Positions 1-64,000 of a stretch of DNA of 64,000 nucleotides are shown in pieces. The stretch lies in NCBI RefSeq assembly GCF_008704495.1, contig NZ_CP023699.1, forward strand, positions 5,332,001 through 5,396,000, read 5' to 3'. A program made the position numbers and the translations under genes. This stretch comes from Streptomyces kanamyceticus (GTDB taxonomy: Bacteria > Actinomycetota > Actinomycetes > Streptomycetales > Streptomycetaceae). The notes beneath the pieces are model-generated. The model was not told where the DNA came from. It saw nothing but the letters and a program-made list of their open reading frames with translations, and did not search any database. The stretch's first letter is position 1. Every line of letters starts with the position of its first letter.

Positions 1-1
1 G

Positions 2-313
2 CTCTTCGCCGTGTGCGCGCTCTTCCTCGGCGTCTGCCACGGCCACCTGGACGTCACTCCCGCGGGCGCCCCCGTCAGCGCCGTCGGCCAGCACGAGTGC
101 CCGGACTCCGGGCACGGTGCGCACGCCGAGGCCGACGGGCAGGTCGCCGCGCAGCCCGTGGACCGTGCCGTGCCGGACAGGGTGGGGGCGGGCCGTGTCG
201 AGGTCGCGTCCGCCCCGCCCAGCTGCGCCCGGTCGCTCGGCACGTGGACCCGGGCCGGGCCGCCCGTCGCGGGACACTCACTCCTCATCGCCATCGGGAT
301 CGACAGGAACTGA
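2..313 (+). CDS. 5'-truncated small hydrophobic/His-rich protein, C-terminal part
   Basis: The reading frame is open from the window edge to a TGA at 311-313, so only the C-terminal 103 residues are visible and the true start lies upstream. The first visible residues ([12 protein letters not shown]) look like the end of a membrane helix or signal sequence. A polar region with several His and Cys residues follows ([16 protein letters not shown]), then a hydrophobic end [13 protein letters not shown]. Small Streptomyces membrane or exported proteins with this look (DUF6153-like) are common, but that family assignment is only a guess. The GTG at 11 is an internal codon and not a convincing start because no Shine-Dalgarno precedes it. 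Whether it belongs with the PLP enzyme downstream cannot be judged. Confidence 0.5.
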
Positions 314-377
314 GCGCGCACGGAGTCCGACCACTCCGTCAGTGCCCTCATCCGCGTACCCGAAGGATGTCAGCTAC

Positions 378-1436
378 ATGATCAGCAACCTGCAGCCCGC
401 GGCGGCCGCCGTGGGAAACACCCCCGTGCTCTGGATCGACGAACCGTCGGACGACGGCGGCCGGGGCTTCTGGGCCAAGCTCGAAGGCTTCAACTTCGGC
501 GGCATCAAGGACCGCGCCGCCCTCTACATGGTCGAACGGGCGCGTGCGCGCGGCGAGTTGAGGCCGGGCGCGCCCATCGTCGAGTCGACGTCGGGCACGC
601 TCGGGCTCGGCCTCGCGCTCGCCGGGGTGCAGTACGGCCATCCCGTACACATCGTGACCGACCCGGGCCTGGAGCCCATCGTCGAGCGCATGCTCACCGC
701 GCACGGCGCCCGCATCCACCTCGTACGCGAACCGAGCGGCCTCGGCGGCTGGCAGCAGGCGCGGGTCGACCGGGTCGCCGAGCTCATGGCGGGGCCCGAG
801 CTCGGCGGCGGCGCGTGGAGCCCGAACCAGTACCACAACCCGGACAACCCGGCCGCGTACGGCACGCTCGCGGACGAACTCCTCAAGCAGCTCGGCCAGT
901 TCGACGTGCTCGTGTGCGCGGTCGGGACCGGCGGGCACTCGGCGGGGATCGCGCGGGCGCTGCGCGGCGGAGCGCTGCCTGGCCTCGAACTGGTCGGCGT
1001 GGACAGCGTCGCGTCGACCATCTTCGGCCTGGCCGCGGGCCCGCGCCTGATGCGCGGCCTCGGCTCCTCGATCCACCCCGGCAACGTCGACCACGACGCC
1101 TTCGACGAGGTGCACTGGGTCGGGCCCGCGGAAGCGGTGCGGTGCGCTCGGCGGCTCGCCGAGCGGCAGTTCGCCACCGGCGGCTGGAGCGTCGGCGCCG
1201 TGGCGCTCGTGGCGGGCTGGCTGGCCAGGACGCGGCCGCGCGGCACCCGCGTCGCCGCGGTCTTCCCCGACGGCCCGCAACGCTATTTCGACACGGTCTT
1301 CAGCGACGAGTACTGCGCGGCGCAGGGCCTCACCGGCGGCGCCGTGCCGGACAAGCCGCGCGAGGTGATGGGGCCCGAGCAGGGCATCACCGAGTGGTCC
1401 CGGTGGGACCGCAGCACCAAGGGCGCGGTGCTGTGA
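378..1436 (+). CDS. PLP-dependent cysteine-synthase-family enzyme
   Basis: The 352-residue product has the fold-type II PLP enzyme pattern of cysteine synthase/cystathionine beta-synthase. The segment [10 protein letters not shown] near residue 45 carries the lysine expected to form the Schiff base. STSGTLG near residue 73 matches the substrate loop, and GTGGHSAG near residue 183 matches the glycine-rich phosphate-binding loop. The ATG at 378 follows GAAGGA by about 10 bases and is preferred over in-frame codons upstream that would add an Arg/Pro-rich shadow sequence. The stop overlaps the next gene's GTG (GTGA), so the enzyme and the MFS transporter are translationally coupled. This suggests that the enzyme makes or modifies an amino acid that the transporter exports. 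The exact substrate is unknown. The family could also cover a lyase or a diaminopropionate-type synthase. Confidence 0.85.
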
Positions 1437-2677
1437 CCGGGGTCTGGCGCCGGGCCAGGGCGTTCGAGCCCGCGGTGCAGCTGCTGTTCGTCAACCAGTT
1501 CACGATCAACCTCGGCTTCTACATGCTGATGCCGTACCTGGCGGCCCACCTCTCGGGCCAACTCGGGCTCGCCGCCTGGGCGGTGGGCCTGGTGCTCGGG
1601 GTCAGGAACCTCTCCCAGCAGGGCATGTTCCTGGTCGGCGGGGCGCTCGCCGACCGGCTCGGTTACAAGCCGATGATCGTCGCGGGGTGCGCGCTGCGGA
1701 CCGTCGGCTTCGGGGCGCTCGCCTTCGCCGACACCCTGCCGGTGCTGATCGCCGCGTCGGTGGCGACCGGGCTCGCGGGGGCGCTCTTCAATCCGGCGGT
1801 ACGGGCGTACGTCGCCGCGGAGGCGGGGCCGCCCGAGCGCCGTGTGGAGGCGTTCGCGCTGTTCAACGTCTTCTACCAGACGGGCATCCTGCTCGGGCCG
1901 CTCGTCGGACTCGCCCTGACCGGGTTCGACTTCCGGCTGACCTGCGCGGTGGCCGCCGTGCTGTTCGCGGGGCTCTCGGTGGTCCAGGTGCTCAGACTGC
2001 CCGCGCGACGGCGGGCCGAGGACGCGGCGAAGAGCGGCGAGGGCGGCCAGTGGCGCGTGGTCCTCGGCAACCGGACCTTCTGGCTCTTCTCGCTGGCCAT
2101 GACCGGGTCGTACGTCCTGTCCTTCCAGGTCTATCTCGCGCTGCCGCTGTCCGTGGAGCGGCTGCTCGGCGAGGGCACCGCGGGCACCGTCGCGACCAGT
2201 TCGCTCTTCGTGGTGTCCGGGCTCGTCGCGCTGCTCGGGCAGCTGCGGATCACCGACTGGTGCCGGCGCACCTGGACGCGCGAGCAGTGCCTGGTCGCCG
2301 GGCTCGGCCTGATGGGCGCCGCGTTCCTGCCACCCGCGCTCGGCGGCTCCCGGTACGTCGGGGTCGCGGGCCTGCTGCTGTGCGCGGCGGCGCTCGCCGC
2401 GGCGACCGCCGTGCTCTACCCCTTCGAGATGGACACCGTCGTCTCGCTCGCGGGGGACCGCTGGGTGGCCACGCACTACGGCCTCTACAACACCGTCTGC
2501 GGCATCGGCATCACCGCGGGCAACCTCGGCATGGGCGCCCTGCTCGACGCCACCCGTGACCTGCCCGCACTGCCCTGGCTGGTCCTGGCCGCCCTTGGCG
2601 CGTGCTGCGCGGTGGCGCTGCGCGGCCTCGCCCGGACGGGGCGGCTCGCGCCGGTCCCCGCGGTGACCGGCGCCTAG
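1433..2677 (+). CDS. MFS transporter, coupled to the PLP enzyme
   Basis: This 414-residue protein is hydrophobic throughout and reads as 10-12 membrane helices of the major facilitator superfamily. A loop [10 protein letters not shown] near residue 65 corresponds to the conserved MFS loop 2-3 motif (GxLaDrxGrkxxl). A polar central loop ([18 protein letters not shown], around residue 190) separates the two halves. The GTG start at 1433 overlaps the stop codon of the upstream enzyme by four bases, a strong sign of a two-gene operon. Export of the enzyme's product, or resistance to it, is the simplest reading. The substrate cannot be inferred from sequence. Confidence 0.85.
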
Positions 2678-2787
2678 CGCGGGCGTAACCCGGTCGGCCC
2701 ACACCAGGTCGCACCCTCACCGCGCTGCGGGAAGCCTGAGTGCAGCGCGGTGAGGTGCTGGGCGCACAGTCGGCGGGAGAGCGAGCG

Positions 2788-3966
2788 GTGGGGCAGCGAG
2801 GAGGACGCGACGGTGGCCGTGGGGGGAGACGCGCCGACCGGATCGACGACAGCGGCGCCACCGCGCACGAGGGGACCTTCGTGCGGGCGCTGCCCGTCCT
2901 GCTGCTGGTCGTCGGAGTGGCGTACGACGCGCTGACACCGCCCGAATTCACCGCGGCGCCCCTGTTCACCGCGGCCCCGCTGATCGCCGCGCCCTTCTAC
3001 TCGCTGCTCAACACCGTCCTGACCGGCGCGGCGGCGTCGGTCGCCGTCCTGCTCCTGCACTACGGAAACTCGTCCGACAGCACGGTCGAGACGGTCACCG
3101 AGCTGATCACCGTGATGACGGTCGCGGGGCTCGCGATCGTCATCAACCGCGTGGTGCGCCGCGGCAACGCCAGGCTCGCCACCGCGCGCTCCATCTCGGA
3201 GGCCACCCAGCGCGCCGTCCTGCCCGAACCGGATCCGCGCATCGGCGGCCTGGACATCGCGGCACGGTACGAGGCCGCGCAGGCCGACGCGTTCATCGGC
3301 GGGGACCTCTACGCGGTGCAGGACACCCCGCACGGCGTACGGCTCATCGTCGGCGACGTACGGGGCAAGGGCATGGGCGCGGTCGCCGCCGTCGCCGTGG
3401 TCATCGGCGCCTTCCGGGAGGCCGCCGAGCAGGAGGCCACGCTGGAGGCGGTGGCGCAGCGCCTGGAGCGCGCCCTCGCGCGGGAGGGCACCCGGCGCGA
3501 AGGGCTCGACGCGTTCGAGGGGTTCACCACCGCGGTCCTCGGCGAGATCCGGCACGGCGAAGGCGTCGTACGCCTCATCAACCGCGGCCACCCGGCGCCG
3601 CTGCTGCTGCGCGGGGACGGTCGCCTCTGCGTGCTCTCGGCGAGCGAGCCCGCGCTGCCGCTCGGCATGGGCGATCTGGGTACCTGGCCGGACCGGGCGG
3701 ACGAGTCGGAGTTCCCGCCCGGCGCGACGCTGCTCTTCTACACGGACGGCCTCTCCGAGGCGCGTGACGTGGCGGGCGTCTTCTACGATCCCGCGGACCG
3801 GCTCGGCGGCCGGATCTTCCCGGGCCAGGACGGTCCGCACGTGCTGCTGGCCACGCTCGTGCAGGAGGTGCGGCGGCATACCGGGGGCGGGGCGACGGAC
3901 GACATGGCGCTGCTCGCGGTGCGGCGGCCCGGCGTACGGCAGGGGGAGGTCACCGACGGTGAGTGA
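2788..3966 (+). CDS. Membrane-anchored SpoIIE/RsbU-type PP2C phosphatase
   Basis: The N-terminal 120 residues hold three to four hydrophobic segments (for example ALPVLLLVVGVAY and LITVMTVAGLAIVI). A SpoIIE-type serine phosphatase domain follows: ADAFIGGDLYAV and LIVGDVRGKGMGA give the metal-binding aspartates, NRGHPAPLLLR and LLFYTDGLSEARD the middle motifs, and TDDMALLAVR the terminal Asp motif. Such proteins dephosphorylate anti-anti-sigma factors in partner-switching cascades. The start is GTG 2788 because GGGAGAG lies 7 bases upstream. An in-frame GTG at 2740 would add 16 residues without a better ribosome site. The product is 392 residues. No anti-sigma or anti-anti-sigma gene is adjacent. 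Confidence 0.85.
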   Translation: MGQRGGRDGGRGGRRADRIDDSGATAHEGTFVRALPVLLLVVGVAYDALTPPEFTAAPLFTAAPLIAAPFYSLLNTVLTGAAASVAVLLLHYGNSSDSTVETVTELITVMTVAGLAIVINRVVRRGNARLATARSISEATQRAVLPEPDPRIGGLDIAARYEAAQADAFIGGDLYAVQDTPHGVRLIVGDVRGKGMGAVAAVAVVIGAFREAAEQEATLEAVAQRLERALAREGTRREGLDAFEGFTTAVLGEIRHGEGVVRLINRGHPAPLLLRGDGRLCVLSASEPALPLGMGDLGTWPDRADESEFPPGATLLFYTDGLSEARDVAGVFYDPADRLGGRIFPGQDGPHVLLATLVQEVRRHTGGGATDDMALLAVRRPGVRQGEVTDGE

Positions 3967-4179
3967 AGCGCACCCCTCCGCATAACAACTGACGTACTGT
4001 CAAGTGAATGTGAAGTTCCGGTGTGGGCGGATCCGGGGTCAACTCGCCCCGTTCCTCACCCCCGTGTCCCGTTAAGTACGGGCCAAGAGCGTTAACGATC
4101 AGTCGGAACGGCTTGGAATCCGCCCCCGCTGTCTATTAACGTTCGATAACGCAGCGCGGTCGTCCCAGCCGTCACTAGA

Positions 4180-4335
4180 GGCGGCTCCGTGCGCACGCGC
4201 CTAATCCCGCAAGGGAGCCGGGGAACCACCAACTTGGGGTGAATCGGGCCTCTGTGCATCCGTGCCAGATGTCCGTAGGAGACCTTCCTGCTCCGAACCC
4301 GTCAGCTAACCCGGTAGGCGAGAAGGAAGGAAAGG
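4180..4335 (+). ncRNA. c-di-AMP riboswitch (ydaO-yuaA type)
   Basis: The leader of the M23 peptidase gene contains the characteristic conserved stretches of the ydaO-yuaA element: a GGGGAACCA block near 4220-4228 followed by GGGGTGAATC (4237-4246), then CCGAACCCGTCAGCTAACC (4293-4311). The element ends just before the ribosome-binding site AAAGGAG (4331-4337). In actinobacteria this class senses cyclic di-AMP and commonly controls secreted cell-wall hydrolases, which fits the downstream gene. The boundaries are estimates from the conserved blocks. Confidence 0.85.
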
Positions 4336-4346
4336 AGTGCGCCCCC

Positions 4347-5429
4347 GTGGCGTCCAACCGCCCTGCCCCCCAAGCCCCGTATGTGCCGAATGACGACGAC
4401 TTCGGTGGATACGACCAGGATTCCTGGGAGGAGTGGAACCCCACCGAGGAGTCCATTCGTCCCGTCCGCGGCAGGCACCGTGTGCACAAGAAGGGCGGCG
4501 GGCTCGCCCGCAGCTCCACCGTTCTCGGCGTCGGTGTCATAGCCGCGGTCGGCGCGGGCGGCATCGCCACCGCGCAGGGCGGCAAGCCGCCGGTCGCGAT
4601 ATCCATGCCCGACCTGCCGGGCGTCGGAGCCGTCGCCGACTCGCTTCCCGATGCCAAGTCCCTGCCGGGCGTGGGCTCCTTGATGTCCGACGACTCGTCG
4701 GACTCCTCGGACGCGAGCGCCCGCACCGCCGCCGCGCCGCTCACCGCCGCCGGTGTCAGCACCACCGACGCCGAGCAGGGCACCACCGACGCGGGCGAGG
4801 CACTGCGCTCCCGCATCATGAAGCAGGCCGAGAACCAGCAGCACCAGGCGGACGACGCGGTGCGCGCCGAGGCCGAGCAGGCCGCCGCCAAGAAGGCCGC
4901 CGAAGAGGCCGCCGCCCAGCAGAAGGCGGCCGAGAAGGACGTGGCGGCCAAGGCCGCCGCCAAGAAGAAGAAGGAAGAGGCGGCCCGCAAGGCCAAGGCG
5001 GAGGCCGAGCGCCTGGCGAAGCTCGCCAAGAGCTACGTGATCCCCACCTCCTCGTACACGCTGACCTCGCACTTCGGCGACTCCGGCTCCATGTGGTCCT
5101 CCGGGCACCACACCGGCCTCGACTTCGCGGCGCCGACCGGCACGCCGCTCAAGGCCGTGCACACCGGCACCGTCAAGGAGGCGGGCTGGGCGGGCGCGTA
5201 CGGCTACCGCACCGTCCTCGAACTCGAGGACGGCACGGAGATCTGGTACTGCCACCAGTCCTCGCTCAACGTCAGCGCGGGCCAGAAGGTCTCCACCGGC
5301 GACGTCATCGGCCGCGTCGGCGCGACCGGCAACGTGACGGGGCCGCACCTCCACATGGAGGTCCACACGGCCGACGGCACGGGGATCGACCCGCTGGGCT
5401 GGCTGCAGGGCAAGGGCCTGAACCCCTGA
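4347..5429 (+). CDS. M23 family metallopeptidase (cell-wall endopeptidase)
   Basis: The 360-residue protein has an acidic N-terminal segment, a membrane or signal segment (TVLGVGVIAAVGAGGIATAQG) near residue 55, an Ala/Lys/Glu-rich coiled-coil stretch near residues 150-230, and a C-terminal LytM/M23 domain. The zinc site is visible as HHTGLDF near residue 253 (HxxxD) and HLHME near residue 334 (HxH). It should cleave peptide cross-links in peptidoglycan outside the membrane. The GTG start at 4347 follows AAAGGAG with 9 bases spacing. The longer frame from 4239 runs through the riboswitch and is not coding. Expression is probably controlled by the c-di-AMP riboswitch. Confidence 0.9.
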   Translation: MASNRPAPQAPYVPNDDDFGGYDQDSWEEWNPTEESIRPVRGRHRVHKKGGGLARSSTVLGVGVIAAVGAGGIATAQGGKPPVAISMPDLPGVGAVADSLPDAKSLPGVGSLMSDDSSDSSDASARTAAAPLTAAGVSTTDAEQGTTDAGEALRSRIMKQAENQQHQADDAVRAEAEQAAAKKAAEEAAAQQKAAEKDVAAKAAAKKKKEEAARKAKAEAERLAKLAKSYVIPTSSYTLTSHFGDSGSMWSSGHHTGLDFAAPTGTPLKAVHTGTVKEAGWAGAYGYRTVLELEDGTEIWYCHQSSLNVSAGQKVSTGDVIGRVGATGNVTGPHLHMEVHTADGTGIDPLGWLQGKGLNP

Positions 5430-5499
5430 CGTACGGCTGGAACTTCTGACGTACCGCTGGAACTTCTGACGTACCGCTGGAACCCCTGACGCGCCACCA
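5420..5499 (+). repeat. 20-bp tandem repeat, four copies, covering the M23 stop codon
   Basis: Four head-to-tail 20-base units start at 5420, 5440, 5460 and 5480. Units 2 and 3 are identical (GAACTTCTGACGTACCGCTG). Unit 1 has the last two sense codons and TGA stop of the peptidase gene, and each unit keeps a CTGACG core that contains TGA. The repeat therefore looks like local duplication of the gene's 3' end. A weak CCACC/GGTGG hairpin follows at about 5494-5511. Confidence 0.85.
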
Positions 5500-5598
5500 G
5501 AACTCCGGTGGTCCTGGCGACAACCCCCCGACGCCAGGGCCGCCGGTTTGGTGGGCCCTACACGGAATTCCGTTTCCGGTGGGCGCGTTGAGCAGCAC

Positions 5599-6543
5599 AT
5601 GACTTCTCTTCGCACACTCGGCGCCTCCGACCTAGAGGTCTTCCCGCTCTCCCTGGGCGGCAACGTCTTCGGCTGGACCGCCGACCGGACCGCGTCCTTC
5701 GCGGTCATGGACGCCTACGCCGCGGCGGGCGGCAACTTCATCGACACCGCCGACGCGTACACGGCCTGGATCGACGGCAACGAGGGCGGCGAGTCCGAGA
5801 CCCTCATCGGCGAGTGGCTCGCCGAGCGCGGCAACCGCGCCGACATCGTCGTGGCCACCAAGGTCGGCGCCCACCCCGAGTACAAGGGCCTGTCCGCCGA
5901 CACCATCAAGAGGGCCGCCGACGCGTCCCTGCGACGCCTCGGCACCGACTACATCGACCTCTACTACACGCACTTCGACGACACGTCCGTGCCCGTGGAG
6001 GAGATCATCGGAGCCCTCGACGAGCTGGTGCGGGCGGGCAAGGTGCGGGCGATCGCCGCCTCGAACATCAGCCCGGAGCGGCTCCAGGAGTCCCTCGACC
6101 TCTCCGACCGCGAGGGCCTCGCGCGCTACGTCGCGCTGCAGCCGCACTACAACCTCGTCTCCCGCGACACCTACGAAGGCCGCCTCCAGGAGGTCGCCTC
6201 GCGCTCCGGCCTCGCCGCCGTCCCCTACTTCGCGCTCGCCGCGGGCTTCCTCACCGGCAAGTACCGCCCGGGCGTCAAGGTCGAGAGCGCCCGCAGCGGA
6301 CGCGCCGAGCAGTACGTCGGCACCGAGCGCGGCGACCGCGTCCTGACCGCGCTCGACGAGATCGCCCGGACGCACGGCGTCCAGGTCCCCTCGGTGGCGC
6401 TCGCCTGGCTCGCGGCCCAGCCCACCGTGGCCGCACCGATCGCCTCCGCGCGCACGCTCGAACAGCTGCCCGCGCTGCTCGCGGTGGCGGACCTGGAACT
6501 GACGGCGGCCGAGCTCGCGACGCTGACGGCGGCTTCCGCCTGA
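5599..6543 (+). CDS. Aldo/keto reductase
   Basis: The 314-residue protein has an N-terminal AKR barrel signature with the catalytic tetrad visible: Asp and Tyr in FIDTADAY (near residue 49), Lys in VVATKVG (near 92) and His in DLYYTHFDD (near 126). The C-terminal part matches NADPH-binding strands (VPYFALAAGFLTGKY and the final SVALAWLAAQPTV segment). It should reduce an aldehyde or ketone in the cytoplasm. The ATG at 5599 is chosen because the family alignment begins there (MTSLRTLGASDLEV). Upstream codons run into repeat DNA. It is convergent with the PrsW-type gene and shares a hairpin at its end. Confidence 0.9.
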   Translation: MTSLRTLGASDLEVFPLSLGGNVFGWTADRTASFAVMDAYAAAGGNFIDTADAYTAWIDGNEGGESETLIGEWLAERGNRADIVVATKVGAHPEYKGLSADTIKRAADASLRRLGTDYIDLYYTHFDDTSVPVEEIIGALDELVRAGKVRAIAASNISPERLQESLDLSDREGLARYVALQPHYNLVSRDTYEGRLQEVASRSGLAAVPYFALAAGFLTGKYRPGVKVESARSGRAEQYVGTERGDRVLTALDEIARTHGVQVPSVALAWLAAQPTVAAPIASARTLEQLPALLAVADLELTAAELATLTAASA

Positions 6544-6561
6544 CGCGGCAGGTGCGTCAGG
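6539..6561. terminator. Short bidirectional hairpin between convergent genes
   Basis: CCTGACGC (6539-6546) and GCGTCAGG (6554-6561) form an 8-bp perfect stem with a 7-base loop. It contains the stop codons of both the aldo/keto reductase (plus) and the PrsW-type gene (minus). There is no U tract, which is usual in Streptomyces. Confidence 0.55.
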
Positions 6562-7903
6562 AGCGGTAGGGGTTGTACGCGGGGTAGCCGTACGCCGGGT
6601 AGGGCCCCGGCTGCCCGTACGGGGCGTGGCTGTAGGGGGCGTACGGCATCGGCATCACCGGCAGCATGACGGGCGCTGGTGGTGCCGTGGCCCGCGCGGC
6701 GTACGCCAGTGAGGGCCTGGCCAGCTCGCGCCGCTCCCAGAGCTGTTCGAGCAGCTCCCGCTCCCGTACGACGAAGTCGGCCCCGGCCCGGCCGCTCCTG
6801 CCCCGGTGCCGCAGGCGCGCGAGCGACGTCGCGTACGCCTCGTACTCCACGACCGTGCGCCCCGCGGCCTTGCCCCAGGTGTACGAGGCGTAGTCGCGGG
6901 CCAGGCCGCGGGCGCGCATCGAGCCGAGGGCGAACGGTTCGGGCGGGGTGAGCCAGCCCGCCGCCACGTACACCGGGAGCTCGGCACGGATCGTGCGCAG
7001 TTCGCGCTGCCGCGTCCAGATCGCCAGCCAGGTGAGCAGCCCGAACGAGGGCAGCATGAAGAGCGCGTACACGGTGAAGAAGCCGTACTGCCCGAAGACC
7101 GCCGAGCCGTTCCACAGCGCGTGCATGCCCATCGCGAGCAGCAGTCCGGCCAGCGGGAGCAGCATCCTGCGCAGCCGCTGGCGGTGGGCGCTGAGCGCCG
7201 CGATGCCGAAGCCGATGCCGGTGAAGACGGTGAAGAGCGGATGCGCGAACGGCGACATGACGACGCGTACGAAGAAGGTCGCCGCGGTCACCGATGCCAG
7301 GCCGCTCTCGCGGCTGAGCTGGTCGGTGACGAAGGCGTTGCCCAGGTAGAGGATGTTCTCGGTGAACGCGAAGCCGGTCGCGGTCACCCCGGCGATGACG
7401 ACGCCGTCGACGATGCCGGTGAAGTCCCGTCTGCGGAAGAGGAAGACGAGCAGTACGGCCGCCGCCTTCGCGCTCTCCTCGACGACCGGCGCGATGACGG
7501 TCGCGCCCAGGGTGTCCGCGCTGGTGGGGTCGGCGGTGGTGGTGGCTATCCAGCGGATCGCGAAGCTGTTCGCGACGATCGCGATGAGCGCGGCCGCGCA
7601 GGCCCCCCAGGAGAAGGAGAAGAGGAGGTTCCGCCAGGGGCCCGGCGCCACCCGGTCCAGCCAGCGGAACGCGGCGACGAGCAGCGGCACGGGGACGACC
7701 GCGAGGCCGAGCCCCACCAGGAAGCCTTCGGTGCCGGTCTGCTCCCTGACCAGGGCGAGGATCACCAGGCCCGAGAGGGCCAGCAGCGTGACGAGCGCGG
7801 CCACCCGTATCGCGCGCCGCTGCCACCAGTGGGCGCGGCGGAGCTCCCCCGGGGCGGGCGCCCCGGCGGGGAGAGGTATCGGATACGGAGGACTGGTGGC
7901 CAC
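6557..7903 (-). CDS. PrsW-family intramembrane metalloprotease
   Basis: The 448-residue membrane protein has about eight hydrophobic segments. The PrsW motifs are readable: EESAK near residue 142 (EExxK), FAFTENILY near 178 with the conserved Glu, HPLFT near 221 and MHALWN near 259. PrsW of Bacillus cleaves the anti-sigma factor RsiW, but the substrate here is unknown. The C-terminal tail is rich in Pro, Tyr and Ala (PYAPYSHAPYGQPGPYPAYG) and probably cytoplasmic and disordered. The start is GTG 7903. An anti-sigma factor target is not encoded next to it. Confidence 0.88.
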   Translation of the reverse strand: MATSPPYPIPLPAGAPAPGELRRAHWWQRRAIRVAALVTLLALSGLVILALVREQTGTEGFLVGLGLAVVPVPLLVAAFRWLDRVAPGPWRNLLFSFSWGACAAALIAIVANSFAIRWIATTTADPTSADTLGATVIAPVVEESAKAAAVLLVFLFRRRDFTGIVDGVVIAGVTATGFAFTENILYLGNAFVTDQLSRESGLASVTAATFFVRVVMSPFAHPLFTVFTGIGFGIAALSAHRQRLRRMLLPLAGLLLAMGMHALWNGSAVFGQYGFFTVYALFMLPSFGLLTWLAIWTRQRELRTIRAELPVYVAAGWLTPPEPFALGSMRARGLARDYASYTWGKAAGRTVVEYEAYATSLARLRHRGRSGRAGADFVVRERELLEQLWERRELARPSLAYAARATAPPAPVMLPVMPMPYAPYSHAPYGQPGPYPAYGYPAYNPYRS

Positions 7904-7945
7904 TCGTTGACCCTAACGAGGGATGCGGGTGGCCGCGACGGTGCC

Positions 7946-8761
7946 TCAGTGCCGCTCGGCGGTGGCCACCTTGCGGAAGAGCAGGTCGTGGACGACGTGG
8001 CCCTTGTCCAGGCCCTGGCCCTCGAAGCGGGTGAGGGGCCGGAAATCGGGCCGTGGCGCGTAACCGCCGTCGGCCTGGGTGTTCTCGAAGTCGGGGTGCT
8101 CGGTGAGCACCTCCAGCATCTGCTCGGCGTACTCCTCCCAGTCCGTCGCGCAGTGCAGCAGCGCGCCGGGCTTGAGGGAGGGCGCGGCCAGCGTCAGGAA
8201 CTCCGGCTGGATCAGGCGGCGCTTGTGGTGGCGGGCCTTGGGCCAGGGGTCGGGGAAGTAGACGCGCAGCCCGTCCAGGGACTCGGGCGGGAGCATCTCG
8301 CGGAGCAGGATGATCGCGTCACCGTTGGCCACCCGGACGTTGCTCAGGCCGCCGCGCTCGGCGAGGCCGAGGAGGTTGCCCTGGCCGGGGGTGTGCACGT
8401 CGACGGCGAGGATGCCGGTGTCCGGGTCGTCCCCGGCCATCTGGGCGGTCGCCTCGCCCATGCCGAAGCCGATCTCCAGGACGACGGGCAGGCCGGACGG
8501 CGTGCCGTCCTCCGCCGCGAACAACTCGGCGAGGTCCAGCGTGCGCAGCCCGTCGATGTCCAGGCCCCACTTGGGCCAGAGCCGCCGCAGGGCGTCCCCC
8601 TGGCTGGTGGTCACCCGGCTGCGCCGAGGCTGAAAACTACGGATCCGCCGCTCGTGGTGCGACCCCGCGGGATCGGGCTGCGGCCCACCGGGAAACCGCG
8701 GCGCAACCTGCGGACGACCGGGCGGCCGGGGGGCTTCGGGGGCATGGGATGAGTCAGACAC
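7946..8761 (-). CDS. trmB: tRNA (guanine-N7-)-methyltransferase
   Basis: The 271-residue protein contains the class I SAM-dependent methyltransferase core of TrmB: VVLEIGFGMGEATAQMA near residue 94 (SAM-binding loop), and the family signature RVYFPDPWPKARHHKRR near residue 168, which includes the catalytic Asp. It forms m7G46 in the tRNA variable loop. The N-terminal 45 residues are Pro/Arg-rich and variable. The start is GTG 8761. It lies downstream of, and in the same direction as, the LhgO-type gene, but a 300-bp repeat-containing gap separates them. Confidence 0.95.
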   Translation of the reverse strand: MSDSSHAPEAPRPPGRPQVAPRFPGGPQPDPAGSHHERRIRSFQPRRSRVTTSQGDALRRLWPKWGLDIDGLRTLDLAELFAAEDGTPSGLPVVLEIGFGMGEATAQMAGDDPDTGILAVDVHTPGQGNLLGLAERGGLSNVRVANGDAIILLREMLPPESLDGLRVYFPDPWPKARHHKRRLIQPEFLTLAAPSLKPGALLHCATDWEEYAEQMLEVLTEHPDFENTQADGGYAPRPDFRPLTRFEGQGLDKGHVVHDLLFRKVATAERH

Positions 8762-8850
8762 AGTGCGGCAATTTTACGGTGCGGATGGCGGGGGCTTGGC
8801 GGGGGCGCGGTGCGGGTTGGTGGGCTTCGCCAGGGGCACGGCGCCGGTGG

Positions 8851-9052
8851 GCCCCGTAAGGGGCGCGGGGAACTGCGCGCTCAGCCACAGCGCACCCGCA
8901 GGGAAACAAGCACCGGGGCGCCCCGTAGGGGGCGCGGGGAACTGCGCGCCAAGCCACAGCGCACCCGCAGGGAAACGAGCACCGGGTCGCCCCGTAAGGG
9001 GCGCGAGGAACTGCGCGGCCAGCCACAGCGAGCCCGCAGCGTCGCACGACCC
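8851..9052. repeat. Three tandem copies of a 69-bp repeat
   Basis: Units begin at 8851, 8920 and 8989, an exact 69-base period. Each starts with a GCCCCGTARGGGGCGCG hairpin-forming block (self-complementary CCCC/GGGG), then a GAACTGCGCG block and an AGCCACAGCG block, and copies 1 and 2 end with CGCAGGGAAAC. Copies 1 and 2 differ at few positions, while copy 3 diverges at its end. The array fills most of the 298-bp gap between trmB and the oxidase gene. Sequences of this type (GGCGCGGGGAACTGCGCG) recur between Streptomyces genes. Confidence 0.9.
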
Positions 9053-9059
9053 CACCCGC

Positions 9060-10271
9060 TCAAGCCCGCAACACGCCAAGCGCCCGCCGAGCAACCTCCC
9101 TCCCAATAGGGAGAGACGCCGTCGCAGCAGGCGAGGGCGCGTTCAGCACATGAACCGCCCGCGGCCCCTCCCGGATGAGAAAGTCATCGACCAGCGTCCC
9201 GTCCCGCAGCACCGCCTGCGCCCGCACCCCGGCGGGATGAGGCACCAGGTCACCGGGATCGACCGCGGGCAGCAGCCTCCGCACCGCATCGGTGAACGCG
9301 GACTTGGAGAGGGAACGCCGCAGCTCACCCGCCCCGTACCGCCAGTGGCGGCGGGCTATGTGCCAGGAGCCGGGCCACGCCAGGGTCCCGGCGAGCTCAC
9401 GGGGACGCACGACCGGCCACCGATACCCCTCGCGGGCGAGCGCCGGCACCGCGTTCGGCCCCACGTGCACGCCCCCGTCGATGCCCCGGGTGAGGTGCAC
9501 GCCGAGGAAGGGGAAGGCCGGGTCGGGCACGGGATAGACGAGGCCGCGCACGAGCTCGGGCCTGGCCAGTTCGTAGTACTCCCCCCGGAAGGGCACGATC
9601 CGCATCCGCGGGTCGTCGCCCGTGCGGCGCGCGATCTCGTCGCAGTGCAGCCCCGCGCAGTTCACCAGGGCCCGGGCCCGCAGCACCGCCCCGTCCGCCG
9701 TACGCACCGCGACGCCGAGCGCGGCACGGCGGTCGATGTGGACGGCCTCACCGCCCGCTCCGTAGCGGATCTCGGCCCCGGAGGCTTCGGCGAGGTGCGC
9801 GGCCACCGCTCCGTAGTCACAGATTCCGGTCGTGCCGACGTGGATGGCGGCGAGGCCGCGGACCTCCGGTTCGTACTCACCGATCTGGGCGGGGCCCAGC
9901 TCGCGCACCGGAATGCCGTTCTCCCTGCCGCGCTGGACCAGGGCGTGCAGCCGGGGGAGCTCGGCGCGCTCCGTGGCGACGATCAGCTTGCCGGTGACCT
10001 CGTGCGCGATGCCGTACTCCGCGCAGAACTTGACCATCTCGGCGGCGCCACGGACCGCGTACTTCGCCTTCAGGGAGCCGGGGCGGTAGTAGATGCCGCT
10101 GTGGATCACGCCGCTGTTGCGCCCCGTCTGGTGCGTGGCCGGGCCCTGCTCCTTCTCCAGGACGGTCACCCGGGTGCCGGGAGCGGAGCGCGTGAGGGCA
10201 TACGCCGTCGACAGGCCGACGATCCCGCCGCCGATCACCAGCACGTCGCAGTCGTACGCGACCTTCTTCAC
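9060..10271 (-). CDS. lhgO: L-2-hydroxyglutarate oxidase
   Basis: The 403-residue protein starts with a dinucleotide-binding fold (DVLVIGGGIVGLSTAYAL, residues 9-26). The LhgO/YgaF signature THQTGRNSGVIHSGIYY follows near residue 46, where the FAD-contacting residues lie. The DAO-type C-terminal segment ends with VLNAPSPAATASLPIG. It should oxidise L-2-hydroxyglutarate to 2-oxoglutarate, a metabolite repair reaction, using FAD. The start is GTG 10271 with a strong ribosome site (GGGAGGTGA) 6-7 bases upstream. Other FAD amino acid or glycerol-3-phosphate oxidases are possible, but the signature favours LhgO. Confidence 0.9.
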   Translation of the reverse strand: MKKVAYDCDVLVIGGGIVGLSTAYALTRSAPGTRVTVLEKEQGPATHQTGRNSGVIHSGIYYRPGSLKAKYAVRGAAEMVKFCAEYGIAHEVTGKLIVATERAELPRLHALVQRGRENGIPVRELGPAQIGEYEPEVRGLAAIHVGTTGICDYGAVAAHLAEASGAEIRYGAGGEAVHIDRRAALGVAVRTADGAVLRARALVNCAGLHCDEIARRTGDDPRMRIVPFRGEYYELARPELVRGLVYPVPDPAFPFLGVHLTRGIDGGVHVGPNAVPALAREGYRWPVVRPRELAGTLAWPGSWHIARRHWRYGAGELRRSLSKSAFTDAVRRLLPAVDPGDLVPHPAGVRAQAVLRDGTLVDDFLIREGPRAVHVLNAPSPAATASLPIGREVARRALGVLRA

Positions 10272-10360
10272 CGCGCCTCACCTCCCACCACAGATAGTGC
10301 CCTGCGCCACTGACATCGCCCTCAAACCTGGGACGGCGGATCCTCTCCGGCCGCTCCGCG

Positions 10361-10439
10361 CGGGTTAACCCGGGCCCACCCGTTCGTTCACGTGCGGGCC
10401 CGGGTCCGCGTCGGGTGCCCGGGGGAGCTCCCCGGGCAC
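10361..10439. terminator. Two consecutive GC hairpins after the TPR regulator gene
   Basis: The gap between the TPR regulator (minus, ending at 10452) and the LhgO gene holds two stems. ACCCGGGCCC (10368-10377) pairs with GGGCCCGGGT (10396-10405), and GTGCCCGGGG (10415-10424) pairs with CCCCGGGCAC (10430-10439) around a 5-base loop. CGGGTTAACCCG (10361-10372) is a further perfect palindrome. Reading on the minus strand, the second stem follows the regulator's stop by 13 bases and is the likely terminator. Confidence 0.65.
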
Positions 10440-10451
10440 GGCGGCGGCCCC

Positions 10452-11888
10452 TCAGGCGGGAGCCATCAGCAACGGCCTTGCCCGCTCGCGCAGTTCCACC
10501 ACGCGCGGCTCGTCCCCGTAGGGCTCCAAGCGGTGCAGCAGGTCCCGTACGTACTCCGTGGTCCGCGCGGAGGAGATCCGCCCGGCGACCTCCAGGGCCC
10601 GCGTCCCCTGCTCGCACGCCGCGTCGAGGTTCCCTGACTCCAGCTCGGCGACCGCCGACACCACCAGGCGCAAGCCGTGGGAGCGCACGAACTCCTCCGT
10701 GGGCCGGGACAGCGCCTGCTCGGTGAAGCGGCGCACCTGACGGGGTGCCTTCAGGTCGCGGTAGCACTCGGCGGCGTCGGCCGCGAAGCGGTCGTAGGAG
10801 TAGAAGCCGAGCCAGGACGGGTCGTTGTCGCCGTCCCTGGCCCGCTCGAGCCAGCCCTCGGCGGCCCGCAGCGCGGCGCCCGCCGCCTGTGCGTCGTTGG
10901 CACGCGCGTGTGCCCGTGCCTCGACGAGCCGGAAGAAGCTCATGGTCCGCGCGGTGGCCAGGCCGCGGTTGCGTTCGAGCGCGGCCTGCGCGAGGTCGAC
11001 CCCCTCGTCGCCGAAGCCGCGGTAGGTGGCCTGGAGGGACATGGAGGCGAGGACGTATCCCCCGAGGGGCACGTCCGCCGCCGCGCGCGCGAGCCGCAGC
11101 GCCTGGATGTAGTAGCGCTGGGCGGCTTCCTGCTGGCCCGTGTCGAAGGCCATCCACCCGGCGAGGCGGGTCAGCTCGGCGGACGCCCCGAACAGGGCGC
11201 GGCCGACCTCGTCGGAGTACGACCCGAGCAGCAGCGGCGCCGCCTCGACCCGCAGGCACTCGGGGACCATCGACGAACGCCAGTCGCCGCCGCCGTACTT
11301 GGAGTCCCAGCGCCGCGCGTCCTCCGCGGCCTCTCGCAGCTTCAGTACGTCGCTGTGCCCGACCTTCAGGGGCGCGCCGGTGTCGTCGGCGGGCACGGGG
11401 TCCTTGGAGACGTCGCGGGCGACCGAGCTGTCGGCCGGAGTTATCAGCCAGCGCGATGCGGGCGTCGCGTAGGCGCTCACCGCGAACGAACCGGCGAGGG
11501 ACTGCCAGATGCCGCCGCTGCCCGCGCGGCGGCCCGCGAGATCGAGACGGTAGAGCTCGGTCGCCGACTTCACCGCCGCTCCCACGTCACGAGGGAAGGC
11601 GAGGCCCACCTCGGGGGCGGGGTCCGCGTCCGCGAGACCGATCTCGTGCAGCGGCACCGGGCGGCCGAGCTTCTGCCCGATGGCCGCCGCGATCAGATGG
11701 GGCGCGGCTCCCTGGGGCACCATGCCCTTGGACACCCAGCGCGCCACCGATGTCTTGTCGTAACGAAGCGTCAACCCGCGTTGAGCGCCAAGGTCGTTGA
11801 CCCTGCGCGCGAGTCCCGCATTGCTGATTCCCGCGAGGGCGAGAACGGTGCCGAGCTTTTCGTTCGGCCCGCGTTGCTCCCTGGACAT
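10452..11888 (-). CDS. HTH/TPR transcriptional regulator
   Basis: The 478-residue protein begins with a putative helix-turn-helix region ([20 protein letters not shown]; residues 10-30). A long alpha-helical region with tetratricopeptide character follows ([31 protein letters not shown] and similar). This layout resembles Streptomyces regulators of differentiation and antibiotic production such as NsdA, but I cannot claim orthology. The ATG at 11888 (MSREQRGPN) follows a GAGGGGTGG stretch and begins where the conserved-looking sequence begins. The longer frame to 12086 adds low-quality Arg/Pro sequence. It stands alone, divergent from the asparagine-synthetase-like gene across an 800-bp region. 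Confidence 0.75.
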
Positions 11889-12111
11889 GCGCCACCCCTC
11901 GACACAGACGGCTGCCGGGCAGTGGCTGGACCGCGCGGCATTCGTGCTGCGTTCCCCCGAAGGCAGCGGCACCCGCGGCCACGCGCACCGTGACGTGAGC
12001 CCCGGTCGTCGTGGCCGGAATCCCGGCCGCAAGAGCGTTTGGCCGATCCTCCAGGTATATGCCTCCGCGAAAACATCAGCACACACAGCGTAGTTCGCCG
12101 CATCCCAAGCG

Positions 12112-12342
12112 TTAAGAGGCCCAGTTCCGTATGGCGAGATTGTTGTCCGTACGGAAGTGCGGCGTCGTCACTGCGTGCTCCCGGCGTGTGGCCGTGCGCC
12201 TGTGCGTGCGCTCTTCTCCGGCCATGGCGGGAGCGCTTCCATTGGCGATGCGTGGGTCGGCCCGCTGCGCTGGAGTCAGTGGGCTGGGGGACACCGCCGC
12301 CTCCATCCCCGCGGGCGGCGGACCGGTCCGGGAGGCGAACAC
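12112..12342 (-). CDS. Possible 76-residue hypothetical protein
   Basis: A GTG-started frame of 76 codons ends with TAA (12112-12114), just upstream of the TPR regulator's leader and on the same strand. About four fifths of its codons end in G or C, which is compatible with coding but weaker than neighbouring genes. The C-terminal half is rich in Arg, Thr and His ([18 protein letters not shown]). An internal ATG ([10 protein letters not shown]) is an alternative start. The 5' end coincides with a strong stem-loop that would hide a ribosome site. No family is recognised, and it may be spurious. Confidence 0.3.
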
Positions 12343-12354
12343 CGCCTCCCGGAC
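12326..12354. terminator. 11-bp perfect stem-loop, possible terminator or attenuator
   Basis: GTCCGGGAGGC (12326-12336) and GCCTCCCGGAC (12344-12354) are perfect inverted copies around a 7-base loop. No recognised gene ends here on either strand, so it is either a terminator of an unrecognised transcript or a leader structure upstream of the asparagine-synthetase-like gene. Confidence 0.5.
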
Positions 12355-12664
12355 TGTGTGTTGCCTTCGAACGGTTCCTGCGTGGGCGCATCACAGGCCG
12401 ATTTGGCCGAAAACCGCCCCTCGAAAGAAGCGGGCATTTCGCCCATGTGCCAGGGGAGAGCAAGGAGAAGGGTATCGTTCTGCCCTTCAACTAACGCCCA
12501 TACAGGGCGCATTCGCCGCCGCACGAGCGGCCCCGTAGCCCCTCCCGCACGCCTCCTTCGTGGCAGCATGGGACCCCAGTTCCTTGGCGTACTGGTCGTC
12601 CCGAGCTCCGTCGGCACCTTCGCCGGATCCGTCGACGGTTCGTCCACAGCCTGTGGAGGCAGCG

Positions 12665-14752
12665 ATGCGGTGGTTGGTGGGGTGGAGCAGTACCGCCGCG
12701 AGGGCCTCGGTGGTGGGCTCGGCCGGTGCCACCGGAGACAACGGCGAGACCGTGCACCCGGTGGGCTCCCAACTCCTGTGGGGCGACCCGGATCCGCTCT
12801 GGGCGGTCGGCGACTGGCGCGCCGACGAGGTGCGGACCGTGACGGCCGACGAACAGACCAGGATCGCGGTGCTCGGCACCTGCGGGGCGTCCGACGAGGA
12901 GCTCCGGGTGGGCCTGTTCGCCGCGCGCGGCGGCGCCCTGCGGCACCTGACCGCGTGGTCCGGCAGCTACACCGCGGTCGTCCAGGTCGGCCGCCGCATG
13001 ATGATCGCCGGTGATCTCGCGGGCGCCCGTCCCGTGTTCTACACCCCGTGGGCGGACGGCACGGCCTACGCGACCGCCGCACTGCCCCTGGCGGACCTCA
13101 TCGAGGCCCACCTGGACATCGGCCACCTCGCGGCCCTGCTCGCCGCCCCCGACGTCCCCGAGGCGCTGCACGACTCCACGCCCTACCAGGGCGTGCGGCG
13201 CGTGCCCCCGGGGCACGCACTGATCCTGCGCGCGGGCGCACGGGAGATCGCCGGATACGAGGCCGTCGCCTCGCTCGCCGTCGCCGCGCCGTCGACCGAC
13301 GCCGACAGCGCAGTGGACGGCGTGCGCGACGCCCTCGTGGAGGCCGTGCGCGCCCGGCTCACCGCCCCGCGCCACGTGCCGGGCATGGACGTCGACCCGG
13401 GCCCGGTGCCCGGCATGGGCCCCGCGGAACGGCGCGCGGCGCGCGGCATGCCCGTGCCCGGCATCGGAGCCGACCTCTCCGGAGGACCCGCTTCTGGAAC
13501 CCTCGCCCTCCTTGCGGCCGGGCTGCCCGGCATGCCCGGCACGGTCCTGGGCCACGGCACGGGCGCGGGGGAGCGGCTCCTCGCCGTCACCTTCAACGAC
13601 CTGGCCGTCAACGGCCGCGAGGCCGAACTGGAACGCGCGGGCGCCATCGCCGCCAACCCCCGGCTGCACCACGTGGTGGTCGCCGCGGGCGAGGACGCCC
13701 TGCCCTACGCCGACCTGGAAGGCCCCCTGACGGACGAGCCGAGCGCCGCCCTGGTGACCGCCCAACGCCACCGCGCCCGGCTCTCCTCCGGCAGCGCGGA
13801 CCACTTCACGGGCTACGGAGCCCGGCAGGTGCTCGACGCCCACCCGGCCCGCCTCGCCGACCTCCTGATGGACCGCAAGCGCCGCCATCTGGTGCGCCCC
13901 GTGGCCGCGTTGGCGAAGGCCGACGGCTCGGTGATGGTCCCCGCGCGCGTGTACGGCGCGGCCCGCAAGCTCGCCAGGATGCCGCACCGCGCGGGCGTCG
14001 AGTCGCTCGCCGACCGCCTTCTGCAGCGGCGCTTCGACGAACCGGGAGGAGCCGTGGGGGCGTCGCTCGCCGCCCTCGCATGGGCCAGACCTGGCCCCGC
14101 CGCGCGCTGGCTGACCGGGGAGGCCCTCGCTGAAGTATCGGTTCGCCTCCAGGACACCCGGATGCGGCCCGGCGGCAACCCCGGCCAGCGCCCCGGTGAC
14201 TTCCGCGCGCGGGCGGCCCTCGCCCGGCACGCCGCGGACCTCAGGATCCTGGAACAGGCCGCCGAGGTCCGCTTCCAGCGCCTGCACGCGCCGTTCCTGG
14301 ACAACCAGGTGGTCCGTGCCTGCCGCGCCCTCCCCGAGGCGCTGCGCGTCCAGCCGGGAGCCCGCGCCGAGATCCTGCGCACGGTCCTCGAGGGCGCCGG
14401 AGTCGCCGATCTGCCGCCCGGCTGGGGCGCGCCGTCCCACGCGTCGAACGCGGCCGCCGCCCGCACCGGCCTGCGCGTCGCGGTGGACGACCTGATCGCC
14501 CTCTTCGACACCCCGCTGCTCGCCCAGGCGGGACTGGTCGAGGCCCGCGTCGTCCGCAAGGCGCTGCGCTCGGCGGCCGAGGGCGAGCCCCTCCCACTGG
14601 ACGGCCTCGCCGACCTCGTCTCCACGGAACTGTGGCTGCGCAGGCTGCTGTCGCGAAGAGGAACGTGCTGGACGGGGACTCCAGCACGGCAACGGGCGGT
14701 TCCTACGGGGACTGTGGTTCCGCAGCGGGGGGCCCTCGGGGCCGGGCGCTAG
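12665..14752 (+). CDS. Asparagine-synthetase-like protein (lasso-cyclase-like), orphan
   Basis: The 695-residue protein has an N-terminal glutaminase-like fold without the nucleophilic Cys at position 2 (MRWLVGWSS), and a C-terminal synthetase-like half with the PP-loop region DLSGGPASGTLALL near residue 268. The canonical SGGxDS is altered to SGGPASG. Later segments (FLDNQVVRACRALPEALR) match the C-terminal end of Asn synthetases. This overall pattern is that of macrolactam-forming lasso peptide cyclases and related Asn-synthetase homologues in actinobacteria. No precursor, RRE protein or leader protease is nearby, so the substrate is unknown. A Pro-Gly-Met-rich insert (VPGM repeated) precedes the PP-loop. 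The ATG at 12665 has GGAGG 5 bases upstream. Confidence 0.7.
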   Translation: MRWLVGWSSTAARASVVGSAGATGDNGETVHPVGSQLLWGDPDPLWAVGDWRADEVRTVTADEQTRIAVLGTCGASDEELRVGLFAARGGALRHLTAWSGSYTAVVQVGRRMMIAGDLAGARPVFYTPWADGTAYATAALPLADLIEAHLDIGHLAALLAAPDVPEALHDSTPYQGVRRVPPGHALILRAGAREIAGYEAVASLAVAAPSTDADSAVDGVRDALVEAVRARLTAPRHVPGMDVDPGPVPGMGPAERRAARGMPVPGIGADLSGGPASGTLALLAAGLPGMPGTVLGHGTGAGERLLAVTFNDLAVNGREAELERAGAIAANPRLHHVVVAAGEDALPYADLEGPLTDEPSAALVTAQRHRARLSSGSADHFTGYGARQVLDAHPARLADLLMDRKRRHLVRPVAALAKADGSVMVPARVYGAARKLARMPHRAGVESLADRLLQRRFDEPGGAVGASLAALAWARPGPAARWLTGEALAEVSVRLQDTRMRPGGNPGQRPGDFRARAALARHAADLRILEQAAEVRFQRLHAPFLDNQVVRACRALPEALRVQPGARAEILRTVLEGAGVADLPPGWGAPSHASNAAAARTGLRVAVDDLIALFDTPLLAQAGLVEARVVRKALRSAAEGEPLPLDGLADLVSTELWLRRLLSRRGTCWTGTPARQRAVPTGTVVPQRGALGAGR

Positions 14753-14763
14753 GGGGCAGACCT

Positions 14764-14963
14764 AGGGCCTGTCCGGCGGATCATGGCGCTGTCGCGGGGT
14801 GTGGCACGCGCTCCCCCCCCAAGCTCTCGGCTCCGGTTGAGCAAGGGAGGCCCCACTGCGTTGCCGCCCTCCTCCGCCTTGCAGCCGTACGCACCAGGCC
14901 CCGCTCGCCCGCACCGGACGGTGGTCGCCACCCGAGCGCGCCCTGATCCGCCGGACAGGCCCT
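14764..14963. mobile_element. 200-bp MITE-like element with 20-bp perfect terminal inverted repeats
   Basis: AGGGCCTGTCCGGCGGATCA at 14764-14783 is repeated exactly in reverse complement at 14944-14963. The 160 bases between carry no gene-like sequence. The size, the perfect ends and the non-coding centre are those of a miniature inverted-repeat transposable element. No transposase is present, so it would need one supplied elsewhere. I see no clear target duplication: the flanks are CCT on the left and GGT on the right. It sits 69 bases before the SARP regulator's start. Confidence 0.75.
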
Positions 14964-15031
14964 GGTCCCCGCGCCACCCGGCAGAAGGCAAACCCCGCGC
15001 CCCGACGCGCCGCGCCAGGGAGAATGGGCCG

Positions 15032-18000
15032 GTGCGGTACGGAATCCTGGGCGCCACCGAGGCGTATGACGAACAAGGCACGCCCCTGTCGGTGGGCGGC
15101 CCGCGGCTGCGGGCCCTGCTGGCCGCCCTCGCGCTGCGTGCCGACCGCACGATCGCCGTGGAGGCCCTCATCGACGAGGTCTGGGCCGACGCCGAGGACC
15201 CGCCGGCCGACGCCCCCGCCGCCCTCCAGGCCCTGGTCGGCCGGTTGCGCCGCGCCCTGGGCAGGGACGCCGTCGCGTCGGACCCCGGCGGCTACCGGCT
15301 CGCCGTCGACCCCGACGACGTCGACCTGCACCGTTTCGAGCGCCTCGCGCGCGAGGGCGGGGCGCTGCTCGACCGAGGGGAGCCGGAGACCGCAGCCCGT
15401 CTCCTCCGTGCGGGCCTCGCCCTGTGGCGCGGGCCCGCACTCGCCGACCTGCCCGACCGCTCCGCCGCCACCCGTCCCGAGGCCCGGCGCACCGAGGCCG
15501 TCCGCACGCGGATCGAGGCGGACCTGCTGCTCGGGCACGCCCCCGACGTCGTACCGGAGTTGCGGGAACTGACCACCGTCCATCCGTACGACGAGCCGCT
15601 GCACGCCCTCCTGATCCGCGCCCTGCGCGACGCCGGCCGCGGGGCCGACGCACTCGCCGCCTACGAGGAGGCACGCCGCACACTCGCCGACGGGCTCGGC
15701 GCGGATCCGGGTCCGGAACTGCGAGCGCTGCACGGGGAGTTGCTGCGGCTGCCGGAGAGGGCGGGGCGACCGGAACGGCCCGAGCGGCCCGCCCGCCCCG
15801 AGCCCCCCGAGCGCTCCGAAAGGCCCGAGCGCCCCGAACGTCCCGCGCGGAACGGGAACATCCGCACCCGCTTGACGTCTTTCGTCGGGCGGGAACCCGA
15901 ACTCGACGCCATCCGTTCCGACATGCACAGGGCCCGCCTCGTCACCCTCACCGGACCGGGCGGTTCCGGCAAGACCCGTCTCGCCGAGGAAGCCGCCGCC
16001 GGGCATCCGAAGGCATGGCTGGCCGAGCTCGCCCCGCTCGACCATCCCGAGGCGGTGCCCGGCGCCGTCGTCAGCGCGCTCGGTCTGCGCGAGACCGTGC
16101 TGATGACCAGCGAGCTGACCGCTGCGCAGGACGACCCGGTCGCCCTGCTCGTCGAGTACTGCGCCCCGCGCAGCCTGCTCCTGATCCTTGACAACTGCGA
16201 ACACGTGATCGGCGCGGCGGCCGAACTGGCCGAGACCCTCCTCACCCGCTGCCCTGACCTCACCATCGTCGCCACCAGCCGCGAACCCCTGGGCGTACCG
16301 GGCGAGTCCGTGCGCCCCGTCGAGCCGCTCCCGCCCGACCCGGCGCACCGGCTGTTCACCGAGCGGGCCGCCGTGGTGCGGCCGGGATTCGACCTCGCGC
16401 AGGACGCCGAGGCCGTCGCCGAGATCTGCCGCCGTCTGGACGGCCTTCCGCTCGCCATCGAACTGGCCGCCGCCCGCCTGCGGATGCTCACCCCGCGCCA
16501 GATCGCCGACCGCCTCGACGACCGCTTCCGGCTGCTCACCAGCGGCGCCCGCACGGTACTGCCCCGCCAACAGACCCTGCGCGCCGTCGTCGACTGGTCC
16601 TGGGACCTGCTCGGGGAGGCCGAGCGCACGGTCCTGCGCGAGGTGTCCGTCTTCGCGGGCGGCTGGGACCTGGAGGCCGCCGACGAGGTCTGCACGGGCC
16701 CGGCCACCGACCTGATCGGCGCGCTCGTCGACAAGTCCCTGATCGTGGCCACGCCCGCCGACGAGGCCGCGGGCAGCGGCATGCGGTACCGCATGCTGGA
16801 GACCATCCACGAGTACGCGAGCGAGCGCGCGGCCGAGACCCCCGAGCTGCTCGCCGCCGCCCAGTCCCGCCACCGCGCGTACTTCGGCGGGCTCGTCGCC
16901 AGGGCCGAGGCCATGCTCAGGTCCGCGGCGCAACTGCCGTGGATCCAGCGCCTGGAGACCGAGCTCGACAACATCCGCGCGGCCCTCCAACGCGGCCTCG
17001 ACGCCGAAGCCGTGGGCGAGGCGATCCAACTCGCCCTGAACACCGCCTGGTTCTGGTGGCTGCGCAACTACCGCAGGGAGGGCGCCGACTGGCTGGCCCG
17101 CCTCCTGCGCCTCGCCCCGCAGGTCACCGCCCTGCCCGAGGACGATCCGCTCTACTGGCCGTGGATGGAGGCGCGGCTCCTCCACCTGTTCCTGGTGGAG
17201 GAGTCCAGGATGTCGGGATCGATCCTCGCCGAGGGCGCGGAGCGGATGGAGTACGTGGCGCAGGTGCGCCGCGCCTTCGACAGGGAGGGCCCCGAGTCCG
17301 CCCGCTTCCCCGGCCTGATCTGGCCGTTCACCATCTTCTTCACCGGCGGCCTGCCCAAGGACGCCCGGCCCGCCCTGGACCGGTCGATCGCCAACTGCCG
17401 GACGTACGGCGGCGACTGGGAGCTCAGCGTCGTCCTGATGTTCCGTACGCACATGGCCGTCGACACCCCGGGCAACCTCTCGGGTGTCGACGAGGACCTC
17501 GAAGAGCTCAGGACGCTGAGCCGCCGGGCGGGCGACCGCTGGCTGCGCGCGCAGGTCAGCAGCGCGAGGGGCGAGGCCGCGTTGGCCCGCAGTCACTACG
17601 AGGAGGCGCGTGCCGCCTTCGAGGACGCACTGCGGCTCGCCTACGAAGTGGGCGCCTATGCGGAGACGTCCTTCCTGATGGCCAGGCTCGCCGAACTCAC
17701 CTACTACGAGGGCAGCTCCGCCATGGCGTCGAAGATGCTGGACGAGGCGACCGAGGAGGCCGACCGCTACGGAGTGGCGGACTCACGCGCCTTCGTACGG
17801 ATGCTGCGGGCGATGATGGCGCTGGACGAGGGCGACCCCACGCTCGCCCGCGAGCTGTGCGAGGAGTCCCGCCACGAGGCCGGGATCGGCTCCCCGCCAC
17901 CGCAGGTCACCGCGGTCCTGAGCGGCCTCGAAGCCCAGGTCGTCGCCCTCAGCGACGGACCGGACGACGGCCTGCCGATCCTGGTCGAGGCCCTGCGGGC

Positions 18001-18301
18001 GGCCGTGGACACGCAGTGCTCCGAGGTGGTCGTGGCGTCCCTGGTGGACACCGCCGCCAGGCTCCTGAGCGAGATCGGCGACCATGTGCGCGCGGTGCGC
18101 GTGCTGGCCGTCGCCACCCGGCTGCGGGCGGGCTACCGACGCCCGGCGCGGGCCGCGGCCGACGCGAAGCAGGTCGAGACGCTGGCCCGCGCCGCCCTCG
18201 GCGCCCGGCGCTACGAGGCCGAGGCGGGCACGGGCGCCACGCTCACGACCGAGGGCGTCTGCACGGAACTGATCGCGTCGGCGACCGCGACCGCCGACTG
18301 A
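15032..18301 (+). CDS. AfsR/SARP-family regulator with NB-ARC ATPase and TPR-like region
   Basis: The 1089-residue protein starts with an OmpR-like winged-helix DNA-binding domain (residues 1-90). A bacterial transcriptional activation domain (BTAD, about 97-240) and a Pro/Arg/Glu-rich linker (RPERPERPARPEPPERSERP near residue 250) come next. An NB-ARC/AAA-type ATPase follows, with Walker A GPGGSGKTR near 308 and Walker B LLLILDNCEH near 379. Helical TPR-like repeats fill the C-terminal half. Such proteins activate antibiotic or developmental genes in Streptomyces. The GTG at 15032 follows AGGGAGA by 8 bases. The upstream in-frame sequence is MITE DNA. It has no biosynthetic cluster beside it, and it ends 4 bases from the convergent sigma gene. 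Confidence 0.88.
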   Translation: MRYGILGATEAYDEQGTPLSVGGPRLRALLAALALRADRTIAVEALIDEVWADAEDPPADAPAALQALVGRLRRALGRDAVASDPGGYRLAVDPDDVDLHRFERLAREGGALLDRGEPETAARLLRAGLALWRGPALADLPDRSAATRPEARRTEAVRTRIEADLLLGHAPDVVPELRELTTVHPYDEPLHALLIRALRDAGRGADALAAYEEARRTLADGLGADPGPELRALHGELLRLPERAGRPERPERPARPEPPERSERPERPERPARNGNIRTRLTSFVGREPELDAIRSDMHRARLVTLTGPGGSGKTRLAEEAAAGHPKAWLAELAPLDHPEAVPGAVVSALGLRETVLMTSELTAAQDDPVALLVEYCAPRSLLLILDNCEHVIGAAAELAETLLTRCPDLTIVATSREPLGVPGESVRPVEPLPPDPAHRLFTERAAVVRPGFDLAQDAEAVAEICRRLDGLPLAIELAAARLRMLTPRQIADRLDDRFRLLTSGARTVLPRQQTLRAVVDWSWDLLGEAERTVLREVSVFAGGWDLEAADEVCTGPATDLIGALVDKSLIVATPADEAAGSGMRYRMLETIHEYASERAAETPELLAAAQSRHRAYFGGLVARAEAMLRSAAQLPWIQRLETELDNIRAALQRGLDAEAVGEAIQLALNTAWFWWLRNYRREGADWLARLLRLAPQVTALPEDDPLYWPWMEARLLHLFLVEESRMSGSILAEGAERMEYVAQVRRAFDREGPESARFPGLIWPFTIFFTGGLPKDARPALDRSIANCRTYGGDWELSVVLMFRTHMAVDTPGNLSGVDEDLEELRTLSRRAGDRWLRAQVSSARGEAALARSHYEEARAAFEDALRLAYEVGAYAETSFLMARLAELTYYEGSSAMASKMLDEATEEADRYGVADSRAFVRMLRAMMALDEGDPTLARELCEESRHEAGIGSPPPQVTAVLSGLEAQVVALSDGPDDGLPILVEALRAAVDTQCSEVVVASLVDTAARLLSEIGDHVRAVRVLAVATRLRAGYRRPARAAADAKQVETLARAALGARRYEAEAGTGATLTTEGVCTELIASATATAD

Positions 18302-18305
18302 CGTC

Positions 18306-20321
18306 TCAGGTGCAGCGCAGCCGGGACTGCGCCCAGTCCGCGAGCGCCACCGAGTCGAAGGGCGTGTGCGGCTCGACGACGAGCCGCACCGTCTTGCGCC
18401 CGGTCAGGTTCACCTGCACGGGCACCGCGGGGTCGCCGCCCTTCATCAGCGGCGACTGCCACAGCCGCGCCCCGTCCGCGTACACCGAGAAGCGCACCTG
18501 GCCGAGCCCCATCGTCATGTCGTCGACACCGACGAGCGCGTCGTACGTCGAGCAGCTGCGGTTCAGGTCGATCGTGACGGAGGACTCGCCGTGCACGGTC
18601 ACCCCGTGCCCGTACTGCTTGTCGGCGATCGAAAGACCCCAGCGCTGCCACACCCAGCTGCTCTCGCCGAGCCGCATCTCGGGCTTGGTGCCGTCACCGA
18701 ACGTGCCGTACCCCAGCTCGTTCCACTGGTAGACCTTCGGCGCCGGGGTCGGGGTCGGTGTCGGGGTGGGCGTCGGCTTAGGGGTGGGCTTCGGCGGGGT
18801 CGGCTTGGGCTTGGGCGGGGGCGTCGGCTTCGGCTTGGGCTTCTCCTTCGCGGGAGGCTTCGGCTTCGGCGTGGGGGTGGGCGTGGGCTTCGGGGTCGGC
18901 TTGGGCGCGGGCGGCGGCGGGGGCGGCTTGGGCTTCGACTCCGGGGACGGCGGCTTCTGCGGCACGATCGACTCGGAGACCGCGGGCTCCTTGGACTTCG
19001 GCGGCGGGTCCGCCTTGGGCTTGCCGCCACCGCCGGTCAGGGCGATCGCCGCGGCGACCCCGGCCGCCACGACGACACTCGCCGCGATGCCCGCCTTCGC
19101 CGGAGCCCCGAGCCCCTCGGACGCGGCGGCACCACCGCTCGCGGCGCCGCCGGACGAGGACCCGCTCGCGGCGGCCGCTCCCGCGGCCCCTCCGGCACCG
19201 GCCGCCACCGTGCCGCCGCCGATGAGCGCGGCCACCTTCGCGTACCCCGCGGCACCGAACCAGCCGATGACCGCGATCGGCACGACCCCCGGGATGCCGC
19301 TGGCGACTTCCTTGATCTGGCCCGCCGCGAGGCGGCACTTGGCGCACTCCTCCAAGTGCTTGCGAAGGCCGCGCTCGGCACGGGTGCGCAGGCCGCCGCG
19401 GGCGTAGGCGCCGAGCCGGTCGGCGTAGCGCGCGCACTCCTCGCTCTCGGTGAGCGTGGCACTCACGTGCGCCTGCAGATAGGCCTGTTTGAGGCCCTCG
19501 CGGGCACGGCTCGCGAGCACCCGCGTGCCGTTCGCGTCCAGGCCGAAGAGCGTGGCGACGTCGCTCGGGGACTCGTCCTCGATCTCCGTGTGCCACAGCA
19601 CGGCCTGCCAGCGCTCCGGCAGGCTCCGGAACGCCTGCATGGCCATGGACTGCTCGGCCTCGTGCATCGCGCGGACGTCCGCGCCCAGGTCGAGGCCCGC
19701 TCCGAAGGAGCCAACGGACGCAGTGTCGTCGGACACCTCGGCGCCGCGGGCCGCCTGCGCGGCGAACACCGCGAAGTCGTCGACGAGCTGCTCGCGCTTG
19801 GCCGACTTCGTCCAGCCCGCCGCCACCCGCCTGACCGTGGTGAGCAGATAGGCGCGCACCGCGTGCTCGGGCCCGCTGCCGCCGCGCACCGCCTGCAGCA
19901 TGCGGGCGAAGACCTCGGCGGTGAGGTCGTCGGCGGTGTGCGCGTCACGGCAGCAGGTGCGGGCGTACCGCCGGACGGCCTCGGCGTGCCTGCGGTACAG
20001 CTCCTCGTACGCCGAGTCGTCGCCCGCGCGCATGCCCGCGATCAGGTCGGCGTCGGGAAGTGGCGTTTCACCACCGCCGGGCGGCACCGCGCCCGCGCCG
20101 CCCTCACGCTGCGAGGGCACGCTCGGGTCGGCCCCGGACGCCGGGTCCGCGGCACCCGCGGGGGCACCGGCACCGGCCGGATGCGCCGCGCCGTCGCCGG
20201 GCGGCCCGCCCTGGCTCGGCACCTGCCGGGAGGGCAGCCCGCCGGTCTCCGTGCCGCCGCTTCCCGCGGGGGCCTCCTCGCCGAAACCTGCGGACGGCTC
20301 GTCCCGACCGTCAACACTCAT
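18306..20321 (-). CDS. ECF sigma factor fused to zinc-finger-like, membrane and NPCBM-like domains
   Basis: The 671-residue protein has a Gly/Pro-rich N-terminus, sigma region 2 (AYEELYRRHAEAVRRYAR, about residue 110) and sigma region 4 (LPERWQAVLWHTEIEDESP, about 245). An anti-sigma-like cysteine motif HLEECAKCR lies near 322. It continues with a Gly/Ala/Ser linker, a membrane helix (SVVVAAGVAAAIALTGG near 420), about 100 residues of Pro/Lys/Thr repeats and a C-terminal beta-rich domain (VTIDLNRSCSTYDALVGVDD) that matches the NPCBM carbohydrate-binding module. The order implies a cytoplasmic sigma factor tethered to the membrane with an outside sugar-binding sensor. Similar giant ECF proteins (ECF52/53-type groups) are known in actinobacteria. 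The ATG at 20321 (MSVDGRDE) is preferred over the GTG-type codon at 20345. Confidence 0.85.
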   Translation of the reverse strand: MSVDGRDEPSAGFGEEAPAGSGGTETGGLPSRQVPSQGGPPGDGAAHPAGAGAPAGAADPASGADPSVPSQREGGAGAVPPGGGETPLPDADLIAGMRAGDDSAYEELYRRHAEAVRRYARTCCRDAHTADDLTAEVFARMLQAVRGGSGPEHAVRAYLLTTVRRVAAGWTKSAKREQLVDDFAVFAAQAARGAEVSDDTASVGSFGAGLDLGADVRAMHEAEQSMAMQAFRSLPERWQAVLWHTEIEDESPSDVATLFGLDANGTRVLASRAREGLKQAYLQAHVSATLTESEECARYADRLGAYARGGLRTRAERGLRKHLEECAKCRLAAGQIKEVASGIPGVVPIAVIGWFGAAGYAKVAALIGGGTVAAGAGGAAGAAAASGSSSGGAASGGAAASEGLGAPAKAGIAASVVVAAGVAAAIALTGGGGKPKADPPPKSKEPAVSESIVPQKPPSPESKPKPPPPPPAPKPTPKPTPTPTPKPKPPAKEKPKPKPTPPPKPKPTPPKPTPKPTPTPTPTPTPAPKVYQWNELGYGTFGDGTKPEMRLGESSWVWQRWGLSIADKQYGHGVTVHGESSVTIDLNRSCSTYDALVGVDDMTMGLGQVRFSVYADGARLWQSPLMKGGDPAVPVQVNLTGRKTVRLVVEPHTPFDSVALADWAQSRLRCT

Positions 20322-20541
20322 CGCGGAACGCCCCCGGTTGCACACTCAGACCCGACCACCGGGAAAGAGTGCCACACGGCCGCGCTCAGACCGACAGCGA
20401 TGACGGGCAACCACCCGTCCGGGGCGACTTCCCGTATTCGAGCACTACCGTTCACCCATTCGGGGAAGGCTCAACAGTCGCTGCGATCACTGGAGTTGAG
20501 CCTCCACCGCATGGAGCGAGCGGACAGGCGAACCGATCCGG

Positions 20542-21318
20542 CTACGCGGGCCGCGAGCGCAGCCCTTCGAGCAGGATGTCGAGCAGCCGCGAAGAGGCCG
20601 CCGCCTGCTGCGCCGCGTCCGGCAGCGAGGGCGCCGCCGTCGCTATCACGAGGAGCACGTCCGACACCGTCACGTCGGGACGCAGTTCGCCCGCGGCGCG
20701 GGCCCGCTCCACGAGGCGTCCGACGACGTCGAGCAGCGTCGCCGCCCCCGCGTCGTCACTCATGGCCGCGATCGTCGACTCCTCGACGGGCGCCTGGCGC
20801 TGTTCGATCAGACGCAGCTCGGGAGAGTCCGTGACCGACTGCCGCTGCTGCGGCACCCGCGCCTCGTCCTCCTGCGGGGCGCCCTCCTCGACGCCCACCC
20901 GCAGCACCTGCGGCGGCAGCAGCCTGCCCGCACCCGATGCCACGGACGTCCGCAGGAAGCGCGAGAGCGCCGACCACGGTTCGTCCTCCTGCCCGAGCGC
21001 CGCACGCGCCTGGTCGGTCAGCCGGGAGGTCTCCTCCTCGGCTATGCGCCGGACCAGCACGTCCTTGCTCGGGAAGCGTCGGTAGACAGTGCCGACGCCG
21101 ACCCGCGCGCGACGTGCGACGTCTTCCATCGGCGCGCCGTAACCCAGCTCGCCGAAGACCTCGCGTGCCGCCCGAAGTACATGTTCGAGATTGCGCTGTG
21201 CGTCGACACGCAGTGGCGTCGTGCGCGCTCCTTCCCCCATGTCACGTCCGTTCCCGCTCGGGCCGACGGCTGATGCCGATGCGGCAGCGGAAGTCCAGTG
21301 GGTCTCCTGAATGTGCAT
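20542..21318 (-). CDS. TetR-family transcriptional regulator
   Basis: The 258-residue protein has an N-terminal TetR DNA-binding domain. NLEHVLRAAREVFGELGYG, MEDVARRARVGVGTVYRRF and the following PSKDVLVRRI form the helix-turn-helix and its recognition helix. The C-terminal ligand domain includes Gln/Glu-rich segments (EEGAPQEDEARVPQQRQS) that look unstructured. The ATG at 21318 is chosen because GGGGGA lies 6 bases upstream. A longer frame to 21477 lacks a ribosome site. It is divergent from the type II NADH dehydrogenase across 373 bases, so control of that gene or of itself is possible. Confidence 0.85.
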   Translation of the reverse strand: MHIQETHWTSAAASASAVGPSGNGRDMGEGARTTPLRVDAQRNLEHVLRAAREVFGELGYGAPMEDVARRARVGVGTVYRRFPSKDVLVRRIAEEETSRLTDQARAALGQEDEPWSALSRFLRTSVASGAGRLLPPQVLRVGVEEGAPQEDEARVPQQRQSVTDSPELRLIEQRQAPVEESTIAAMSDDAGAATLLDVVGRLVERARAAGELRPDVTVSDVLLVIATAAPSLPDAAQQAAASSRLLDILLEGLRSRPA

Positions 21319-21691
21319 ACACGTTCCCCCGGTAATGACGTCTCCCCCCGGAGACACTCCCCGCCATTGGCTACCGGCGTGTGAGGAGCGAGCCCTTCCG
21401 CGAGCCCGGATTCTCGGCTCGACGAGCGCATCCCCCGACACCCCGACGTCACACGAACATAGTTGAGCCAGAGTCAATTCAGAAGAGGCGGGTTCCGCAC
21501 AGGGTTCCCCCCAATCGGAGTACGCACCTTTTCAGGCCGTATCGAACCCCACCCCCGTACCCCCTCTCCACCCGCTGACCTGCATACCTTTCCCGAGCCG
21601 CGACGGGCCCGCGACCGCCCGCCACGCGCCGCCTCCGGTCACACAAATTGCCGGGGCTGTGGACAAACTCGGGAGCCGGGTGCGTCATGGG
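21319..21691. promoter_or_regulatory. Divergent promoter region with a short symmetric site
   Basis: This gap separates the TetR gene from the NADH dehydrogenase gene. TTGAGCCAGAGTCAA at 21463-21477 has TTGA/TCAA ends and lies in an AT-richer patch. It could be a TetR operator or, read on the minus strand, part of a -35 element (TTGACT). The rest is C-rich with no other structure that I can see. Confidence 0.35.
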
Positions 21692-23080
21692 ATGGTGAAG
21701 GCTGCGATCTCCCGGGGGACGACCCCCGCATCCCCGGACCCTGTGCGCGTTCTCGTCGTCGGCGGCGGCTACGTCGGCATGTACACCGCGCTGCGCCTTC
21801 AGCGGAAGCTGAAACCGGAGCTCAAGCGGGGTGAGGTCGAGATCGTCATGGTCACGCCCGATCCGTACATGACGTACCAGCCGTTCCTGCCCGAGGCGGC
21901 CGCGGGATCCATCTCGCCGCGCCACGTCGTCGTCCCGCTGCGCCGCGTCCTGGACAAGTGCCGCATCGTCATCGGCGAGATCCGCTCGGTCGACCACGCC
22001 AAGCGCACCGCGTCCTTCAGTACGCTCGCCACCGACGAAGAGGGCACGGGGCCTGTCGACATCACCTACGACGAGATCGTCATGGCGCCCGGCTCCATCG
22101 CGCGCACCCTGCCCATCCCCGGTCTGGCCGAGTACGCCATCGGCTTCAAGACCGTCGAAGAGGCCATCGGACTGCGCAACCACGTCATCGAGCAGATGGA
22201 CATCGCCTCGTCGACCCGCGACCCCGCCATCCGCGACGCCGCCCTGACCTTCGTCTTCGTGGGCGGCGGCTACGCGGGCGTCGAGGCGCTCGGCGAGCTG
22301 GAGGACATGGCGCGCTACGCCGCGCGGTACTACCACAACGTCAAGGCCGAGGACATGAAGTGGATCCTCGTCGAGGCCTCCGGCCGGATCCTGCCCGAGG
22401 TCGGCGAGGAGATGGGCAAGTACACCGTGGGCGAACTGCGACGGCGCAATATCGACGTACGCCTGGAGACCCGCCTTGACTCGTGCGAGGACCGGGTCGC
22501 GGTGCTCAGCGACGGCGCGCGCTTCCCGACCAGGACCGTCGTGTGGACCGCGGGCGTCAAACCGCACCCCGTCCTGGCCGCGTCCGGACTGCCGCTGAAC
22601 GAACGCGGCCGCCTCAAGTGCACCGCACAGCTGACCGTCGAGGGCGCCACGCACGCGTGGGGCGCGGGAGACGCGGCCGCCGTCCCCGACGTCACCGCTC
22701 CCGGCAAGGAGTGCGCGCCCAACGCCCAGCACGCGGTACGCCAGGCCAAGGTCCTCGGCGACAACATCACCGCGGCCCTGCGCGAGCGGCCGCTCCAGGA
22801 GTACACCCACAAATACGTCGGCTCCGTGGCGTCATTGGGACTGCACAAAGGTGTCGCGCACGTCTACGGACGCAAGCTGAAGGGCTACCCTGCCTGGTTC
22901 ATGCACCGCGTCTACCACCTGAGCAGAGTGCCGACCATCAACCGCAAGTCCCGTGTGCTCGCCGAATGGACCCTGTCCGGCCTGTTCAAACGCGAGATCG
23001 TCTCCCTGGGGTCGCTCGAGCACCCCCGTGCGGAGTTCGAACTCGCGGCCGGGGGCAAGCGCCCGAAGGAGTCCTCCTGA
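21692..23080 (+). CDS. ndh: Type II NADH dehydrogenase (NDH-2)
   Basis: The protein of about 462 residues has two nucleotide-binding folds: VRVLVVGGGYVGMYTAL near residue 18 for FAD, and LTFVFVGGGYAGVEALGELE near 180 for NADH. The family signature DPYMTYQPFLPEAAAGSISP (near 63) and AWGAGDAAAVPDV (near 325) fit. NDH-2 is a peripheral membrane enzyme that passes electrons from NADH to menaquinone without pumping protons. The C-terminal region WFMHRVYHLSRVP and the following amphipathic segment are the probable membrane anchor. The ATG at 21692 is used. A GTG at 21659 in frame would add 11 residues and has a similarly weak ribosome site. Confidence 0.92.
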   Translation: MVKAAISRGTTPASPDPVRVLVVGGGYVGMYTALRLQRKLKPELKRGEVEIVMVTPDPYMTYQPFLPEAAAGSISPRHVVVPLRRVLDKCRIVIGEIRSVDHAKRTASFSTLATDEEGTGPVDITYDEIVMAPGSIARTLPIPGLAEYAIGFKTVEEAIGLRNHVIEQMDIASSTRDPAIRDAALTFVFVGGGYAGVEALGELEDMARYAARYYHNVKAEDMKWILVEASGRILPEVGEEMGKYTVGELRRRNIDVRLETRLDSCEDRVAVLSDGARFPTRTVVWTAGVKPHPVLAASGLPLNERGRLKCTAQLTVEGATHAWGAGDAAAVPDVTAPGKECAPNAQHAVRQAKVLGDNITAALRERPLQEYTHKYVGSVASLGLHKGVAHVYGRKLKGYPAWFMHRVYHLSRVPTINRKSRVLAEWTLSGLFKREIVSLGSLEHPRAEFELAAGGKRPKESS

Positions 23081-23246
23081 CCGGAGTCAGGAACTGCCCG
23101 CACAGGACCGGCGTCTGATGGATGTCAGTCCGGTCGGCCAGACTGTTCGTGTGACCATGGGCGGGCCGTCAGGCCGACACCGGGGCCGTGCGCCCCTCGA
23201 CATGCTGTGTTTCCGATCCAGAAGCGACACCACGAGGCCTACCGCA

Positions 23247-24920
23247 GTGAACTTCACGCGCTGGAGCGCCCGGCTCCCCGGAACGCAGCGCCGCGCAGCA
23301 GCGCGGACCGAACAGGGCACCTCCCCGGCACAGCGGGGCGAGAGCTCCGTCCCCGCGGCCCGCGCCGAGCGGCCCGCGGACGGACCGGATCCGCTGCCCG
23401 TCGGCGAGATCGACGAACTGCCCGTGCGCGAGGTCCTCGACCACATCCCGGCCCTCGTCGCCCTCGTACACGGCGCCGACCACCGCATCGCGTACGTCAA
23501 CGACGCGTACGTCGCGGCCTTCGGCCCCCGCCCCGTGGGCGAGCCCGCGCGCGCCGCACTGCCCGAGCTCGACGAACTGGGCCTGCTGCCGCTCCTCGAC
23601 CAGGTCCTGCGCAGCTCCAAGCCGCGCACCGTCAAGTCCCGCAGGACGTCCGGCGGCCGTTCGTACACCTTCACGTGCACCCCCGTGACGGTGCCGCTCG
23701 GCGGCTCGGCGGCGGGCCCCGAAGAGGGCGGCGGCGTCCTGGTGTTCGCCGCCGACGTCACCGACCACGCCGAGGCCGCCGAGCGCCTGCGCACCAGCGA
23801 GCGCGCCCAGCGCGAGACGGCCGTCACCCTCCAGAAGTCGCTGCTGCCCCAGGAGCTGGAGCAGCCCGACGACCTGCGCATCGCCGCCACGTACCAGCCG
23901 GGCGGCACCGAGGCCGCGGTCGGCGGCGACTGGTACGACGTGATCACCCTCGGCGGCGGCCGCACCGCCCTCGTCATCGGTGACGTGATGGGCCGCGGCG
24001 TGCGCGCGGCGGCCGTCATGGGCCAGCTCCGCACGGCCGTGCGCGCCTACGCCCGCCTCGACCTGCCCCCGCACGAGGTCCTCCAGCTCCTGGACGGCCT
24101 CGCCGCCGAGATCGACGCGAGCCAGATCGCCACCTGTGTCTACGCGGTGCACGACCCGAACGAAGGAAGCCTCGTCTACGCCTCCGCGGGGCACCTGCCG
24201 ATCCTCGTGCGCGACGAGAACGGCGTGATCCACCGCGCCGAAGAGCCGACGGGCCCCCCGCTCGGCACCGGCGGCTGGATGCACACGTCGGGGTCCGTGC
24301 CGCTCAGCCCCGGCTCGACCGCCGTCCTCTACACGGACGGTCTGGTGGAGCGGCGCAGCGAGGACATCGACGAAGGAGTGGCCTCCCTGGAGCGCGCCCT
24401 CGCCGGTGCGACCGGCACGCCCCAGGTGGTGTGCGACCGGCTGATCCGCGCCCTGGGAGTGACGGCCGACCACGACGACGACGTCGCCGTCCTGGTCCTC
24501 CAGCACCCGGCCCGCACCGGCTCGGACGCCGAACTCTTCCGGAACGCCGCCCTGGAGCTGCTCGGCGGCGTGGAAGCGGCGCCACGCGCGCGTGCCTTCG
24601 CCACGGGCGTCCTCGCCAGCTGGCGCTTCTCCCCGGAGCTGCACGACCTGGGCGTCCTTGCGGCCAGCGAACTGGTCGCCAACTCCCTCCAGCACGGCAC
24701 CCCGCCGATGCGCCTTCGCCTGCGCCGCACCGACCGCCGCCTGATCATCGAGGTCACCGACGGCGACGACCACCTGCCGCGCCGCCGCCGCGCCGAACCG
24801 GCCGACGAGGCGGGCCGCGGCATCGCCATCGTCGCCACGATCGCCTCCAGCTGGGGCTCGCGCCGCACACCGGGCGGCGGCAAGGCCGTCTGGTGCGAAT
24901 TCGCCCTCCCACGCGCGTAG
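23247..24920 (+). CDS. PAS-SpoIIE phosphatase-HATPase regulatory protein
   Basis: Three domains are read in order. A PAS-like sensor comes first (LDHIPALVALVHGADHRIAY). The SpoIIE/RsbU phosphatase follows (AVGGDWYDVITLGGGRTAL, VIGDVMGRGVRAAAVMG, VLYTDGLVERR). A C-terminal HATPase of the anti-sigma kinase type ends the protein (LAASELVANSLQHG with the N-box Asn, and AGRGIAIVATIAS). The phosphatase and kinase-like domains in one chain can act on opposing steps of an anti-sigma/anti-anti-sigma switch. The GTG at 23247 with GAGG about 9 bases upstream is preferred. In-frame ATGs at 23118, 23157 and 23202 are possible, but codon use there is less coding-like. The gene ends inside a bidirectional terminator. 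Confidence 0.85.
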   Translation: MNFTRWSARLPGTQRRAAARTEQGTSPAQRGESSVPAARAERPADGPDPLPVGEIDELPVREVLDHIPALVALVHGADHRIAYVNDAYVAAFGPRPVGEPARAALPELDELGLLPLLDQVLRSSKPRTVKSRRTSGGRSYTFTCTPVTVPLGGSAAGPEEGGGVLVFAADVTDHAEAAERLRTSERAQRETAVTLQKSLLPQELEQPDDLRIAATYQPGGTEAAVGGDWYDVITLGGGRTALVIGDVMGRGVRAAAVMGQLRTAVRAYARLDLPPHEVLQLLDGLAAEIDASQIATCVYAVHDPNEGSLVYASAGHLPILVRDENGVIHRAEEPTGPPLGTGGWMHTSGSVPLSPGSTAVLYTDGLVERRSEDIDEGVASLERALAGATGTPQVVCDRLIRALGVTADHDDDVAVLVLQHPARTGSDAELFRNAALELLGGVEAAPRARAFATGVLASWRFSPELHDLGVLAASELVANSLQHGTPPMRLRLRRTDRRLIIEVTDGDDHLPRRRRAEPADEAGRGIAIVATIASSWGSRRTPGGGKAVWCEFALPRA

Positions 24921-24947
24921 GCCCCGGTTCGAGAACCGGGGCCTACG
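24916..24947. terminator. Strong bidirectional terminator between convergent genes
   Basis: A 14-bp perfect stem (24916-24929 with 24934-24947) closes a CGAG tetraloop. It includes the TAG stop of the PAS-phosphatase gene and lies 28 bases beyond the stop of the convergent MFS gene, so it can serve both. Confidence 0.8.
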
Positions 24948-24974
24948 GAGAGGTGCTTCTTCGGGACAGGACGC

Positions 24975-26261
24975 TCAGGAACTCGCGGCGACCGACTCGG
25001 TCGGGGCGCTCTGCGCGACGACCCGGCTGCGCTCCTTGTACGGGTGGTTCTGCGCGGGCGTCAGCTGCCGCCCGAGCCGCAGCGCGAGCACGGTGATGCC
25101 CAGCGAGAACAGCAGGAACATCACGATGTACGGCGCGTGCAGCGTGGCACCCATCGGCCCGCCCACGGCCGGTCCCACCGCGAGGGCCAGCTGCTTGACC
25201 AGGGCGAAGGCCGAGTTGTAGCGCCCGACCATCGACTCCGGAGCCAGATCGGCGACCAGCGGGGCGACGGTCGGCGCGAGCATCGTCTCGCCGAGGCCGA
25301 ACAGGGCGTACGTCGAGATGAACGCGGCGGTGGCCATGGCCTGGCTGCCGTGCCCCATCCCCGCGTAACCGGCGGCGATCCACGCCACGGCCCAGATGAG
25401 CCCCACGGACGCGATGACCCGGGAGCGCTTGCGCCGCTCGACGAACCGCAGGACCGCGAACTGCGCGATCACGATGGCGCCGGTGTTCGCGGCGAGGGCG
25501 ATGCCGAGCGTCGAGGGCGAGATGCCCGCGGCCTCCACGCCGTACGCCGAGAGGCCCGACTCGAACTGTCCGTAGCAGGCGAAGAAGACCACGAAGCCCA
25601 GGACGCACAGCTGCACCATGGCGCGGTTGCGGAAGACGTCCTTCAAGCTGCCCCGCGCCTGCGGGGTGGCATCGGCGATCCGCGCGGACCGGGGGATGCG
25701 CGCGGTCAGCATCACGGCGATGAGGACCAGGAAGATGACCGTCTCGATGGCGAAGAGCAGCGTGAAGTCGCCGGGCCGCTCGTGCTTCACGATCTGGCCG
25801 CCGATGAGGCCGCCGACGCCGAGGCCCAGGTTCTGCAGGAAGAACTGAGTGGCGAACGCGCGCGTACGGGTGTCCGGAGTGGAGCACTCCACGATCATCG
25901 TGGCGAGCGCGGGCTGCATCACGGCCTGCCCGGCTCCGAGCAGACCGGCCGAGACGAGGACGAGCTCGGGGCTGCTGGAGAGCCCGAGGCTCATGGCACC
26001 CACGGCGGCGGTGAACAGCGCGGCGATCAGTACGGGCAGCGGCCCCCGTCGGTCGATGGCCCGACCGGAGAACGGCAGCACGATCAGCGCGGCCACGGCG
26101 AAGGCGGCGAGCACAAGACCCGCCGTCACCGCACCCAGATCCCGCACCTGCGCCACGTAGACGTACAGGAAGGGGACGGTAAAGCCGAGACCGAACGCAC
26201 TCAGTGCGTTGCCCACGTGGATCCGGCGCATCTGTGCGCCCATCGCCCTGGTCACTTTCAC
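24975..26261 (-). CDS. MFS transporter, divergent from a MarR regulator
   Basis: The 428-residue protein is a 12-helix major facilitator. The loop RAIDRRGPLPVLIAA near residue 66 matches the MFS 2-3 loop motif, and the mid-protein loop (TARIPRSARIADATPQARG) marks the domain junction. The GTG start at 26261 lies 2-3 bases after an AGG-containing stretch. The divergent arrangement with a MarR gene and a shared palindromic site suggests a drug or small-molecule efflux pump repressed by that MarR protein, but the substrate cannot be read from sequence. Confidence 0.85.
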   Translation of the reverse strand: MKVTRAMGAQMRRIHVGNALSAFGLGFTVPFLYVYVAQVRDLGAVTAGLVLAAFAVAALIVLPFSGRAIDRRGPLPVLIAALFTAAVGAMSLGLSSSPELVLVSAGLLGAGQAVMQPALATMIVECSTPDTRTRAFATQFFLQNLGLGVGGLIGGQIVKHERPGDFTLLFAIETVIFLVLIAVMLTARIPRSARIADATPQARGSLKDVFRNRAMVQLCVLGFVVFFACYGQFESGLSAYGVEAAGISPSTLGIALAANTGAIVIAQFAVLRFVERRKRSRVIASVGLIWAVAWIAAGYAGMGHGSQAMATAAFISTYALFGLGETMLAPTVAPLVADLAPESMVGRYNSAFALVKQLALAVGPAVGGPMGATLHAPYIVMFLLFSLGITVLALRLGRQLTPAQNHPYKERSRVVAQSAPTESVAASS

Positions 26262-26365
26262 CTGCCTTAGGAGTTAGACGTGAAGACTTCGAAGCTAAAG
26301 TTAGGATCTAAACAATACACACCGAAGGACTTCAATGCCAAGTAGGGGCGTGCCATACTCGGCCC
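26262..26365. promoter_or_regulatory. Divergent MFS/MarR promoter region with palindromic site
   Basis: The 104-base gap is AT-rich compared with its surroundings. CTTCGAAG (26287-26294) is a perfect palindrome inside GAAGACTTCGAAGC. Two TTAG-type half sites flank it (TTAGGAGTTAGAC at 26268-26280 and AGTTAGGATCTAAAC at 26299-26313). It is a natural place for a MarR dimer to block both promoters. Confidence 0.5.
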
Positions 26366-26914
26366 ATGGGTGACACCCCCGGCCCGAGTGAGCCGACACT
26401 TGAAGAGCAGATCGCCGCGTACCAACGGGAGTTCCAGGACCTCGACCCCCAGGTCGAGGAGATCGTCTCGGCCCTCGGCCGGCTGAACCGCCGCATGAAC
26501 GTCGCCTACGGCCGCCAGACGGCGACGCTCGGCATCAGCAACGCCGAGTGGGAGGTCCTCAAGGCCTTGGTCCTCTCCGGGGCCCCGTACCAAATGGGAC
26601 CCGGGGACCTGGCCAAGCGCCTCGGCCTCACCCCGGCGGCCATGACCCACCGCATCGACCGCATGGTCGGGGAGGGGCTGGTCACCAGGGACCGCGACGA
26701 GTCCAACCGCGTCCGCGTGATCGTCGAGCTGACGGCGGAGGGCCGCGAGAAGTGGCTGGAGGCGATGCGCCTCGCCACGGTCTTCGAGGAGGACCTCCTC
26801 CAGGACCTGTCCCAGGCGGAGCGCGGCGTCCTGGGCGAAGTGCTGACCCGTCTTCTACGCCGGGTCGAGGACGCGCAGCCGGACGCCGGCGGCCGCCTCA
26901 CCGACCTGGACTGA
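26366..26914 (+). CDS. MarR-family transcriptional regulator
   Basis: The 182-residue protein has the MarR winged helix: ISNAEWEVLKALVLSG, then LAKRLGLTPAAMTHRIDRMV as helix-turn-helix and the wing GLVTRDRDESNRVRVIVEL with the conserved DxRxxxv-type pattern. N- and C-terminal helices would form the dimer interface. The ATG at 26366 is the first suitable start, and the N-terminus is acidic (EPTLEEQIAAYQREFQDLD). It probably represses the divergent MFS gene and itself through the shared intergenic palindrome. A hairpin terminator follows 6 bases after the stop. Confidence 0.88.
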   Translation: MGDTPGPSEPTLEEQIAAYQREFQDLDPQVEEIVSALGRLNRRMNVAYGRQTATLGISNAEWEVLKALVLSGAPYQMGPGDLAKRLGLTPAAMTHRIDRMVGEGLVTRDRDESNRVRVIVELTAEGREKWLEAMRLATVFEEDLLQDLSQAERGVLGEVLTRLLRRVEDAQPDAGGRLTDLD

Positions 26915-26920
26915 AGGGCC

Positions 26921-26945
26921 CGCGGCCGGTCCACGACCGGCCGCG
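26921..26945 (+). terminator. Hairpin terminator after the MarR gene
   Basis: CGCGGCCGGTC (26921-26931) and GACCGGCCGCG (26935-26945) form an 11-bp perfect stem with a CAC loop, starting 7 bases after the MarR stop codon. Confidence 0.8.
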
Positions 26946-27615
26946 AAACCGTCCACCTGCGAAGGTTGACAGCCACCTGCCCGATCCGTAAGGTTCTTCG
27001 GGTTGCCACAGAGCCGTAACGGTTCTGCGACAGCACATCCCGCCGCTGTTGAGCGGCAAACCAAACTCTGCACAACCTCCCAACGGAACGCATTCGGCAT
27101 GCCCGAATTCAATTCCAAGGCTCGATTATGAGTCGCCGGGAAAACCCGCTAGAGTTTGAGACGTCGGAACGGCCCAACAGCCGCAAAGACAACCCCACTT
27201 CGACTGGGAGTCAGGCCCGAAAGGATCTGATAGAGTCGGAACCGCCGGAAAGGGAAACGCGAAAGCCGAAAGGCCGGAGCGGGAACCGGAAAGGCACCGA
27301 GGAAGTCGGACACGAAAGAGTCTGATAGAGTCGGAAACGCAAGAACAAAAGAAACACCGAAGGGAAGCGCCCGGAGGAAAGCCCGAGAGGGTGAGTACAA
27401 AGGAAGCGTCCGTTCCTTGAGAACTCAACAGCGTGCCAAAAGTCAACGCCAGATATGTTGATACCCCGACTCACTTCGGTGAGTTGAGGTTCCTTTGAAA
27501 AAGTCCTGTACGGCCTCGGTCGTGCAGGCAGCACAGCGAGGACGCTGTGAACCGGGAGATTATTCCTCTCCTTGGTTCCGCTCTCGTGTGTGTCGCACCG
27601 GATTACCGGTACACA
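26946..27615 (+). promoter_or_regulatory. rRNA operon promoter and leader region
   Basis: The 670 bases before 16S rRNA contain no protein gene. Three identical -10-like hexamers TAGAGT lie at 27150-27155, 27231-27236 and 27326-27331. The second and third share the context GATAGAGTCGGAA and have a GAGTC/GAAGTC-type element 17-18 bases upstream, so they look like tandem promoters. A TTGACA at about 26967 may belong to a further upstream promoter. The leader after 27410 contains CCTTGAGAACTCAAC and paired segments (GACTCACTTCGGTGAGTTGA near 27468-27487) typical of antitermination and processing sites. Multiple promoters are known for Streptomyces rRNA operons. Confidence 0.7.
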
Positions 27616-32566
<4,951 letters not shown>

Positions 32567-32653
32567 TCAGTTGCTCGCGTCCACTGTGTTGGTTCTGAAA
32601 CCACGAACAACCCCGCATAAGGTCACGTGCGGTGCGGTTGACAGTTTCATAGT

Positions 32654-32772
32654 GTTTCGGTGGTCATAGCATGAGGGAAACGCCCGGTTACATTCCGAAC
32701 CCGGAAGCTAAGCCTCATAGCGCCGATGGTACTGCAGGGGGGACCCTGTGGGAGAGTAGGACGCCGCCGAAC
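32654..32772 (+). rRNA. rrf: 5S ribosomal RNA
   Basis: The gene starts GTTTCGGTGGTCATAGC and includes the conserved CCCGGTTACATTCCGAACCC and GGGAGAGTAGGACGCCGCCG segments. The length is about 119 bases. It follows 23S by 87 bases and precedes the operon terminator. Confidence 0.97.
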
Positions 32773-32780
32773 TCATTGTA

Positions 32781-32817
32781 GAGAAAACCCCCGCACCATT
32801 CGGTGCGGGGGTTTTCT
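32781..32817. terminator. rRNA operon terminator, bidirectional
   Basis: CCCCCGCACC (32788-32797) pairs with GGTGCGGGGG (32802-32811) around ATTC. AAAA/TTTT and two further pairs extend the stem to about 16 bp, with a T run on the right. The convergent response regulator gene stops at 32831, so the same stem has an A/T-flanked form for both directions. Confidence 0.92.
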
Positions 32818-32830
32818 GCGTTCCGGACCC

Positions 32831-33499
32831 TTATGACGGGCTCACCAGCTTCGTGTCGTAAGCCAGAATGACCGCCTGCACCCTGTCCCGCGCCCCCGTC
32901 TTCGCGAGTATGCGGCCCACGTGCGTCTTCACCGTGGATTCCGCGAGATACAACCGGTCCGCGATCTCCGTGTTCGTCCAGCCCTGGCCGATGACCGTCA
33001 GGATTTCCCGTTCGCGATCCGTGAGCGACGCGATGCGCGGGTCCTCGGAAGGATCGGCAGGGGTGGCCGATGTGGGCAGGTGATCGCCGTACGCGTCGAG
33101 GAGTCGGCGGGTCAGGCTCGGGGCCACCACCGCGTCTCCCGACGCGACCGCGCGGATTCCGGAGAGGAGGTCCTCGGGGAGCGCGTCCTTGATGAGGAAG
33201 CCGGACGCCCCGGCGCGCAGCCCCGCGTACGCGTATTCGTCGAGGTCGAACGTCGTGAGGATCAGTACGCGCGTGCGGTCGCCCGCCGCGACGATGCGGC
33301 GGGTGGCCTCGATGCCGTCGAGGCCCGGCATGCGGATGTCCATCAGGACGACGTCCGGGTGGAGTTCGGCGGTCATGCGGACCGCCTCGCTGCCGTTGCC
33401 CGCCTCGCCCGCGACCGTCATGTCGTCCTGGCTCTCCAGGAGCATGCGGAAGCCGAAGCGCTGCATGGGCTGGTCGTCGACGATGAGCACGGTGGTCAC
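32831..33499 (-). CDS. NarL/LuxR-type response regulator
   Basis: The 222-residue protein has a receiver domain with the acidic pair in VLIVDDQPMQRFGF, the phospho-acceptor Asp in VVLMDIRMPGLDG (near residue 54) and the conserved Lys in GFLIKDALPEDLL. A C-terminal LuxR helix-turn-helix follows (LTDREREILTVIGQGWTNTEIA). It is the partner of the overlapping histidine kinase (4-base overlap) and the last gene of a four-gene operon with an ABC transporter. It therefore probably controls that transporter or a related stress response. Its stop lies 14 bases from the rRNA terminator. Confidence 0.92.
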   Translation of the reverse strand: MTTVLIVDDQPMQRFGFRMLLESQDDMTVAGEAGNGSEAVRMTAELHPDVVLMDIRMPGLDGIEATRRIVAAGDRTRVLILTTFDLDEYAYAGLRAGASGFLIKDALPEDLLSGIRAVASGDAVVAPSLTRRLLDAYGDHLPTSATPADPSEDPRIASLTDREREILTVIGQGWTNTEIADRLYLAESTVKTHVGRILAKTGARDRVQAVILAYDTKLVSPS

Positions 33500-34827
33500 G
33501 GTGTCTGGCTGTCCTTCGGGATTGAGGAAGGGAGGGGGAGGTGCAGGTGGACCCGCCAGCCGCCCGGTGGGCGGGGGAGCGGGCCGGCCTCAAGTGTGCC
33601 GTCGTACAACGAAGTTCGCTCGCGCATTCCGGTCAGGCCGCGGCCGCTTCCCGTGCCCTCCGCGCGGGTGCCTGGGGCGCCGGTGTCCGTGACGTCGACG
33701 GTCACGCCGTCCGGGGCGTAGGCGACGTCGACGGTGGCCGTGGCGTCCGGGCCGCCGTGCTTGAGGGTGTTGGTGAGGGCTTCCTGGATCACGCGGTAGA
33801 CGGCGAGTTGGCGGCCCGCGGGGACGGGTTCGGGGTTGCCGCGCACCGTGGAGCGTACGGGGAGGCCCGCGGCGCGTACGCCATCGATGAGCTGGTCCAG
33901 GTCGGACAGGGCGGGCTGCGGGGCGAGTTCGGCGGTGGCGGGGACGTCGTCGCTCAGGACGTCGAGGAGGCGGCGCAGTTCGGAGAGGGCCTGTCGGCTG
34001 GTGGTGCCGATGGCTTGGAGGGCCTGGGCGGCACGTTCGGGGGACTTGGCGGCCGCGTACGAACCGCCGTCCGCGAGGCCCGTGATGACCGAGAGGTTGT
34101 GGCCGATGATGTCGTGCATCTCGCGGGCGATGCGGGTGCGTTCGGCGGCCGTGGCGAGCCGGGCCTGCTGGTCGCGTTCGACTTCGAGGCGCTGGGCGCG
34201 TTCGACGAGGGCTCCCGTGTAGTCCTGGCGTGAGCGCACCGCGATGCCGAAGAGCGCGACGAGGGACGACGCCCAGAGGTAGGGGATGACCTGCGCGTCC
34301 CAGCTGTCCTCGGGGAAGCGGACGGCGCCCACGACGAGCGGCAGCGTCATCATGGCGCCCGCTGTGCCCAGGGTCTTCAGGGGGAGCCGCAGGGCGATGC
34401 CGAACAGGACGATCAGTTGGAGCAGCGCGGCCTGCAGCATCGCGCCGGACGCGCTGTTGACGACGCCGACGGCCGACATGAAGGCGAGGACCGCCAGGGG
34501 GTGGCGGCGTCGCCAGAGGAGCGGCAGGGAGAGGCCGAGGCTCATCGCGATGACCAGCGGCTCGGGGACGCCGGGGTCGGGGGCGACGGTGCGCCAGCCG
34601 TCGCTCGTGTAGTCGGTGCTGGCGAGGATCACGTAGAAGCCGGTCAGCAGCAGGTCCCAGACCAGCGGGCGGCGCCGGTCGAAGGCGCGCACCCGTTGGG
34701 CGAGGCGCTGGACGTAGGGGGCGAGGGGCTGGGGACCGGGGCGGTCCGGGTCGCGGTCCCCGTTGCCTTGGTCCCGGTCCCCGTTGCCCTGGGGCTCCAC
34801 CGTCGACGTCGGCCGCATATCGGTCAC
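33496..34827 (-). CDS. Sensor histidine kinase (HisKA_3 type)
   Basis: The protein of about 443 residues has four to six membrane helices in the N-terminal half (VWDLLLTGFYVILAST and following) and a coiled region (RAQRLEVERDQQARLA). A HisKA_3 dimerisation helix with the phospho-accepting His is in TRIAREMHDIIGHNLSVI, and a HATPase domain follows (VIQEALTNTLKHG, GRGLTGMRER). GTG 34827 follows GAGG by about 9 bases. ATG 34818 and an upstream GTG 34896 are alternatives, and the latter would add a YED-repeat segment (AVYEDRALYGDQAVYEDDA). Its 3' end overlaps the response regulator by 4 bases. It is typical of kinase/regulator pairs tied to ABC exporters. Confidence 0.88.
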   Translation of the reverse strand: MTDMRPTSTVEPQGNGDRDQGNGDRDPDRPGPQPLAPYVQRLAQRVRAFDRRRPLVWDLLLTGFYVILASTDYTSDGWRTVAPDPGVPEPLVIAMSLGLSLPLLWRRRHPLAVLAFMSAVGVVNSASGAMLQAALLQLIVLFGIALRLPLKTLGTAGAMMTLPLVVGAVRFPEDSWDAQVIPYLWASSLVALFGIAVRSRQDYTGALVERAQRLEVERDQQARLATAAERTRIAREMHDIIGHNLSVITGLADGGSYAAAKSPERAAQALQAIGTTSRQALSELRRLLDVLSDDVPATAELAPQPALSDLDQLIDGVRAAGLPVRSTVRGNPEPVPAGRQLAVYRVIQEALTNTLKHGGPDATATVDVAYAPDGVTVDVTDTGAPGTRAEGTGSGRGLTGMRERTSLYDGTLEAGPLPRPPGGWRVHLHLPLPSSIPKDSQTP

Positions 34828-34902
34828 TGCGTCATCCTCGTACACCGCCTGATCTCCGTACAGAGCCCGATCTTCGTACACAGCATTGCCTCGCACACGG
34901 GT

Positions 34903-35703
34903 TCAGACGTCGCGCCGCTTGAGGAGGACCGATGCCGCCGCGATGAGGGCCGCGCTCCACAGTGCGAGGGTGAGCAGGGCGGTGCCGGGCGCGATGGTGT
35001 CCTCGACGCGGGCCACCGAGCCGAGGGAGCTCGCGGCCTGGGCCGGGAGGTACCTGACCGCGGTGTCGACGAAGCCGAAGGGCAGCATCTTCAGGACCTC
35101 GGGCAGGATCAGTACGGCGGCGATGAACGCCCCGATGGCGCCGGGCACCGAGCGCAGCAGCGCGCCGAGGCCGAGGGCGATCAGGCTCAGCAGGGTGATG
35201 GCCGCGGCGCTGCCCGCGAGGGCGCCCATGACGCCGGAGTCGGCGAGGGACAGCTTCTTGTCGGTGTCGGAGAGCCAGATCTGGGCGATGAGGAACGTGC
35301 CGACGTTCGTCACGAGGGTGGCCGCGAACGCGACGCCCGCGAACACCGCGGCCTTGGACCACAGGACGGGCAGCCGGTGCGGTACGGCGGTGAGCGAGGC
35401 GCGGATCATGCCCGTCGAGTACTCGCCCGCGATGACGAGGATGCCGAGGACGGCGAGGCAGATCTGCGAGAGCTGGGTGCCGAAGAGGACGAAGACGACC
35501 GTGTCGATCTCGGCGTCGTCCCCGTCGTAGGTGGCGCCCATCATGATGCCGACGGCGAGGACCAGGGCGGTCGCGGTGAGCAGGGTGATCCAGGTGGAGC
35601 GGAGCGTCCACAGCTTGTGCCACTCGGAGCGCAGGATGCCCTTGGTGGTGAGGCGGTAGGGGGCGGGGGCCGTGGGGGCGGGGACGGTCTGGAGGGTGCT
35701 CAT
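34903..35703 (-). CDS. ABC transporter permease
   Basis: The 266-residue protein has six hydrophobic segments (for example WITLLTATALVLAVGIMMG, ICLAVLGILVIAGEYSTG and TALLTLALWSAALIAAASVLL). The motif EYSTGMIRASL resembles ABC-2 type permeases of antibiotic-exporter systems. The ATG at 35703 overlaps the ATPase stop codon by 4 bases (ATGA), and the kinase gene follows after a short gap. It acts with the ATPase to move an unknown compound, possibly a drug or peptide. Confidence 0.85.
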   Translation of the reverse strand: MSTLQTVPAPTAPAPYRLTTKGILRSEWHKLWTLRSTWITLLTATALVLAVGIMMGATYDGDDAEIDTVVFVLFGTQLSQICLAVLGILVIAGEYSTGMIRASLTAVPHRLPVLWSKAAVFAGVAFAATLVTNVGTFLIAQIWLSDTDKKLSLADSGVMGALAGSAAAITLLSLIALGLGALLRSVPGAIGAFIAAVLILPEVLKMLPFGFVDTAVRYLPAQAASSLGSVARVEDTIAPGTALLTLALWSAALIAAASVLLKRRDV

Positions 35704-36635
35704 GCCGCTGCTCCTTCGGGCTGCGCGAGTGACGGGGTGGCGACGTATTCGACGGAGTCCCGGGTGAGGTCCATGAACGCCTGCTCCAACGACGCGTTCT
35801 GCGGGGTGAGTTCGAAGAGCGGGATGCCGCGGGCCGCCGCGGTGCGGCCGATGTGTTCGGCGTCCGTGCCGTGTACGTCGAGGACGCCGGGGTCGTCGCA
35901 GGTGATGCGTACGCCGGGGCCGGTGAGCAGTTCGGTGAGGAGTCCGGCCTCGGGGGTGACGACCTTGACGGATCCGGTGCCCGATTCGCGGACGAAGCGT
36001 TCGACGGTGGTGTCGGCGAGGAGTCTGCCGCGGCCGATGATGATCAGGTGCTCGGCGGTGAGGGCCATCTCGCTCATCAGGTGGGAGGAGACGAGGATCG
36101 TACGGCCTTGTGCGGCAAGGGACTTGAGGAGGTTGCGGATCCACAGGACGCCCTCGGGGTCGAGGCCGTTGACCGGCTCGTCGAGGATGACGGTGGCGGG
36201 GTCGCCGATCAGCGCGGCCGCGATGCCGAGGCGCTGGCCCATGCCGAGCGAGAAGCCCTTCACGCGCTTGCGGGCCACCTCGTGGATGCCGACGAGGTCG
36301 AGGACCTCCTCGACGCGCTTCTTGGGGATCGAGTGGGTGTGGGCCAGCGCCATGAGGTGGTGGTACGCGGAGCGGCCCGGGTGGACGGAGCGGGCTTCGA
36401 GGAGCGCGCCCACCTCGTGGAGGGGCGCGGGGTGCGCCGCGTAGGAGCGGCCGCCGACGGTGGCGCGGCCGCGGGTGGGGGCGTCGAGGCCGAGGAGCAT
36501 CCGCATGGTGGTGGACTTGCCCGCGCCGTTGGGGCCGAGGAAGCCGGTGACGGTGCCCGGGTGGACCTCGAAGCCGAGGTCCTCGACGACGGTCTTGCCG
36601 CCGTAGCGTTTGGTCAGTTCGTGAGCCCTAATCAT
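35700..36635 (-). CDS. ABC transporter ATP-binding protein
   Basis: The 311-residue protein has Walker A GPNGAGKST near residue 34, the signature motif FSLGMGQR near 128 and Walker B VILDEPVNGLDPEG near 150, followed by SSHLMSEM (H-loop). The C-terminal 90 residues are of the DrrA/BcrA-type regulatory kind. AGGA lies 8 bases before the ATG at 36635. It is the first gene of the four-gene operon ATPase-permease-kinase-regulator, an arrangement common in drug-resistance and cell-envelope stress systems. Confidence 0.9.
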   Translation of the reverse strand: MIRAHELTKRYGGKTVVEDLGFEVHPGTVTGFLGPNGAGKSTTMRMLLGLDAPTRGRATVGGRSYAAHPAPLHEVGALLEARSVHPGRSAYHHLMALAHTHSIPKKRVEEVLDLVGIHEVARKRVKGFSLGMGQRLGIAAALIGDPATVILDEPVNGLDPEGVLWIRNLLKSLAAQGRTILVSSHLMSEMALTAEHLIIIGRGRLLADTTVERFVRESGTGSVKVVTPEAGLLTELLTGPGVRITCDDPGVLDVHGTDAEHIGRTAAARGIPLFELTPQNASLEQAFMDLTRDSVEYVATPSLAQPEGAAA

Positions 36636-36741
36636 GTCGTCGATCCTGCTGCGGGCGGCGGCGCGGATCGTCGGACCGGGGGCGGGAGGCGGGCGGCGGG
36701 GGTAGTACCGGGGTACGACGGCGACCCTGATCCGAGACCCC

Positions 36742-37689
36742 TCAGAGGTCCGGTTCCGCCCGCGCGATCAGATAGCCGAGCTGGGCCCGGGAGCGTGACC
36801 CCAAGTCCCGCGAGATCGCGGCCACATGGCCCGCGACCGTGCGCCTCGACACCCCGAGGCGGCGGGCGATCGCGTCGTCCGTGAGGCCGGAGACGAGGAG
36901 CTTCATGACCGCGCGGCGGACCTCGTCGACGATCAGCGGTTCACGGGTGCGGGCGGCGGCCGACTCCGTCACGGGCCTGGCCCGCTCCCACGCGTCCTCG
37001 AACTCGGCGGCGAGGTGCGCCACGACGGCGGGGTGCCGGATCTCGACGGCGCCCTGGTCGACGAGGTAGGCGACGGACCTGTCGCACAGGATCAGGCGGC
37101 CGGTCAGCTGGTGCAGGGTGCGTACCCGGCCGCCGGACCGCTCGATGTCCTGGAGGTGCCGCCACCGCGCGGCGTGGGTGCGGGCCGCGTGCGGGTACAG
37201 GGCGCGGTGGGTGACGCCGGGCGGGACGGCGGTCTCGCTAGTCGGCTGGACGGTCAGCAGTTCGGTGCGGCAGCCGCGCACGGCCTGTTCCAGGAGCGCG
37301 GGGACGGCGTCCGCGCCGTCGACGACGGTCAGCCAGTCCTGGGACTCGCGCCGCGCGGCGCGGTAGATGGCGTGGACCGGCGAGAACCCGGAGCCGATGG
37401 ACCGCAGCCGTTCCTGCTGGGCGTCGAGGAGGTCCCGCACCGGTTGCAGGAGCTCGGACTCCGCGACGTTGGGCGACACGGGCACGAGGACCTCGGGGTC
37501 GTCCGGGGGCGGCGTGAGGAGACCCAGGCGTACGAGGCAGTGGGGCGCTGTCGCGCGCGGCAGGCAGCCCTTGACGACCGCGGCGCGGTACCGGCTCAGC
37601 CCTTCGGCGCAGGGGGCTTCCGCGGTGTCGGTGCAGTGGCAGCCGGTGGCGGGGCTGCCGGTCGCGGGACCCTGTGCGTCATCGTGCAT
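36742..37689 (-). CDS. LuxR-type HTH regulator with Cys-rich N-terminus
   Basis: The 315-residue protein ends with a LuxR-type helix-turn-helix (LLVSGLTDDAIARRLGVSRR, then TVAGHVAAISRDLGSRSRAQ). The middle part resembles the PLD/TrmB-like sensor of Streptomyces LuxR regulators (GCRTELLTVQPTSETAVPPG and SVAYLVDQGAVEIRHPAVVA). The N-terminal 65 residues hold five Cys residues, and the first three (GCHCTDTAEAPC) fall within 12 residues. The ATG at 37689 is used although no good ribosome site precedes it, and it is divergent from the SDR gene. There is no receiver domain, so it is not a classic two-component regulator. Confidence 0.78.
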   Translation of the reverse strand: MHDDAQGPATGSPATGCHCTDTAEAPCAEGLSRYRAAVVKGCLPRATAPHCLVRLGLLTPPPDDPEVLVPVSPNVAESELLQPVRDLLDAQQERLRSIGSGFSPVHAIYRAARRESQDWLTVVDGADAVPALLEQAVRGCRTELLTVQPTSETAVPPGVTHRALYPHAARTHAARWRHLQDIERSGGRVRTLHQLTGRLILCDRSVAYLVDQGAVEIRHPAVVAHLAAEFEDAWERARPVTESAAARTREPLIVDEVRRAVMKLLVSGLTDDAIARRLGVSRRTVAGHVAAISRDLGSRSRAQLGYLIARAEPDL

Positions 37690-37792
37690 CGCACGATTAT
37701 GCACCGGTATTTCCAAGGCCTGGATGCCATGTCGCTGTGAGACTCGAACCCAGAAGGATTGACAGCTTGGGAATCGAAGGAATGTGGTTCGT

Positions 37793-38515
37793 GTGGATCT
37801 CTCCGGTAGCACCGTCGTCATCACCGGGGCGGGCGGCGGCATCGGCCTCGCCGCCGCCGAACTCGTCGCGCGGCGCGGCGCCCGCGTCGTACTCACCGAT
37901 CGCAGCGCGGACGTGGTGCGCCCGCACGCGGAGCGGATCGCCGAACTGACCGGCGCCGAGACCGAGTTCCGTGCGCTCGATGTCACCGACGGGGCGGCGG
38001 TGACGGAGGTCATGGGGTCGGTCGGCACCATCGATCACCTCCTCACCTGCGCGTCGGGGGCCGTGGTCGCGCCCTTCGAGGAGCTCGGCGAGGCGGCGGT
38101 GAGGCAGTTCTTCGAGGTGAAGTGGTGGGGGCAGTACCGCTGTCTGCGGGCGGCGCTGCCGTACATGGCGCGGGAGACCGGCTCCGTCACGCTCGTCTCG
38201 GGCTATCTGTACCGGAAGGCCGACCCCGGGTACTTCGCCTTCGCCGCGGTCAACGGCGCGGTCGAGGCCGCGGTGAAGTCCCTCGCCGTCGAGCTCGCGC
38301 CGCTGCGCGTCAACGCGGTCGCGCCGGGGCCGACCGATACGCACGCGCATCTGATGAGCCCCGAGGAGCACGCCGCCTACCGGGCGGAGGTCGGCGGGCG
38401 GCTGCCGGTCGGGCGGCCCGGGGCGGCGGAGGAGGTCGCGCACGCGGCGGCGTACCTGATGGAGAACACGTTCACCACGGGGACGACGCTGGATGTGGAT
38501 GGCGGGAAGCGCTGA
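37793..38515 (+). CDS. SDR-family protein lacking the catalytic lysine
   Basis: The 240-residue protein has the SDR dinucleotide motif TGAGGGIG near residue 11 and the C-terminal PGPTDT (near 179), so the fold is clear. The active site is degenerate. The YxxxK motif reads YFAFA (Ala for Lys, near 148-152), the usual NAG motif reads CASG, and the structural Asn region reads KWWGQ. It may bind a nucleotide without ordinary reductase chemistry. The GTG at 37793 has GAAGGA 11 bases upstream. GTG 37784 would be only 2 bases from it. It is divergent from the LuxR regulator, which may control it. Confidence 0.8.
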   Translation: MDLSGSTVVITGAGGGIGLAAAELVARRGARVVLTDRSADVVRPHAERIAELTGAETEFRALDVTDGAAVTEVMGSVGTIDHLLTCASGAVVAPFEELGEAAVRQFFEVKWWGQYRCLRAALPYMARETGSVTLVSGYLYRKADPGYFAFAAVNGAVEAAVKSLAVELAPLRVNAVAPGPTDTHAHLMSPEEHAAYRAEVGGRLPVGRPGAAEEVAHAAAYLMENTFTTGTTLDVDGGKR

Positions 38516-38543
38516 ACTCTGCGTACTGGCTGAACACTGCGTA

Positions 38544-40175
38544 CTACGCGGGGAGTTCGCTGTCCGGCCAGCGTGTACGGCCCTGTTCCCGCGAGCGCAG
38601 CAGGGCCAGGGTCGGCAGGCCGCGGTCCGCCCCGGTGGTGAGCAGCTCCGGCAGCTGGGGCAGCGGGGCCACCGCCGCGACGTCGTCGAGGACGAGCGTC
38701 ACTGGTGGGTCGAGCCGACCGGAGGATGACCGTTCGGCCATGCGCCGGCCGTGCTCGACCACGCTGGAGGCGAGTGCCGTGAGCAGGGGCATGGCACCCG
38801 GGCCTTGGCGGGACTTGGGATCCTCGATCGCCTCACCCACCACAAAAAGCGTGCCCCCTTCATCGACGAAGGAATCCAGGGTGAGCGCATCAGTTCGGTT
38901 GGGGGTGCAGGACTCGCGGACGTGCACGGTGAAGAGGGCGGAGAGCGCGCGGGCGGTCAACTCCTGTGCCATGTCTCTGCGTTCGGCGTAGGCGGTGAGG
39001 ACCGCCTCCAGTTCACCGGCCGCTCCCGATGAGGCCTTGGGGTGCGTACGGAGGATGCGTACGGCCTCTTGGACCTGGGTGCCCTGGGACCAGCGGTGGA
39101 CGTGCTTCATGGGCTTGTCGCCGACCGCGGCCGCGTGCAGGAAGCTGCGCATCAGCGTCTCCGCGGTGTCCGCCACGGCGGTGTCCAGCTTGGCGCTCGG
39201 CCTTATCGGCGCGAGCAGGGCTGCCGCCCGGTGGGCCGCGGTGGTCTTGTCCTCGCAGCCCGCGGTGGGGGACCAGTGCATGCGGGCCGGGGTGTCGCAC
39301 AGGTGCGAGGGGTCGTAGAGGAGGACGGGGCCGAGCTTCGCCCGCGCGTCCTTCGTCTCCGCCCACAGGGTGGGGTCGGAGGTGATGATCAGGGCTGCGC
39401 CCTCGGCGTCCTGGATGGCCTGTAGCGCCAGCGGTCTGCGGGTCGCGGGGCTGCCTAGGACCAGGGGGGTACGGGGGGTGGGGACGGTCGGCACGGTCGG
39501 CGCGGGTGGCACGGGGCTGGTGTTCTCCGCGCCTCCGGCGCGGGTGTCGTCCGGCTTCTCGGTCGGGACCGGCTCCCTGCGCTCCACGCCTCCGGCGCGG
39601 GTGTCGTCGTGACTCCCGGTCGGGACCGGTTCCACGCGCTCCGCGCCTCCGGCGCGGGGTTCCCACCCGCCCACCCGTTCTGTCACCGGAGGCGTCGACG
39701 TCTCGAACCCCGCCCCTCCGGGGCGACCCACCGGCCCGCCCGTCCGCCCTGCCACCGGCGGCGCCGACGCCTCGGACCCCGCACCCCCGGCCCCCCGCGC
39801 CCTCCGCACCGCCCTCCACCGAGCCACCGTCCCCATGACGAAGATCGTCAGCACCACGAGGACCATCAGCTGCCCGATGAACAGGCCCCAGAACAAGCCG
39901 TACCCGGAGAGCTGACCCGGCGGTGTCTCCGGCCACGCGCCCGCCAAGTCGTGCGGCTGGCCCGCCAAATGGCGTACCGACAGGGGCGTATGACGGAAGG
40001 TCACATTCTCGGGCCAGGAGCCGTGGGCGAACCAGCCCGCGAGGCCCGTCGCGGACCAGACGAGGACCGTGGACCCGAGCAGGAAGCCGAGGAATCCCAC
40101 CAACACCCCGTCGGGAATGCCCCGGTCGGCCCGCTCCGGGACCCTGCGCCCGCCCCGCTCCCACTCATCCCGCAT
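38544..40175 (-). CDS. VirD4/TraG-like protein lacking Walker A, T4SS-like locus
   Basis: The 543-residue protein has two N-terminal membrane segments (GVLVGFLGFLLGSTVLVWSA and GLFIGQLMVLVVLTIFVMG), like coupling proteins. A variable region with 19-residue repeats follows, then a C-terminal ATPase-like part with SRQGPGAMPLLTALASSVVE and a Walker B-like VTLVLDDVAAVA. At the place where Walker A is expected the sequence is LGSPATRRPLAL, with no GKS/T, so ATP hydrolysis is doubtful. Its start overlaps the VirB4-like gene's stop by 11 bases (ATG inside the VirB4-like 3' end). It is the last gene of the operon. A TraG-like scaffold role is an inference. Confidence 0.7.
   Translation of the reverse strand: MRDEWERGGRRVPERADRGIPDGVLVGFLGFLLGSTVLVWSATGLAGWFAHGSWPENVTFRHTPLSVRHLAGQPHDLAGAWPETPPGQLSGYGLFWGLFIGQLMVLVVLTIFVMGTVARWRAVRRARGAGGAGSEASAPPVAGRTGGPVGRPGGAGFETSTPPVTERVGGWEPRAGGAERVEPVPTGSHDDTRAGGVERREPVPTEKPDDTRAGGAENTSPVPPAPTVPTVPTPRTPLVLGSPATRRPLALQAIQDAEGAALIITSDPTLWAETKDARAKLGPVLLYDPSHLCDTPARMHWSPTAGCEDKTTAAHRAAALLAPIRPSAKLDTAVADTAETLMRSFLHAAAVGDKPMKHVHRWSQGTQVQEAVRILRTHPKASSGAAGELEAVLTAYAERRDMAQELTARALSALFTVHVRESCTPNRTDALTLDSFVDEGGTLFVVGEAIEDPKSRQGPGAMPLLTALASSVVEHGRRMAERSSSGRLDPPVTLVLDDVAAVAPLPQLPELLTTGADRGLPTLALLRSREQGRTRWPDSELPA
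39531..39657. repeat. 57-bp in-frame tandem repeat in the VirD4-like gene
   Basis: The block GCCTCCGGCGCGG recurs at 39531, 39588 and 39645, an exact 57-base period, with high similarity between copies. It encodes 19-residue units (RAGGxERxEPVPTxxxDDT) in the linker between membrane and ATPase parts. Confidence 0.85.
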
Positions 40176-41565
40176 GCTGCTCCATGTATGCCGCTCGCGC
40201 CTCCGCCTCGAGCTCGGCCGCCCGCATCGCCTCGTCGGTCGGCGCCTCTTCGGGGAGGTCGGCCGACGATTCGGTCATGGCGCGGTCGGTGAAGACCAGC
40301 GGCCGTTCCGTCTCGGTGATGAGGTGCTTGACCACTTGGACGTTGCCGTTCACGTCCCAGACCGCGATGCCGGGGGTGAGGGTGGGGATGATCTCCACGG
40401 CCCACCTGGGCAGGCCGAGCACCCGGCCCGTCGCCCTCGCCTCGTCCGCCTTCTGGGCGTAGATCGTCCGCGTGGACGCCATCTTCAGGATCGCCGCCGC
40501 CTCCTTGGCGGCCGCGCCGTCCACCACGTCGCTCAGGTGGTGCACCACCGCCACGAAGGACAGGCCGAGCCGTCGGCCGAACTTCAGCAGGCGCTGGAAG
40601 AGCTGCGCGACGAAGGGGGAGTTGATGATGTGCCACGCCTCCTCCACCAGGAAGATGCGCTTCTTGCGGTCGGGCCTGATCCAGGTGTGCTCCAGCCACA
40701 CGCCGACGATCGCCATCAGGATCGGCATCGCGATGGAGTTCCGGTCGATGTGCGAGAGGTCGAAGACGATCAGCGGGGCGTCGAGGTCGATGCCGACCGT
40801 CGTCGGGCCGTCGAACATGCCCCTCAGGTCACCGTCGACAAGGCGGTCGAGGACCAGCGCCACGTCCAGGCCCCAGGCCCGCACGTCGTCTATGGCCACG
40901 TTCATCGCCTCGGCCGACTCGGGCTCGGGGTGCCGCAGCTGCTCGACGATGTCGGTGAGGACCGGCTGGCGCTCCACGATGGTCTCGTTGACGTACGCGT
41001 GCGCGACCTTCAGGGCGAAGCCCGATCGCTCGTCGAGACCGTGCCCCATCGCGACCTCGATGATGGTCCGGAGCAGCGCGAGCTGGCCGGTCGTCGTGAT
41101 CGCCGGGTCAAGGGGGTTCAGCCGGATCCCCATGTCCAGGGCCGCCGTCGGGTCGAGCCGGATGGGAGTTATCCCCAGCTCCTGGGCGATGAGGTTCCAT
41201 TCGCCCACACCGTCCTCGCCTTGCGCGTCCAGGACCACGACCTGGCGGTCCTTGAACCTCAACTGCCGCAGGACGTACGTCTTCTCAAGGGCCGACTTGC
41301 CGTTGCCGGACTCGCCGAGCACCAGCCAGTGCGGGGCGGGGAGCTGCTGTCCGTACAGCATGAAGGGGTCGTAGATGTAGCCCTTGCCGGAGTAGACCTC
41401 GCGCCCGATGATCACGCCGGAGTCGCCGAGGCCCGGCGCGGCCGTCGGCAGGTAGACCGCCTGGGCCTGCCCCGTCGACGTGCGCACCGGCAGCCTGGTC
41501 GTCTCGATCTTGCCGAACAGGAAGGACGTGAAGGCGTCCGTGAGGATGGTCAGCGGATCCCGCAT
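40165..41565 (-). CDS. VirB4-like conjugation ATPase
   Basis: The 466-residue protein has Walker A GESGNGKSA near residue 84 and Walker B RIFLVEEAW near residue 299, with the FxQLFQRLLKFGRRLGLS-type segment that follows in VirB4/TraC proteins. It energises assembly of a type IV secretion channel or pilus. The N-terminal 80 residues are short compared with full VirB4, consistent with the N-terminal part being a separate SCO6880-family protein encoded just upstream. The gene overlaps the next one by 11 bases and is 21 bases from the previous stop. Confidence 0.85.
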   Translation of the reverse strand: MRDPLTILTDAFTSFLFGKIETTRLPVRTSTGQAQAVYLPTAAPGLGDSGVIIGREVYSGKGYIYDPFMLYGQQLPAPHWLVLGESGNGKSALEKTYVLRQLRFKDRQVVVLDAQGEDGVGEWNLIAQELGITPIRLDPTAALDMGIRLNPLDPAITTTGQLALLRTIIEVAMGHGLDERSGFALKVAHAYVNETIVERQPVLTDIVEQLRHPEPESAEAMNVAIDDVRAWGLDVALVLDRLVDGDLRGMFDGPTTVGIDLDAPLIVFDLSHIDRNSIAMPILMAIVGVWLEHTWIRPDRKKRIFLVEEAWHIINSPFVAQLFQRLLKFGRRLGLSFVAVVHHLSDVVDGAAAKEAAAILKMASTRTIYAQKADEARATGRVLGLPRWAVEIIPTLTPGIAVWDVNGNVQVVKHLITETERPLVFTDRAMTESSADLPEEAPTDEAMRAAELEAEARAAYMEQHAG

Positions 41566-41586
41566 CTCAGCAGCCTGCCTCTCCGT

Positions 41587-43146
41587 CTAGCGTCGGATGC
41601 CGGTCGCGAACGGCAGCGTATTCACGAAGGCCCTGTGGTGCTCGCGGTCGCACCACTCCAGCTTCAGATACGACTTGCCCGCTGAGGCGCGGATGGTGCG
41701 CTTGTCGCGCGCGAGTGCCTCCGGGGAACGGGACGACACCGTGATGTAGCCGACCAGGTTGACGCCCGCCGCGCCGCTCGCCAGGTCCTCGCCGCGCTGG
41801 TCCAGGCGGGAGTGCGAGGCGATGTCGCGGGGGTCGACGGTGCGGTTCATCTTGGCCTGGCGGCTGGCCTCCGCCTCGTCGTTCGTCTTCTCCGTCAGCA
41901 TCCGCTCGATGGCGACCTCGGTGGGTTCGAGGTCCATCGTCACGGCGACCGTGCGGATCACGTCCGGGGTGTGGACGAGCAGCGGCGCGAGGAAGTTCAC
42001 GCCGACCGGCGTCATCGGCCACTCCTTCACCCAGGCCGTGGAGTGGCACCAGGGCGCGCGGGTGGAGGACTCGCGGGTCTTCGCCTGGAGGTAGGTCGAC
42101 TCCATGGCGTCGAGCTCGGCGGGCCAGGCGTTGCGTTTCGTCATCGCCTGGATGTGGTCGATGGGGTGGTCCGGGTCGTACATGGAGTGGACGAGGGAGG
42201 CGAGGCGGCCCTGGCCGAGCGGCTGCCGTACGCGGATGTCGGCCTCCTGGAGGCGCGAGCAGATGTCGGTCAGCTCGCGCGCCATGACCACGGCGAGACC
42301 GGCGTCCTTGTCGAGCTTCCTGCCGCCCTGCGGGCGCGCCGCGCGGGCCATCGCCTGCGCCTCACCGGCCAGCTCGCGGGAGTAGTGCATGCAGGCGACG
42401 AGGTAGGCGCGGTGCTGCTCGCTGCTGGTCGACACCATCGACTGCAGCTGGTCGTAGGACCCCTTGAGCCAGGGCAGCGCCCGGTCGTCGCCGCGCTGGG
42501 TGACGTCCTTGGCGTGCGCGTCCGGGTCGGCGGGCAGCGTACGGGCGAGCATCTGGAGGCGCGTCACGAAGCCGTCGCCGTTCGCGACGTGCTTGAGCAG
42601 CGTCCCGAAGCGGTCGACGAGGGCCTCCTGGTCCTCGCTGTCGCGCAGGCCGACGCCGGGGCCCTCGATCTCGATGGCAGCGGTGACGGTTCTGCGGTCG
42701 GCGTGCAGGAGCACGGCGATCTCGTCGGGACCGAACGGCGCGGCCAGCCAGTTGATGCGGCCGATGCCGGGCGGCGGCCCGATCTCGACCTCCTTGCCGT
42801 CGGCCCTGACGCCCGCCTCGGGGGCGCCGGAGCGGTAGGCGGTGCCGCGCTTGAGGGACCGCTTGTAACTGCGGTTGATCTCGAACCACTTGTAGAACGT
42901 GCGGTGCTTGTAGGGGACGTACACCGCCGCGATGGCGAGCATCGGAAAGCCCATGAGCAGCACGATGCGCATGGAGAGGACGGGGACGAGGAGCCCGCAC
43001 ATCATGCCGAGGAACGCCCCCGCGATGATCAGGGCGATTTCCCCGGTCTCGCGGTTCTTGCCGACGATCGCGTTCGGCCGGGCGCGGCCGATCAGATATG
43101 TGCGGCGGGGCGCGACCGGCTGGGACACGTGGGACTGGGTCGTCAA
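41587..43146 (-). CDS. SCO6880-family T4SS protein (VirB3/VirB4-N-like)
   Basis: The 519-residue protein has two close membrane helices near residues 35-80 (IALIIAGAFLGMMCGLLVPV and RIVLLMGFPMLAIAAVYVPY), then a large soluble domain (FGPDEIAVLLHADRRTVTAA and FVTRLQMLARTLPADPDA). This matches the SCO6880 family found in actinobacterial T4SS loci. The likely start is TTG 43146. It overlaps the preceding gene's stop as TTGA and has GGAGG 9 bases upstream. A GTG at 43131 would be an alternative. It probably acts with the VirB4-like ATPase as a split VirB3-VirB4 unit. Confidence 0.8.
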   Translation of the reverse strand: MTTQSHVSQPVAPRRTYLIGRARPNAIVGKNRETGEIALIIAGAFLGMMCGLLVPVLSMRIVLLMGFPMLAIAAVYVPYKHRTFYKWFEINRSYKRSLKRGTAYRSGAPEAGVRADGKEVEIGPPPGIGRINWLAAPFGPDEIAVLLHADRRTVTAAIEIEGPGVGLRDSEDQEALVDRFGTLLKHVANGDGFVTRLQMLARTLPADPDAHAKDVTQRGDDRALPWLKGSYDQLQSMVSTSSEQHRAYLVACMHYSRELAGEAQAMARAARPQGGRKLDKDAGLAVVMARELTDICSRLQEADIRVRQPLGQGRLASLVHSMYDPDHPIDHIQAMTKRNAWPAELDAMESTYLQAKTRESSTRAPWCHSTAWVKEWPMTPVGVNFLAPLLVHTPDVIRTVAVTMDLEPTEVAIERMLTEKTNDEAEASRQAKMNRTVDPRDIASHSRLDQRGEDLASGAAGVNLVGYITVSSRSPEALARDKRTIRASAGKSYLKLEWCDREHHRAFVNTLPFATGIRR

Positions 43147-44483
43147 CGCCCTTCACCTCCCGAGCGGTTGGGACTGCTGTTGCGGGCGCCGCCTCGGTTG
43201 CCCGAGTGCGGCGAGTTCGTCGCGCTGTTGCGCGGCGGGGGTGCGGCGGAGGGGACAGATCCGCCGCCGTTCGATGAGCCGCCGCCCCCGGCGGGACGGC
43301 TGCTGTGGGCGGCGACGCCGCCGCTGGCGGGATTGGCGGGCCGCGCCTGGCTGTTGTTCTGGCCGCCCTGGTCGCCGCCGCCGTTGCCCCGGGAACTGTG
43401 GGTCTTGATGCCCTGGGAGACGAGCGACGCGGGGGAGCTGATCACGGCGGCGGCCTTGTTCTCGGCGCCGCCCATGATGCGGTTGTTGCGGGAGTTGGCG
43501 ATCTCGTCGCCGAAGCCCGGTACGAAGCGGTAGATCATGGCACTCGCGAAGATGGCGAGCAGGATGATCGAGAGCCCGGAGACGACGGCGGAGAACGAGT
43601 CGGGCCCGTCGTCGGCGGAGAGCGCCCCGGCGAGCCCGAGGACGATCACGATGATGGGTTTCACCAGGATCACCGCGATCATGATCCCGGCCCAGCGCCG
43701 GACGTGCCCCCACAGGTTCTTGTCGACGAGCCCCGCGTACACGACGGTGCCGAGGAGCGCTCCTACGTAGAGCAGCGCGGCCCTGATCACCAGCTCCAGC
43801 CAGAGGACGCCAGCGGCGAGGATCGACACGAGCGAGACGACGATCAGCATGATCGGGCCGCCGCCGATGTCCTCACCCTTCTTCAGCGCACCCGAGAACG
43901 TCCCGAAGAACTGGTCGGTCTGACCCCCCGTCGCCTTCGCGATGACGTCCGACACGCCGTCGGTCGCCGAGACGACGGTGTACAGGATCAGCGGCGTGAA
44001 GGCGGAGGCGAGGACGGTGAGCCAGAGGAAACCGATGGCCTCGGACAGGGCGGTGGTGAGCGGGACACCCCGCACCGCCCTCTTGGCCACGGCGAGCAGC
44101 CACAGGAGCAGCGTCAGGATCGTCGACGCGGCGAAGACGACGGCGTACTGCTGGAGGAACTTGTCATTGGTGAAGTCGACGTTGGCGGTGTCCTTCACGG
44201 CTTCGGAGAGCTTGTCGACGGTCCAGGAGGCGGCGTCGGCGCAGCCTTTCGCGAGGGCGCTCAGGGGGTCGAGGGAGTCGGGGAGGGGGGGCTCGGTGGG
44301 GTATTTGCCACTGCTGCCTCCGTCGCCCTTCTCGCAGTACTTCTTGGCGGGGCCGACGATGAGGTCACACTTGTCGTCCTTCGGCTCCGGCGCCGCGAAG
44401 GCACGCGTGGCCAGCAGGACCACCGCCACCTGTACGGCCGACGTGGCGGCGGCGAGCTTCAGTGGGCGGCGGCTACCGGGCAT
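43143..44483 (-). CDS. VirB6/TrbL-like channel protein with disordered C-terminus
   Basis: The 446-residue protein starts with a signal-like segment (LAAATSAVQVAVVLLATRAFA) and an extracellular Cys-containing stretch (KCDLIVGPAKKYC). About six membrane helices of TrbL/VirB6 type follow (for example AAGVLWLELVIRAALLYVGA and AGIMIAVILVKPIIVIVLGL). The C-terminal 100 residues are Gly/Ser/Asn/Pro-rich and probably disordered. The ATG at 44483 has GGAGGG 7 bases upstream and overlaps the previous gene by 11 bases. It likely forms the inner-membrane channel. Confidence 0.82.
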   Translation of the reverse strand: MPGSRRPLKLAAATSAVQVAVVLLATRAFAAPEPKDDKCDLIVGPAKKYCEKGDGGSSGKYPTEPPLPDSLDPLSALAKGCADAASWTVDKLSEAVKDTANVDFTNDKFLQQYAVVFAASTILTLLLWLLAVAKRAVRGVPLTTALSEAIGFLWLTVLASAFTPLILYTVVSATDGVSDVIAKATGGQTDQFFGTFSGALKKGEDIGGGPIMLIVVSLVSILAAGVLWLELVIRAALLYVGALLGTVVYAGLVDKNLWGHVRRWAGIMIAVILVKPIIVIVLGLAGALSADDGPDSFSAVVSGLSIILLAIFASAMIYRFVPGFGDEIANSRNNRIMGGAENKAAAVISSPASLVSQGIKTHSSRGNGGGDQGGQNNSQARPANPASGGVAAHSSRPAGGGGSSNGGGSVPSAAPPPRNSATNSPHSGNRGGARNSSPNRSGGEGR

Positions 44484-45318
44484 ACGTGAACCCTCCGTAC
44501 TCCTCGACGGCCTTGGCGATCTCGTCGGCGGTGGAGACCTTGTTGTCGCCGTTCACAGGAGCGGGACCGTCCTTCGACCGGAAACTCTCGACCTTCCAGT
44601 CGCTGTCGGCCCAACGCAGTTTGAGGGTCAGCGTGAACCAGTCGTTGCTGACCGGGTTCGCCGTGTCCTGCCCGGTCGTGCCGAAGGCGCCCGTGCACCA
44701 GACCTCGACCGTTGCCGCGCTGTCCGAGTACGCCGTGGCCTTGGTGCCGACGGGCACGGTGCGTGAGACGTACGTCTGGCCCGGGGCGGCGTTGCCCTTC
44801 TCGTCCAGACCGATCTTGTCCAGGAAGTCCTTGGAGTACGTCTTGTCGAACTTGCCCTCCAACTCGCTCACCTTGTCGGTGACGAAGAGCTGTCTGACGA
44901 TCTGGGTCCGGCGATCGGGCTTGAGGATGTCGGCCGAGACCAGCGACACCGCGTAGTTGGAGGCCGCGCTCTGCGCCCCCTGCTCATCATGCGCGAACCC
45001 CGAAGGAATCCCCGAGTTCTTGCCCCCGACCGGCTTCTCCCCGGTAGGGGAAGTCGGCGAAGACCCCGCCTTCTTCCCGTCCCCGCCCCCCGAAGAGGAC
45101 TCGCCCCCGTCCCGGTTGGCAAACGCGATCGCCGCGATCAGCAGCACCACCACGCCCACGACAGTGACCAGACTGCGCGACGAGGACCGGCCGCCACGGC
45201 CGGATCTGCGCGCGCCGCCGTAGACGTCGTCGCCCCCGCCCTCCCCCTCGGGAAGCCGTGTCCTGGTCTCTCCCGAGCCGCCGAAGAGGCCGTCGTTCCG
45301 CTCGTCGTCGGGACTCAT
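44473..45318 (-). CDS. VirB8-like conjugal transfer protein
   Basis: The 281-residue protein has a cytoplasmic Gly/Arg-rich N-terminus, one membrane helix (SLVTVVGVVVLLIAAIAFAN near residue 50) and an extracytoplasmic alpha/beta domain (AASNYAVSLVSADILKPDRR, then TFTxKLRW-like strands ending SDWKVESFRS). This topology and fold match VirB8/TcpC-like components that bridge the T4SS channel. The ATG at 45318 has GAGGGG about 10 bases upstream. An in-frame ATG at 45327 lies on top of it. The 3' end overlaps the TrbL-like gene by 11 bases. Confidence 0.72.
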   Translation of the reverse strand: MSPDDERNDGLFGGSGETRTRLPEGEGGGDDVYGGARRSGRGGRSSSRSLVTVVGVVVLLIAAIAFANRDGGESSSGGGDGKKAGSSPTSPTGEKPVGGKNSGIPSGFAHDEQGAQSAASNYAVSLVSADILKPDRRTQIVRQLFVTDKVSELEGKFDKTYSKDFLDKIGLDEKGNAAPGQTYVSRTVPVGTKATAYSDSAATVEVWCTGAFGTTGQDTANPVSNDWFTLTLKLRWADSDWKVESFRSKDGPAPVNGDNKVSTADEIAKAVEEYGGFTYAR

Positions 45319-45569
45319 GCCGCGCATGCCCCCTCAACCTCTCGCTGAACCGCCACGTGGGACATGTACGACGGTAGCCGTGCTGGTTCCCGCGCGGGCG
45401 CGGTGTGGTGACTCGACATCAGGGAGTTGCAACCTCAGCCGGTGGGCACGACGGACGGGTGGGGAGAAGGGGGACAGGGAGAGGAGGGGACGTGGGGAGA
45501 GACGTGGGGGACGTGGGGGAAGGTTCCGGTCGGGCGGGTGGGACCGCTGGACCGTCATGTCGTACGCGA

Positions 45570-45878
45570 TCAGACCGCCATGCCGTACACGATGGTGAAC
45601 AGCGTGCCGAGCGAACCGATGATGAAGACGCCGGTCAGGCCCGCGATGATCAGGCCTTTGCCCTGTTCGGCGCTGAAGGTGTCGCGCAGCGCCGTCGCGC
45701 CGATGCGTTGCTTCGCCGCGCCCCAGATGGCAATGCCGAGACAGAGGAGGATGGCGATCGCCATCACGACCTCGATCATCACGCGTGCCTCGTTGCCCAG
45801 GCTCCCGAAGGGACCCCAGTCGGGGGCGATCCCGCCGATGATGGTGGTGATGTCGCCCTTTTCGGCTGCCATAAGCAT
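45570..45878 (-). CDS. Small two-helix membrane protein, pilin (VirB2)-like
   Basis: The 102-residue protein has two hydrophobic segments (VMIEVVMAIAILLCLGIAIW and GLIIAGLTGVFIIGSLGTLF) separated by a short basic loop (GAAKQRIGA). This layout is typical of VirB2/TrbC pilin-like proteins. GGTGAG lies 6 bases before the ATG at 45878. It is the first tightly placed gene of the T4SS-like operon (251 bases before the VirB8-like gene), as VirB2 genes often are. Confidence 0.68.
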   Translation of the reverse strand: MLMAAEKGDITTIIGGIAPDWGPFGSLGNEARVMIEVVMAIAILLCLGIAIWGAAKQRIGATALRDTFSAEQGKGLIIAGLTGVFIIGSLGTLFTIVYGMAV

Positions 45879-46107
45879 GTGTAACTCACCGCCCCTAGTG
45901 GGTTGTTCTGGTACCTCTGCCTACCTCGGTGCAGAGGACAGCTCATTCTCGCCGACAATCGGGCCCGCGCATGCCGCCTTGACGCCATTCGTTGGCTGAG
46001 TTCGTACGTTTTCTCGTGAGTGAGGTCTGGTCACTCTGTGTATCACGCAGGATGACGCCGGGCAATGACGGCCCGGCGCGCCTCTGACCAGGTGTTCTGA
46101 CCAGGTG

Positions 46108-47634
46108 TTAAGTCAGCCCGAGCCCGGCGGTCCCGCGGGTCATGAACGAGCAGTCGGTGTAGCGGTACGAGGTGCTGAGCCTGGCGCCCGCCGCGCGGTC
46201 GCGGACGGTGGCCCGTTTGTAGAGGAAGTGGTACTCGCCCGGGGGCAGCCGCAGGGTCGTCCTCGGGTACTTCGATACGCCCGCCCGGCATGCCTTGTCG
46301 CCGCTCGGCTTGTCGGCGAAGATCCGGCACGACGTGCAGTCCTTCAGCTTGACGCGGCCGGTGGCGGGTCCTGTGTAGAGCAGTTCGAACTCGCCGGGGC
46401 CGAGGTTGGCGACGACGAGGTCGACGGCGCCGCCGCCGGTGGTGTGGCGGGCCGGGGGCAGGCGGCGGCCCGCGCTCGGCCGGGCCTCGGCGATCTCGGC
46501 GGCGACGGCGATGTCCTCGGCGCGCCGGCGCTTCTTGTCGCCGGGGTACTTCGTGGCGAAGTCCTTCATCGTGCGGGCGGCGTCGGCGAACCGGTCGTCC
46601 CGGAACTCGTCGAGGCCACAGGCGTAGACGCCCCGCTCCACGGCACGGTCGACCCCGGCGCCGACCCCGGTGTCGCGCTCCGCCCCGGGCAGGCCGCTCG
46701 CGGTGGCGCCGATGGCCCGGAGCTCGTCCACGGCGGGGCAGGGCTCGGAGCCCTTCAGGTCGGCCTCGCGCTCGGCGATCGCGGCACGCAGCGCGGGTGC
46801 GACCCGCGCGGCCTGGTCCGACTCGGGGAAGGTGCGCAGCAGTTCGCCGAGCGGCCCGTCGGCGGCCGGCCGTCCGATCGAGGCCGCGCCGCACTCGTAG
46901 AGGGAGGTGGCCAGGCGCTCGTCGGGCCAGTCGGCGAGCGCGCCGAGCCGGTCCTTGCCGAGGGTGGTGGGGACGGTCCGCAGGTGCTTGAGGGGGCTGA
47001 TGGCGGCGCAGTACTTCTTCGCGGCGTACGGCGCGGCGACGGACTTGTAGTACGCGTCGAGGCTGCCGGGCAGCCGGTCGGCGGCCCTGGAGTCCGGGTG
47101 GTCGTCGGCGAGGCCGCGGTAGACGTCCATGGCCTTCGCGTACCGCTGCTCCGCCACGCCGTCGAAGGGCTCACCTGCCAGGCCCGCGACGATGCGGTCC
47201 GTCCGGTCGAGGCGGTCGAGGAGCTGTTGCTCCACGGCCTCGTCGCGCGCGCCCTCGTACGCGAAGGCGGCGCCCGCGGGCACGGCGAGCAGGACGACGC
47301 CGAGACCGAGGGCGAGCGGGCCGCGCAGTAGTGGGGTGCCGGGCGCTCGGGTCGCTTGGCGCACGCCCGCGGCGGCGGCGATGGCCAAGAAGGCGACGTA
47401 GGCGATGAGTGCGCCGCGGGGGACGCCGTCGACGTCGGCGGGCAGCGCGATGAAGAGGAGGGCGGCGGTCGCGGCGCAGCAGAGGATGGCCGGATACCGG
47501 CGTCGGATCAGGACGAAGCCGAGGCCGAGCCCGGTGAGGTTGAGGAGGGCTACGGCCAGGGGGGTGAGGGGGTGGCCGGTTTTGGGTGGATGTGGTGGAT
47601 GTGGTGGGAACGGCGGGATCGGGGGTGTCGGCAT
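46108..47634 (-). CDS. Conserved membrane protein of the T4SS-like locus, function unknown
   Basis: The 508-residue protein has four to five membrane segments in the first 130 residues (PLAVALLNLTGLGLGFVLI, AILCCAATAALLFIALPADV and others). A soluble helical region follows (KYCAAISPLKHLRTVPTTLG; repeated Cys and AERD/DELR segments), and a C-terminal beta-rich domain (VVANLGPGEFELLYTGPATG, then LRLPPGEYHFLYKR). I do not recognise the family. The Pro/His start (PPIPPFPPHPPHPP) comes from short DNA repeats and has no clear ribosome site, so the true start may be further in. It lies 229 bases upstream of the pilin-like gene on the same strand. Confidence 0.65.
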   Translation of the reverse strand: MPTPPIPPFPPHPPHPPKTGHPLTPLAVALLNLTGLGLGFVLIRRRYPAILCCAATAALLFIALPADVDGVPRGALIAYVAFLAIAAAAGVRQATRAPGTPLLRGPLALGLGVVLLAVPAGAAFAYEGARDEAVEQQLLDRLDRTDRIVAGLAGEPFDGVAEQRYAKAMDVYRGLADDHPDSRAADRLPGSLDAYYKSVAAPYAAKKYCAAISPLKHLRTVPTTLGKDRLGALADWPDERLATSLYECGAASIGRPAADGPLGELLRTFPESDQAARVAPALRAAIAEREADLKGSEPCPAVDELRAIGATASGLPGAERDTGVGAGVDRAVERGVYACGLDEFRDDRFADAARTMKDFATKYPGDKKRRRAEDIAVAAEIAEARPSAGRRLPPARHTTGGGAVDLVVANLGPGEFELLYTGPATGRVKLKDCTSCRIFADKPSGDKACRAGVSKYPRTTLRLPPGEYHFLYKRATVRDRAAGARLSTSYRYTDCSFMTRGTAGLGLT

Positions 47635-47933
47635 GGGGGTGGTGGCATTGGGGGTGGTGGGCCGAACCGGTCCGCGGTGGGGTCGTCGCCCGGTCCGGTG
47701 GCATGCCGGTCACTGGGTTCCATCGTCGGCTCCCCCCAGCCGTGGGACCGCGCGACTGCGCACGACAGTCGCAGGGCAGTCGCAGGGCAGTCGCATAACG
47801 CCCAATTCCCCTACCTTCGGGGAAGGCTGAGGAGGCGTCAATCTGCTGCGGGGGAGCGGCTTGGACCCTTGCGACCGGGGCGTTCTACCAGGTCGCAAAG
47901 GTCACAAGGGCCACAAGGTCTTACTCGGGTGGG
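47635..47933. other. Intergenic region with an 11-bp tandem repeat
   Basis: No gene is seen in the 299 bases between the T4SS-locus membrane protein and the lipoprotein gene. AGTCGCAGGGC is repeated at 47767-47777 and 47778-47788, with a diverged third copy at 47789-47799. A weak hairpin (TTCCCC/GGGGAA near 47806-47824) lies just beyond. Confidence 0.7.
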
Positions 47934-48674
47934 TCAGCCAGCCGGGGAGTCGCTGACCTTGCCGACCGGGCTGAGCATGATCGGTCCGGTGAGGGCCTGG
48001 GAGTCCGGGTTCTCGGCCGGGAGGGAGCCCGCGGGCCAGGCGACGGTGACCGTCTTGGTCTCGTTCGGCGGGGTCACCAGGATCTGGGAGACGCGTACGC
48101 CGGAGCCGCCGGAGTCGTTGACCGGGAAGTCGATGTTGAAGGCGGCGGTCTCGCCGTCCTTGAGGACGTCGGCCCGCGGCTTGTCGTCGTTGCGCTCCCC
48201 GGCGATGGTGTCGCCCGCCGCCGTCTTCAGGTCGACGCCCGCGAAGCCGTTGATGGCGCAGTCGCGTCCGCCGCCGTTCTTGAAGGCGACGGTGACGGTG
48301 CCTTCCTTGCCGATCGTGTTGTCGACGGCGGAGACCTCGAGCTCGTCGCTGCGGCAGATGTCGACCTTGCCGTTCTCGTTGGAGCCGGTACCGGCGACGG
48401 TGCCCTTGTCGCTGCCGCTCCCGCTCCCGCTGCCACTGTCGCTGCCGCCCGTGCCCTTGCCCGTGGAGCCGCCGGAGCCACCCGTCTCACTGCCGCCGTT
48501 GCCGGTGCCCTTGTCGCTGCCGTTTCCGGCGTCCTGGCCCGCCGATGCGCTGGGCACCGAGTCGCCCGAACCTGCCGCGTCGGTGCCGTCGTCGCCGTTG
48601 CACGCGGTGAGCGAGAGCGAGCTGAGCAGCGCGAGGCCGGCGAGCAGGGTCTTGGAGGCGTGCGTGATCTTCAT
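47934..48674 (-). CDS. DUF4232-type lipoprotein
   Basis: The 246-residue protein has a signal with lipobox LSLTAC (Cys near residue 25) and a Gly/Ser/Asp/Thr-rich linker of about 75 residues. A beta-sandwich domain follows, with paired Cys in DICRSDELEV and GRDCAINGFAG, typical of DUF4232 proteins. It should be anchored to the outer face of the membrane by lipid. The ATG at 48674 is used. Upstream in-frame sequence is Arg/Pro-rich and unlikely. The function is unknown, and it is separate from its neighbours. Confidence 0.8.
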   Translation of the reverse strand: MKITHASKTLLAGLALLSSLSLTACNGDDGTDAAGSGDSVPSASAGQDAGNGSDKGTGNGGSETGGSGGSTGKGTGGSDSGSGSGSGSDKGTVAGTGSNENGKVDICRSDELEVSAVDNTIGKEGTVTVAFKNGGGRDCAINGFAGVDLKTAAGDTIAGERNDDKPRADVLKDGETAAFNIDFPVNDSGGSGVRVSQILVTPPNETKTVTVAWPAGSLPAENPDSQALTGPIMLSPVGKVSDSPAG

Positions 48675-48911
48675 GGTGTCCCCGTCAGGTTGGTGGTGCC
48701 GAGCGGCGCCCGTTGGTGATCCGAGCGGCCGGGCGTTCCGGGGCCGTGCTTTCCGGCCCGGCAACAGCGAAGCGGTCGGCGGGGGACGGGGGCAAGGAAA
48801 GCTGGGAGACGGGGGACGCTGGAATGACGAAAGTGCCTCTGACCTGCGAGAACGATCCTCGCCTGGGATGTCCTCCTGGGACACTGGAGCGGCTGCCTCC
48901 GGTGATGCGCG

Positions 48912-49574
48912 TCAGCCCTTCGGCTCTCCGTACCAGCGCCACTTGGTGAGCCGGGCCCGCCCCGGGAGCTCGCCGCGTCCCGTCGCCCAGAGGAGCGTCG
49001 GCCAGGGGGCCGTGTCGGTGGGCGCGTCCGGGAAGAGGCGGTGCAGGACGCGTGCGCAGAGGTCGGCGGGCGGGTCCCAGGCGTCGCCGATGCCGAGGCC
49101 GCCCGCGATGTCGTACGTATGGACGAGGGTCTCCACGATCCCCATCGCGGCGAAGCCCTCCGGGTCGGCGGCGCCCCACACGTGGTGGGCCCGGACCGTG
49201 GGCGCCGTGATGGTGACCATGCCGGTCAGGAGCGCCCCGCAGGACTCCAGGACCTGAAGCAGCCCGGGGATGCCGGAGTCGCGGTCCGCGAAGGTGACGT
49301 TGGAGGGACCGCCGTCCCTGCGCCGGTACCAGAGGAACGGCACCTCGGTGTCCTGGGGCGGATTCGCCGGACCCAGTTGGGCGGCGTAGGCGAAGAGGTC
49401 GTCGGCGAGGTGCTCGACGGTCTCCCAGCAGTCCCAGTCGATGCCGCCTGCTTTGACGCTCCAGTCGGCGCCGGGCGGGGCCTGGCGGAGGGCGGCTACG
49501 GCGAGCCCGACGGCGTGGGTGACGTCTTGGGGGGTGACGGGTTCGGGGGTGACGGGTTCTCTTGGTCCAGACAT
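48912..49574 (-). CDS. Maleylpyruvate isomerase (DinB-like) N-terminal domain protein
   Basis: The 220-residue protein shows the helical metal-binding pattern of mycothiol-dependent maleylpyruvate isomerase-type proteins: DWDCWETVEHLADDLFAYAA with a candidate metal-binding His, TVRAHHVWGAADPEGF with a second His, and VETLVHTYDIAGGLG with a third. Such proteins often act in thiol-dependent reactions or detoxification. The ATG at 49574 (MSGPREPVTPEPVTP) starts a region with a VTPEP/VTPQD repeat. Upstream in-frame residues come from repeat DNA. Confidence 0.7.
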   Translation of the reverse strand: MSGPREPVTPEPVTPQDVTHAVGLAVAALRQAPPGADWSVKAGGIDWDCWETVEHLADDLFAYAAQLGPANPPQDTEVPFLWYRRRDGGPSNVTFADRDSGIPGLLQVLESCGALLTGMVTITAPTVRAHHVWGAADPEGFAAMGIVETLVHTYDIAGGLGIGDAWDPPADLCARVLHRLFPDAPTDTAPWPTLLWATGRGELPGRARLTKWRWYGEPKG

Positions 49575-49630
49575 GGCGGGACGGTAGCAGGGGGTGTGCG
49601 GGGGCCCGGTACTGGTTTTCCGAGCAGGTC

Positions 49631-49670
49631 CGTAGAGGTCCGTCGGGGTCCGTCGGGGTCCGTCGGGGTC
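49631..49670. repeat. 10-bp tandem repeat upstream of the isomerase-like gene
   Basis: The 10-base unit CGTCGGGGTC occurs three times identically (49641-49670), with a diverged first unit (49631-49640). The array lies between the DUF397 stop and the isomerase-like start. Confidence 0.8.
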
Positions 49671-49911
49671 AGGGGCCCTCCACACCCTCCACGAAGTGGT
49701 CGAACTCGCCTGCCTGTACGCCGAGTACGAAGGCGTCCCATTTCTTACGGGTGGTCGTGACGATGTTGTCCGGGTCGCTGGTCTCGCGGAGGTAGACGGC
49801 GTCGTCGTCCTTGCCGAAGGCGATCTCGATCCAGGGTCCTGGGCCTTGTTCGTCCTCGGGGGCGGCGCGGGTCCAGTCGAGGTCGGCGGGGATGCGGGGC
49901 TTCTCGGTCAT
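49669..49911 (-). CDS. DUF397-family protein, 80 residues
   Basis: The 80-residue protein has the DUF397 core pattern: WTRAAPEDEQGPGPWIEIAF, then VYLRETSDPDNIV and the C-terminal WDAFVLGVQAGEFDHF. DUF397 proteins are small partners of XRE regulators of the WhiJ type in Streptomyces. The ATG at 49911 is preceded by a weak ribosome site. The gene lies next to a second DUF397 gene and the XRE gene, all on one strand. Confidence 0.85.
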   Translation of the reverse strand: MTEKPRIPADLDWTRAAPEDEQGPGPWIEIAFGKDDDAVYLRETSDPDNIVTTTRKKWDAFVLGVQAGEFDHFVEGVEGP

Positions 49912-49932
49912 GGGGCGTGCGCCCTTTCTCTC

Positions 49933-50124
49933 TCAGTCCGTGGGGCGGGGCCGCTTCGCGGTGCGGAGCAGGGCGGCGAAGGCGGTGGGGGTGGTGCGGA
50001 GTATCGCGGCGGTGGGGTCGCTGCTTTCGGTGAGTTGGACCGTGCCGGTCGCTGTCGCTGCGACATGTACGCACGAGTCCCCCTCGCCGCAGTAGGAGGA
50101 CTTCTGCCACGTGAGCATGGTCAT
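49933..50124 (-). CDS. DUF397-family protein, 63 residues
   Basis: The short protein carries the DUF397 motif start WQKSSYCGEGDSCVHVA, and TESSDPTAAILR matches the RDSKDP-type segment. The C-terminal end replaces the usual WRAF with FAALLRTAKRP. The ATG at 50124 follows GAAGGGA by 6 bases. An earlier in-frame ATG at 50139 would overlap the XRE stop. It sits 12 bases after the XRE gene, so it is co-transcribed with it. Confidence 0.85.
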   Translation of the reverse strand: MTMLTWQKSSYCGEGDSCVHVAATATGTVQLTESSDPTAAILRTTPTAFAALLRTAKRPRPTD

Positions 50125-50135
50125 TTCGGGTCCCT

Positions 50136-50987
50136 TCACAAGTTCTGGGCGATGCCGCGGATGAGGTCTTGCGACTTTTCGGGTGGGAGCGCTTTGGCGT
50201 CCATGCGTTCAAGGAGTACGCGGTACTTGCAGAGCTGAGCCGCGGCGTCGATGAACACGGGGCCGTGCGATTGGTCGAGGTGGACGGTGTCGAGTTGAGG
50301 GACGGATCCACCGGAGTAGAAGAGCGACTGCCCCGATCCCGGGAAGGAACCGGCGGCGAACGGGAGCACCTGGATCGTGACGTGCTTCCGTTCGCTCATC
50401 TCCAGCAGATGCTGCAACTGTCCCTTGGTTACGACGGGTCCGCCGAACTGCATCCGCAGGGCGGCCTCGTGGATGATCGCCCGGTACGGGGTCGGAGGGT
50501 CTCGGAAGAGGACCGCTTGCCGTTTGATGCGGAACGACACTCGGTGTTCCACCTCTGGGGGTGGGAGCTCGGGGACGACCTGGAGGAACAGCTCGCGGGC
50601 GTGGTCGGTGGTCTGGAGCAGGCCAGGGATGTGCACGGTGATGGCGGTGCTCAGGCGCGTGGCGTGGTGCTCGACCTCGGCCAGGTCCAACAGCCCGGCG
50701 GGCAGGATCTCGCGGTACTCCTCCCACCAGCCGCGTGTGCGGTCCTCGGCCATGTTGACGAGGGCATCGATGAAGGCCTGGTCCGAGCAGTCGTAGCTGC
50801 GTGCCATCGCGCGGATGCGGGATGCGCTCACCCCGAAGCGTGCGGTCTCGACGTTGCTGAGCTGCCCCTGGCTGGTCCCGAGGACGCGCGCGGCCTCGGT
50901 CGCGGTCAGGCCCGCATGCTCGCGAAGCCGCCGAAGTTCGGTGGCGACCCGGATGCGGCGGACCGTGGGTGCTGACCTCCCGGCCAT
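50136..50987 (-). CDS. XRE-family regulator with DUF5753 domain (WhiJ-like)
   Basis: The 283-residue protein has an N-terminal XRE helix-turn-helix (LRRLREHAGLTATEAARVLG, then TSQGQLSNVETARFG) and a C-terminal DUF5753-type domain (ITVHIPGLLQTTDHARELFL, then VTIQVLPFAAGSFPG). This pair is typical of Streptomyces WhiJ-like regulators with DUF397 and ATPase partners. A strong ribosome site (AGGAGGAG) lies 5 bases before the ATG at 50987. It is divergent from the anti-sigma-like ATPase and upstream of two DUF397 genes. Confidence 0.9.
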   Translation of the reverse strand: MAGRSAPTVRRIRVATELRRLREHAGLTATEAARVLGTSQGQLSNVETARFGVSASRIRAMARSYDCSDQAFIDALVNMAEDRTRGWWEEYREILPAGLLDLAEVEHHATRLSTAITVHIPGLLQTTDHARELFLQVVPELPPPEVEHRVSFRIKRQAVLFRDPPTPYRAIIHEAALRMQFGGPVVTKGQLQHLLEMSERKHVTIQVLPFAAGSFPGSGQSLFYSGGSVPQLDTVHLDQSHGPVFIDAAAQLCKYRVLLERMDAKALPPEKSQDLIRGIAQNL

Positions 50988-51042
50988 GCAACTCCTCCTA
51001 GGGGCAGTTCGGTTCGTCACTCACACGAGGGATTGTGCACTG

Positions 51043-51074
51043 CATTCCATGGAATGGGTGCAAATTTTATTTGC
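51043..51074. promoter_or_regulatory. Probable operators between the XRE and ATPase genes
   Basis: CATTCCATGGAATG at 51043-51056 is a perfect 14-base palindrome. GCAAAT-TTT-ATTTGC at 51060-51074 is a second inverted repeat. Both lie in an AT-rich island between divergent genes, a natural control site for the WhiJ-like XRE regulator. Confidence 0.6.
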
Positions 51075-51181
51075 GCGAACCTAGCCTGTGTCTCAGGCCA
51101 CTCGCCCGGAAGTACCCCGCTCGACGGAGCGGCACCGTCACTGGGCATCACGTGCAACTCCCCGACATGAAAGGCGATTCC

Positions 51182-51643
51182 ATGACAACCGTATCCCCGC
51201 CCTGGACCTACACCCTCCAACTCCCCCACGATCCCCGAGCCCCAGGAATCGCCCGAGCCACCCTCCGCGCGGTCCTCGAAACGTACGGACTCGGCGAACT
51301 CACCCCCACCGCCGAACTGCTGGCAGGCGAACTGCTCAACAACGCGCACTGCCACACCGACGGCCCCTACGCCCTCCGCCTCCGCTCCTCCTCCCCGGAG
51401 GGGATCCGCGTGGCGGTGTGGGACTCCAATCCGCGGATCCCACCTGGGTTCGGGGAGGACGGGCGCGCCTTCGACCGGCAGCCGCCGGGGATGGAGGAGG
51501 GCGGACGGGGACTTCACATCGTGCGGGCGTGTGCGGACAGTTGGGGGTCCTACCCGATGGGGACGGGGCACACGGGGAAGCTGTTGTGGGCTGAGGTCAC
51601 GCCGAGTTCCCCGTGGCGGAGGGCCGGGGGTTCCGGGGGCTGA
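51182..51643 (+). CDS. Anti-sigma-factor-like ATP-binding protein
   Basis: The 153-residue protein has the HATPase signs of SpoIIAB/RsbW-type proteins: ELLNNAHCHT (N-box), VAVWDSNPRIP (G1) and GGRGLHIVRACAD (G2). The ATG at 51182 follows AAGG by 8 bases. It stands divergent to the XRE/DUF397 genes, the classic layout of Streptomyces WhiJ-like gene sets that affect differentiation. The substrate sigma or anti-sigma partner is unknown. Confidence 0.85.
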   Translation: MTTVSPPWTYTLQLPHDPRAPGIARATLRAVLETYGLGELTPTAELLAGELLNNAHCHTDGPYALRLRSSSPEGIRVAVWDSNPRIPPGFGEDGRAFDRQPPGMEEGGRGLHIVRACADSWGSYPMGTGHTGKLLWAEVTPSSPWRRAGGSGG

Positions 51644-51692
51644 TGGCGTGAGGGGAGGGACGCTGTGCGCCCGCGTAGCCGCTGCTGCCCGC

Positions 51693-52613
51693 TCAGAGAT
51701 CCCCCTGCCTGATCGCGCCGCGTCGACCCCGCTTGCTCATGTGCAAGTGGCTCTTCTCGATCCCGTACTTGGCCTTGACGGGAGCGGTCTTACTCACTTC
51801 GATCAGGAACCGGCCGCTCGGTCGACGGGTGACCACGGGGGCCACCGCTGGGTCCCTGTCGGTGACCGACGCGGCGTACCGCTCGACGTACCTGCGTTGG
51901 CGTGGCGTCATCTCGGCGAGCGGCATCAGCTCGGTGGGATGGGCGAGATGACGCAGCACCGTCCAGCCGTACCGCTCGGAGGGCGGCGCGAGTCGGCACC
52001 ACGAACCGTCGGTGAAGCGGATCTTTGCTTCGCCCCAGACCTCGCTGTATGTCATGCGTTCCACCCGCGCGATGTGCTGCCGGTCGATCTCCCAGAGGGC
52101 TTCGTCCTTGCCCGGGTTGTCGTCGGGGAAGCCGACGACGACAACCCGGCGGTCGGTGACGACGCAGTGTGTCCGGTAGTCGGCCGGGCGTCGGGCTGGG
52201 TCGAGCTGCCAAGGCAGGGTGCGGGCGAGGGAGCCGGGGGCGCCCCACATGACGGGGAAGTCGTCGACCTCGTTCTCGGGGTCGCGTGGGCGGCCCGGGT
52301 CTTTGCTGCTGCCTGACCCGGCGCCTCCCAGGCCATCCAGGAGCACCGCGAGGGCGATCATGACGACGGCGACCAGGGCGCCGAGCCCGAAGCGTCCGGC
52401 TCTGCGGGCGGCGCTCCGGCGTGGTGGTGGAGCGGGAGTGTAGATGGGGCCTTCGGGCCAACCGGCCTGTACGGTCAGCTCGTTCTGTATGTCCTTGCGC
52501 TCGGTGTCGCGGAACCAGCGCATGCCGGTGACGGCGGGAGCCGTGCCGCTCGCGAACTCGACCGCGTCGCGGGCGAGCAGGGTCTCGCCGAAGGTTGGCT
52601 GCCATGGCGCCAT
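51693..52613 (-). CDS. Paralogue 1 of a membrane protein family with PH-like domain
   Basis: The 306-residue protein has an N-terminal region with GMRWFRDTERKDIQNEL (near residue 30) and one membrane helix (LGALVAVVMIALAVLLDGLG near 78). A C-terminal beta-rich domain follows (DFPVMWGAPGSLARTLPWQL and YRTHCVVTDRRVVVVGFP, then KIRFTDGSWCRLAPP). The strand pattern and TDRR turn recall bacterial PH-like domains. It is clearly homologous to the proteins at 52678 and 54447. AAGGAG lies 10 bases before the ATG at 52613. The function is unknown. The C-terminus is basic (MSKRGRRGAIRQGDL). Confidence 0.75.
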   Translation of the reverse strand: MAPWQPTFGETLLARDAVEFASGTAPAVTGMRWFRDTERKDIQNELTVQAGWPEGPIYTPAPPPRRSAARRAGRFGLGALVAVVMIALAVLLDGLGGAGSGSSKDPGRPRDPENEVDDFPVMWGAPGSLARTLPWQLDPARRPADYRTHCVVTDRRVVVVGFPDDNPGKDEALWEIDRQHIARVERMTYSEVWGEAKIRFTDGSWCRLAPPSERYGWTVLRHLAHPTELMPLAEMTPRQRRYVERYAASVTDRDPAVAPVVTRRPSGRFLIEVSKTAPVKAKYGIEKSHLHMSKRGRRGAIRQGDL

Positions 52614-52677
52614 GCGGGGCCGGCTCCTTTTCGGTTCGGAAACAACGTAAGTGGCGACTCTCCGGGGAACTCCTGCC

Positions 52678-53568
52678 TCACAGATCGCCGGGGGCCGGTT
52701 CTGCGGGTTGTCCCGAGTCGTCCATCAGGATCGAGTGGGTCTCGAAGAGTCCCGACCCGGCTTTCACCGGGATACGCGATTCGACCAGCGTGACGCCACT
52801 GCGTAGACGGCTGTACGTCGGCGGGTGAGCCGTCTTCGGGAGGTCGGCCCTGAACCGTGCCACTCGGTCGAACTGTCCCTCGGACAACTCGCTCTCCGCG
52901 AGCATGCGGACGGCGCCGCCGAGTACCTGACCGAGCCTCTCGGCGTTGTCCGGATTGCCGACGGACAGTCGGACCCAGGAACCGTCGGTGAACGTGACGC
53001 GCACGTCCGCGTTGACCTCGCTGAACTTCATGCGGCGGACCTCGGCGACGGCATCGCGAGCGAACTCACCGAGGATGTCGGCCTTCGCCAGACTGCCCTT
53101 CCGGGTCGCGAGGAAGAGCAGACGGCGGTCCGTCAGGACCAGATCGGTCACACAGTCCTCGGGGCGTCGCCCGGGATCGAGCTGCCACGGGACGGTCCTG
53201 GCGAGGCTGCCGGGTGCGGCCCACATGACGGGAAAGTCGTGCACCTCGTTCTCGGGTTCGTCCGGCTTGCCCCGGCCCGGAACATCTCCCAGAGGAGTGC
53301 CCGAGGCTCCCCCGAGGTTCGCGATGAGGTTCGCGACCAGCGGGATGCCCACGAGCAGAGCGCGACCGGTACGACGGGCCGCTTTGTCCCCTGCGGAACG
53401 CAGCTGGTACGTGGGCCCTGGTGGCCATCCGGTCAACTCTCCCTGCACGTCTCCGCGTTCGAGGTCGCGGAACCAGCGTGCGCCTGAGACGGCAGGCGCC
53501 ATGCCGGTGGCGAACCTGGCCGACGTGCGCAGGAGCAGCTGCTCATCGGAGTTCGGGTACCAGTCCAT
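52678..53568 (-). CDS. Paralogue 2 of a membrane protein family with PH-like domain
   Basis: The 296-residue protein repeats the family blocks: GARWFRDLERGDVQGEL, one shorter hydrophobic segment (GRALLVGIPLVANLIANLGG) and DFPVMWAAPGSLARTVPWQL with VLTDRRLLFLATRK, then VTFTDGSWVRLSVG. It is more diverged than paralogues 1 and 3, with a hydrophobic segment that is a weaker membrane helix. The ATG at 53568 follows GGAGG by about 10 bases. It ends 65 bases before the start of paralogue 1, so the two may be co-transcribed. No known function. Confidence 0.75.
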   Translation of the reverse strand: MDWYPNSDEQLLLRTSARFATGMAPAVSGARWFRDLERGDVQGELTGWPPGPTYQLRSAGDKAARRTGRALLVGIPLVANLIANLGGASGTPLGDVPGRGKPDEPENEVHDFPVMWAAPGSLARTVPWQLDPGRRPEDCVTDLVLTDRRLLFLATRKGSLAKADILGEFARDAVAEVRRMKFSEVNADVRVTFTDGSWVRLSVGNPDNAERLGQVLGGAVRMLAESELSEGQFDRVARFRADLPKTAHPPTYSRLRSGVTLVESRIPVKAGSGLFETHSILMDDSGQPAEPAPGDL

Positions 53569-53622
53569 CAGCGCGTCGCCTCCCTCTGTGGGCCTCCGAC
53601 ACCGTGTCGTCCTTCATCCGAG

Positions 53623-54387
53623 TCAGCGGGAAATTTCTTCGTCTTCGTCTTCGTCTTCGCCTTCGCCTTCGTCCGTGGCCGGTTCGGTGAAGGAGACCGT
53701 CTGGAGGATCGCCGACATGATGTTGCAGAACTCGGTCCAGTAGTCCGTGGACGCGGTGTGGAGCGTGAAGATCGCGGTGAACGGGCCGGTGGGGAAGGGG
53801 ACGTGGACCTGGATCTGGCCGGTGAGGAGCTCGGTCGCCTCGCCGGTCGCCGTGATCTCCGGGTTCAGCTTGTACTCGGTCAGGGTGACGCAGGAGACCG
53901 AGGGGCCGCACGGGAGGTCGAGCCAGCGGGCGTCGTTGTGCGGGGTGGTGGAGAGGACGGCGAGGATTCCCTGGGCGACGGTTTCGGTGTCGCCTGATGC
54001 CTGGTCGGTCGGGATGGCCGCGACGGTGAACGCGCACTGGGCTACGCCGTCGGAAGCTTCGTATGCGGCTTGGGGCTCGGCGTCACTCTCCTCCGCCGAT
54101 TCCTCCGCCGTCGCGAAGAGCCCCATCGCCGAGTAGGAGACTCCGGTGTCCGCCATCAGTTCGGCCAGTCCCGCGTAGTACGGAGCGGCGGGCTCCCAGA
54201 TGTTTTCGTCCCCACGTGAGTAGAGGCCGCGGACGAATGCCTGGGAGCGTTCGGCACGCTCCTCGGGAGTTGCTGCGAGAGGCAAAGCGAAGAATCCGTC
54301 AGGAACGTTGAACCAGATAGGCGGGGGCTCAAGGGCTTCAGCGGGAATGGGCGGAAGCTCGTGTGTGGTGTCGAGCGATCCTGTCAT
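53623..54387 (-). CDS. Acidic-tailed hypothetical protein between paralogues 2 and 3
   Basis: The 254-residue protein has a Pro-rich start (PPIPAEALEPPPIWFNVPDG) and helical segments (ERAERSQAFVRGLYSRGDE). A beta-rich middle follows (CAFTVAAIPTDQASGD, then QIQVHVPFPTGPFTAIFTLH) and a very acidic tail (GEGEDEDEDEE). The ATG at 54387 has AGGACGG 10 bases upstream. A TTG-started extension is unlikely. I do not recognise the family. Its position between two paralogues of the membrane family and upstream-linked WXG100-like genes suggests a shared role with a secretion-type system. Confidence 0.65.
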   Translation of the reverse strand: MTGSLDTTHELPPIPAEALEPPPIWFNVPDGFFALPLAATPEERAERSQAFVRGLYSRGDENIWEPAAPYYAGLAELMADTGVSYSAMGLFATAEESAEESDAEPQAAYEASDGVAQCAFTVAAIPTDQASGDTETVAQGILAVLSTTPHNDARWLDLPCGPSVSCVTLTEYKLNPEITATGEATELLTGQIQVHVPFPTGPFTAIFTLHTASTDYWTEFCNIMSAILQTVSFTEPATDEGEGEDEDEDEEISR

Positions 54388-54446
54388 GAGGGTGTGGCCG
54401 TCCTGGTCGCGAGGCGGTGCTGGTTCTGGAAGAGTCAACGGCGGAT

Positions 54447-55361
54447 CTAGAAGTCGTCGGGGTGGTAGTCCTTGAGCTCCACCTCATTGCCGTCGGCGTC
54501 CATGAGGAGGTCGTTCTCGGAGAGCCCGAAGAACGAATCAACTTGGCTGGGCTCCAAGAGCTCGACGCGGTAGTGACCGCAAGGGCGGCGACTGACGAAG
54601 GGTGTCCCGGCATGTGGCCCGCCAGACGTCGCGACGAACTGCTCGACGGTGATCTGCTGCGCCGGGGCGAGATCCGACCATGGGATCAGCTCTAGAGGAT
54701 GAAGCAGGTACCGGGTGAATTTCTCGCATGTGATGGCACGCAGCCTGCACCATGAATCGTCGCTGAAGAGGATTTTGACGTCGTTGCCGTCCTTGAAGCG
54801 TTTTAGCTCGACCCGGCTGATCTGAGAGCGGGGGATCTCCCAGAGGACCTCGTCCTCGATGAGTGCGTCGTTCCGCTTGGAGTACGGAAATCCCACGATG
54901 ACCAGTCGACGGTCAGTGACGATCGCATGGGTCCGGTAGTGCTTTTCGGAGGAGCGCGAGGGGTCCAACTGCCACGGCAGGGTGCGGGCGATGGTGCCGG
55001 GTGCTGCCCATACGACGGGGAAGTCCTTGACCTCGTCGTCGGGGTTGTCCGGTGTGTCAGAGCCGGAGCGAGGGCCTGAACTTCCGCTGATATTGCCTCC
55101 GGCGGAGCTGAGGGCGGCCATGAAGATGCCTCCCAGGGCGATCGCGCCTCCCTTGCCAATGTTCCGTGCCAGAGACCCACCAGTGGAACGGGGCGTGAAC
55201 ACAGGCCCTTCAGGCCAACCGGACAGTTCGTTCTGGATGTCATTGCGCTCGGTGTCGCGGAACCAGCGCATGCCCCGAACGGGTGTGGCCGCGCCGGTGG
55301 CGAAGGTGACCAGCGTGCGACTGAGGAGGGTCTCGCCCATCTCGGGCTGCCAGATGTCCAT
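54447..55361 (-). CDS. Paralogue 3 of a membrane protein family with PH-like domain
   Basis: The 304-residue protein has GMRWFRDTERNDIQNEL (near residue 30), a membrane helix (GGAIALGGIFMAALSSAGG) and the block DFPVVWAAPGTIARTLPWQL, HAIVTDRRLVIVGFP and DVKILFSDDSWCRL. It ends with a charged tail (LKDYHPDDF). The start ATG 55361 (MDIWQPEMGETLL) is chosen to match paralogue 1. ATG 55373 also exists. It is the closest in sequence to paralogue 1. GC content here seems lower than in the neighbouring genes, which may indicate a different origin. Confidence 0.72.
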   Translation of the reverse strand: MDIWQPEMGETLLSRTLVTFATGAATPVRGMRWFRDTERNDIQNELSGWPEGPVFTPRSTGGSLARNIGKGGAIALGGIFMAALSSAGGNISGSSGPRSGSDTPDNPDDEVKDFPVVWAAPGTIARTLPWQLDPSRSSEKHYRTHAIVTDRRLVIVGFPYSKRNDALIEDEVLWEIPRSQISRVELKRFKDGNDVKILFSDDSWCRLRAITCEKFTRYLLHPLELIPWSDLAPAQQITVEQFVATSGGPHAGTPFVSRRPCGHYRVELLEPSQVDSFFGLSENDLLMDADGNEVELKDYHPDDF

Positions 55362-55439
55362 ATCCGAGTGCATCTTCCTGAGTGGCGGCTCTGCGATTGT
55401 TGCCGGTGCCGTGCGCTCGCTCTGCCCTGAGCGGAACGC

Positions 55440-56717
55440 TCAGGCGCCCGAGGCGGACTTCTCGAACTGGTCACCGGGGAAGAGCGCATCTCCTACATGC
55501 TGATGAATGCTTGTGATCTTGGGGAAGATCTTCAGCCCGGCATCCATGGCGATGCCAGCTCCCAAGGGGTTGATATTCACACCTGGAATGAGGTTGGCCC
55601 CCTTGGAGCCGAGCCACTGGCCCGCGTGGTAACCCTGGTTGGCGATGCCGCCCATGCGCGACGCAAGGCCACTGGTGGCGTGGGACACCTCGTACACATA
55701 GTCAGCCTTACCGCCGAGAACCACCTTGCCGGGCAGCAGCTTGACCCCGCCCTTGACGAGACCGGCCGTCTCTCCGGTGGCCAGCAGCAAACGCGAGTTC
55801 CCGATGCTGGTTGCCTGGAACCCCTTGCCGAGCTCGGCGGCCTTGCTGAGGCCTGCCGCCTTCGCCAGCTTCGTGGTCTTGCCGGCCACCTTGATCCCCT
55901 TGCTGAAGGCTCCGACTCCTGGGATGAGTCCCATCGCGTCCAGCCCCATTTGCACCCAACTCACATCCGCCCCACCCAACTTGGCGAGGCCATGCGCCCC
56001 CAGCGCGAGCCCGCTCGTGATGAGCGCGGCTGTGCCGAAGATCGCGGCCAGCGGAGGGAAAGGGAGCGTGACGATGGCCAGGAGGCCCAGGACCGCCGTC
56101 AGGTCGCTCAGTAGGTCGCCGATGAGTTTGATCAGGTCGGCGTGGTCCTTGAGCCACTTGCCCGTGGCGTCCCACGCGTCCTTGACGCCCTTGGTGAGCT
56201 TGTCCCAGAAGCCCGGCTCGTCCGGGGCGATGTCGCCCGCCTTGTCGAGCTCCTTGCTGATGGCGCCCGCCGCCTTGGCGTAGCGGTCCTCCAGGTCGTG
56301 TACCTGGCCGATGACCTCGTCGACGTCCCCCGACGCCTTCCCGCTCTCCTTGGTGTTGGGCTTCGCCTCGGAGCGGGCGTCCAGTTTTTCCCCGGCCTTC
56401 TTCTCCAAGCGGTCGGTCTCGTCCTGGAAGTCCTTGAGTTCCCTGGCCCAGCGGTGCAGCGCGCGCGACGCCTTGTCGAAGGATTCGTGGCTCTTGCGGA
56501 TGAGCGGGGTGACGTCCTCGCCGATGTACTCGGTGAACGCGAGCGCCGCCTTGCCCTTCCAGGCGCCGCACTCGATCCGTTCCAAGTCCCGTACGGCAGC
56601 GCCCAGTTCGCCCGCGAGTCCGCCCAGCTTCTTCGCCAGGTCGCGGGTGTCCTCGACGTTGCCGGGGGTGGGGTCCCAGCCTATGTTCGGGAGCGCGGGA
56701 CGCTTCGTGTCGCTCAC
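55440..56717 (-). CDS. T7SS-secreted-type protein with WXG-like N-terminus
   Basis: The 425-residue protein begins with a WXG100-like helical hairpin (GAWKGKAALAFTEYIGEDVT and LHRWARELKDFQDETDRLEK) and continues with helices. Hydrophobic segments follow (LTAVLGLLAIVTLPFPPLAA; GTAALITSGLALGAHGLAKL), then a Gly-rich region that ends IGNSRLLLATGETAGLVKGG. It resembles Streptomyces proteins annotated as putative T7SS-secreted proteins, with no recognisable toxin domain at the C-terminus. The GTG start at 56717 is 1 base from the WXG100-like stop, so the two are translationally linked. Two hydrophobic segments suggest that it could insert into a membrane. Confidence 0.7.
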   Translation of the reverse strand: MSDTKRPALPNIGWDPTPGNVEDTRDLAKKLGGLAGELGAAVRDLERIECGAWKGKAALAFTEYIGEDVTPLIRKSHESFDKASRALHRWARELKDFQDETDRLEKKAGEKLDARSEAKPNTKESGKASGDVDEVIGQVHDLEDRYAKAAGAISKELDKAGDIAPDEPGFWDKLTKGVKDAWDATGKWLKDHADLIKLIGDLLSDLTAVLGLLAIVTLPFPPLAAIFGTAALITSGLALGAHGLAKLGGADVSWVQMGLDAMGLIPGVGAFSKGIKVAGKTTKLAKAAGLSKAAELGKGFQATSIGNSRLLLATGETAGLVKGGVKLLPGKVVLGGKADYVYEVSHATSGLASRMGGIANQGYHAGQWLGSKGANLIPGVNINPLGAGIAMDAGLKIFPKITSIHQHVGDALFPGDQFEKSASGA

Positions 56718-56718
56718 G

Positions 56719-57030
56719 CTACTTGCTCTTCTTCTTCGCCGACTTGGCCGACTTGAGGGATTCGGCGAGCGCCTGGTCCAGCTTGCTGAACTCCGTGTCG
56801 ATCTTGTTGATCATCTTGACGGCACCCTGCGTGTGCTTGCCGAGCTGCTTGACGCCGTAGCCCCACTCGTCGGCGAACTCGTGTACGTCCTCGATGAGTT
56901 TCTCGGCCCCGACCACCGAGCCGTCGGTGTTCTTGAGTGTTCTGCGCGCGGCGTCCATGCGGTCGCTGACCGAGGAGAAGGTCTTCTTGAGGTCCTCGAA
57001 GATCGTCCCGTCGAGGCGGAGGTCGCTCAT
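56719..57030 (-). CDS. WXG100-like small helical protein
   Basis: The 103-residue protein is a helical hairpin of ESX/WXG100 type: FEDLKKTFSSVSDRMDAARR, a turn with DEWGYGVKQLGKH (W-G turn), then KLDQALAESLKSAKSAKKKS. The C-terminus is Lys-rich and lacks an obvious YxxxD/E secretion motif. The gene is directly upstream of the T7SS-secreted-type gene and follows a secreted-protein gene on the same strand. It may be a partner or chaperone of its neighbour. Confidence 0.72.
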   Translation of the reverse strand: MSDLRLDGTIFEDLKKTFSSVSDRMDAARRTLKNTDGSVVGAEKLIEDVHEFADEWGYGVKQLGKHTQGAVKMINKIDTEFSKLDQALAESLKSAKSAKKKSK

Positions 57031-57075
57031 GTCGGTGTCCCGGATTCCCTGTTGTGGCCGTGGGCGTGGCCGTGG

Positions 57076-58128
57076 TCAGCGGTTGACGGACTGGATCTCG
57101 CGTACGACGACGTCCTGCGTCGCACCGAACTCACCGGGGGGCAGTGTGCCGCCCGGCTCACTGGTGCTTGTCCAGGTGACCCGCCAGGTGATGGTGGCCC
57201 CGAGTTCGTACGAGGCGTCGCCGGACGAGCGCAGATAGCGCACGCCGCACGGCGGGTCCGTGTCCGCCGGAGTTCCCTTGGCGCGGGGCATGCCGATCCG
57301 GCCGTCGTCCCCGATCGGGCACTCGCCGGAGGCCGGGTACGTCTCGGCGTCCGACGTTCCCGGGTCGAGCTTCAGGGACACGGGCTCGGCGGTAGTCGTC
57401 GCGGAGAGGCCCGTTCCCGGCAGGGTCGCGGTGACCGAGATCTTCTTGAACTTGGCCTTGTCCAGCCACACCCAGGTCGGCAGGTTGACCTTCGTCTCGC
57501 CCTCGGGGGCCATCGTGATGTCGGTGTCGGGGACCGGGATCTGGCCGTAGGCGTACTCAGCAAGGATGCGAGGGGAGACTGCGAGTGGCTCCTTGGTCGG
57601 CGCGCCCTTGGTTACCCAGAACGGCAGCCGGTCGCAGGCCTTGGCCGCGGGCTCGTCCTTGCGCTTCTCGTCGACCGCCGCCGCCCAGAACTGTCCCTCA
57701 CCCTGCTTGTCGAGGTTGTAGTTCTTGTAGGGGTTGCCGTCCTTGAAGTACATGTCGAAGACTCCGCCCACGAGGTCGCCGATCCCGAGGACCTTGAACG
57801 TCCGGATGGCCTTGACCGTGGCCTCGATCTGCTTGGGGGAGTAGGCGGGCTCGTACCAGCAGGCCGGTCGTTCCCAGTTGCTGTTGGCCGGGGTGAGCGT
57901 CCCCGTCTTCGTGGACTTCGGGCTGCCTTCGACGGTCGTCTGGATCTTCGTATGTACGCCGAGGTTCTTGTCGTGGCGGGTGGCGTTCGATTGCTGCCCG
58001 CCCCCGAAGTTTCCCCCACCTTCGGTGTCGCCGCCTCCGGCATAGGCGGCACCAGGGATCAGAGCCACAGCGATGGCGAGAAAAGGAACGGTCCATCGGG
58101 TGGACGACTTCGGCGTCGTTACATGCAC
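57076..58128 (-). CDS. Secreted protein of unknown function
   Basis: The 350-residue protein has a signal peptide (VPFLAIAVALIPGAAYA, cleavage near residue 30) followed by a Gly-rich segment (GGGDTEGGGNFGGGQQ). The mature part is a mixed alpha/beta domain with several Cys (RPACWYEP, KACDRLP, SGECPIG, DPPCGVR), perhaps disulphide-bonded. The family is not recognised. It lies 45 bases upstream of the WXG100-like gene and overlaps the lipoprotein gene by 10 bases, so the four genes form an operon. Confidence 0.7.
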   Translation of the reverse strand: MHVTTPKSSTRWTVPFLAIAVALIPGAAYAGGGDTEGGGNFGGGQQSNATRHDKNLGVHTKIQTTVEGSPKSTKTGTLTPANSNWERPACWYEPAYSPKQIEATVKAIRTFKVLGIGDLVGGVFDMYFKDGNPYKNYNLDKQGEGQFWAAAVDEKRKDEPAAKACDRLPFWVTKGAPTKEPLAVSPRILAEYAYGQIPVPDTDITMAPEGETKVNLPTWVWLDKAKFKKISVTATLPGTGLSATTTAEPVSLKLDPGTSDAETYPASGECPIGDDGRIGMPRAKGTPADTDPPCGVRYLRSSGDASYELGATITWRVTWTSTSEPGGTLPPGEFGATQDVVVREIQSVNR

Positions 58129-58784
58129 TTCTTGGCTCCGGTCGTCGACGTGACGGAATCCGCCTGCCAGACACCCTTGTCGTTCTTCTTCACACGGGTG
58201 TTGACGTAGGCGTAGTCACTGGCCGAGCCGGGGATCGACCGGTCGACCTTGCCGGTCTTGAGGTCCTTGGGATACGTCTTGGTGCCGTCTTTGCAGTAGG
58301 TCACCGCTGCGACACCTTCCTTGAGGAAGGTGACCTGACGGTCGTAGTACCGAATGGTCCCGATGAAGCTCTTGTTCTTCTCCTTGAACCCCTGGACGTA
58401 CTCCCCCGCTGACAGCAGAGCCTCGCCCGACCCATAGAACTTCAGCGCCGGATGATCCTTGGCATCGACGGTCACGGCTTCGATCAGCGAGTTGAGCCAG
58501 CGCTCGTTGTCCGCCAGCACCGCATCCTTCTTCGCATCCCCGGTCTTGCCCCCCTCGAAGACGTTCTTCACGTCCTTCGGAAGCTTGACCTCCGGGCGGT
58601 CGACACCGTCCTCCGACGCCTTCGGGGACGGCGCGTCGCTCTTCTTGTCGCCCTGGCCCGCGCCCGCGATCTTGTCGGTGTCCGTGTCCTTGGAATCCCC
58701 GCCACCCCCTCCGCACGCCGAGAGCGAAAGGACCGCGGCAGCAGTCATGGCGGCCGCTGCGAGCAGGGTGGGGCGGCGGTTCAC
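58119..58784 (-). CDS. Lipoprotein of unknown function
   Basis: The 221-residue protein has a signal with lipobox LSLSAC (Cys near residue 24) and a Gly/Asp/Lys-rich linker. The remaining domain has helices and strands (ADNERWLNSLIEAVTVDAKD; GTIRYYDRQVTFLKEGVAAV; GVWQADSVTSTTGAKKC). It should be attached to the outer membrane surface. It is the first gene of the operon with the secreted protein and the WXG100-like genes and overlaps its neighbour by 10 bases. No function is known to me. Confidence 0.78.
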   Translation of the reverse strand: MNRRPTLLAAAAMTAAAVLSLSACGGGGGDSKDTDTDKIAGAGQGDKKSDAPSPKASEDGVDRPEVKLPKDVKNVFEGGKTGDAKKDAVLADNERWLNSLIEAVTVDAKDHPALKFYGSGEALLSAGEYVQGFKEKNKSFIGTIRYYDRQVTFLKEGVAAVTYCKDGTKTYPKDLKTGKVDRSIPGSASDYAYVNTRVKKNDKGVWQADSVTSTTGAKKCM

Positions 58785-59163
58785 TGTCGGCTCCTGGAGG
58801 GGCAGGGTTCTCTGGAGTGAACCAAGCTATCCAGGAGGGGTGGGGGACACCAGCGGCAGGGTCCGTGGGCAATGGCATATATGGGCGCATACCAGCAGAG
58901 TTGGAGCTGTCTCTGATCACTCTTGGCTCGTATGCGTCGCGCACCGCCATGAGGCGAGAAGTGCGCGACCGTCCCGGAGAGCAAATCAAGGCATGCCTCG
59001 GGCGACCGTGGTGCCCAGTCGGCGCGAGTGCCCAGGCGGGCCGGAGGGCGGCCGGAGGGCAGCCGGGACCGGCCCCTGCCCTCCTACGCAGGTCATTCCG
59101 CCGGGAACAAGGCGGCCCGCCGTGCCAGACGCGCCATTTCCGCCGCTCCTGCCCCAAGGAGCC
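58785..59163. other. Intergenic region, promoter of the T7SS-like operon
   Basis: This 379-base gap separates the lipoprotein gene (minus) and the CU044_5270-type gene (minus). It should hold the promoter of the downstream operon. A GGCATATATGGGCGCATACC patch near 58874-58893 is the only AT-richer spot. I see no clear hairpin or gene. Confidence 0.4.
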
Positions 59164-60249
59164 TCACGTCGCGCTGCCCGTCGCCGCCGTCCGGGACTTC
59201 TTCTCGTCGACGATCCTGCGGTCCAGGATCGCCGTGCGTTCCACCACCGTGCCCGGCTCGACGCCGTCCACCCGCTTCGCCTGTACGCCCCGGCTGCCCA
59301 GGTACGCGTACGTCTTCTTGTCGAAGATCCACTCCGTGCGTTCGCCGGTCTGTTCGTCCGTGCGGGCCAGGGCGATTCCCTCGCGGCCCGCCGCGTCCTT
59401 GGCGTGGTCGACGACGACCACGCCGGGGATCCTCGCGCCCGCCCGGTAGAGCGCCGCGCTGATCTTCGGCGGGGCCAGCTGTTCGGAGATCATGTCGCTG
59501 ATCGTGTCGAAGGCCTGCTGGTCGCGGGAGGACTGGTTGTTCGTGTCGGCGTAGATGCGGTCGAGGAGGGCCTTGGTGGCCGTGGGGAGCTTGCTGACCT
59601 TGTTGTACGACCAGCCCTCGACGTCGCCGTCGAGGGTGATGCCCTCCTCCGGCTGCTCGCCGGGCTCGAAGAGCCAGCCCCTGAGGCCGTTGGGGGAGAG
59701 CCAGGCCTCGCGCGGGTGCAGCTTCTGGACGTAGGTCTTGGATTCGTCCGTGTCCGCGTTCTCCTCGGTCACGACGTACGAGACCTCGCTCTTCACGTAG
59801 ACGTACTGATCCTGGCGGGGGGCCGTGAACTTCTCCGTCTCCGCGGCCCGCGACGCCTTCGCCGCGATGGTGGAGACCGTCTTCGTGGTGCCCGGCTCCA
59901 ACTGGACGACGGGGGCGATCTCGCGCGGGACGCCCTCGGGGGCGCCGCCCGTGCCACCGGTCAGGTTCACCGCGATCACGGCCGCGAGGGCCGCCGCGGT
60001 GACCGGGACGCCGATGAAGAGCGCGCGGCGTACGGGGCGGCGGGGCGGGCCCGCGGGCGGGGCGGGGAAGCCGGGGGACGTGGGGCCCGTCTGCTGCTGG
60101 ATCCGGGTCATCAGGTGCCTCTCGAGCAGGAGTTGGCGGTCGCTGGAGAGGGCCGGGTCGCCGGGCGCCGGAAGGAGCCGGGCCAACTCCGTGTGGTCCA
60201 GCGGTTCGTGCCGTGCCGAACGGCTTCGGCTCCTCGGAGTGCGCTTCAT
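59164..60249 (-). CDS. CU044_5270-family membrane protein, likely anti-sigma partner
   Basis: The 361-residue protein has a cytoplasmic N-terminus rich in Arg/Pro, one membrane helix (ALFIGVPVTAAALAAVIAVN near residue 75) and a long extracytoplasmic beta-rich domain (KYVYVKSEVSYVVTEEN-type strands). This matches actinobacterial CU044_5270-type proteins, which are encoded next to ECF sigma factors. Its ATG overlaps the sigma gene's stop by 4 bases (ATGA), so it is co-translated. It probably restrains that sigma factor, although no zinc-binding anti-sigma motif is seen in the N-terminus. Confidence 0.78.
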   Translation of the reverse strand: MKRTPRSRSRSARHEPLDHTELARLLPAPGDPALSSDRQLLLERHLMTRIQQQTGPTSPGFPAPPAGPPRRPVRRALFIGVPVTAAALAAVIAVNLTGGTGGAPEGVPREIAPVVQLEPGTTKTVSTIAAKASRAAETEKFTAPRQDQYVYVKSEVSYVVTEENADTDESKTYVQKLHPREAWLSPNGLRGWLFEPGEQPEEGITLDGDVEGWSYNKVSKLPTATKALLDRIYADTNNQSSRDQQAFDTISDMISEQLAPPKISAALYRAGARIPGVVVVDHAKDAAGREGIALARTDEQTGERTEWIFDKKTYAYLGSRGVQAKRVDGVEPGTVVERTAILDRRIVDEKKSRTAATGSAT

Positions 60250-60926
60250 TCGTTTCCCTCCCTCTCCGACCTGACCGCGTGGGTGCGGTCAACCTGTACT
60301 TGTCCGCCCATGTGGGGTGGTTCCGTGATTTCTCCGGCCGGGCGGCCGGACTTTCTTGAGGCGCTTGAGGCCGCCGCCAGCTCCTCCTGCGCCAGCTTCC
60401 GCAGCCGCGTCCGCGCGCGGGACAGGCGCGAGCGCACCGTGCCGACCGGTACGCCCAGCGCCTCGGCCGTCTCCGCGTAGCCGAGGCCCGACCAGACGCA
60501 GAGGGTGAAGACCTCGCGCTCGCCGCGCCGGAGGCGCTTCAGGGCCGCCTGCGCCGCGGCCAGTTGCTCGGCGTCCGCCAGTCGGCCGACCAGCTCGTCG
60601 GCGAAGTCGGGGACGGCGCTCGCCGCGGGGACGCGGTCCACCGCGGAGCGGTAGCGGCGGGCGGCGCGGGAGGTGTTGCGGAGCACGTTCACGGCGATGC
60701 CCATCAGCCAGGGGCGTGGGCTCTCGCCCTCGTCGCGCAGTTTTCCGCGCAGCCGCCACGCCTCCAGGAAGGTCAGGGAGACCACGTCCTCGGCGGTGGG
60801 CCAGTCGCCGCTCACGCGCAGCGCGTGCCGGTAGACCAGCTGGGAGTGGTCGCGGAACAGCTCGCGGAACGCTTCCGGGTCCCCGTCCCTGATCCGGGCG
60901 TGCAGGGAGAATGAGTACGTCGTCAC
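60246..60926 (-). CDS. ECF-type sigma factor
   Basis: The 226-residue protein has sigma region 2 (FRELFRDHSQLVYRHALRVS and TAEDVVSLTFLEAWRLRGK, near residues 20-65). Region 4 follows (LRRGEREVFTLCVWSGLGYA and TAEALGVPVGTVRSRLSRAR, near 130-175), and a C-terminal extension (GEITEPPHMGGQVQVDRTHA). The GTG at 60926 is the first codon that fits the family start (TTYSFSLHARIRDGDPEAF). It has no ribosome site, so the mRNA may be leaderless. The gene is coupled to the downstream CU044_5270-type gene, its likely anti-sigma partner. It is divergent from the NlpC/P60 hydrolase gene. Confidence 0.88.
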   Translation of the reverse strand: MTTYSFSLHARIRDGDPEAFRELFRDHSQLVYRHALRVSGDWPTAEDVVSLTFLEAWRLRGKLRDEGESPRPWLMGIAVNVLRNTSRAARRYRSAVDRVPAASAVPDFADELVGRLADAEQLAAAQAALKRLRRGEREVFTLCVWSGLGYAETAEALGVPVGTVRSRLSRARTRLRKLAQEELAAASSASRKSGRPAGEITEPPHMGGQVQVDRTHAVRSEREGNE

Positions 60927-61109
60927 GTGAGGTGTTGTCCGCGGGCGGCCAGGGGTTCCATCGTGGCCAAGGGGTCCCTCGCAGTCAGGCGTCCGTCGCG
61001 GGCGAGAACTCCGTCGTGGCGAAGGTTCCAGGAATGATCCCCGCCACTTTCGCACGGGGCCTCTACACTGAGCGGCGGCGGTCTCCCGGTGGGTGAGGGG
61101 TGGTTGACG

Positions 61110-62120
61110 GTGCGTAAGGCGTGGCTGGTCGCGTCCGTCGGGATCGGCGGTGCCCTCAGTTTCATCGCGCTGCTCGTCGTCGGGACCTACATGGCCGCGG
61201 GAAGCCTCGCCAACGGCGTGGGCGGCGGGTCCGTGGGGCTCGCCAAGGGTGCCGTGCCCGCCACCTATCAGCCCCTCGTGCAGAAGTGGGGCAATCTCTG
61301 CAAGGCCATCAACCCCGCGCTGCTCGCCGCGCAGCTGTATCAGGAGAGCGGGTTCAACCCGCGCGCCAAGAGCCCGGCGCAGGCGCTGGGGATAGCGCAG
61401 TTCATCCCGGGGACCTGGGCCGCGCACGGCGTCGACGGCGACGGTGACGGCGACCGGGACGTCTGGGACCCCAAGGACGCCATTCCGTCCGCCGCGTCGT
61501 ACGACTGCAAGCTCGCCGGATACGTGAAGGACGCCCCGGGCGACCCGACCAAGAACATGCTCGCCGCGTACAACGCGGGGGCGTACGCCGTCATCAAGTA
61601 CGGCGGCGTACCGCCGTACCGCGAGACGCAGAACTACGTGAAGACCATCACGACCCTGTCGGAGAGCTTCGCCCGTCCCGTCGGACGCGTGCAGCCCTCG
61701 CAGCAGGCGGCCAGCGCCATCTACTACGCGCAGAAGAAGCTCGGTACCCCGTACCTGTGGGGCGGCAACGGCACGGCCGACCAAGGCGGCCGCTTCGACT
61801 GTTCGGGGCTCACCCTCGCCGCCTACCGGTCCGTCGGGATCACGCTGCCGCGCGTCGCCAACGACCAGTACAACGCGGGCCCGCACCCCAAGCGGGACGA
61901 ACTCCTCCCCGGCGACCTGGTCTTCTTCTCCGACGACCTCACCAATTCACGGACCATCAGGCACGTCGGCATCTACGTCGGCGGCGGCTACATGATCGAC
62001 GCTCCGCGCACCGGTGCCGTGATCCGTTTCGACCCGATCGACACACCCGATTATTTTGGCGCGACTCGTGTCACGAAGGACGGGGCGAAGGCCCTGCCGA
62101 CCAAGCCCTCAGAGGTCTGA
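61110..62120 (+). CDS. Bifunctional transglycosylase/NlpC-P60 endopeptidase
   Basis: The 336-residue protein has an N-terminal membrane or signal segment (ASVGIGGALSFIALLVVGTY). A lytic-transglycosylase-like domain follows, with the catalytic Glu in QLYQESGFNPRA and the AQALGIAQFIPGTWA block. A C-terminal NlpC/P60 peptidase domain has the Cys in RFDCSGLTLAAY, the His in RHVGIYVGGGYMID and the third residue near APRTG. Both activities cleave peptidoglycan. The GTG at 61110 follows GAGGGG by about 10 bases. The upstream GTG 61089 is an alternative. Such enzymes are often linked to T4SS loci or cell-wall turnover. Confidence 0.9.
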   Translation: MRKAWLVASVGIGGALSFIALLVVGTYMAAGSLANGVGGGSVGLAKGAVPATYQPLVQKWGNLCKAINPALLAAQLYQESGFNPRAKSPAQALGIAQFIPGTWAAHGVDGDGDGDRDVWDPKDAIPSAASYDCKLAGYVKDAPGDPTKNMLAAYNAGAYAVIKYGGVPPYRETQNYVKTITTLSESFARPVGRVQPSQQAASAIYYAQKKLGTPYLWGGNGTADQGGRFDCSGLTLAAYRSVGITLPRVANDQYNAGPHPKRDELLPGDLVFFSDDLTNSRTIRHVGIYVGGGYMIDAPRTGAVIRFDPIDTPDYFGATRVTKDGAKALPTKPSEV

Positions 62121-62317
62121 GGGGGGCCTCGGAAGGGGCGTGCGGAGGCGTACGCGGGGGGTGATGTGGCTTGAACTCTCCGTTAAATCACTCCCCCTGA
62201 GCTGCGGCGATGTATCTCTCTTCGGTAACGTCTGAGTGATCTTTCGGTGGAGAGTGGAACGTAGGGGAGGGGACTGCGCGTTCCCTTGACTGGACCGAAC
62301 CACGGGGGTTGAGGAAA

Positions 62318-62339
62318 GGGCGCACAGAAAGGTGCGCCC
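62318..62339 (+). other. Leader hairpin before the PAP2 gene
   Basis: GGGCGCAC (62318-62325) and GTGCGCCC (62332-62339) form an 8-bp stem with an AGAAAG loop, 8 bases before the AGGAG of the PAP2 leader. It may be a structured leader of the PAP2 mRNA or a weak terminator of the previous gene. Confidence 0.45.
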
Positions 62340-62369
62340 ACGGGCTAGGAGACAAGGGGCCGCAGCGCC

Positions 62370-63083
62370 ATGGCTGGACTCGATGAATCCGGGTCGAACC
62401 CCGACGTCAGCCTGCTCTACGACATCAACGGACTGGCGAAGGACTCCCCGCACTGGTTCGACCGCGCCGTGGAATTCGTCGGTGAGTACGGTCTTTTGCT
62501 CGCCCTCGTGCTCCTCGTCGTGTGGTGCTGGTGGGGACAGCGCAAGCGCGGCACGCTCGACGACGCCGCCTCGTCCGTCGCCGCCGTCGTCTGGGCGCCG
62601 CTCGCCGCGGGCATCGCCGTCCTCGTCAACGTACCGATCCGGGGCTTCGTCGAACGGCCTCGGCCGTTCGTCGACCACCGCGGCATCGACGTGCTCGTCG
62701 ACGGCAAGACCGACTTCTCCTTCGTGAGCGACCACGCGACGCTCGCCATGGCGCTGGGCGCCGGGCTCTTCGTCGCCCACCGCAAGTTCGGGCTCGTCGG
62801 CATCGGGCTCGCCGTGCTCGAAGGGTTCTGCCGGGTCTTCATGGGCGTGCACTACCCGACGGACGTCGTCGGCGGCTTCGCGCTCGGCACGGCCGTCGCC
62901 CTGCTGCTCTCGCCGCTCGCCATGGCGCTGCTCACGCCGCTCGCCAAGGCGGTCGGGCGCTCCGCGCGCGTCGGCCGCCTCGTCTGGTCCCGGCCCGCCG
63001 AGGCGGTCGCCGCGCTGCCGGGGGCGTCCTCCTCGCAGGCGGCCGCCGCGCAGGATCCGGACGAGCGGGATCTGGCGGCGTGA
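62370..63083 (+). CDS. PAP2-family membrane phosphatase
   Basis: The 237-residue protein has five to six membrane helices and the three PAP2 motifs: RGFVERPRP near residue 91, FSFVSDHATL near 116 (usual PSGH replaced by VSDH) and CRVFMGVHYPTDVVGG near 153. It probably dephosphorylates a lipid or undecaprenyl-type pyrophosphate at the outer membrane face. The ATG at 62370 has AAGGGG about 11 bases upstream, with a hairpin in the leader. It is followed by a repeat-rich terminator shared with the convergent oxidase gene. Confidence 0.9.
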   Translation: MAGLDESGSNPDVSLLYDINGLAKDSPHWFDRAVEFVGEYGLLLALVLLVVWCWWGQRKRGTLDDAASSVAAVVWAPLAAGIAVLVNVPIRGFVERPRPFVDHRGIDVLVDGKTDFSFVSDHATLAMALGAGLFVAHRKFGLVGIGLAVLEGFCRVFMGVHYPTDVVGGFALGTAVALLLSPLAMALLTPLAKAVGRSARVGRLVWSRPAEAVAALPGASSSQAAAAQDPDERDLAA

Positions 63084-63214
63084 GCGCTCCGCGGTGCAGG
63101 GGGTGTCGCCGGCTGCGCCGAGCTCGTCCTCAAGCGCCGGACGGGCTGAATTTTCCCCCCCGGTCTCGTCGCCGTGTGCCGGACGGGCTTGGGTTGCCGT
63201 CTTTGTCCTCAAAC

Positions 63215-63276
63215 GCCGGACGGGCTGAATATCGCGCCGGACGGGCTGAATATCGCGCCGGACGGGCTGAATTTCC
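63215..63276. repeat. 21-bp tandem repeat after the PAP2 gene
   Basis: The unit GCCGGACGGGCTGAATATCGC occurs at 63215-63235 and 63236-63256, and a diverged copy at 63257-63276. Related GCCGGACGGGCT blocks lie at about 63137 and 63177. Sequences of this kind occur widely between Streptomyces genes. Confidence 0.85.
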
Positions 63277-63299
63277 GGCCCGCAGGCCGGAAATTCAGC
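63266..63299. terminator. Bidirectional hairpin terminator of repeat origin
   Basis: GCTGAATTTCCGGCC (63266-63280) and GGCCGGAAATTCAGC (63285-63299) are perfect inverted copies with a CGCA loop. Outer arms (CCTCAAACGCCGG near 63208 and CCCGGCGATTGAGG near 63303) extend the symmetry. It stands between the convergent PAP2 and oxidase genes. Confidence 0.8.
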
Positions 63300-63317
63300 C
63301 TGCCCGGCGATTGAGGG

Positions 63318-64000
63318 CTACAGCGCCTGGGGGAAGTCGAAGAAGCGGGTCGGGTCGTACTGCTTCTTGAGGTTCTTCAGGCGGGGGGCCGCGTCCCCGT
63401 AGTACGCCGCGCGCCAGTTCGTCAGCGTCGCGTCCGTGTAGTTCTGGTACGCCGCTCCCGACGCGTAGCGCCCCATCGCCCCATGCGCCTTTTTCAGCCA
63501 CGCCTGCGCGGGCTTGCCCGAGGTGCCCGCTCGCCACGAGGCGATGTACTGCGCGAGCATCCGCGAGCGGCGGTGGACGAAGGCCGTCGCCGTCGGGTCG
63601 ACGCGGTTGATGGCGCCGCCGAGCGCGGTGAGCGCGATGCTGCCCGCGCTCGCGCCCGTCACGTTCTCGACCTGTGAGAGGAGCGCGCGGATGCCGGACG
63701 CGGAGAGGGAGCGGTCGAAGAAGTCGGAACTGGCCGCGTACGTCTCGCGGTTGAGGGCGCCCTGCGGGCTGCGGCCCGGTGTCGCACCCGGCAGGTGGCA
63801 CTGGGCGTCGGCGGCGAAGGAGGAGCAGCCCGCGTAGACCTCCATCGACTCCTCGTACGTACGACGCTTCAAGGAGACGCTGCGCGCGGGGGCGCCGATC
63901 TTGTCGGCGAGGCGGTCGACGGCGTTCTGGAGCTCGCCGTACGTGCCGAGGGAGAAGCAGGCCACGGAGATGGTGGGCGTGCCGCCGGGGGTGTTCGCCA
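63318..64000 (-). CDS. FAD-binding BBE-type oxidoreductase, C-terminal part (truncated at window edge)
   Basis: The 227 visible residues end with the berberine-bridge-enzyme C-terminal signature: AYQNYTDATLTNWRAAYYGD and LKNLKKQYDPTRFFDFPQAL. The N-terminal FAD-binding (BBE-type PCMH) part lies beyond the window, because the frame is open to position 64000. It probably oxidises a small molecule using FAD with molecular oxygen as acceptor. The codons around 63963-63965 (GTG) are internal, not a start. The 3' end is shared with the repeat-built terminator. Confidence 0.85.
   Translation of the reverse strand, partial: ANTPGGTPTISVACFSLGTYGELQNAVDRLADKIGAPARSVSLKRRTYEESMEVYAGCSSFAADAQCHLPGATPGRSPQGALNRETYAASSDFFDRSLSASGIRALLSQVENVTGASAGSIALTALGGAINRVDPTATAFVHRRSRMLAQYIASWRAGTSGKPAQAWLKKAHGAMGRYASGAAYQNYTDATLTNWRAAYYGDAAPRLKNLKKQYDPTRFFDFPQAL

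Follow-up and report, generated by a model that had tools for sequence, protein, structure and literature searches.

Gene organization of the locus

What is the role of a group of eight genes that includes a WXG100-like gene and no motor gene, and which secretion machine would serve it? The genes are found at positions 51693–58784 of the window, i.e., the 64-kb stretch of Streptomyces kanamyceticus NZ_CP023699.1 analyzed here. A first-pass annotation had described them as clustered on the minus strand, and this was upheld both by the ORF list and by a GC3-based gene caller that picked the same genes. The cassette genes in the window are all open frames with no stops. We consider it probable that the window carries a dispersed T7SS effector-immunity cassette located away from its machine. 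It would comprise an effector and its co-secretion partner, a cytoplasmic protein acting as chaperone or antitoxin, and PH-domain immunity proteins in tandem. What was computed is the linkage of the genes, their domains and folds, their co-occurrence, and the covariation of the partners with the effector C-terminus.

The lipoprotein gene (221 aa, 58119..58784) and the gene for a secreted protein (350 aa, 57076..58128), both on the minus strand, overlap by 10 bases, as noted earlier. Both were assigned by neighborhood, the secreted protein being half of a pair that recurs beside such cassettes. Nothing convincing was found for the lipoprotein family in Pfam. The upstream ECF sigma factor and CU044_5270-family genes (59164–60860) were considered as part of the cassette and rejected, each being the sole member of its cluster among the related loci.

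The effector candidate and its small partner

The 425 aa protein (55440..56717, minus strand) was identified as a T7SS_signal/WXG-type effector candidate from profile, hydropathy and relatives. It has a putative N-terminal targeting region of this type, a hydrophobic segment at residues 195–241 and a variable C-terminus. The T7SS_signal profile (PF21725) was matched by 27 of 29 effector relatives at E ≤ 0.01, while the window effector itself scored 22.8 bits against a cut-off of 27; LXG was matched by one of the 29. A hydrophobic segment was present in 111 of 113 relatives, and the relatives carry modular C-termini on a common N-terminus. A Pfam scan gave no PAAR match in the effector or its relatives. 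Among sequences of solved structures only weak helical matches were obtained, including EsxA at E 0.03. A glycine-zipper toxin resembling TelE or EsxX was rejected, since C-terminal zipper motifs were fewer than in shuffled sequences (1.64 vs. 2.36 for 107 effector relatives).

Next to the effector gene is that of a 103 aa Lap/WXG100-like small partner (56719..57030, minus strand), assigned from motif and profile scans of its relatives. It has a C-terminal FSKLD export-type motif at residue 81. All 79 family members contain an export-type motif of the form [YFW]xxx[DE] (shuffles: mean 14.5, maximum 23), and only four contain WxG. The WXG100 profile did not match the window protein and was matched by 10 of 27 relatives at E ≤ 0.05; sequences of solved structures gave nothing convincing for the small partner. 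The earlier view of a set around a WXG100-type partner is retained.

The PH-like paralogues and the Mog1/PsbP-fold protein

Three paralogues are encoded on the minus strand: C (306 aa, 51693..52613) and B (296 aa, 52678..53568), both candidate immunity proteins, and A (304 aa, 54447..55361). B was assigned by alignment, and A and C by alignment and family model. The start of A is the one common to most relatives, and the ORF as listed extends to 55373. Identity to A was 42% for B and 46% for C, and the alignment confirmed every motif previously said to be common to the three (WFRDxERxDxQxEL, DFPVxWxAPGxxARTxPWQL, TDRR, and TDGSW/SDDSW). The PH-like fold proposed before was found in the AlphaFold family model as a PH-type barrel, which gives the assignment moderate support. 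No Pfam PH family matched the three paralogues, and nothing convincing matched the PH set among solved-structure sequences. A hydrophobic segment (mean hydropathy of at least 1.6 across 19 residues) was found in two of the three window paralogues and in 48 of 87 family members (47 with one, one with two). The first description, one such segment per paralogue, is therefore weak; in the model the segment seems to interrupt the PH domain. A cluster 31 protein tried as a remote PH-like paralogue was rejected (probability 0.8%).

The protein between paralogues B and A (53623..54387, minus strand; the start codon is an inferred choice and the listed ORF extends to 54438) is a candidate chaperone or cytoplasmic antitoxin by fold, remote relatives and neighborhood. 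It had been described as acidic-tailed. The tail belongs to the window copy and not to the family, which is instead defined by a Mog1/PsbP-like fold: the AlphaFold model and its Foldseek and VIA matches show the fold of the Eag (DUF1795) chaperones. Besides the Eag chaperones of T6SS, some immunity proteins have this fold. None of 56 family members matched DUF1795 in Pfam-A (E ≤ 0.05), no EspG entry was among the best 50 VIA and best 50 Foldseek matches, and clusters 2 and 8 of the family gave nothing convincing against solved-structure sequences. No hydrophobic segment was present in 113 of 120 genes of the Mog1/PsbP-type clusters 2, 8, and 9. Cluster 18 was rejected as a family member (hhalign probability 3.3%). 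The Mog1/PsbP protein or remote relatives accompanied 81 of 103 effectors, and some of the 22 effectors with no called gene of this type have one by tblastn (e.g., L060).

Partners track the effector C-terminus

Both the paralogues and the Mog1/PsbP protein vary with the C-terminus of the effector, not with its N-terminus. In 45 cassettes the distances between effector C-termini correlated with those of the paralogue (r = 0.82) and of the Mog1/PsbP protein (0.80), with partial correlations of 0.53 and 0.59, respectively (0 of 300 permutations each). Distances between N-termini were tracked less (0.26 and 0.30), and the stronger tracking of the C-terminus also held when a subset of 27 of these cassettes was taken. 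For the comparison of effector types, 47 cassettes with the gene order of the window were set against six with another order, excluding 14 of unclear order. In cassettes of other effector types, other families occupy the slot behind the effector (clusters 27, 28, 31, 33, and 34), and each of the 28 genes of these five families encodes one or more hydrophobic segments.

Such covariation would also be expected if the PH-like proteins, rather than conferring immunity, act at the membrane as export adaptors or docking factors that are specific to the effector and link its complex to the EssC-like machine described below. The strong conservation of motifs across the paralogues agrees with such a role, as does the bacterial PH-like fold noted earlier in the T7SS component EsaC. 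We nevertheless find it doubtful, since several observations suit immunity better. PH-like genes occur in tandem, with up to four full-size copies plus fragments in a single genome (G023), and decayed copies also exist. Six of 40 paralogues had their effector absent or more than 6 kb away (at 6.1 kb in one case); in this count nine of 49 PH matches (shorter fragments) were dropped, only matches of the cassette's own effector type were scored as effectors, and the 25 strongest matches of the Mog1/PsbP protein were used. Furthermore, unrelated membrane-type proteins fill the slot in other effector types, and other effectors of the same islands manage without PH proteins. For immunity by a PH fold, no precedent was found in a search of the open-access literature.

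Linkage and distribution

Related loci were collected from 201 matched stretches, 91 of them encoding a relative; the 80 best were retained, of which 77 are distinct. As loci were picked by PH match, other effector types are under-sampled. Locus counts take any relative in the locus, including distant copies, many loci end at contig ends, and the home-made GC3-based caller misses genes. With these limits, effector relatives occurred in 70 of the 77 loci and the Mog1/PsbP protein in 66, followed by the small partner (56) and by the secreted protein and the lipoprotein (54 each). In other genomes, too, the paralogues and the WXG100-type pair are found together; the refuting outcome named earlier, a lack of such co-occurrence, did not arise. 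An EssC-like ATPase cluster was present in 34 loci, a WXG100 cluster in 29 and a kinase cluster in 13 (one representative of each cluster scanned). In 30 of the 77 the EssC-like gene was 0.4–8.6 kb from a paralogue gene (both genes called; flanks of at most 10 kb).

In 199 Streptomyces genomes the paralogues were found in 23 (E ≤ 1e-20), an EssC-like orthologue in 43 (E ≤ 1e-160) and both in 22 (Fisher p = 2e-16, ignoring kinship). The single genome with a paralogue and no EssC-like gene is an assembly 82% complete. The ATPase cut-off was set after the fact, at a break in the E-values from 1.2e-166 to 1.9e-117; at E ≤ 1e-20 the query matches 113 of the 199 genomes, including other EssC/EccC relatives. 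Weak PH matches in G101 (4.2e-6) and G118 (7.3e-4) were dropped from this test; including them, the distribution is a patchy 25 of 199 genomes. Phylum-wide, three of 396 genomes matched: two from Streptomyces and one more with a weak match over part of the sequence. Related loci are also filed under the names Kitasatospora, Streptantibioticus, and Actinacidiphila. The paralogues were absent (E ≤ 1e-20) from 21 of the 43 genomes with the EssC-like gene, and they therefore belong to one effector type and are not a shared membrane platform.

It is unlikely that the 425 aa protein is a structural or signaling substrate, e.g., for envelope biogenesis or development, with the PH-like and Mog1/PsbP proteins as assembly factors. 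The patchy distribution, the modular C-termini on a common N-terminus, the variable copy number with decaying copies and the presence, in these islands, of Rhs proteins that carry T7SS_signal all argue against it.

The probable machine of the cassette

None of the 15 FtsK/SpoIIIE matches of the genome is inside the window, in agreement with the earlier statement that no EccC-type ATPase is encoded there. The motor of the cassette is likely the EssC-like ATPase encoded about 1.03 Mb away among related effectors. The EssC-like gene, which neighbors a kinase gene and a menaquinone gene, is presumably the counterpart of SCO4508 of S. coelicolor; for SCO4508 the open-access literature gave one paper, on promoters. 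Within about 50 kb before the EssC-like gene, best BLASTP matches identified five effector relatives, four small partners, five lipoproteins, three secreted proteins and seven genes of three Mog1/PsbP-type clusters (1, 5, and 1); an Rhs protein with T7SS_signal is also found there. Linkage in other genomes together with these related effectors points to the EssC-like ATPase and not to a classical ESX locus. Of the two options first offered, an orphan set served by an ESX machine elsewhere or a separate pathway, the orphan set is thus kept, and the separate pathway and the classical ESX locus are not.

EccC- and EccD-like genes do exist at 8.629–8.636 Mb, and the window cassette is not adjacent to a motor. 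Still, it is highly improbable that the cassette is served by this locus, or by none as a relic, because other genomes link it to the EssC-like gene, its presence follows that gene, the window genes are open, and this genome has related effectors next to its EssC-like gene. The sole YukD/EccD match of the genome, at 8.635 Mb, is 4.3 Mb from the EssC-like gene, so the ATPase lacks the neighboring EccD of T7SSa. Its FHA-type match scored 21.2 bits, below the Pfam cut-off of 33.2. EccB was matched neither in this genome nor in 14 control genomes, and its absence is not used as an argument.

A model for the cassette

For the effector-immunity cassette we infer pairing, secretion, toxicity, immunity and chaperone action as follows. 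The 103 aa Lap-like protein would pair with the helical N-terminus of the 425 aa effector and provide the export motif. The Mog1/PsbP-fold protein would bind the effector in the cytoplasm and shield its hydrophobic or C-terminal part before export, by analogy with T6SS Eag chaperones, which act on transmembrane segments, or ExiAB, which acts on EsxX. The complex would be exported by the EssC-like ATPase, with a WXG100 gene nearby, encoded about 1.03 Mb off. The effector would attack the envelope of competitors. On the inner face of its membrane the producer would be guarded by the PH-domain paralogues, and having them in tandem would extend this protection to variant effectors. Both the lipoprotein and the secreted protein would work outside the cell. 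The gene set looks like a movable one.

The EssC-like island, for which no description was found in searches of the open-access literature, may be a T7SS variant. More tentatively, it is possible that it represents an undescribed Streptomyces subtype in which an EssC-like ATPase and a WXG100 gene, with no adjacent EccD, serve an island whose effectors are of the T7SS_signal and Rhs kinds. Every effector would come with a dedicated Mog1/PsbP-fold chaperone, the Gram-positive equivalent of Eag, and with an effector-specific membrane immunity protein, these being tandem PH-domain proteins in the window type.

Comparison with known systems

T7SS effectors, chaperones and immunity proteins are known chiefly from Bacillota and mycobacteria. 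No characterized relatives of the cassette genes were found.

The exported alarmone synthetases of Streptomyces and Amycolatopsis are predicted T7SS effectors from the same bacterial order, and some adjoin putative immunity and T7SS structural genes (PMC12691689). Unlike the cassette effector they carry an alarmone synthetase domain, and the available part of that report does not mention EssC, EccC, Mog1/PsbP, or a PH-like partner (PMC12691689).

T7SSa to T7SSj (PMC11217815) have in common with the present system an EccC/EssC-type ATPase accompanied by a WXG100 gene, in many cases along with a Ser/Thr kinase and with substrates of the Rhs or LXG kind. The present system differs in that the only YukD/EccD match is far from the EssC-like gene and the FHA-type match is below the Pfam cut-off. 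T7SSd is actinobacterial; Streptomyces is absent from the main text of that survey (PMC11217815).

In searches of the open-access literature, no published link of Eag chaperones to T7SS, or of the Mog1/PsbP fold to the T7SS chaperones EsaE/EspG, was found. The Mog1/PsbP family differs from Eag proteins (DUF1795; EagT6, SciW) in that a Pfam DUF1795 match was lacking in all 56 members, and Eag-dependent T6SS effectors differ from the cassette effectors, which carry T7SS_signal, have no PAAR match and belong to a Gram-positive host. If true, the model would suggest that effectors with hydrophobic segments are handled alike in two secretion systems of unrelated origin, and it would give Streptomyces a protein weapon besides antibiotics.

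The cassette resembles the LXG effectors and Lap partners of T7SSb (TelA/LapA, EsaD/EsxBCD, EsxX/LapX3-4) in the putative N-terminal helical targeting region, the variable C-terminus, the small, presumably hairpin-shaped partner with a YxxxD/E- or FxxxD-type motif and the adjacent partner genes (PMC10653861; PMC12744356). It differs in being actinobacterial, in matching T7SS_signal rather than LXG (27 vs. 1 of 29 relatives), in the families and order of the partners, and in that no toxin domain was identified.

EsxX-ExiAB-ExiCD and TspA-TsaI are membrane-depolarizing T7SSb toxins with membrane immunity families (PMC12744356; PMC9484751). Both ExiCD, for which six transmembrane helices are predicted, and TsaI, with five, are polytopic, whereas the PH-domain proteins have at most a weak hydrophobic insert, and the cassette effectors have no excess of glycine zippers. 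Shared with these systems are an effector, an accompanying cytoplasmic partner and membrane-associated proteins occurring in tandem or as orphans (PMC12744356; PMC9484751), and, as for TspA, the cassette is encoded apart from the T7SS cluster (PMC9484751).

The cassette and its relatives

The window corresponds to 5.332-5.396 Mb of a one-contig chromosome of 10.13 Mb. The eight minus-strand genes at 51693-58784 encode, in order, a lipoprotein, a secreted protein, a 103-aa small protein (the small partner), a 425-aa T7SS-type protein (the candidate effector), PH-like A, an 'acidic' protein (the Mog1/PsbP protein), PH-like B and PH-like C. The motifs that the first-pass annotation had described as common to the three PH-like paralogues were seen in their alignment, and a genome search with paralogue A found only A, B, and C as members of the family. 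The 425-aa protein had sub-threshold Pfam matches to T7SS_signal and WXG100; Pfam gave no match for PH-like A, B and C, nor for the acidic protein, the lipoprotein and the secreted protein. At 50136-51643 two divergent genes encode a helix-turn-helix regulator and a small product resembling, by eye, an ATP-binding regulator; the pair recurs among the loci, with de novo protein cluster 16 in 11 and cluster 19 in 10 (both counts include the window). The G+C content falls to 0.55-0.63 at 26001-32000, where the strand skew shifts.

The first protein search returned 309 proteins. Among the 120 listed, source names were nearly all 'hypothetical protein', mostly from Streptomyces, and many were nameless. 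In a scan with each species represented by a single genome, 91 stretches encoded a relative, and the best 80 of these comprise 77 distinct loci, flanked by at most 10 kb. In tblastn searches, 70 of the loci contained a relative of the 425-aa protein, 66 one of the Mog1/PsbP protein, 56 one of the small partner and 54 one of the secreted protein; a lipoprotein relative was likewise present in 54. Two gene orders occur, both beginning with the small partner and the effector: in the window's type these are followed by PH and then the Mog1/PsbP protein, in the other by the Mog1/PsbP protein and then PH. Within a set of 199 Streptomyces genomes the PH-like family was present in 25 at E<=0.001 and in 23 at E<=1e-20. 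One genome (G023) carries four full-size PH-like copies and fragments of more, all within 6 kb. S. atriruber (L063, G081:C177) retains a PH-like array, remnants included, together with the lipoprotein and the secreted protein; in the 20.9 kb covered no relative of the small partner, effector or Mog1/PsbP protein was seen, which marks it as an orphan array.

The candidate effector and its partners

Of 29 diverse effector relatives, 27 match T7SS_signal, and 111 of 113 effector relatives have at least one hydrophobic segment. Identity to the window protein over the first 100 residues was 0.71 both in 47 cassettes of the window's type and in six of the other order, whereas over residues 250-425 it was 0.51-0.54 in the former and 0.30-0.35 in the latter. 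No toxin domain was found in the effector, and its toxicity is putative. Each of the 79 proteins in the small-partner cluster carries a [YFW]xxx[DE] motif within the last 40 residues (shuffled mean 14.5); PMC12744356 describes FxxxD, located on a Lap protein's C-terminal arm, as a likely export signal.

Coupling was assessed from pairwise distances in 45 cassettes having effector, PH-like and Mog1/PsbP proteins. PH-like distances correlated with those of the effector C-terminus (r 0.82; partial correlation 0.53, 0/300 permutations), and the hydrophobic region (0.76), and hardly with those of the N-terminus (0.26). For the Mog1/PsbP protein the values were 0.80 (partial 0.59, 0/300 permutations), 0.70 (partial 0.06, 55/300 permutations) and 0.30, respectively. 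A subset of 27 cassettes had the same pattern. Covariation with the effector C-terminus could also stem from block exchange of adjacent DNA. An effector was lacking within 6 kb for six of 40 PH-like genes, one of which had it at 6.1 kb, and for one of the 25 strongest Mog1/PsbP hits; the two frequencies do not differ significantly (p 0.24). As another rival reading, the Mog1/PsbP protein may be a chaperone of the EspG/EsaE type, as treated in PMC10653861.

A probable EssC-like motor and other dispersed sets

De novo clustering of neighbour genes placed a cluster of ~1520-aa EssC-like ATPases in 34 of the 77 loci; 29 loci have a WXG100-type cluster. The single ATPase scanned as representative matched FtsK/SpoIIIE in two stretches and an FHA-type domain weakly. 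By sequence, the solved structures nearest to the ATPase are 4nh0 (an FtsK/SpoIIIE protein), YukB and EccC5. Where both genes were called (30 loci), ATPase and PH-like genes lie 0.4-8.6 kb apart. In the window's own genome the EssC-like gene is at 4.348-4.353 Mb, ~1.03 Mb from the cassette. By best BLASTP hit, the ~50 kb before it encode five effector relatives, four small partners, five lipoproteins, three secreted proteins and seven genes from three Mog1/PsbP-type clusters, and also a 1527-aa Rhs protein that matches T7SS_signal (L134:60-4643); the WXG100 gene lies there too. A Mog1/PsbP-type gene of cluster 8 lies just upstream of the T7SS_signal Rhs gene, here and in six of nine loci having such an Rhs, as eag genes do in T6SS. 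Tad-pilus-like T2SSE- and T2SSF-type genes flank the island (L133:13510-16333; 4.3095-4.3123 Mb), and 13 of the 77 loci contain their cluster 12 and 12 their cluster 15; Tad genes beside other T7SS subtypes are reported in PMC11217815.

An EssC-like orthologue (E<=1e-160) was found in 43 of the 199 genomes, including 22 of the 23 bearing PH-like genes (Fisher p 2e-16, uncorrected for kinship); the sole exception is an 82% complete assembly. PH-like genes are missing in 21 of the 43 EssC-like-bearing genomes, which argues against a core machine role for their products.

Dispersal is not peculiar to the window cassette, as another effector relative lies at 6.429 Mb together with partners of its own. 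That set (L139:5038-8441; 6.429-6.432 Mb) comprises the effector relative, a small membrane-type protein (cluster 33) and genes of clusters 8 and 18, with 80-90% identity to relatives elsewhere. The only YukD/EccD match of the genome, at 8.635 Mb, adjoins a different EccC-like gene. Within L138 (8.620-8.640 Mb) these EccC/EccD-like genes adjoin genes of a pPIWI-RE island with Y, Z and REase domains, a defence-type set.

Comparison with known systems

On balance we lean towards reading the cassette as an exported effector with an export partner, a cytoplasmic chaperone/antitoxin and PH-domain immunity proteins, served by an EssC-like export machine, where secretion, toxicity and immunity are what we infer. 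In the open-access literature we found no paper on an EssC-like island of this kind, nor any that deals with Mog1/PsbP-fold proteins as partners of T7SS effectors or with PH-domain proteins in immunity. Subtypes T7SSa-j are described in PMC11217815, with Streptomyces absent from its main text, and putative T7SS-linked alarmone synthetases in Streptomyces are described in PMC12691689. EsxX with ExiAB and ExiCD (PMC12744356) is a precedent for the proposed cassette, as is TspA with tandem TsaI (PMC9484751), TspA being likewise encoded away from its machine.
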